From: Treponema sp.
GTDB taxonomy: Bacteria; Spirochaetota; Spirochaetia; Treponematales; Breznakiellaceae
Direction: 5' to 3'
DNA length: 23,930 bases
Assembly (NCBI GenBank): GCA_031277045.1
Contig: JAISLX010000141.1
Span: 1 to 23,930 of the forward strand
Shown here one piece after another: positions 1-23,930 of this stretch (position 1 is its first letter; every line of letters starts with the position of its first letter). The position numbers were made by a program, and so were the translations under genes. Below the pieces are notes generated by a model. The model was given only the letters and a program-made list of their open reading frames with translations. It made no database searches and was not told where the DNA came from.

Positions 1-174
1 GCCCCGCTGTTTCAGCGCGTCCAGAATTCCCCGCTCGCAGGCGTCCAGCGCTTCGTGGCTCACAAACTTGGCGATGCCGATACGGGGTTTCCCGCCTTCC
101 GCGGCCCTGGCTCCGGCGGCAAAAAGCGGCAGGGCCAGCAATGCCAGCGCCGCCGCAGCGATCAGTCTCTTCAT
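1..174 (-). CDS. ABC transporter substrate-binding protein, N-terminal part (runs off the window)
   Basis: Reading leftward from ATG at 174, 58 codons are visible before the window ends. The first ~25 residues form a lipid-free type signal peptide: MKRL, then a hydrophobic stretch (IAAAALALLALPLF) and small residues (AAGARAA). The mature start PRIGIAKFVSHEALDACERG matches the first strand and helix of the TrpX/COG2984 family (PF04392) of periplasmic substrate-binding proteins. Those usually begin with an IGI..F..H.ALD pattern and feed an ABC importer for an amino acid or related ligand. The start is supported by a Shine-Dalgarno (AAGGAGA, bases 181-187) six bases upstream. The substrate cannot be inferred. 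Permease and ATPase genes would be expected to the left, outside the window. Family assignment rests on a short segment. Confidence 0.72.
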   Translation of the reverse strand, partial: MKRLIAAAALALLALPLFAAGARAAEGGKPRIGIAKFVSHEALDACERGILDALKQRG

Positions 175-218
175 AATAATTCTCCTTAAAATAAACCGGC
201 TCTTCCGGTTTTTATGGT

Positions 219-248
219 TTTATAGCGGCGGGGGCTTCAGAACGACAA
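219..248 (-). promoter_or_regulatory. Proximal sigma70-type promoter of the substrate-binding protein gene
   Basis: On the minus strand, TTGTCG (243-248) and TATAAA (219-224) are 18 bases apart, placing the transcript start near base 212. The short leader would include a 7-bp hairpin (AAACCGG / CCGGTTT, bases 193-211) just before the Shine-Dalgarno. Confidence 0.45.
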
Positions 249-272
249 TCCCGAAAACCCCCGCCTCATATT

Positions 273-301
273 TTTATACAAAAAATTGCAAAAAAATACA
301 A
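273..301 (-). promoter_or_regulatory. Distal sigma70-type promoter of the substrate-binding protein gene
   Basis: On the minus strand, TTGTAT (296-301) and TATAAA (273-278) are 17 bases apart in a very AT-rich stretch, upstream of the proximal promoter. Two stacked promoters are plausible; which is used cannot be told from sequence. Confidence 0.45.
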
Positions 302-492
302 CACTCGGCTAAATTGCTGTGTTCCGGCGCGCCGCCGCCGCGTAATGTTTTCCGAAAACGGTGAAAACCGGTTAACCTGAGTAGGGTAGGGTGGAAGCTG
401 AGGGGGACGCGGGGAGTACCGGGCGTTAGAATACCGGACACGGCGAAAACCCGAAATTCGGTCTGACGGTTCGCTGGTCCGAAAAACCACAA

Positions 493-529
493 GGGCCGGT
501 TCCAAAATATCGGATTTTGGAACCGGCCC
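493..529 (-). terminator. Intrinsic terminator of the tmRNA gene
   Basis: A perfect inverted repeat: the 15-base arm GGGCCGGTTCCAAAA (493-507) pairs with 515-529, and one more A-T pair leaves a five-base loop. It lies 10 bases beyond the mature 3' end of tmRNA. On the minus strand it is followed by TTGTGGTTTTT, a loose U-tract. The A/T ends of the stem would let it work in both directions. Bases 302-492 otherwise hold no supported gene. Confidence 0.75.
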
Positions 530-538
530 AGGTAACGT

Positions 539-880
539 TGGAGGTGGCGGGAGTCGGACCCGCGTCCTGATGCGCGAAGCACAGGCGTCTACAGGTTTAG
601 CCGTTTATTGTATTGTCGGGATGGGCTTGGCTAAACGGCGTGCGGCCCATCCGTATCCGTTTAATCTTACCGCGTTCCGTCCGGCGCCGGAAACGCGGCC
701 AGCCTTGATTGTGACGCGGGAGCCCTTCCTCAAGGCGGCGGAAAGGTCCCACGCGGTTACGCAGCTAAGGCGTAATCGTAACTGTCGTTGTTGGCAGTTA
801 AAGTTTTGCCTAATCAGGAGATAGGCGCTCCACCTGCGGCCTGTACCCCGAACCGCAGCAGTCGAAACCGGTGCACCCCC
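539..880 (-). ncRNA. ssrA: tmRNA (transfer-messenger RNA)
   Basis: tmRNA with SmpB rescues stalled ribosomes and tags the unfinished protein for proteases such as ClpXP and Lon, both encoded in this window. The 5' end on the minus strand is GGGGGUG followed by CACCGGUUUCGAC, the classic tmRNA start. The 3' end carries the T-arm GGGUCCGACUCCC and CACCUCC, which closes a 7-bp acceptor stem (one G-U) with the 5' end. The discriminator is A539 and CCA is not encoded. The tag frame runs from the GCC resume codon at 795 to TAA at 757 and reads ANNDSYDYALAA. This is very close to the T. pallidum tag (ANSDSFDYALAA) and keeps the ALAA degron. The mature length would be about 342 bases plus CCA. Confidence 0.96.
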
Positions 881-897
881 GAAACACAAGCGTTTTC

Positions 898-926
898 ACT
901 ATACTGCCTGGACCAGGCCGAATCAA
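898..926 (-). promoter_or_regulatory. Promoter of the tmRNA gene
   Basis: On the minus strand, TTGATT (921-926) and TATAGT (898-903) are separated by 17 bases. The predicted start near 891 would leave a ~10-base 5' leader to be removed by RNase P before the mature end at 880. Confidence 0.75.
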
Positions 927-981
927 GGGCGGCGCGAATCTTTTCGGAGGCCGGAGGCGTTCCTTTCGCGGTTCGCGGGTT

Positions 982-1039
982 AGAAACCCTGCTTTCCGCC
1001 GGTTTTTTTTGGTTTTACGCGCGGAGCGCGGCAACATTG
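982..1039 (+). repeat. Two-hairpin dispersed repeat, copy 1
   Basis: This 58-base stretch aligns with 12623-12681. Shared parts are GAAACC, GCCGGTTTTTT, GG.T, CGCGCG.AGCGCGGCAA and a final ATTG, roughly 80% identity over the right-hand 42 bases by eye. It can form a first hairpin (AAACC 984-988 with GGTTT 1001-1005) followed by a T-run, then a GC-rich hairpin (CGCGC 1018-1022, loop GGA, GCGCG 1026-1030). It ends about 50 bases before the start codon at 1091. Confidence 0.6.
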
Positions 1040-1090
1040 CCATGTCAAATTCCTGTACGTTTATCCTGTTCCGGGGCCGATAATAGACGT

Positions 1091-1534
1091 ATGAGCGGCA
1101 TGTCCAAGCGCGTTAATCTGCACGATAATATTTTTATACTGTGCGGTCATCTTAAAATATTACGGGATACCCTGAATTTGGACACGGATCCGGCGATGTT
1201 TGTGAAAAAAGTCATGGAAGACACCGAATTTTTGGACCAGACCCTGGAAATGCTGCTGGAATACCTGCGAACTCACGATCGCCTTTTTGAACGGGACGAG
1301 GCTTTGAACTACCTTTCCGACCTGGAGTGGGATTTTTCCCGGTTTTTGGCCGAATTTTCCGGCAGTACATACGCCGCCTCGTATCCGGAACTCCAGGAAC
1401 GGATCCGGCCGCTGCGGGAGCGCGGCGCGGAACGGCTCAATGTTATCGGCGAAGATCGGAAAACCACTGTTTTTTCCCTCGATGAAAACACCGTGAGTTC
1501 CGATGAACTTAATGAACTTCTCCAGGATTTTTGA
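1091..1534 (+). CDS. Hypothetical protein, acidic, about 147 residues
   Basis: I do not recognise this family. The frame starting MSGMSKRVNLHDNIFILC encodes an acidic, probably all-helical cytoplasmic protein with many Leu/Glu/Asp residues (for example FLDQTLEMLLEYLRTHDRLF). It has no signal peptide or membrane segment, and its tail is SSDELNELLQDF. The ATG at 1091 is preferred because the open frame further upstream overlaps the tmRNA promoter and the dispersed repeat. A second ATG at 1100 is possible. No strong Shine-Dalgarno is visible. A weak promoter-like pair (TTGCCA at 1037, TATCCT at 1062, 19-base spacing) precedes it. The next gene, rsmD, follows after 132 bases in the same direction. 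It could be a spirochaete-specific protein of unknown function. Confidence 0.6.
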   Translation: MSGMSKRVNLHDNIFILCGHLKILRDTLNLDTDPAMFVKKVMEDTEFLDQTLEMLLEYLRTHDRLFERDEALNYLSDLEWDFSRFLAEFSGSTYAASYPELQERIRPLRERGAERLNVIGEDRKTTVFSLDENTVSSDELNELLQDF

Positions 1535-1666
1535 GCCGTCTCCCCGTAACGGGCGGCCTGCCGCGCGCCGGAAAACGCGGGTTTCGCGGTCAAAACGAAA
1601 GCTCGCGCGGCGTTTTGGCGAAATCCGCGGGAACGTTCCACGCGCGGAGCCCGCCGGTCCGCCGGC

Positions 1667-2209
1667 ATGAGGATCTCAGGCGGTACACTGAAAGGGCGTT
1701 CGGTAAAGGTTCCGCCGGGGATTATCCGGCCCAGCATGGACCGGATGCGGGAATCGGTATTCGGCGTCCTGGGGGACCTGGGCGGCGCCTCCTTCCTGGA
1801 CATCTTCAGCGGCACGGGGATCATCGCCCTGGAAGCGGCATCCCGGGGAGCCGCTTACATCGAGGCGGTGGAAATGGACAGCCGGAAGCGGGATACCCTG
1901 ATAGACAACGTGGCCATTTCCCCCGTCCGGATACACTGCCGCTTTATGGCCGCGGAACTTTACGTAAAGCGGGCAAAACGGAATTTCGACTATATTTTTT
2001 GCGATCCTCCATTCCCCTATCGTTTTAAATGGCCGCTTGCCGCCGGCATCGCCGCGTCCGTCCTGGCGCGGGACGGGACCCTTATCATACTGCACCGCCC
2101 CCGCGAAGATTTTTTTGACGGTGAAATCCCTTTCATTCAAAAATCGGCTGTCCGGGAATTCGGCCGTTCGGTGGTGGAATTCCTGCGGGTGGATAAACCG
2201 GCGGGCTGA
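1667..2209 (+). CDS. rsmD: 16S rRNA (guanine(966)-N(2))-methyltransferase RsmD
   Basis: The enzyme transfers a methyl group from S-adenosylmethionine to N2 of G966 of 16S rRNA in the small ribosomal subunit. The 180-residue product has the family landmarks in order: an N-terminal RISGG (2-6), RPSMDRMRESVF (21-32), the SAM-binding LDIFSGTGIIALEAASRG (44-61), an acidic residue after the second strand (VEM-D, 68-71), and the catalytic motif IV DPPFPY (113-118). Length is typical for RsmD (about 180-200). ATG at 1667 matches the conserved MRI start, although the Shine-Dalgarno is poor. In many bacteria rsmD sits next to coaD; here it does not. Confidence 0.93.
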   Translation: MRISGGTLKGRSVKVPPGIIRPSMDRMRESVFGVLGDLGGASFLDIFSGTGIIALEAASRGAAYIEAVEMDSRKRDTLIDNVAISPVRIHCRFMAAELYVKRAKRNFDYIFCDPPFPYRFKWPLAAGIAASVLARDGTLIILHRPREDFFDGEIPFIQKSAVREFGRSVVEFLRVDKPAG

Positions 2210-2244
2210 ATGTGGAGGAATCTCGACATTATGGTACTATTTTT

Positions 2245-2273
2245 TTGACAATGCCGGGTTACGGTGTTATTAT
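2245..2273 (+). promoter_or_regulatory. Strong sigma70-type promoter for the TPR-rlmN group
   Basis: A consensus -35 TTGACA (2245-2250), a 17-base spacer and -10 TATTAT (2268-2273), with a start expected near 2280. It excludes the upstream GTG (2264) as a start for the next gene, because that codon lies inside the promoter. Confidence 0.8.
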
Positions 2274-2293
2274 TGAATGGACAGCGGTACGAC

Positions 2294-2641
2294 ATGGATT
2301 ATAAAAAAACATTCGAAAAAAACGGGAACGAAAATTTTTTTATCAAAACCACCGCGGGTCCCCCGTTGGACGATGCCATCAAGGTTTCCCTGAATCGCAA
2401 AGGAAATACCCTGTACAACCAGGGGAATATCGAGGAAGCCCGGCGCATATTCATAACCACAGGCTATTCCGACGGCTTAAGCCGGATTGGGGATTATTAC
2501 AAATCGCGGGGCCGGTTTTTGGACGCCCTGAAAATGTACCGGATTGCCCCGGATCGCGCCAAAGCGGAAACGATCATCGTCCGGTTTTCGGAAATAATCA
2601 AAAACCTTATAAACGAGGAAGGGGATGCTCCCAATGAGTGA
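2294..2641 (+). CDS. Small TPR-like protein, 115 residues
   Basis: The ATG at 2294 (MDYKKTFEKNGNE) is the first usable start after the predicted transcript start near 2280. The leader is therefore very short (~14 bases) and has no clear Shine-Dalgarno. The middle of the protein reads as one or two degenerate tetratricopeptide-like helix pairs: RKGNTLYNQGNIEEARRIF, then LSRIGDYYKSRGRFLDALKMY. This suggests a protein-binding role. No signal or membrane segment is seen. The gene overlaps the start region of the following 10-repeat TPR protein, so the two are probably translated together and may act together. Function is unknown. Confidence 0.75.
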   Translation: MDYKKTFEKNGNENFFIKTTAGPPLDDAIKVSLNRKGNTLYNQGNIEEARRIFITTGYSDGLSRIGDYYKSRGRFLDALKMYRIAPDRAKAETIIVRFSEIIKNLINEEGDAPNE

Positions 2642-3797
2642 AATAATCATGGCGGACCAGCCGTGTAACGGGGAGTTCCGCGGCGGACTCTCCCACGTCT
2701 CTTCGGCGGCCGCAAGGGCGCCGGAAATCGCCGAAATTTCAGATCTTTCCAAACAGGGATACCATCTGCTTAAAGAAAACAGAATCGCCGAGGCCATGGA
2801 CCGTTTTAACCGGATACTGGAAGTGGATGACGACAATAACTACGCCCTGGTCGGCATGGGGGACGCCGCCCGTAAACGGGGGGATTTTCAGGAGGCGCAG
2901 GGCTATTACAGGCGGTGCCTGGACCGCCACCCGGGGAATAACTACGCCCTGTTCGGCCTGGCCGACTGTTACAAGGCCCTTAACCATTTTCACAAGGCCA
3001 TCGAAATATGGGAACAGTACCTGCTTCACGACAATACCAATATCACGGTTCTTACGCGGGTGGCGGACGCTTACCGGAAAATCCGGGATTTTAAAAACTC
3101 CAAGACGATCTACCTTAGAGTGCTGGAAATGGAGAATCAGAACCCCTACGCCATCATCGGCCTGGGGCATCTGCATTACGATTTTAAGGAATACCGGGAC
3201 GCCCTGTTTTACTGGGAAAAGATGTTCGAGGCCAACCGGAACGGGGTGGATATCCGGGTGCTTACCTCCATAGGGAACTGCCACCGGAAGCTCAAAAGTT
3301 TTGGCGACGGCATCGCCTACTTTGAGATGGCCCTCCGGCGGGAACCCTGCAATTTCTACGCCCTGTTCGGCCTGGCCGACTGTTACCGGGGCATGAATCA
3401 GCAGGACCGGTCCCTTGAGTACTGGAACCGTATCCTGGAGCAGGATCCCCGTAACAAGGTGATTCTGACCAGGGCGGGGGACGCCTACCGCCACCTGGAA
3501 AACTACGAAAAGGCGGTGGACTACTACCAGCGGGCCCTGAATATCGAATTCGACATCTACGCGGTGCTTGGCCTGGCGCTGGTAGCCAAGGCCCAGGGCC
3601 GCTATACCGAGGCTGTGGAATCTCTGGGCCGGCTGATCCAGCAGGAGCCCAAAAACTGCCGGCTCTACCTGGAACTGTCGGAATGTTACCTTAAGCGGGG
3701 GGATAAGCGTCTGGCCCAGGAAACTTTGGAGGATTTTCAGCGCCAGGGAATCCGGGCTCAGACGGTTACGGAGGCGCTTGAACGGCTTAAAAGTTAA
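2634..3797 (+). CDS. TPR repeat protein (about ten repeats)
   Basis: From about residue 35 to the end the protein is a continuous run of ~34-residue helix pairs of the tetratricopeptide type, about ten of them. Each carries the usual small and aromatic residues (such as YALVGMGDAARKRGDFQEA, YALFGLADCY, AYRHLENYEKAVDYYQRAL). Such solenoids act as protein-binding scaffolds. No enzyme domain, signal peptide or membrane segment is present, so a cytoplasmic location is likely. ATG 2634 is chosen because the purine run AGGAAGGGG (2616-2624) is at usable distance; ATG 2625 would sit directly on it. The start overlaps the end of the previous gene, and rlmN follows after six bases, giving one tightly packed operon. 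Two repeats share a 31-base identical DNA stretch (see findings). The binding partner is unknown. Confidence 0.88.
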   Translation: MSEIIMADQPCNGEFRGGLSHVSSAAARAPEIAEISDLSKQGYHLLKENRIAEAMDRFNRILEVDDDNNYALVGMGDAARKRGDFQEAQGYYRRCLDRHPGNNYALFGLADCYKALNHFHKAIEIWEQYLLHDNTNITVLTRVADAYRKIRDFKNSKTIYLRVLEMENQNPYAIIGLGHLHYDFKEYRDALFYWEKMFEANRNGVDIRVLTSIGNCHRKLKSFGDGIAYFEMALRREPCNFYALFGLADCYRGMNQQDRSLEYWNRILEQDPRNKVILTRAGDAYRHLENYEKAVDYYQRALNIEFDIYAVLGLALVAKAQGRYTEAVESLGRLIQQEPKNCRLYLELSECYLKRGDKRLAQETLEDFQRQGIRAQTVTEALERLKS

Positions 3798-3803
3798 ACG
3801 GCG

Positions 3804-4856
3804 ATGCGCGTTTTAAGCGGATGTTCCCTGGAAGAACTGGTTCAAATTCTCGCGCCTCTTTCCCCCTACAAGGCCGGGGAGGTATTCAAGTGGATATCCC
3901 GGGGCGCCCGCGGCTTTGAGGGCATGACCAGCCTGGGAAAGCGGGAGCGGGAGGATCTTTCCCGCCGTTTTACGATCCGGTCCACAGGCCGGGGCGGACC
4001 GCTGGCGGACCGCGACGGGACCGTCAAGCTCCGCATAACCCTGCGCGGCGCCGCCGCCGAGGCGGTACTCCTCCGGGACAAAAACGGCCGCGGGACCGCC
4101 TGCATATCCAGCCAGGCGGGGTGTTCCGTGGGCTGCGTGTTCTGCAAAACCGGCTCATTGGGTTTCCTGCGGAACCTGGACGCCGCGGAAATGGTGGAAC
4201 AGTTTCTCCATATCAGAGAAATCGGGGCGGAACAGGGGACGGAAGTTACCCACCTGGTGGTTATGGGCATGGGGGAACCCCTGCTTAACCTGGGGGAACT
4301 GCGCCGGGCGGCCGGAATCATCATGGATCCCCGGGGTCTGGGTGTCTCCTGGCGGCGGATCACCGTATCTACCAGCGGTATCATCGCCGGTATCCGGAAA
4401 CTGGCGGATTCAGGCCCCCCCCTGCGCCTGGCCTTCTCCCTGACCAGCGCGCGGGAAGAACTGCGAAACGCTCTGATCCCCTCAGCCAGGGACAACCCCC
4501 TCAAACGGATAAAGGACGCCCTTGTTTATTACCGGCAAAAAACGGGGCGGCGGATCACGCTGGAAGCGGTACTGCTGGGAGGGATCAACACCGGCGCGGA
4601 AGAGGCGTCGGCAATCCGGGATTTTGCCCGGGGCCTGGACGCGGTAGTAAACCTTATCCCCTGGAACCCCGTGGAAGGGCTCATGTTCCAGGGCCGCGCC
4701 CTGCGGGAACCTTCCCCCGCCGAAACCGAAGCCTTTATCCGGCTTCTCCGGCGGGAAGGCCTAAAGGTAACCCGCCGTTTCCGCAGGGGCCGGGGCGTTT
4801 CCGGGGCCTGCGGCCAGTTAGGGTGGAAAACCGGGGACCCGGACAGCGCCTTTTAA
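3804..4856 (+). CDS. rlmN: 23S rRNA/tRNA adenine(2503/37)-C2 methyltransferase RlmN
   Basis: A radical SAM enzyme that methylates C2 of A2503 in 23S rRNA and of A37 in some tRNAs by a ping-pong mechanism. The 350-residue product has the radical SAM cluster CSVGCVFC (Cys107, Cys111, Cys114) in the setting TACISSQAGC, where Cys100 corresponds to the resolving catalytic cysteine. GMGEPL (155-160) is the SAM-binding glycine motif, and NLIPWNP (283-289) is family-typical. The C-terminal GACGQL places the methyl-carrying cysteine at 336. Both catalytic cysteines and all three cluster ligands are present, so it should be active. Cfr-type resistance methyltransferases share the fold, but chromosomal context and the overall pattern favour RlmN. 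The start lies six bases after the TPR gene, so expression is probably coupled. Confidence 0.94.
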   Translation: MRVLSGCSLEELVQILAPLSPYKAGEVFKWISRGARGFEGMTSLGKREREDLSRRFTIRSTGRGGPLADRDGTVKLRITLRGAAAEAVLLRDKNGRGTACISSQAGCSVGCVFCKTGSLGFLRNLDAAEMVEQFLHIREIGAEQGTEVTHLVVMGMGEPLLNLGELRRAAGIIMDPRGLGVSWRRITVSTSGIIAGIRKLADSGPPLRLAFSLTSAREELRNALIPSARDNPLKRIKDALVYYRQKTGRRITLEAVLLGGINTGAEEASAIRDFARGLDAVVNLIPWNPVEGLMFQGRALREPSPAETEAFIRLLRREGLKVTRRFRRGRGVSGACGQLGWKTGDPDSAF

Positions 4857-4947
4857 CTGGGACCGCGTTACGCTTTTTGTAAACGCTTCGCTTTCAACAT
4901 GTACCCGGTTTTGTCCGGGGGCGGGATAGGCTCGTATATCAGGGGAA

Positions 4948-4976
4948 TTGACGCGGGGAAGGCTTCCCGGTAATAT
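4948..4976 (+). promoter_or_regulatory. Promoter of tRNA-Leu (and possibly the tig operon)
   Basis: TTGACG (4948-4953), a 17-base spacer and TAATAT (4971-4976), with a start near 4983, about 50 bases before the tRNA. The 5' leader contains a small hairpin (TGCCGG / CCGGCA, around 5012-5030). No other convincing promoter was found before tig, so read-through from here is plausible. Confidence 0.7.
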
Positions 4977-5034
4977 GATCAAATAGGGGAGGGCTCTCTT
5001 TAATAAGGACATGCCGGTACCGGTCCGGCAAAAA

Positions 5035-5115
5035 GCGAGAGTGGTGAAATTGGTAGACACGCCAGACTTAGGATCTGGTGCCTTTGGCGTGGGGGTTCAA
5101 GTCCCTTCTCTCGCA
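5035..5115 (+). tRNA. tRNA-Leu (anticodon UAG)
   Basis: The acceptor arms GCGAGAG (5035-5041) and CTCTCGC (5108-5114) pair perfectly, with discriminator A5115. The anticodon arm is CCAGA-CTTAGGA-TCTGG, giving anticodon TAG, which reads CUN leucine codons. A long class II variable arm is present (GTGCCTTTGGCGT). The T-loop is TTCAAGT on a five-pair stem with two G-U pairs. CCA is not encoded, as in the tmRNA of this window. Confidence 0.97.
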
Positions 5116-5263
5116 GATAAAGGCATATAACGGGTCTTCCAGACAACGGATCGCGTATAAAAAGTCTTTGCAACCGGTTTTATAACCGGCTCAGTTTACC
5201 ACAAAGAGGAAAGCTTCAGCGTTTTACGTTCCGGTGGAGCTTCCGCATCCGGAGAAGGATATT

Positions 5264-6631
5264 GTGATTATAAACAAAGAAATAAGCCGCCGGGAACATT
5301 CAAGCGTCAAATTAACACTTACCGTAGCGAAGGACGATGTCCGTTCCCACTACGAGGAAGTTCTCAATAACTACAACAAGAATATCCAACTGCCCGGATT
5401 CAGGCGGGGCAAAGTACCCCGGGAAGTATTGACGCGGAAATTCGGGGACGCGCTTAAGGCGGAAGCCCTGGGGAGCATTATCGAAAAATCGGTGTCCGAG
5501 GTCTTTGACGGCGGGGACCTGTCCCGGAAGGAGCAGCCCCTGCCTTATTCCACCCCGCAGCTGGAGGACAGGCCGGAACTGGACCTGGAAAACGATTTTA
5601 GCTTTTCCGTGGTATACGACGTGTTTCCCGAAGTCAAACCCGATGTCTGGAAGGGGTACGAGATCGAAGCCCCGGACGTGGAAATAAGCGGGGATGACAT
5701 AAACCGGGAACTGGAAATAATACGGGAACGGAACGCCATCGTGCTTGACCGCGATGACGCGGCCGGGGCGGAAACGGGCAATGTCGTTACCGTCAACTAT
5801 GTTGAAATCGACGGCAAGGGGGAACCCGTCCCCGGTACGGAACGGCTGGATTACGTGTTCACCCTTGGGAAAGGCGACAATGCCTACAATTTTGACGACG
5901 AGATCCTAGGGATGAAAAAAGGCGAAACCAGGGAAGTAAAAACCCGTCCGGCGGAGGAAACAGACGGCTCCGCCCCGGCGGAAGAAACCGTGAAACTCCG
6001 GGTAAGCCTTACGGCCCTCAAGGAACGCAGGCTTCCGGAACTGGACGACGAACTGGCCCAGGACGTAGACGAAAAATTCAACAGTCTGGAAGATCTGCGG
6101 AATAGTATCCGGACTTCCCTGAACCGTAACCTGGAACAGCGTCTTCGTGATATCAAGATCAGCGGGCTTTTGGAAAAAATTTGCGCCAATACCCCGGTAG
6201 ATATTCCCGAATCGATGGTCCGTATCGAACTTGAATCCCGGTGGCGCCGTTTGGCCCGCGCTTTCAACCTTACGGTGGACCGGATGAAAGAACACGTAAC
6301 AAGAAGCGGCCAAACCGTGGAAGAAATGGAAGATACCTGGCGTTCCGCGGCTGTCAAAGCCCTCCACGCCCGGCTCATCGTGGAAACCCTTATCGAGGAG
6401 CTTAAACTGGAAGCCGGGGACGAAGAACTGGAAAAAGAGATCGCGGACATAGCCGCCGCCGAAAACATCCCGGTGGACGATATAAAAAAATTCTACGAAG
6501 AGGAGCAGGCGCGGGAACAGTTTCGGGAACAAATAAAGGAACGAAAGTTTTTCGACATCCTGCTGGCGGAAAATACGGTCAAACCGGGGAAAAGGGAGAA
6601 TTATCTAGACCTTATGTCTAAAAATGATTAG
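5264..6631 (+). CDS. tig: Trigger factor (ribosome-associated chaperone and prolyl isomerase)
   Basis: Trigger factor binds near the ribosomal exit tunnel and shields nascent chains. The GTG at 5264 is chosen because GGAGAAGG (5251-5258) lies five bases upstream and the product then begins [20 protein letters not shown], as usual in the family. The 455-residue product is full length. The N-terminal ribosome-binding domain has the signature GFRRGKVP (45-52). A central FKBP-like PPIase domain spans about residues 155-250 ([15 protein letters not shown], then a YVFTLG segment), although its catalytic residues are not clearly kept. The remainder is the helical C-terminal chaperone domain. It is the first gene of a tig-clpP-clpX-lon cluster and overlaps or abuts clpP. 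The C-terminus is very charged. Confidence 0.95.
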
Positions 6632-6641
6632 ATTCAAACCT

Positions 6642-7256
6642 ATGCATGAAAAAATGAACACCCTGGTTCCTTATGTCATTGAGCAAAGCGGGTCCGGGGA
6701 ACGATCTTACGATATCTATTCCCGGCTTCTTAAAGACCGGATCGTGTTTCTGGACGGGGAAATAAACGACCTGAGCGCCGATCTGGTGGTGGCCCAACTG
6801 CTTTTTCTGGACGGCCAGGATATCGATAAAGATATTAACCTGTACATCAATTCGCCGGGCGGATCGGTTACCGCGGGGCTGGCAATATATGATACCATAC
6901 AGTATGTCAAAAGCGATGTGCAGACTATCTGCCTGGGCCAGGCGGCCAGCATGGCCGCGCTGATACTTACATCGGGGGCCGCGGGGAAGCGGATGGTGCT
7001 TCCTTCCTCCCGGGTGCTTATCCACCAGCCCTGGGGCGGTGCCCAGGGGCAGGCCCGTGACATCGGTATCCAGTCGCGGGAGATAATCCGGTTAAAAAAG
7101 CTTACTATCCAATATTTCGCCAAACACACGGGAAAAGACGCCGAAAAAATGGCCGCCGACATGGAGCGGGATTTTTATATGTCCGCGGAGGACGCGGTTT
7201 CCTACGGGGTGGCGGATTCGGTCCTGACGAGGGAGAAACATGGCAAAAATACGTAA
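6642..7256 (+). CDS. clpP: ATP-dependent Clp protease proteolytic subunit ClpP
   Basis: ClpP forms the double-heptamer serine protease chamber fed by ClpX. The family core starts at [20 protein letters not shown], so the real start is one of the ATGs at 6624, 6642 or 6654. None has a good Shine-Dalgarno, and 6624 would overlap the tig stop by eight bases, so translation is probably coupled to tig. Counting from 6642, the catalytic triad is Ser103 (GQAASMAA), His128 (LIHQP) and Asp177 (MERDFYM). The [10 protein letters not shown] oxyanion region is also intact. The 3' end overlaps clpX by 17 bases in another frame, again suggesting translational coupling. Confidence 0.96.
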
Positions 7257-8493
7257 CGGTTCCGGTAATTACGAGCGGATATGTTCTTTTTGCGGCAAAA
7301 GCGCGGAAATAGCCCGCAGGCTTATCGCCGGTCCCAATGATGTGTTTATCTGCGATGAGTGTGTGGAAGTGTGCCGCAAGATCCTCTCCGAGGAGGAGCA
7401 TGAGCTTTCCACCCAGTTTACCGGGGATATTCCCACCCCCCGGGAAATAAAAAACTATCTGGATATGTTTATCATAGGCCAGGACGAGGCGAAAAAGGCC
7501 CTGTCCGTGGCGGTTTACAACCACTACAAGCGGATCGCCAAGACCGTCAAGGAAAGCGGCGACGTGGAAATTGAAAAATCCAACGTGCTTCTGATCGGTC
7601 CTACCGGTACGGGAAAAACCCTGCTGGCGAAGACCCTGGCGAAAAAACTGAAAGTTCCCTTTGCCATCGTGGACGCCACCACCCTTACGGAGGCGGGCTA
7701 CGTGGGGGAGGATGTGGAAAACATTCTCCTTAAGTTGATCCAGAACGCCGGGGGAAATATCGCCGCGGCGGAACGGGGCATTGTTTACATTGACGAGATT
7801 GACAAGATAGCCCGCAAGGGGGAGAACGTCTCCATTACACGGGATGTGTCCGGCGAGGGGGTCCAGCAGGCGCTTCTTAAAATAATCGAGGGGACCATCG
7901 CCTCCGTACCGCCCCAGGGGGGCAGAAAACACCCAAACCAGGAGATGATCCGCATTGATACGACGAACATCCTCTTTATCTGCGGGGGCGCTTTTGTAGG
8001 GCTGGAAAAATTTATCGAACAGCGGGTGGTACAACACCCCATGGGATTCGGCGCGGAAGCCGGGGGCCGGGGGCAAAGGAACATGAGAGAATTGTTTGAC
8101 GCGCTGCACCCCGACGACCTTATCCACTTTGGAATGATCCCTGAATTTATCGGGCGGCTTCCCATCACCGTAAGCCTTGAGGAACTGAAACGGGACGACC
8201 TTAAACGGATCATCACCGAACCCCGGAACGCCATCGTAAAACAGTACCAGGCGTCCCTGGCGATTGACGATGTAAAACTTGAGTTTACCGAGGAGGCCAT
8301 CGACGCGATTGCCGATACGGCAATCAAGCAAAAAACCGGGGCGCGGGGGCTTCGGGCCATCGTGGAAAAGCTTATGACCGGCATCATGTTTGAAATTCCC
8401 TCCATCCCCGGAAGCAAGCGGGTAGTTATCACCCAGGATGTGGTAATAAATTCGGAAGCTCCCGAGATCCTCCCCTTCCAGAAGAGCGCTTGA
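7240..8493 (+). CDS. clpX: ATP-dependent Clp protease ATP-binding subunit ClpX
   Basis: AAA+ unfoldase that delivers substrates, including tmRNA-tagged proteins, to ClpP. The 417-residue product has the N-terminal zinc-binding domain with Cys15, Cys18, Cys38 and Cys41 (CSFC and CDEC). It also has the Walker A GPTGTGKT (120-127), the pore loop GYVGED (153-158) and the Walker [10 protein letters not shown] (182-190). [30 protein letters not shown] sensor II sequence follows near residue 350-370. Length is standard. The ATG at 7240 lies inside the 3' end of clpP and is preceded by GAGGGAG-like purines. The stop is one base before the lon start, so clpP, clpX and lon form a single transcript. Confidence 0.97.
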
Positions 8494-8494
8494 T

Positions 8495-11092
8495 GTGAAA
8501 CCCTACCGGGGGTTGTTGCAGTTCATCGCCGGTCTTGGAAACAAAGCGCCGGCGGCGGACCGGACCCTGCCGGCGGACCGGGGGCAGAAAAGAACGGAAA
8601 CCGAGGAACTTGTCCTCTTGCCCTTAAAGGATCTGGTTCTTTTTCCCAACACGACGGTCCCGGTTTTTATTACCTACCAAAGCGGAATTATCGCCATTGA
8701 GGAATCCCTTAGACGGGATCACCGGCTTTTCGCTTCCCGCGTCCTCAACGGCGAAGACCAGGAAACCAGGCTTTCCCCGCAGGGTCCCCGGTCCGCCGGC
8801 GGGGAGGACGTTCCCGGCTCATTTTTCCCGGTTTCGGGAACCGCGGTCCGTATTATCCAGAAATTGCGGCTTCCTGACGGATCGGCCCGGGTGGTACTCC
8901 AGGGAGAGTACCGGGGGATTATCGCGGACATCAGCCGGCGCCCCCTCAGCGCGCCGCCGCCGGGACACCGCCTGTCCGGGCCGGAAAACGAAATCCCAAG
9001 CTACAACCTGGTCCGGGTGGAGGTGATACCCGGCCTTCTGTCCGGCGCGGGGGACACGGATACCCTTGCCATGATCCGCGCAATCCAGCGGGCCTTCGCG
9101 CAGTACGCGGAGCTTTCAAAAAAAATCGGCCCCGATATCATCGCCGCCGTCGAAAGAACGGAAAATCCCGAGCGGCTTGCCAACCTTGTCTCCAACTCCA
9201 TGGTGATAAAAACGGAAAAAAAGCAGGAACTCCTTTCCATTTGGGACGGCGCGGCCAGGCTGGAAGCGGTTCTTGAAACTCTGGAGATGGAGATCGAGAT
9301 CTACAGTGTCCAGCGGAATATCTCCGGCAAGGTAAAAAGCCGGATGGAAAAGAACCAGCGGGAATACATCCTCCACGAACAGTTGAAGGAAATCAACAAG
9401 GAACTGGGCAAAAACGGCGCGGAGGACGAGTACGCCGAACTGGAAAAAGCCGTGGCGGCGCGGAACCCGCCGGAGGAAGTTCTGGTTAAAGCCAAAAAAG
9501 AGATTGGCCGCCTGCGTAAACTCCAGCCCTTTAGCCCGGAAGCGGGGGTGCTGCGGGCCTACGTGGAATGGATCCGTGATCTGCCCTGGAGCGAATATTC
9601 CCCGGATTCGGTAGACCTGAGCCTGGCGGAAAAGATACTGGACGAGGATCACTACAACATGCGCAAGGCTAAAGACCGGATTCTCGAATTTATCGCCGTC
9701 AGGCAGCTCAGCGCAGCCGGTTTGGACGGGAACGCGGGAATTAAGGGTCCCATCCTCTGCTTTACCGGCCCCCCGGGAACGGGGAAAACCAGCCTGGGAA
9801 AATCGGTGGCCCGGGCGCTGGGCCGCGAATTCGTGCGGATATCGCTGGGGGGCGTCCGGGACGAGGCGGAGATCCGGGGGCACCGGAAAACCTACGTGGG
9901 GGCTCTGCCGGGGAAGATCATCCAGTCCATGCGCCGGGCGGGGACCATGAACCCCGTCTTCCTGCTGGACGAGATCGACAAACTGTCCAGCGATTTCCGG
10001 GGGGATCCGGCCGCCGCCCTGCTGGAAGTGCTGGACCCGGAGCAGAATTCCACGTTCACCGATCACTACATGGAAGTGGCCTACGACCTGTCCAAAGTTC
10101 TGTTTATCACCACCGCCAATTCCCTTAACGGTATACCCTACCCCCTGCTGGACCGGATGGAGATCATCGAGATTCCCGGTTACGGGGAAAATGAAAAACT
10201 GGCCATCGCCAAACAGTTTCTCGTACCCAAGGAACTGGAAGAAAACGGCCTAAAAGACGCGAAACTTAACCTTACCGACGAAAGTTTACGGGAAATTATC
10301 CGCTGCTGGACCATGGAAAGCGGCGTCCGGGCCCTGGAACGGGAGATTGCCCGGATTTTCAGGCGGATTGCCCGGGAAGCGGTAAAGAAAAACTTCGGCG
10401 GGGAAAAGCCCCTGGCCGGTTTTAAGCGGACCGTTCGTCCCGCCGATCTGGAAAAGCTTTTGGGCCGGCGGAAGTACAAACGGGACGTGGTTTTCAAAGA
10501 AGCGCGTGTCGGGGTAAGCCACGGTCTGGCCTGGACGGAAACCGGGGGCGCCATGCTGCCCGTAGAAACCAGGGGCTTCGAGGGGGACGGGGAACTGATC
10601 ATCACGGGAAACCTGGGGGACGTGATGAAGGAAAGCGCCCGGATCGCCCTTTCCTGGCTGCGGGGCGCCAAAGAAAACTACCGGTTCCGCCTGAACATCG
10701 CCAAAACGGATTTCCACATCCACGTTCCCGAGGGGGCCATTCCCAAAGACGGCCCCTCCGCCGGGATCACGCTGGCCGCCTCCCTGCTTTCCACCCTCTG
10801 CCAAAAGGCCCCCCTGCCGGGGACCGCGATGACCGGGGAGCTTACCCTTACCGGACGGGTTCTTCCCATCGGGGGCCTTAAAGAAAAAATCCTGGCCGCG
10901 GTACGGAACGGCATGGAAAGGGTCATCCTTCCCGAGGACAACCGGGACGACTGGGAGGAACTGGACCGGGATATACGGGAAGCCATTCCGGTGGAATTTG
11001 TGGAAAACGCCGAAGACGCCTTCGCGCTGCTCTTTGGGGACGGCATTCGCCGTGATCCCGTGCCCAAACCCGCGCGCGCGGCAGGCTGCTAA
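8495..11092 (+). CDS. lon: ATP-dependent protease Lon
   Basis: A homohexameric AAA+ serine protease for damaged and regulatory proteins. The order of domains is complete: LON substrate-binding domain (ELVLLPLKDLVLFPNTTVPV from about residue 38), central coiled helices, AAA+ module with Walker A GPPGTGKT (425-432) and Walker B VFLLDEIDKL, and the C-terminal peptidase domain. That domain has the catalytic Ser755 in PKDGPSAG and Lys796 in GGLKEK. At 865 residues it is slightly longer than typical bacterial Lon. The extra ~35 N-terminal residues may be artefactual if a later start is used; the GTG at 8495 directly follows the clpX stop and has no clear Shine-Dalgarno. It closes the tig-clpP-clpX-lon run. 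The 60 bases after it hold no obvious terminator. Confidence 0.95.
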   Translation: MKPYRGLLQFIAGLGNKAPAADRTLPADRGQKRTETEELVLLPLKDLVLFPNTTVPVFITYQSGIIAIEESLRRDHRLFASRVLNGEDQETRLSPQGPRSAGGEDVPGSFFPVSGTAVRIIQKLRLPDGSARVVLQGEYRGIIADISRRPLSAPPPGHRLSGPENEIPSYNLVRVEVIPGLLSGAGDTDTLAMIRAIQRAFAQYAELSKKIGPDIIAAVERTENPERLANLVSNSMVIKTEKKQELLSIWDGAARLEAVLETLEMEIEIYSVQRNISGKVKSRMEKNQREYILHEQLKEINKELGKNGAEDEYAELEKAVAARNPPEEVLVKAKKEIGRLRKLQPFSPEAGVLRAYVEWIRDLPWSEYSPDSVDLSLAEKILDEDHYNMRKAKDRILEFIAVRQLSAAGLDGNAGIKGPILCFTGPPGTGKTSLGKSVARALGREFVRISLGGVRDEAEIRGHRKTYVGALPGKIIQSMRRAGTMNPVFLLDEIDKLSSDFRGDPAAALLEVLDPEQNSTFTDHYMEVAYDLSKVLFITTANSLNGIPYPLLDRMEIIEIPGYGENEKLAIAKQFLVPKELEENGLKDAKLNLTDESLREIIRCWTMESGVRALEREIARIFRRIAREAVKKNFGGEKPLAGFKRTVRPADLEKLLGRRKYKRDVVFKEARVGVSHGLAWTETGGAMLPVETRGFEGDGELIITGNLGDVMKESARIALSWLRGAKENYRFRLNIAKTDFHIHVPEGAIPKDGPSAGITLAASLLSTLCQKAPLPGTAMTGELTLTGRVLPIGGLKEKILAAVRNGMERVILPEDNRDDWEELDRDIREAIPVEFVENAEDAFALLFGDGIRRDPVPKPARAAGC

Positions 11093-11152
11093 TGGACGTG
11101 TTCGATAACCAATACTTCGTAAAGACTAAAAGATAGAGCTTCTCCCAAAACC

Positions 11153-12283
11153 TTATACGGTTTCCTGGATGATCCTCATGGTCTGTTCGGCGCAGCGGTC
11201 CCAGGAGAATGTCTGGACCCGTTCCAGGCCCAGGCGTCGGCACTCGCGGTAAATTTCCCGGTTCGTGGTCAGGGTAACCAGACGATCCGCCATGTCTTCG
11301 CTGTCCAGGGGATCAAAGTACAGGGCCGCATGTTCCGCGGTTTCCGGCAGCCCGGCGGTCCGGGCGCAGGCGACCGGCACCCCTGTCGCCATAGCTTCCA
11401 GAATACCCGGGCCAAAACCGTCGTACATCGAGGGAAATACCGCGATATCCGCGCCGGAGTAGAGTTTCGGAAGGCTCTGGTGGGGGAAATGTCCGGTAAA
11501 AAAGATGTCGTTCCGGTAGGGGGAAGCGTGGGCCGCCCGTTTGACCGTCTCCGCCCCCCGGCCGTTCCCGCCGGCCAGGACCAGGCGGTGGGGGTACCTG
11601 GTCCGTTCCTTGAAGACGCGAAAGGCTTCGATAAGCCGGACATGGTTCGTTATGGGGTGTTCAATCCGGGACGTGCAGAGCATGTAGGGCCGGCGGAAGC
11701 TAAAGGGCTGGATCAGCACCACGCTTTCCTCGTTCTTGGGCACGGGCCGAAAAGCCTCAAGGTCTATGCCGTTGGGGACCACCTCGATCCGGAATTCCTT
11801 TACTCCCGCCAGTTCCACCAGTTCCCGCTTGACCCATTCGCTCACCGCGATGATCCGGTCCAGCCGCCCCGGGGCGCCGGGAAGGAGCAACCGGGGAACA
11901 GGCCCCGCTCGTTCCCGGATTTTTCTTCTTCCCCAGTAAGCGGCCATATCGTGAATCGTGCCGACCGTAGGACAGGACGAACGGCGGGGGGCCGTCAGAC
12001 GATGGGCCGCCGGAAAAAAACAGACGTCATAGTTCCGGGATTTGGCGAATTCCCGGTATTTGAACAGATGCCACAGGGAATTGGCGGTTTTGCCGTTTAC
12101 TGAACAGCGGGAAATAAATTCCACGTTTGGGGCGGCATCGTTGTAAACATAGCGGTCAAATTCCCAGCCGAATATCTCAAAAAGGGCCCCGGAAGGGGGG
12201 ATCCGCTTTAGCAACTGGGTTAAATAGACGCCGACGCCGGTTTTGCCGCTGTCACAGGCAAAGCTGTCGATCCCAACTTTCAT
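11153..12283 (-). CDS. Glycosyltransferase, GT4-like family
   Basis: A 376-residue two-lobed (GT-B) sugar transferase. It begins MKVGIDSFACDSGKTGVGVY, whose glycine-rich G-x-GVGVY loop is the usual N-terminal acceptor-side element of GT4 enzymes. Further motifs are GTIHDM (108-113), AVSEWVK (146-152) and VVPNGID (168-174). The nucleotide-sugar E-x7-E motif appears as D-GFGPGIL-E (Asp288 to Glu296, then AMATGVPV); the first acidic residue is Asp rather than Glu. Sugar donor and acceptor are unknown; cell-surface polysaccharide or glycolipid are the usual roles. The start at 12283 has a very good Shine-Dalgarno (GGAGG, five bases upstream). The gene stands alone, facing lon and diverging from nrdR. 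Confidence 0.87.
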   Translation of the reverse strand: MKVGIDSFACDSGKTGVGVYLTQLLKRIPPSGALFEIFGWEFDRYVYNDAAPNVEFISRCSVNGKTANSLWHLFKYREFAKSRNYDVCFFPAAHRLTAPRRSSCPTVGTIHDMAAYWGRRKIRERAGPVPRLLLPGAPGRLDRIIAVSEWVKRELVELAGVKEFRIEVVPNGIDLEAFRPVPKNEESVVLIQPFSFRRPYMLCTSRIEHPITNHVRLIEAFRVFKERTRYPHRLVLAGGNGRGAETVKRAAHASPYRNDIFFTGHFPHQSLPKLYSGADIAVFPSMYDGFGPGILEAMATGVPVACARTAGLPETAEHAALYFDPLDSEDMADRLVTLTTNREIYRECRRLGLERVQTFSWDRCAEQTMRIIQETV

Positions 12284-12325
12284 TAAAACCTCCGGAACTA
12301 CCGGAATCCCGCGCCCCGGCAAGGC

Positions 12326-12354
12326 TTTCCCAAAACACGGTCGGTTTTGGGAAA
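12326..12354 (-). promoter_or_regulatory. Strong hairpin in the leader of the glycosyltransferase gene
   Basis: Perfect 11-bp inverted repeat TTTCCCAAAAC (12326-12336) and GTTTTGGGAAA (12344-12354) around a seven-base loop. It lies ~43 bases before the start codon and inside the predicted 5' leader. No U-tract follows, so it is more likely a stability or regulatory element, or an operator, than a terminator. Confidence 0.45.
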
Positions 12355-12375
12355 GTCTCCGGATTGGAAGAACCC

Positions 12376-12405
12376 AGCATAACAGCGAAAAAAACAAAAG
12401 AGCAA
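12376..12405 (-). promoter_or_regulatory. Candidate promoter of the glycosyltransferase gene
   Basis: On the minus strand, TTGCTC (12400-12405) and TATGCT (12376-12381) are 18 bases apart. The start would be near 12369, giving a leader of about 85 bases that contains the hairpin at 12326-12354. Confidence 0.45.
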
Positions 12406-12537
12406 GCCGTACAAACCGGATTGGCGCGTATACACCGCGGGCGGGAAAACCGGGGGCGCGTCAGGGGAAATCCGCCCGGTTCACGCGCACGGTTCCGGCC
12501 GTCCGGTCCCAAAATCTGAAAAATCATCCGCCACGTC

Positions 12538-12566
12538 TTGCAACACAACCTGTGGTGTAGTATAGT
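12538..12566 (+). promoter_or_regulatory. Promoter of the nrdR-nrdD operon
   Basis: TTGCAA (12538-12543), a 17-base spacer and TATAGT (12561-12566), with a start near 12573. The leader to the nrdR start is about 110 bases and contains an NrdR-box candidate and the two-hairpin repeat. The 12406-12537 stretch holds no supported gene. Confidence 0.75.
12543..12558 (+). promoter_or_regulatory. Candidate NrdR box 1 (inside promoter spacer)
   Basis: ACACAACCTGTGGTGT has the ACAC...GTGT palindromic ends of the known NrdR box (consensus close to ACACWATATATWGTGT). It sits between the -35 and -10 elements, where a bound repressor would block RNA polymerase. Confidence 0.5.
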
Positions 12567-12583
12567 CAACCCCGATGGAAAAG

Positions 12584-12599
12584 ACGCTATATATGTGGC
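12584..12599 (+). promoter_or_regulatory. Candidate NrdR box 2 (downstream of transcript start)
   Basis: ACGCTATATATGTGGC keeps the CTATATAT core and partial ends of the NrdR consensus. It begins 41 bases after box 1, about four helical turns, so both boxes face the same side of the DNA, as tandem NrdR boxes usually do. Confidence 0.5.
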
Positions 12600-12622
12600 G
12601 CCGCACGGCGCTTCGGGGGCCA

Positions 12623-12681
12623 GGAAACCGGTTTTTAGCCGGTTTTTTAAGGCTCCGCGCGCGAAGCGCGGCAAGCAATTG
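12623..12681 (+). repeat. Two-hairpin dispersed repeat, copy 2 (nrdR leader)
   Basis: This copy aligns with 982-1039. The first hairpin is AAACCGG (12625-12631) with CCGGTTT (12639-12645), continued by further Ts, so it resembles a terminator or attenuator. The second is CCGCGC (12655-12660) with GCGCGG (12666-12671) around GCGAA. The second hairpin occupies the place where the nrdR Shine-Dalgarno would be expected. Confidence 0.6.
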
Positions 12682-13143
12682 ATGCGATGCCCTCACTGCG
12701 GAAATTTTGACGACAAAGTTGTCGAATCCCGTACCCTGGCCAACGGCGAGGCTATCCGCCGCCGGCGTGAGTGTAACGGTTGTGGCTATCGTTTTACAAG
12801 CTATGAGCGGATTGAGGACAAACAGTTCATGGTCGTCAAACGGGACAGCCGCCGGGAGCCCTTTGACCGGAGGAAGATCGAGCGCGGGGTTGAACGGGCC
12901 CTGGAAAAACGGCCCGTGTCGCCCATGGTGATCGAAAGCCTGGTTAACCAGGTGGAGGACCAGGCGGCCATTAAGGGTAAGGTCAACCATGAAATCAGCG
13001 CTTCTGCCATCGGGGATCTGGTGCTGGAAAAACTGGCGGCTCTGGACAGTGTGGCCTATATTCGTTTCGCGTCCGTGTACCGGCACTTTGAGAATCTGGA
13101 CGAATTTGTCCGGGAGATACAAAAAATGGGGGGGCAAAAGTGA
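12682..13143 (+). CDS. nrdR: Transcriptional repressor NrdR
   Basis: NrdR senses ATP/dATP through an ATP-cone and represses ribonucleotide reductase genes. The 153-residue product starts MRCPHCGNFDDKVVESR. Its zinc ribbon uses CPHC (Cys3, Cys6) and CNGCGYRFT, with RRRREC before the second pair, exactly as in the family. The rest is the ATP-cone: VVKRDSRREPFDRRKIERG onward to IRFASVYRHFENLDEF. Size is normal. No good Shine-Dalgarno is visible; a GC-rich hairpin lies 10 bases upstream of the ATG. The stop overlaps the nrdD GTG by four bases, so the two are co-translated. Two NrdR-box candidates in its promoter suggest that it regulates its own operon. Confidence 0.96.
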   Translation: MRCPHCGNFDDKVVESRTLANGEAIRRRRECNGCGYRFTSYERIEDKQFMVVKRDSRREPFDRRKIERGVERALEKRPVSPMVIESLVNQVEDQAAIKGKVNHEISASAIGDLVLEKLAALDSVAYIRFASVYRHFENLDEFVREIQKMGGQK

Positions 13144-15206
13144 TAAAACAGGTAGTTAAACGTTCCGGGGCTGTTGAGACCTATGACCGCTACAAAATAT
13201 TCAGCGCCGTAAGCCGGGCCTTTGACGCGGTGGAGAAGAATTTCCCGGCGGGGGGGCTTTCCCCGGAGGAACAGGATCGCCGGGTGGAGGCGGTTACAAG
13301 CCGGGTGGAGGCCCTGCTGGACGAGATGATGAGGGGCCGCCACCCCTCGTCCATACCCGCCATCGAGGAGATTCAGGACCTTGTGGAGACCGCCCTTATC
13401 GAAAAACAGGAAACGGCGGCGGCCAAGGCCTATATCCTCTACCGGGCCAGGCATGAGGCCAGGCGGGACCTTAAAAACCTGATGCTGGATATCGATTCCA
13501 CGATGGACGGCTACCTTAAACAATCCGACTGGCGGGTCAACGAAAACGCTAATGTAAACTACTCCCTGGGGGGGCTGATTCTTCACAATTCGGGAAGCAT
13601 CACCGCCAACTACTGGCTTAAAAACATCTACCCCCCGGAGATCGCGGACGCCCACCGGAACGCGGATTTTCACATCCACGATCTTTCCATGTTTTCAGGC
13701 TACTGCGCCGGATGGTCCCTGCGCCAGCTTATCGCCGAGGGGCTGGGGGGCGTGGCGGACAAAATTACCAGCAAACCGGCGAAGCATCTTTCCACGCTGA
13801 TGCAGCAGGCGGTGAATTTTCTGGGCTGCCTGCAGAACGAGTGGGCCGGGGCCCAGGCCTTTAGTTCTTTTGACACCTACGTCGCCCCTTTTGTAAAGGT
13901 GGACAACCTGAGTGACAAAGAAATAAAACAGTGTCTGCAGAGTTTCGTTTTCGGGGTGAATACTCCCAGCCGCTGGGGCAGCCAGGCGCCTTTTACCAAC
14001 ATCACCCTGGACTGGGTCTGTCCCGCGGATCTTAAGGACCGGAAGGCCGTAACCGGGGGCCGGGAAATGGACTTTACCTACGGCCAGTGTCAGGACCAGA
14101 TGGACCGGATAAACCGGAACTTCATCGAACTTATGCTGGAAGGGGACGCGGACGGCCGGGGTTTTCAGTACCCCATTCCCACTTACAACATAACCAGGGA
14201 TTTTGACTGGGACAGCGGCAACGCCGGGCTCCTCTTTGAAATGACCGCCCGCTACGGCACCCCCTATTTCCAGAATTTTATCAACTCCGACTTGAACCCC
14301 GCCGACGTAAGGTCCATGTGCTGCCGCCTCCAGTTGGACAAACGGGAACTGCGAAAACGGGGGGGCGGCCTTTTTGGTTCCGATGAGCTGACCGGCTCCG
14401 TGGGGGTGGTAACCATCAACCTGCCCCGGATCGCCTATCTGGCCGGGGACCGGGGGGATTTTTACCGCCGTCTTGAGGGACTTATGGACCTGGCCAAGGA
14501 AAGCCTTATCATCAAACGAAAGACCGTAAAAAAACTGCTGGACGCGGGGCTTTTCCCCTACACCCGGCGCTACCTGCGGACGCTGGACAGCCACTTTAAT
14601 ACTATCGGCCTTGTGGGGATGAACGAGGCCCTGCGGAACTTTCTGGGGAAGGACATTACAAGCCAGGAGGGCCGCGCCTTCGCGCTGGAAGTCCTGAATT
14701 TTATGCGGGAAAAGCTGGCGGATTTTCAGGAAGAAACCGGGGAACTGTTTAACCTTGAGGCCACCCCCGCCGAATCGACATCCTACCGCCTGGCGAAGCA
14801 CGACAAGAGCCGTTACCCGGACATTATCACCGCCGGAACCAAGGATCCCTACTACACCAACTCCACCCAGCTTCCGGTCATGGCGACCGAGGACATCTTC
14901 GACGCGCTGGAACAGCAGGAGGCCCTGCAGACCGCCTATACCGGGGGCACGGTGTTTCATGCCTTTTTGGGAGAGGCTATCGAGGACTGGCGGAGCTGCC
15001 GGGACCTGGTGCGGAGCATTGCCTCCAACTACCGGATACCTTACTTTACCATTTCCCCTACTTTTTCCGTGTGCCCCATTCACGGCTATCTTCGGGGGGA
15101 ACACTTCCACTGTCCCAAATGCCGGGAAGAGCGGGAAACGGAACTGCGGGAGGAAATCGCCGCCCTGGAACAGGAGCGGGCCCGGATTTTGGAGCGGACA
15201 ACATGA
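13140..15206 (+). CDS. nrdD: Anaerobic (class III) ribonucleoside-triphosphate reductase body lacking the glycyl-radical segment
   Basis: NrdD makes deoxyribonucleotides without oxygen. This 688-residue product has the N-terminal ATP-cone (IKQVVKRSGAVETYDRYKIF) and the barrel domain. A conserved cysteine (Cys189, FSGYCAGWSLRQL) corresponds to T4 Cys79. The probable thiyl-radical cysteine is Cys394 or Cys395 (RSMCCRLQLD), followed by GGGLFG and VGVVTINLPR. Near the end comes the zinc site Cys645-x12-Cys658-x2-Cys661 (VCPIHGYLRGEHFHCPKC). Normal NrdD continues into the glycyl-radical loop (R-x-x-GYY...NW); here the frame ends with a charged helix (REEIAALEQERARILERTT) and TGA. That missing loop is encoded by the gene at 15389. 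The GTG start overlaps the nrdR stop (GTGA). Confidence 0.93.
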   Translation: MIKQVVKRSGAVETYDRYKIFSAVSRAFDAVEKNFPAGGLSPEEQDRRVEAVTSRVEALLDEMMRGRHPSSIPAIEEIQDLVETALIEKQETAAAKAYILYRARHEARRDLKNLMLDIDSTMDGYLKQSDWRVNENANVNYSLGGLILHNSGSITANYWLKNIYPPEIADAHRNADFHIHDLSMFSGYCAGWSLRQLIAEGLGGVADKITSKPAKHLSTLMQQAVNFLGCLQNEWAGAQAFSSFDTYVAPFVKVDNLSDKEIKQCLQSFVFGVNTPSRWGSQAPFTNITLDWVCPADLKDRKAVTGGREMDFTYGQCQDQMDRINRNFIELMLEGDADGRGFQYPIPTYNITRDFDWDSGNAGLLFEMTARYGTPYFQNFINSDLNPADVRSMCCRLQLDKRELRKRGGGLFGSDELTGSVGVVTINLPRIAYLAGDRGDFYRRLEGLMDLAKESLIIKRKTVKKLLDAGLFPYTRRYLRTLDSHFNTIGLVGMNEALRNFLGKDITSQEGRAFALEVLNFMREKLADFQEETGELFNLEATPAESTSYRLAKHDKSRYPDIITAGTKDPYYTNSTQLPVMATEDIFDALEQQEALQTAYTGGTVFHAFLGEAIEDWRSCRDLVRSIASNYRIPYFTISPTFSVCPIHGYLRGEHFHCPKCREERETELREEIAALEQERARILERTT

Positions 15207-15220
15207 GGATCGCGGAACAT

Positions 15221-15265
15221 GCGGCGGCCTGCCGCGTCCGGCCGGGTTTTCGCGCGGGCCGCCGC
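15221..15265 (+). other. GC-rich hairpin directly after nrdD
   Basis: GCGGCGGCC (15221-15229) pairs perfectly with GGCCGCCGC (15257-15265), and inner CGCG segments can extend the stem. It begins 14 bases after the nrdD stop and could protect the nrdR-nrdD mRNA 3' end. Confidence 0.55.
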
Positions 15266-15285
15266 GGCCCTGAACACGGAATCGT

Positions 15286-15310
15286 AAAAGGCGGGCGTCG
15301 CCCGCTTTTT
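15286..15310 (+). terminator. Intrinsic terminator between nrdD and the glycyl-radical gene
   Basis: GCGGGC-GTC-GCCCGC (15291-15305) followed by TTTTT (15306-15310). The flanking AAAAG can pair with the T-run, so it may work in both directions. It would separate nrdR-nrdD from the downstream pair, fully or partly. Confidence 0.75.
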
Positions 15311-15324
15311 GGATTATACATCGA

Positions 15325-15357
15325 GCCGGTTTCACAACATCGGGTCGCGGAACCGGC
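15325..15357 (+). promoter_or_regulatory. Leader hairpin before the glycyl-radical/thioredoxin gene
   Basis: GCCGGTTTC (15325-15333) pairs with GGAACCGGC (15349-15357), nine pairs with one G-U, loop of 15. It lies between the terminator and the Shine-Dalgarno of the next gene. No convincing promoter is seen in 15311-15375 (a lone TATACA at 15315), so how this pair is transcribed is open. Confidence 0.4.
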
Positions 15358-15388
15358 CCAATTCCATCTAACTAAGGAGTGAAATGAA

Positions 15389-15901
15389 ATGAGAACCCTT
15401 GAGGAAGTCGAACAAGATCTGGCCCGGACCAGAGAGGCCGCCGCGCTGGCGGAAGGAACGCCCGCGGAGGTGTACAGCCGTATCGTGGGCTATTACCGGT
15501 CGGTACGTAACTGGAACCGGGGTAAACGGGAAGAGTACGATGAACGGCGGCTTTACGATCTGTCCCGTCCGGAGTTGTCCGGCCGGGCGGCTCCACAAAT
15601 CCCGGTTATGACGGAATCCGCGAGAACGGAATCCACCGGTTCCGGTACGGCCGGCGCCAGGGTGCTGCTGTTCTGGCGTCCCGCCTGCCCGGCGTGTCCT
15701 TCCGCCAAAGAAGCGGCGGGCCGGCTGGGGATTCCGGTGGACCTGGTAAACGCCGACACGGAAACGGGATTGGCCGAAGCCCAGCGTCATAACGTGCTTG
15801 CCACTCCCACCGCCATTTTCCTCTCCTCCGAGGGGGCGGAGATTGGCAGGGCGCTGGATCCCCGTTCCATCGTCGCCTTCGGAAGCAAGGCCGCGGTTTA
15901 A
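15389..15901 (+). CDS. Stand-alone glycyl-radical domain fused to a thioredoxin-like domain
   Basis: This 170-residue protein has two parts. Residues 24-58 (TPAEVYSRIVGYYRSVRNWN, then RGKREEYDERRLYDL) match the C-terminal glycyl-radical segment of class III reductases, with Gly34 as the radical site. This is the piece missing from the upstream nrdD product. After a Ser/Thr/Gly linker (about 60-89), residues 90-165 form a thioredoxin/glutaredoxin-like fold: strand VLLFWR, redox motif CPAC (Cys100, Cys103), and the cis-proline strand ATPTAIFL (Pro140). Residues 1-22 look like a charged helix. Inferred role: it docks on NrdD, receives the radical from NrdG, and the redoxin re-reduces the active site. 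It has its own strong Shine-Dalgarno (AAGGAG, nine bases upstream) and precedes nrdG by 24 bases. Confidence 0.85.
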   Translation: MRTLEEVEQDLARTREAAALAEGTPAEVYSRIVGYYRSVRNWNRGKREEYDERRLYDLSRPELSGRAAPQIPVMTESARTESTGSGTAGARVLLFWRPACPACPSAKEAAGRLGIPVDLVNADTETGLAEAQRHNVLATPTAIFLSSEGAEIGRALDPRSIVAFGSKAAV

Positions 15902-15925
15902 ACCCCGGCCCATATCCGTCCGGGT

Positions 15926-16711
15926 ATGTTCCCCCTGGTAAGCCTGCGGAAAACCAGCCTGGTGGACTATCCCGGCAGGATTTCCGCGGCTATCTTTCTG
16001 CCGGGCTGCAACCTGCGCTGCCCCTGGTGTCAAAACCGGGAACTGGTTCTGCCCGGCGCGGACCGGACGGGGAATTTTATTCCCCTGGACGAAGCCCTGG
16101 CCCTGATCCGGCGGCGCAAAAAGGTGCTGGGGGGGGTGGTTGTCTCCGGGGGGGAGCCGGCTCTGTATCCGGCGCTGGGGGACCTTGCCGGTGAAATTCA
16201 CGGAATTGGGCTGCCGGTAAAACTTGACACCAACGGCCTTTTTCCCCAAATCATACGGGAACTTTTCAAAAAAACCGCCACCCGGCCCGACTATATCGCG
16301 ATGGACCTTAAACTGGCCCCTGGCCGTTACGGGGAGTTACTGCCCGGCGGAATTCCCGGGGACCCCGCCCTTGATCCCGCCGCCGCCCTTGCCGAAAGCG
16401 CCGCCCTGCTGCGGGGTTCCGGGCTGGAGTACGAATTCCGCAGCCTGGCCCTGCCGGGGGGACGTTTTGGTCCCGGCGACGTAAAGGCCCTGGCGCCCCT
16501 GGCCGGCGGGGGGCCCTGGCGTTTCAGGCCCTTCGCCCCGGGAAACTGCCTGGACCCCGCCTGGAATTCATTTCCCGCCACGGGGGAACGGGAGACGGCC
16601 CCGCTGGAGGAAACGGCCAAACTGCTGGCGGCGAAACCCGGAGACGGCGGTGCGGAACCGGCCCTGAACAGGGCCGGCGCGCCGATGGGTATTCGACCCC
16701 CCTTCGAATAA
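15926..16711 (+). CDS. nrdG: Anaerobic ribonucleotide reductase activating protein, radical SAM
   Basis: NrdG uses a 4Fe-4S cluster and S-adenosylmethionine to place the radical on the glycine of the reductase. The 261-residue product has the cluster motif CNLRCPWC (Cys28, Cys32, Cys35), preceded by SLVDYPGRISAAIFLPG, a pattern typical of the longer NrdG type (TIGR02495-like). VVSGGEPALYP (about 72-82) is the SAM-binding GGE motif, and LDTNG and DLK motifs follow. No extra ferredoxin-type cluster is seen. The C-terminal ~40 residues (Ala/Gly/Pro-rich, ending RPPFE) are poorly conserved-looking. It follows the glycyl-radical/thioredoxin gene by 24 bases, a likely two-gene unit. The ATG at 15926 lacks a clear Shine-Dalgarno. 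Confidence 0.9.
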   Translation: MFPLVSLRKTSLVDYPGRISAAIFLPGCNLRCPWCQNRELVLPGADRTGNFIPLDEALALIRRRKKVLGGVVVSGGEPALYPALGDLAGEIHGIGLPVKLDTNGLFPQIIRELFKKTATRPDYIAMDLKLAPGRYGELLPGGIPGDPALDPAAALAESAALLRGSGLEYEFRSLALPGGRFGPGDVKALAPLAGGGPWRFRPFAPGNCLDPAWNSFPATGERETAPLEETAKLLAAKPGDGGAEPALNRAGAPMGIRPPFE

Positions 16712-16802
16712 CGCCAGGGCCGTTTTACACCTTTGTACCGGTATTTCACCTTCCACATGCGTCCAATTCAAGGGCGGAGCCGGCGCATAACGGCTATGGG
16801 GA

Positions 16803-16831
16803 TTGTCCAAAATTACGGCGCCGGGTATACT
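16803..16831 (+). promoter_or_regulatory. Promoter of the TPR-greA group
   Basis: TTGTCC (16803-16808), a 17-base spacer and TATACT (16826-16831), with a start near 16838. The -10 box is also one arm of a six-base inverted repeat (TATACT 16826-16831, AGTATA 16838-16843), a possible operator. Confidence 0.75.
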
Positions 16832-16876
16832 ATAAAAAGTATATTTTGTACCTCAAGGTGAACAGTTATTCAAGCC

Positions 16877-17818
16877 ATGAGTTTGGAAGATATGGTTGGG
16901 GAACTCATCCAAAAAGCGTACGGCAAATTGAGTCTTGCCGATTCGGAAGGGGCCCGGCAGATCCTGGAAGAAGCTTTGAGGATAGATTTTGACCATCCGG
17001 AGGTTAAATACAGCTTAAAATGCCTTGCCTGGTGGATCGAGCATATCGAAAGGGCCGGTGACTTTCGGGAAGCTTACGACAAGGGTGTTTTCATTATATC
17101 CCAATGGAAACCGTACTACAGCTTTCTGGATCGTTTTGACGGGCATTTCGATTCCTGCCAATTTGTCATCAAGCGTTACGTCTTTTCCGTGGCCCTTGGA
17201 TATTTCTCCGATGTGCTGGGAGACGGGGTAAATGAACATGACCCCGATTTGCTCCTCCTTGTGGGCCGCTGTTACAAGGGGGTTGGAAACTACGGCGAGG
17301 CTTTAAAATACCTGGAACAGGCTGTCCGGTTTAAGCGGGAGGACGCGGAAACTCTCTCCGAACTCGCGGATCTGAATGCTCTGCTGGCGGAAAACCGGGC
17401 GGCGAAGGCCCTGTTCCGGGAGGCGTTCTTCGCGGATCCCCAGAAAATCGACCTCAGGTCCATGGAATCGGAGTTGATTATCCGCCTGCGGGACCGGGTA
17501 AAGGAGATGGGGTATGAGGGGCCTGAACTGGCGGAGTGGATACCTGTTTACGGAAGACTCTTCCGGGTATTTTCCGTTAAACGGGAACTAAAGCAGTCGG
17601 AGGTAAGCAGGCTTAAACAGTCAATCTTCGCGCTGGAAAACGAGATAAACCATTCCGGCGCGGATATGAGCCCGTTGTTAAAACCCCGGCTTATCAATCG
17701 TTATTTTTGGCTGATCGATCATTATGAAAATACCCGTGACGATTCAGGAGTAGTGGAAGACACGATGAGAAAGATCAAGATCATCGATACATCCATCTAC
17801 GAGTGGTATACAAGATAA
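16877..17818 (+). CDS. TPR-like protein encoded just before greA
   Basis: A 313-residue cytoplasmic, helical protein with TPR-type repeats near the N-terminus (AYGKLSLADSEGARQILEEA) and in the centre (LLVGRCYKGVGNYGEALKYL). The C-terminal third is probably coiled (RLKQSIFALENEINH, then LLKPRLINRYFWLIDHYEN). No enzyme motif, signal peptide or membrane segment is visible. The gene has its own good promoter and ends 26 bases before the GreA-fusion start, so the two are very likely co-transcribed. An assisting role in transcription is a reasonable guess from context but not shown. The ATG at 16877 has only a distant purine run (AAGGTG, 16855-16860). Confidence 0.8.
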   Translation: MSLEDMVGELIQKAYGKLSLADSEGARQILEEALRIDFDHPEVKYSLKCLAWWIEHIERAGDFREAYDKGVFIISQWKPYYSFLDRFDGHFDSCQFVIKRYVFSVALGYFSDVLGDGVNEHDPDLLLLVGRCYKGVGNYGEALKYLEQAVRFKREDAETLSELADLNALLAENRAAKALFREAFFADPQKIDLRSMESELIIRLRDRVKEMGYEGPELAEWIPVYGRLFRVFSVKRELKQSEVSRLKQSIFALENEINHSGADMSPLLKPRLINRYFWLIDHYENTRDDSGVVEDTMRKIKIIDTSIYEWYTR

Positions 17819-17844
17819 GCCTATGGGCGAAGAGGAGTTTGGAA

Positions 17845-20556
17845 ATGTCCGATGCTGAAGTTGTTGAGGTGGAACTGCCTGCGGTGCTGAAAAATATGCA
17901 GGAAGCGCTGAACGAGGAAAAATGGACCAGAGCGACCCTGGGTAACTATTCCGCCGCCCAGTTTAAGGAACTGGACGCGGTCCTGAAAGAGTGCCAGGAA
18001 GCCCGCCTGTACGAGGAACTCAAAAACCTCTGCGACGAACACCTGCTTCATACCAAAAACAGCATTATCGCGCTGTATATTTCCGGAATGATCGCCCTTT
18101 CCCGGCAGATCATTGACGATTCGGCCATCATCAACCTGGTAAACATTTTTGTTGATAATCACAAGTGGGCCATTGTTAAATACCTGTGCGAGGGTATTCT
18201 GGAATACGGGGAATCAAAATTTGCCCTGCGCACCCTGGCCGAATGTTACCGGAACGAGAATAACGAAGAAGGCATCTATGGCATTTGGGAACGGCTGGTC
18301 AAGGTTGACATCGAGGAAGCCGAACTTGCCAAGTTCCTGGCGGAGCATTACGAAAAGCTTGGGAATATCGAAGCCGCGGTTGATTATTACAAAAAGGCCC
18401 TTCACCGGTACATCAACAAGGCGGCCTACAAGGACGTTAGGGATATATGGGAAAAACTTCTGGGTTATATTCCGGAAGATTTGGATTTCTTTCTTGGCGC
18501 GCAGAAGAAAATCGCCAAAAACATTGACAGGGAAAAAGTCGGCGTTCTTTTGAAGGACGTATACGAAATCTGCAAAAAGCGGGACGACATAAGTACCGCC
18601 ATAGCGATTCTGAAAATCGTTCTGGAATACGATGACCGGGACAGCCAGGCCCGCAGGGAAATTACCGAATGTTACCGCAAACAGTATGCCGGCCACAGCC
18701 AGCTGGAAGATTACATCCGTATTTCCAGCCTTGCCCAGGGGCCCCGCAACGTGCGGGAGGCGATTATTGATTTTGAAAAGCATATCGCCTTTGACAGGGG
18801 GAATTTCGTGTATCACCGGACCTGGGGGGTCGGCCGGATCGCCAGCGTTCAGGGGGACGACATTGTTATTGATTTCGCCAAAAAACGAAACCATTCCATG
18901 TCGCTCAAGATGGGGGTAAACGCCCTGCAAACCCTGTCAAAAAACCATATTTGGGTCCTCAAGGCCGTGTGGAAAAAGGAAAAACTCCACGAAAAAGTGA
19001 AAAGCGATTATCAGTGGGCCTTAAAAACCGTGATTCGCAGCTTTGACAATTCCTGCGACATCAAACGGATCAAGGCGGAACTGGTGCCCCAGGTCCTCAG
19101 TCCCGGCGAGTGGGCCGGCTGGAGCGCCAAAGCCCGGGACATTCTCAAGTCGGACCCCAATTTTGGGGTAAGCCCGGAAAACATCGATCTTTTTACGGTT
19201 CGGGACCGGCCTATCAGCCTTGAGGAAAAACTCTACAACGAGTTCAAGGCGGAAAAGAGTTTCTTTGACCGGGTAGTTACAATTCGGGAATTTGTGGCCC
19301 GCAAGGATGTGGAGCTTGATTCGGAATATTTTACCGAAATGTTTTCCTACTTTACGGCGTATCTTAAATCGTACAACCAGGTAACCGAGCAGGTTATGGC
19401 CTCTTACCTGCTGGTAAAGGACATGGTAACCAAGTACCCCCACTTGGGAACCAATCTTTCCCCGCATTTTAACGAGATATTCAGCGCCGTAGAAGATATA
19501 CCTTCCCTGTTCCTTGGTCTTAAAGACGCGAAATTGCGGGAGGATTTTCTTCGCCACATAAAACTGTTTATTCCCAGCTGGGCGGACATTTACGTGAACC
19601 TTTTTCCCTATGCCCTGTCCCCCGGCATTATCCAGCAGCTTAAATCCGACGGCCGCGAGGACAAGCTTACCGCCATGACGGCGAACAGTTTTGAGAATTT
19701 CCGGGATTACCGGGAAGCGGTGGTGTGGCTGTTTAAGAACTGCGGCGCGGAGGAATGGTACCGGAAGGCGAATATCCCCTACGAAAAGCAGCTTATCGTC
19801 CTTGTTCATATTTTGGACATAAGCTACCGGGAAATTGAAAACCACCGGGATACCACGGAAAACCGCAAGATAAACAAGCAGGTTTACAACATCCTGTTTA
19901 CCGAGGGAACGCTGTGCCGGTTCATCGCCGAAGCCGACGCTTACACGATCCTGCGGATTTACACGTTTATCAACGACGTAAAGGATTTGGATCCCGCGGA
20001 TAAAATCAAACTGCGGAACAATGTTCTTGAAAAATTTCCCGATTTCAAATTTCTTGGGGAGGAAGAAAAAAAAGCCGCCGTGCTTGGGCTTATCGTTACG
20101 ATGGCAAAGTACCAGGAAAAACAGCGGCAGCTCACAAAGCTTATTTCCGAGGACGTTCCCGCCAATTCCAAGGAGATCGAATTCGCCAAGTCGCTGGGCG
20201 ATCTGCGTGAAAACGCCGAGTACAAAGCCGCCCTTGAAAAACAGGCCATATTAAACGCGACCCTGGCGAAATTGAGTGATGAAATTGAGCGGGCCCAGCT
20301 TTTCGATCCGTCCACGGTTAATACCTCGCGGGTTGGTTTTGGCACCAAGGTTACGCTGAAAAACAGTTCCAGCGGCAGGGAAGAAAGCTATACCCTTTTG
20401 GGTCCCTGGGAATCCGACCCGGATCACAATGTTATTTCGTACCTGTCTCCCTTTGGCGGGGCCCTGCTCAACAAGACGGCGGGGGAACAATTCGAATTTA
20501 CCGCGAACAACGAGAAAATTTCCTATGTGGTGGAAAAAATAAGCGCCGCCCTCTAG
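17845..20556 (+). CDS. greA: Large GreA-type transcription elongation factor with TPR-like and CarD-like N-terminal regions
   Basis: The C-terminal ~150 residues are a complete GreA. They comprise a coiled coil with the acidic tip GDLRENAEYKAA (Asp786, Glu789, the residues that stimulate RNA polymerase transcript cleavage) and an FKBP-like end domain (GFGTKVTLKN ... YLSPFGGALL). Ahead of it lie ~750 extra residues: helical TPR-like repeats (about 1-310) and a small beta segment FVYHRTWGVGRIASVQGDDI (about 320-345) resembling the CarD/TRCF RNA-polymerase-interacting fold. A long helical region follows. Ordinary GreA is ~158 residues. Oversized GreA proteins of about 900 residues are known from Treponema and Borrelia, so this is a lineage trait rather than an assembly error. 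ATG 17845 is set by GAGGAG (17832-17837) seven bases upstream. Confidence 0.88.
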   Translation: MSDAEVVEVELPAVLKNMQEALNEEKWTRATLGNYSAAQFKELDAVLKECQEARLYEELKNLCDEHLLHTKNSIIALYISGMIALSRQIIDDSAIINLVNIFVDNHKWAIVKYLCEGILEYGESKFALRTLAECYRNENNEEGIYGIWERLVKVDIEEAELAKFLAEHYEKLGNIEAAVDYYKKALHRYINKAAYKDVRDIWEKLLGYIPEDLDFFLGAQKKIAKNIDREKVGVLLKDVYEICKKRDDISTAIAILKIVLEYDDRDSQARREITECYRKQYAGHSQLEDYIRISSLAQGPRNVREAIIDFEKHIAFDRGNFVYHRTWGVGRIASVQGDDIVIDFAKKRNHSMSLKMGVNALQTLSKNHIWVLKAVWKKEKLHEKVKSDYQWALKTVIRSFDNSCDIKRIKAELVPQVLSPGEWAGWSAKARDILKSDPNFGVSPENIDLFTVRDRPISLEEKLYNEFKAEKSFFDRVVTIREFVARKDVELDSEYFTEMFSYFTAYLKSYNQVTEQVMASYLLVKDMVTKYPHLGTNLSPHFNEIFSAVEDIPSLFLGLKDAKLREDFLRHIKLFIPSWADIYVNLFPYALSPGIIQQLKSDGREDKLTAMTANSFENFRDYREAVVWLFKNCGAEEWYRKANIPYEKQLIVLVHILDISYREIENHRDTTENRKINKQVYNILFTEGTLCRFIAEADAYTILRIYTFINDVKDLDPADKIKLRNNVLEKFPDFKFLGEEEKKAAVLGLIVTMAKYQEKQRQLTKLISEDVPANSKEIEFAKSLGDLRENAEYKAALEKQAILNATLAKLSDEIERAQLFDPSTVNTSRVGFGTKVTLKNSSSGREESYTLLGPWESDPDHNVISYLSPFGGALLNKTAGEQFEFTANNEKISYVVEKISAAL

Positions 20557-20575
20557 AATTTGTCGTGGTGCAGGT

Positions 20576-22363
20576 ATGCGGATAAAACGGTTGAAAACGG
20601 CGATTGCGGCGTTTTTTATCCTTCTGGGGGGGAACCTCTTTGGACAGCAGCGCCCCCCCATCGACCTGGTACTGCTTCTGGACACTTCCTCCGCCATGAG
20701 CGGCTACTACGAGCGGATCAACCACTACCTTACCGGTTCATTCCTGCGCGACAATCTTCATCTGGGCGATACGTTCCATCTTATCGCTTTTTCGGATACA
20801 CCCCGGATGGAGATTGCCCGCCGCGTTGAGAGCCGGGGGGATTTGGAGACGATAATTGGCCGTATGCTGCTGATGTACCCCCTGGAGCCGCAGGCCGATA
20901 TTCCCGCCGCCCTTTCCTTTGTGGAATCGTACGCCGAAAACCTGAATCCCGGCCGGATGCGGAAAGTCGTCGTTCTGAGCCCTGGGGGAGGCGCCGGTTC
21001 GTTCCCGCGCCTGCTGGAAGAATCCCGCCGGCGTCTGGCGGACCGCCCGGTCAGCATTGAACACGTCAACCCCGCTAATCTCCCCCTGCCACCGGCCGCG
21101 ACTCCCGCGCCCGGACCAGCGCCCCCGATCCAGACCGCGGCGCCCCCGGTTCAGCCGCCCGCCTCCCGGCCTGAAACGCCTCCGGTCTCGACCCCCGCGC
21201 CCGGACCGGCGCCCCCGGTTCAGACCGCGGCCCCACGGCCCGAAACGCCACCGGTCTCGACCTCCGCGCCCAGACCGGCGCCCCCGGTCCAGACCGCGGC
21301 CTCCCGGCCTGAAACGCCACCGGCCGCGACTCCCGCGCCCAGACCGGCGCCCCCGGTCCAGACCACGGCCCCCCGGCCTGAAACGCCACCGGTCTCGACC
21401 CCCGCGCCCGGACCGGCGCCCCCGGTTCAGACCACGGCCCCCCGGCCTGAAACATCTCCGCTCAAACCGGCGCCCGCGCCGCCGGAACCTGTGTCGCCGG
21501 AGCCCGAACCGGTTCCCGCGGCAAAGTCTGAGCCAAGTCAATCCGCCGTACCCCCGGCCGCGCCGCCCGCCCAAACGCCGGTTCTCCGGCCCCGCCCGGC
21601 AAGACCTGTGTTTGCGGACCGGGCCGGGGCCTTAATCGCCAGGTACGCGCCCCAGACCGCCGGGTTTTTTGCCCTGACGTTTCTGGGGCTGCTGGTTTTC
21701 TTCCTGGTCCGCCGCCTTCACCAGTCCCCGGACAGGGCGGTGGCCAGAGCGGCGCGGGGCCGGGACGGTTCCCGGCCTCTCAAAACCCCGCGCGCCGCGA
21801 ATTCACCGGGACGGCTCCCGGGCGCGGGAAGCGTCGAAAGTCCGTCTCCGGTAAAAGAGCCCCCCCCGTGCGTTTCCCGAATCCCGGAGACGGGACAGCG
21901 TATCCGGGCCGGGGAACCCTACGCCCGTGAAAAGGCTCCCTACACGGACAAACCCGCTCCAAAACCCGAATACGGTTCACCTTTCATGCTTAAACTTTTT
22001 GTGGCGGATCAGAATACCCTTATCGGCAAGCGGAACACCCACCTGGTAAAACCCGGTTTTAGCTACACGGTAGGAGGCGGAAAATCGGATTTCCTCATCT
22101 TCCTGGTATCCGTTCCCGCCAACATCGGGGAGTTGAAATACGAAGCGTCAGGCTGCACATTTTATCCCCGTAAACCGGGTTACTTCCCCGACATCGGAAA
22201 CAACCCGGTACATGACTGTATCGGCAAGACAATCCGCGTTATTGCGGATAAGGGCTACGAACTGTTTATCCGGCTGGAACAGTACGAGGATCCCCTGCTG
22301 GAACTAAACCGCCTTATGCTGTCTATCAACGTGCCGAACCCCACAAGCGCGACAGGCTTCTAG
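20576..22363 (+). CDS. Exported von Willebrand factor A protein with Pro-rich repeat stalk and membrane segment
   Basis: A 595-residue protein in four parts. Residues 1-24 are a signal peptide (MRIKRLKTAIAAFFILLGGN). Residues 28-170 form a VWA domain whose metal site DTSSAMS (36-42) follows DxSxS imperfectly, with Ala at the last position, so metal binding is uncertain. Residues 172-345 are a Pro/Ala-rich stalk containing 23-residue tandem repeats. GFFALTFLGLLVFFLVRRL (363-381) is a membrane helix. The C-terminal ~125 residues (FMLKLFVADQNTLIGKRNTH onward) form a compact beta-rich domain I cannot name with confidence. By topology the VWA and stalk would be periplasmic or surface-facing and the last domain cytoplasmic. 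It starts 19 bases after greA. The tail abuts palindromic and IS-like DNA, so the last residues may have been altered. Confidence 0.82.
   Translation: MRIKRLKTAIAAFFILLGGNLFGQQRPPIDLVLLLDTSSAMSGYYERINHYLTGSFLRDNLHLGDTFHLIAFSDTPRMEIARRVESRGDLETIIGRMLLMYPLEPQADIPAALSFVESYAENLNPGRMRKVVVLSPGGGAGSFPRLLEESRRRLADRPVSIEHVNPANLPLPPAATPAPGPAPPIQTAAPPVQPPASRPETPPVSTPAPGPAPPVQTAAPRPETPPVSTSAPRPAPPVQTAASRPETPPAATPAPRPAPPVQTTAPRPETPPVSTPAPGPAPPVQTTAPRPETSPLKPAPAPPEPVSPEPEPVPAAKSEPSQSAVPPAAPPAQTPVLRPRPARPVFADRAGALIARYAPQTAGFFALTFLGLLVFFLVRRLHQSPDRAVARAARGRDGSRPLKTPRAANSPGRLPGAGSVESPSPVKEPPPCVSRIPETGQRIRAGEPYAREKAPYTDKPAPKPEYGSPFMLKLFVADQNTLIGKRNTHLVKPGFSYTVGGGKSDFLIFLVSVPANIGELKYEASGCTFYPRKPGYFPDIGNNPVHDCIGKTIRVIADKGYELFIRLEQYEDPLLELNRLMLSINVPNPTSATGF
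21089..21454 (+). repeat. In-frame 69-bp tandem repeats (Pro-rich stalk)
   Basis: Four exact-length 69-base units start at 21179, 21248, 21317 and 21386, each coding for 23 residues of the pattern PPVSTPAPGPAPPVQTAAPR-PET. A diverged 90-base first unit (21089-21178) precedes them. Units differ by few bases, mostly G/R and A/T swaps, which suggests recent expansion. Confidence 0.9.
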
Positions 22364-22392
22364 TGTCCTGTCCAAGATAAATGCGATATAAT

Positions 22393-22425
22393 GAAGAACC
22401 CAGGAGCAAGCTCCTGGGTATCTTC
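22393..22425. repeat. Long hairpin downstream of the VWA gene
   Basis: ACCCAGGAGC (22398-22407), a two-base AA loop and GCTCCTGGGT (22410-22419) pair perfectly. An outer GAAGA / TCTTC stem extends it with one bulge. It could end or protect the greA-VWA transcript, though no U-tract follows. Its core GGAGCAAGCTCC recurs at 22512-22523. Confidence 0.6.
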
Positions 22426-22449
22426 GTTGGATAGGAAATTTATTATACT

Positions 22450-22540
22450 GGCCGGGTACATACCCTAATCCGAAAATCGGGGTATAACATTTTCTGTGGT
22501 GGTAAATTTCCGGAGCAAGCTCCGGGGTATGTACCCGGCC
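22450..22540. repeat. 91-base palindromic element with 16-bp arms
   Basis: GGCCGGGTACATACCC (22450-22465) is the exact reverse complement of 22525-22540. Inside lies a further hairpin (CCGGAGC 22510-22516, AA, GCTCCGG 22519-22525) and a small CCG/CGG stem (22470-22480). It directly adjoins the decayed transposase fragment and may mark the junction where that element was cut. No coding frame is supported in 22364-22540. Confidence 0.65.
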
Positions 22541-22543
22541 TTC

Positions 22544-22768
22544 CAATCAAACGAATGACACGGGCCAGCTCCGCATCGGCTTGCTCCCGCCGATCCGTAT
22601 TTCGGCCAACGGCAATAGGCGCTGCTGCTGACCCCAAAAACTCTTGTCCATCTCCCGGATGCCGTGCCGTCCCGGGTTTTCCCTCATGACCTGATACGCC
22701 ATCACCGGGGCTCTGTCTGTGCGAAGATGACGCGAACTGAAGTTCGGCCGCTTTTTTTAGGATTTCTC
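22544..22768 (-). pseudogene. IS3-type transposase orfB remnant (multiple frameshifts)
   Basis: Pieces of an OrfB N-terminal region can be read only by changing frame. They are EILKKAA (end of orfA, after the palindrome), PVMAYQVMRENPGRHGIREM with DKSFWG, then SSSAYCRWPKYG in a second frame, then REQADAELARVIRLI in a third. In intact relatives these run together (MAYxVMRENPGR...FGVSxSAYYRW...ADAEL..LI). At least two frameshifts are therefore present, and the DDE integrase core is absent. The reading ends at the palindromic element at 22540. It cannot be functional. Confidence 0.7.
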
Positions 22769-22781
22769 GTGAAGCGGAGCT

Positions 22782-23048
22782 TCACACCGCCTCCTTCAGC
22801 GCCTTGTTCTCTTTCCGCAAACGGGCCGGTTCCTCGTCCCGGGACCGCCCGTGTCCGGGAAAGGCCGGCAGGCCGCCGCCCGCAGCTTCCCGCGCCTGCT
22901 GCATCCACCGCCGCAGCACGCTCTCGTTGAGCTCGAAATCCGCCGCAATCCGGCCTATCGGTTTCTCGCGTTTCTCTGCCAGGACCGCCGCTTCGGCCTT
23001 GCATTCCTTCGGGTATACCCGCCGCTCTTTGTCTTTCTTTCCCATCAT
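22782..23048 (-). pseudogene. IS3-family transposase OrfA, interrupted
   Basis: The 88-residue frame begins MMGKKDKERRVYPKECKAEA after a good Shine-Dalgarno (GGAGG). It contains the helix-turn-helix of OrfA (KPIGRIAADFELNESVLRRW), the linker MQQAREAAGGGLPAFPGHGR and the start of the leucine-rich coil (RLRKENKALKEA). In intact OrfA this coil continues with NEILKKA. Here a stop falls inside a palindrome (GTGAAGC-GGA-GCTTCAC, 22769-22785), and EILKKAA resumes in the same frame just beyond it. The gene therefore seems to have been broken by a ~20-base palindromic insertion. OrfA alone could still bind DNA, but no intact OrfB is present to complete a transposase. Confidence 0.75.
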
Positions 23049-23109
23049 TTCCTCCCCTTCTGTTGTATTTCATGCTTATCTTTCTGTCCACCAGATGGGG
23101 TAAGGTCCA

Positions 23110-23636
23110 GTCATACTGCCCGCTTACTCGTCAACCCTTTTTACGACTATCACCGATTTTTTATACAATTAATAAAAAAGTAGGAAATTTCAGGCGCCAT
23201 GGAGGGTGCCTGTTTACAATAAAGTGGACTTAAAAAATTTCGCACAACAGGACTGTTTATGCTTTTTTGTCCTACCGGGCAAACCGGGCTAGTGTCGGCT
23301 CGGCCTCCGCAATGGCTAGGCCATTCCACTATGCGCGAACCTTCGGGCCGACATTTGCGGTATAGGCTATTGGGGGATCAAGAAAATATCTCCTCCGGCT
23401 TTATGTTTTATCTGCAAAGAATACCGAAGGAGACAGAAAGCCCCCGGGCTTAACCCGTTTTAAAGAGACCTTGATCCTTTTCAGAGTCTTTAATTAAGCC
23501 AGATGCTTTTCTCGGCCTTCCAATCAAAGCGCATCATAAGTACGATTGTAACCAGGACCTTGATTTATACTATTTGCTGATCAAGGTTTTTATATAACCC
23601 TTGGTATAAAAACTGCGGGCCTTTACCGGGGAAGCC
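23110..23636. other. Gene-free, hairpin-rich intergenic stretch
   Basis: No coding frame here resembles a protein. Visible structures: CAGGCGCC (23192-23199) with GGTGCCTG; an outer stem of TGTCGGC (23293-23299) with GCCGACA (23347-23353) that encloses AATGGC-TAG-GCCATT (23311-23325); and AAGCCC-CCG-GGGCTT near 23439-23452. Base composition is more AT-rich than in the flanking genes, for example 23150-23185. It could be decayed mobile DNA or hold an unrecognised RNA; no known riboswitch signature was recognised. Confidence 0.5.
23557..23594 (+). terminator. Candidate intrinsic terminator
   Basis: ACCTTGAT (23557-23564) pairs with ATCAAGGT (23580-23587) and is followed by TTTTTATAT. On the plus strand this is terminator-like although no plus-strand gene precedes it. 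It may end a transcript from the structured region 23290-23460 or simply insulate the facing gene. Confidence 0.45.
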
Positions 23637-23637
23637 C
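23612..23637 (-). terminator. Possible terminator of the PrsW-like gene
   Basis: On the minus strand, just after the stop, GGGCTT pairs imperfectly with AAAGGCCC (one bulge), followed by GCAGTTTTTATACC. The stem is short and imperfect but the U-tract is clear. Confidence 0.35.
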
Positions 23638-23930
23638 TATTCGGCGGAGGCACGGATGACCTGGATTGAAGAGGCCAGGGCGGTAAGGGTGATGAGGAGT
23701 GCCAGGACGATAGCCGGAATGCCGGGGCTTATCACCATAAAATTATACATCCCATGGATGGCAACCGCGGGCAGGAACCGGCACAGGGCGTGGACCGGTT
23801 CCCGGTTTCCAATCATCGCCGCAATCCCCACCCGGGCTCCGCAGGCGCCGTGGAGGGGGGCGGCGGTAACGGCCCGAAGCAGGGTAATGCCCATATTCGC
23901 GGCTCCATAAACGGCGCTTTCAATGAGGGC
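23637..23930 (-). CDS. PrsW-like intramembrane protease, C-terminal part (runs off the window)
   Basis: 98 codons are visible from the window edge to TAG at 23637. The segment resembles the end of the PrsW/CPBP-type membrane metalloprotease family (PF13367-like). It has ALIESAVYG with a conserved glutamate, then LLRAVTAAPLHGACGARVG with a His in a membrane setting. RFLPAVAIHGMYNFMV carries the second His and the HGxYNF motif, and a last hydrophobic helix follows (IPAIVLALLITLTALASSI). In such enzymes the Glu and His residues bind zinc and the protein cleaves membrane-bound substrates, in Bacillus an anti-sigma factor. Here the target is unknown. The N-terminus, including the first EE motif, lies beyond the window, so family placement is tentative. 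Confidence 0.65.
   Translation of the reverse strand, partial: ALIESAVYGAANMGITLLRAVTAAPLHGACGARVGIAAMIGNREPVHALCRFLPAVAIHGMYNFMVISPGIPAIVLALLITLTALASSIQVIRASAE

Follow-up and report, generated by a model that had tools for sequence, protein, structure and literature searches.

Class III ribonucleotide reductase encoded as two genes in spirochaetes, with the glycyl radical predicted on a separate subunit fused to a thioredoxin-like domain

Every free-living cell obtains its DNA precursors from ribonucleotide reductase (RNR). The class III form of this enzyme (NrdD/NrdG of T4, T. maritima and P. copri) combines a barrel, a finger-loop cysteine, a zinc site, a glycyl hairpin, an NrdG-type activase and, in most cases, an ATP cone, all of which, with a putative NrdG-like protein in the place of the activase, recur in the locus described here from a 23,930-nt stretch of Treponema sp. 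DNA (contig JAISLX010000141.1; "the window"). Unlike these enzymes, the Treponema system has its glycyl loop on another chain together with a thioredoxin-like domain, and extra helices are present on both sides of the break. If the stable radical indeed resides on an exchangeable protein of its own, glycyl radical and thiyl site need not belong to one chain, as has been assumed they must.

Partial parallels come from other systems. One is a class I RNR with a metal-based radical subunit, a protein unrelated to the small subunit here. In this system, which is cited in PMC11226230, the radical source and the dithiol reductant lie on one subunit, a combination also proposed below. GrcA/YfiD and T4 Y06I, spare parts for pyruvate formate-lyase (PFL), are likewise separate small glycyl-radical-domain proteins that act on a partner enzyme. 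PFL, according to PMC8683613, has its own glycine, which YfiD replaces after O2 cleavage, whereas the NrdD here has none, and the small protein is NrdD-type in sequence where GrcA/YfiD is PFL-type. The YfiD authors raise the possibility that further glycyl radical enzymes have spare parts of this kind (PMC8683613). Glycyl spare parts have so far been validated only for PFL, and the present system offers a ready test of exchangeable parts beyond it. In the split class II RNR NrdJa/NrdJb (PMC9669993) the catalytic chain is also divided, and its C-terminal domains belong to another polypeptide; the enzyme is B12-dependent, however, and the part split off carries zinc-finger and IscU-like domains, not a radical. 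Split phage nrdD genes, as far as the consulted part of PMC3653736 covers them, involve an intron and an intein or, in phiAS4, consist of fragments whose cause is not known. Titles and abstract openings in the open-access PMC literature yielded no description of a split class III RNR. The preliminary description of this DNA had called the layout undescribed, which holds for that literature, but the layout proves to be common rather than unique.

Features of the locus (positions in the window)
Feature	Position	Strand	Remark
nrdR, RNR gene regulator	12682..13143	+	start inferred from TIGR00244 match (residue 49 of ORF)
nrdD core: ATP cone, barrel, MCCR finger loop, zinc site, without glycyl loop	13140..15206	+	688 aa, GTG start
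Cys394-Cys395 codons (MCCR motif; putative thiyl cysteine)	14319..14324	+	both invariant in 23 aligned rows
Zinc site Cys645, His648, Cys658, Cys661	15072..15122	+	
NrdD C-terminal extension, putative docking helix	15123..15203	+	27 residues past zinc site; helix in model of relative L001
Intergenic hairpin and T run, terminator- or attenuator-like	15286..15311	+	
Separate glycyl-radical subunit fused to thioredoxin-like domain	15389..15901	+	170 aa
Small-protein N-terminal helical extension, putative docking helix	15389..15466	+	
Gly34 codon, predicted glycyl radical	15488..15490	+	L001 counterpart aligns with T4 Gly580
CPAC redox motif (residues 100-103), thioredoxin-like domain	15686..15697	+	
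nrdG-like radical SAM activase	15926..16711	+	CNLRCPWC present

The nrdR stop overlaps the start of nrdD, and 182 nt separate the nrdD stop from the start of the small gene, which lies in a different frame with AAGGAG 9 nt upstream of its ATG. Hairpin/T-run sites such as the one in this gap number 9 in the region, no excess over the 7.1 (sd 2.6) in shuffles. The top NCBIfam match of the radical-SAM ORF is TIGR02495 (NrdG2) at 126.5 bits, against a slightly higher curated cut-off of 131.15.

The Pfam NRDD profile (PF13597) splits cleanly between the two ORFs, covering 1-534 of its 562 positions in NrdD (E 4.5e-178) and 533-562 of 562 in the small protein (E 2.3e-7). The NrdD catalytic core, which matches PF13597/TIGR02487, has the NrdD fold, the finger-loop cysteine, the beta-A cysteine and the zinc site, and Cys189 is also found. 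What it does not carry is the C-terminal glycyl loop of the same chain that is otherwise part of a class III RNR: NrdD ends in ...VCPIHGYLRGEHFHCPKCREERETELREEIAALEQERARILERTT, and it is the small protein that bears RIVGYYRSVRNWN, with Gly34. These readings confirm what had been noticed from the letters alone, namely that NrdD stops after the zinc site, that the next gene holds both the glycyl loop and a CPAC thioredoxin-like domain, and that Cys394/395 of the MCCR motif lie where they had been placed. The catalytic cysteines, three zinc cysteines and the glycine are invariant across 23 rows. Among Pfam and NCBIfam matches to the small protein at E<=1, the PFL glycyl family is absent and NRDD is matched instead. 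Its second domain matches Pfam Glutaredoxin (E 5.5e-5, above the family's cut-off) and has, by sequence and model, a thioredoxin/glutaredoxin fold (beta-alpha-beta-alpha-beta-beta-alpha with CxxC), in which Thr139-Pro140 of the TPTA motif is the presumed cis-proline.

Counting the one in the window, 1206 proteins resemble the small protein at E<=1e-3. In the 80 loci listed from the genome scan the small glycyl protein is always present, nrdD is found in 75, none of these 75 NrdD ORFs contains the glycyl motif, and nrdG is detected in just 39, several loci ending early. Among 100 fetched Spirochaetota loci the glycyl gene is a separate ORF within the fetched stretch in 88, lies elsewhere in the assembly in 11 (all 11 checked) and is fused in one. 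A search of relatives thus gave the opposite of absence, and an arrangement confined to treponemes is rejected, since it also occurs outside them; the phenomenon reaches further than the preliminary description supposed. Could this be gene decay or an assembly error? Nothing turned up in favour of either. The same split in many relatives, dN/dS of 0.08-0.18 in the two domains (window versus six relatives), which indicates purifying selection, and the invariant catalytic residues make that barely conceivable, and the two-gene layout in these spirochaetes looks like a conserved working design, not a broken gene.

If read-through, frameshifting or splicing instead joined the two frames into one chain, the 23 of 74 loci that have both genes in the same frame would be accommodated. 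Across the 74 relatives, however, the gap between nrdD and the small gene can be as short as -4 nt or as long as 524 nt, every phase occurs, and 69 loci have a Shine-Dalgarno-like motif upstream of the small gene (a count that admits 4-mers and has no control for chance). In seven genomes that have both genes on one multi-megabase contig the two are unlinked, about 97 kb or more apart. A single joined product is thus very improbable, and the objection that the frames might be continuous, raised at the outset, is countered both by these relatives and by the differing frames of the window. Taken with the 0/75 glycyl motifs, the unlinked genes, gap phases and dN/dS lead us to reject read-through along with decay and assembly error.

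It is also quite improbable that the small protein, instead of being an obligate subunit, can be dispensed with and only serves repair, as GrcA/YfiD does for PFL. In favour of this reading, YfiD has been validated as a glycyl protein that stands alone, and some genomes hold two or more glycyl minis. The NrdD here, however, lacks any glycyl loop that could be repaired, and 28 of 80 split genomes searched, one of them with a 3.43-Mb contig of a 3.5-Mb genome, yielded neither a class I/II large subunit nor a full-length NrdD, although incomplete assemblies may contribute to this count. These 80 were drawn from 101 genomes, and 28/80 overstates the share that has no other RNR because seven of the 21 omitted (G117, G122, G147, G219, G248, G284, G295) hold an additional full-length NrdD of another type. 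Breznakiella homolactica has both a full-length NrdD and a class I/II large subunit besides the split locus, so the split locus is not essential there. A full-length NrdD elsewhere, foreseen earlier as something that would make the locus dispensable, is thus present in B. homolactica and in other genomes of the sample but was not found in the 28.

The locus very probably encodes a working two-subunit class III RNR, an interpretation from sequence that the unlinked genes, the conservation, the purifying selection and the genomes in which no other RNR was found all support. NrdD would be the large subunit, contributing the nucleotide-binding cone, the barrel, the active-site cysteines and the zinc site, and the small subunit would contribute a glycine converted to the radical by NrdG, in trans, and a flexibly linked thioredoxin-like domain. 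The helices at the NrdD C-terminus and the small-protein N-terminus may pair and so join the two into a complex, so that the glycyl hairpin would occupy the barrel site of the C-terminal loop of ordinary NrdD and hand the radical, again in trans, to one cysteine of the MCCR motif. After turnover, the active-site disulfide would most likely be reduced by the tethered CPAC domain. The arrangement probably originated when a one-chain enzyme was broken between the zinc site and the glycyl loop. Separable subunits would allow radical transfer to be studied by mixing.

The idea of a docking pair gains support from the extensions themselves. Split loci with the thioredoxin domain have a median NrdD tail of 27 residues after the zinc site, mostly missing in fused loci, and a median N-terminal extension of 26 residues on the small protein, compared with fused enzymes, in which the zinc site is separated from the glycyl motif by a median of 4 residues; both extensions are retained even where the genes are unlinked. 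A linked-chain AlphaFold model of the relative L001 (mean pLDDT 83.6, pTM 0.73) overlays T4 NrdD (1hk8) at 2.3 A over 492 residues and places Gly736 on T4 position 580 (Gly580) by end offset, the overlay ranges giving end residues only (for P. copri it points to 712 rather than to the expected Gly711). Docking in this model was aided by its set-up, because L001 was run as one linked chain, with stops read as Gly, and aligned with nine fused viral rows. The finger-loop stretch with its two cysteines (residues 391-410) reaches a pLDDT of just 54-56. Modelled alone, the small protein has a mean pLDDT of 46-54 in four of five models, and its glycyl region forms a helix at low-to-moderate confidence, which we did not count as fold evidence.

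The role of the thioredoxin domain is the weakest step of this mechanism, because the domain is undetected in some relatives. The split may be as described while the reductant is formate, the thioredoxin-like domain serving to protect, repair or anchor. The MCCR motif, with its Met, is tied to formate or thioredoxin use in PMC9669993, and the domain is undetected in five unlinked-gene genomes and in a second split form with a short glycyl protein. Yet both CPAC-domain cysteines and TPTA are invariant in 32 aligned rows, the fold is that of thioredoxin in the model, and the domain is also fused to one-chain relatives, so that a non-reductant role seems unlikely, if worth serious weight. Reduction by the tethered domain thus stays the preferred reading, but the domain is not the essential part that it had first been taken for, given its apparent absence from the same five genomes and the second form.

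The one-chain relatives, single-chain NrdD-Gly-Trx enzymes in the same phylum, are encoded by 8 of 20 loci that were fetched and also by L140. A quick tree rejects a common origin for the two split forms (p-AU 0.002); in it, the thioredoxin split form is set apart by a branch whose support is 0. We tentatively raise the possibility, which we hold to be somewhat doubtful, that placing the radical on a protein other than NrdD is a widespread design, one with a cheap, exchangeable oxygen-sensitive subunit, that has arisen at least twice, and that phages and archaeal viruses supply stand-alone glycyl subunits of the NrdD type, which fit into the NrdD cores of their hosts as RNR spare parts. If so, damage to the radical would cost 5-20 kDa rather than the whole enzyme. 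The two-gene layout is also a warning that many small proteins annotated "anaerobic ribonucleoside-triphosphate reductase" may be subunits, not fragments. Two loci of the viral set of 55 (L104, L112) gave no phmmer match, L126 was omitted, NrdD and the glycyl motif share one ORF in 14, and the remaining 38 were analysed further; many virus records carry short glycyl proteins without NrdD.

The window encodes its class III ribonucleotide reductase in two pieces, in the order nrdR, nrdD, the small gene (for a 170-residue glycyl-thioredoxin protein) and nrdG. NrdD (688 aa) ends 27 residues beyond its last zinc ligand, and the small gene starts 182 nt farther on, in a different frame and behind a Shine-Dalgarno-like AAGGAG. 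The 562 positions of PF13597 are divided accordingly, with NrdD covering 1-534 and the small protein 533-562, as expected from the preliminary description, in which nrdD lacked the glycyl loop and the next gene supplied it. That this loop is joined to a thioredoxin-like CPAC domain is likewise borne out by alignment and fold, the layout being, from the N-terminus on, a helical segment, the glycyl loop, a linker that varies and a thioredoxin fold bearing CPAC and TPTA. The window NrdD is assigned to the PRK08270 group (1071.5 bits) and has the double-cysteine motif MCCR, which PMC9669993 ties to formate or thioredoxin use. The nrdR/nrdD overlap suggests coupled translation, and the intergenic hairpin could attenuate or separate expression of nrdD and the small gene; such a hairpin is not general, the gaps of several relatives being too short to hold one.

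Short sequence features at the window's nrdD locus
Feature	Window positions	Place
Hairpin followed by T run	15286-15311	between nrdD and small gene
nrdD GTG start overlapping nrdR TGA	13140-13143	

At E<=1e-3, 1206 proteins match the small protein, the window's own counted; public records call them "ribonucleoside-triphosphate reductase", "anaerobic ribonucleoside-triphosphate reductase", "glutaredoxin family protein" or hypothetical. In an alignment of the window protein with 31 picked from the best 120 matches, all 32 rows share EVYSRIVGYYRSV, both CPxC cysteines and TPTA, and the linker is variable. Scanning of bacterial and archaeal genomes confirmed the small gene at 322 places, the best 80 of which are all spirochaete by record title. 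Of these 80 loci, 75 hold nrdD within the same fetched stretch and none of those 75 nrdD ORFs has a glycyl motif, so that the split arrangement sought in related spirochaetes is indeed present there. We saw nrdG in 39 of the 80, several of the 80 loci being cut short. No nrdD was found in the other five; three fetched stretches (L046, L049, L064) begin near the small gene, and two (L048, L056) include about 3.8 kb upstream of it and are possibly further examples of the unlinked genes described below.

The nrdD and small genes specify two proteins. A continuous frame across both is contradicted by gaps of -4 to 524 nt (median 72.5) and by the occurrence of all three phases (31/23/20) in the 74 of 80 loci with both ends placeable, the start codon being chosen about 26 residues ahead of the glycyl motif. 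A Shine-Dalgarno-like motif of at least 4 bases stands in 69 of the 74, a raw count without chance control. Between the window and six relatives, dN/dS is 0.08-0.17 for the glycyl domain and 0.08-0.18 for the thioredoxin domain.

At least 160 of 296 Spirochaetota genomes have an NRDD match. We fetched 100 loci from among the matches listed, 99 whose match stops short of position 553 of 562 and one (genome G015) with a full match and an internal stop. A separate glycyl ORF was detected with thioredoxin in 44 loci and without detectable thioredoxin in another 44, one of which (L231) shares its helical N-terminus with the thioredoxin form; one locus was fused with a long linker. In the remaining 11 no glycyl motif was found within the fetched stretch, and all 11 assemblies have a stand-alone glycyl gene elsewhere. 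Seven of these (G166, G174, G127, G020, G277, G289, G032) carry both genes on one multi-megabase contig, separated by at least 97 kb (the distance in G032); the glycyl protein retains thioredoxin in G277 and G289 and in the other five has helix and loop with no detectable thioredoxin. Several Spirochaetota (G015, G024, G078, G093, G167, G223) have at least two stand-alone glycyl genes per single NrdD core.

Whether a full-length NrdD elsewhere makes the split locus dispensable, a question raised in the preliminary description, has different answers in different genomes. Among 80 split genomes searched, 21 others being left out, neither a class I/II large subunit nor a full-length NrdD was found in 28, whose assembly completeness is unreported; among them is G233, where a single contig of 3.43 Mb makes up most of a 3.5 Mb genome. 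The NRDD matches in 26 of the 28 are one core ending at 525-539 and one glycyl piece, and the other two have extra glycyl pieces. This share of 28/80 is overstated, because seven of the 21 left-out genomes have an additional full-length NrdD of another type. B. homolactica encodes a class I/II large subunit and, besides the split enzyme, a full-length NrdD of a different type; the split locus is therefore not indispensable there.

One-chain relatives also exist. Among 20 loci taken from the NRDD matches listed as full-length (one, G207, matched just 1-530), eight (L289, L292, L294, L296-L300) encode NrdD, glycyl loop and thioredoxin in single open frames of 785-877 codons, five (L282, L284, L285, L288, L295) encode NrdD-Gly, and seven have other NrdD types. 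MT835493.1 (our L140), a human-gut record labelled Bacteriophage sp., encodes a tripartite chain of the first kind; it also carries thioredoxin-reductase-like and nrdG-like genes and may be a bacterial scaffold. From zinc site to glycyl motif, fused chains have a median of 4 residues (n=21, range 3-41), and those with thioredoxin have 4 in every case (n=9). In split loci with thioredoxin, some of them overlapping, the median length is 27 residues for the NrdD tail (n=115, range 21-49) and 26 for the N-terminus of the small protein. A quick tree of 79 rows places the thioredoxin form and the mini form (a short glycyl protein without thioredoxin) in different parts of the NrdD phylogeny, requires a minimum of three split/fused changes and neither supports nor rejects the thioredoxin form as one clade; a single clade of both forms is rejected (p-AU 0.002).

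L001, a relative's locus, was modelled as one linked chain because its two genes share one frame (877 residues, intervening stops read as Gly; mean pLDDT 83.6, pTM 0.73). Its glycyl stretch folds into a hairpin (strands 729-734 and 737-740); pLDDT is below 50 at the junction (692-699), 78-95 in the flanking-helix blocks (661-690, 706-721) and 54-56 in the finger-loop blocks holding the two cysteines. Model residues 139-742 superpose on chain 26-586 of T4 NrdD (1hk8) at 2.3 A over 492 residues. By end offset, Gly736 falls on T4 residue 580 and P. copri residue 712; the T4 radical site is Gly580 and the P. copri glycine Gly711. In T. maritima 4coi it falls on residue 621, the glycyl residue of that enzyme being Gly621. 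Chain linkage and nine fused rows favoured this outcome, and the model shows a predicted geometry that would allow the glycyl hairpin in NrdD, the binding of free chains being a separate matter.

Searches of open-access literature turned up no account of a class III enzyme in split form, in keeping with the initial statement that no described reductase of this kind was known. The nearest precedents are GrcA/YfiD of PFL, NrdJab of class II, which is likewise split, and an RNR radical subunit with a fused glutaredoxin. A profile built on 16 mini glycyl proteins matched 7988 of 7993 candidates scored at E<=1e-3; the best 120 have 46-94 aa, named sources among the matches listed include Anaerolinea, Pelolinea, other Chloroflexota and Margulisiibacteriota, and some matches could be genes truncated by contig ends. 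We also searched 39 virus-collection records, namely MT835493.1 and 38 of 55 IMG/VR loci, selected for a glycyl ORF outside any NrdD ORF. The two exceptions are L111, whose NrdD is split, and MT835493.1, with the fused tripartite protein; no NrdD core was found in the other 37, many IMG/VR records being fragments and some of the glycyl pieces including part of the zinc region. In the record of the archaeal virus ANMV-1 (KP703175.1; 38,465 bases), a protein of 144 aa with the annotation anaerobic RNR carries a glycyl piece, and no NrdD core was found there. These core-less viral proteins are candidate RNR spare parts, and the YfiD authors considered spare parts possible for other glycyl radical enzymes. 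Three NrdD ORFs of 1018-1019 aa (L014, L016, L022) carry an intein-like insertion, some 325 residues long, between the two MCCR active-site cysteines, and the L013 ORF and the phage NrdD of L111/L141 likewise appear interrupted.
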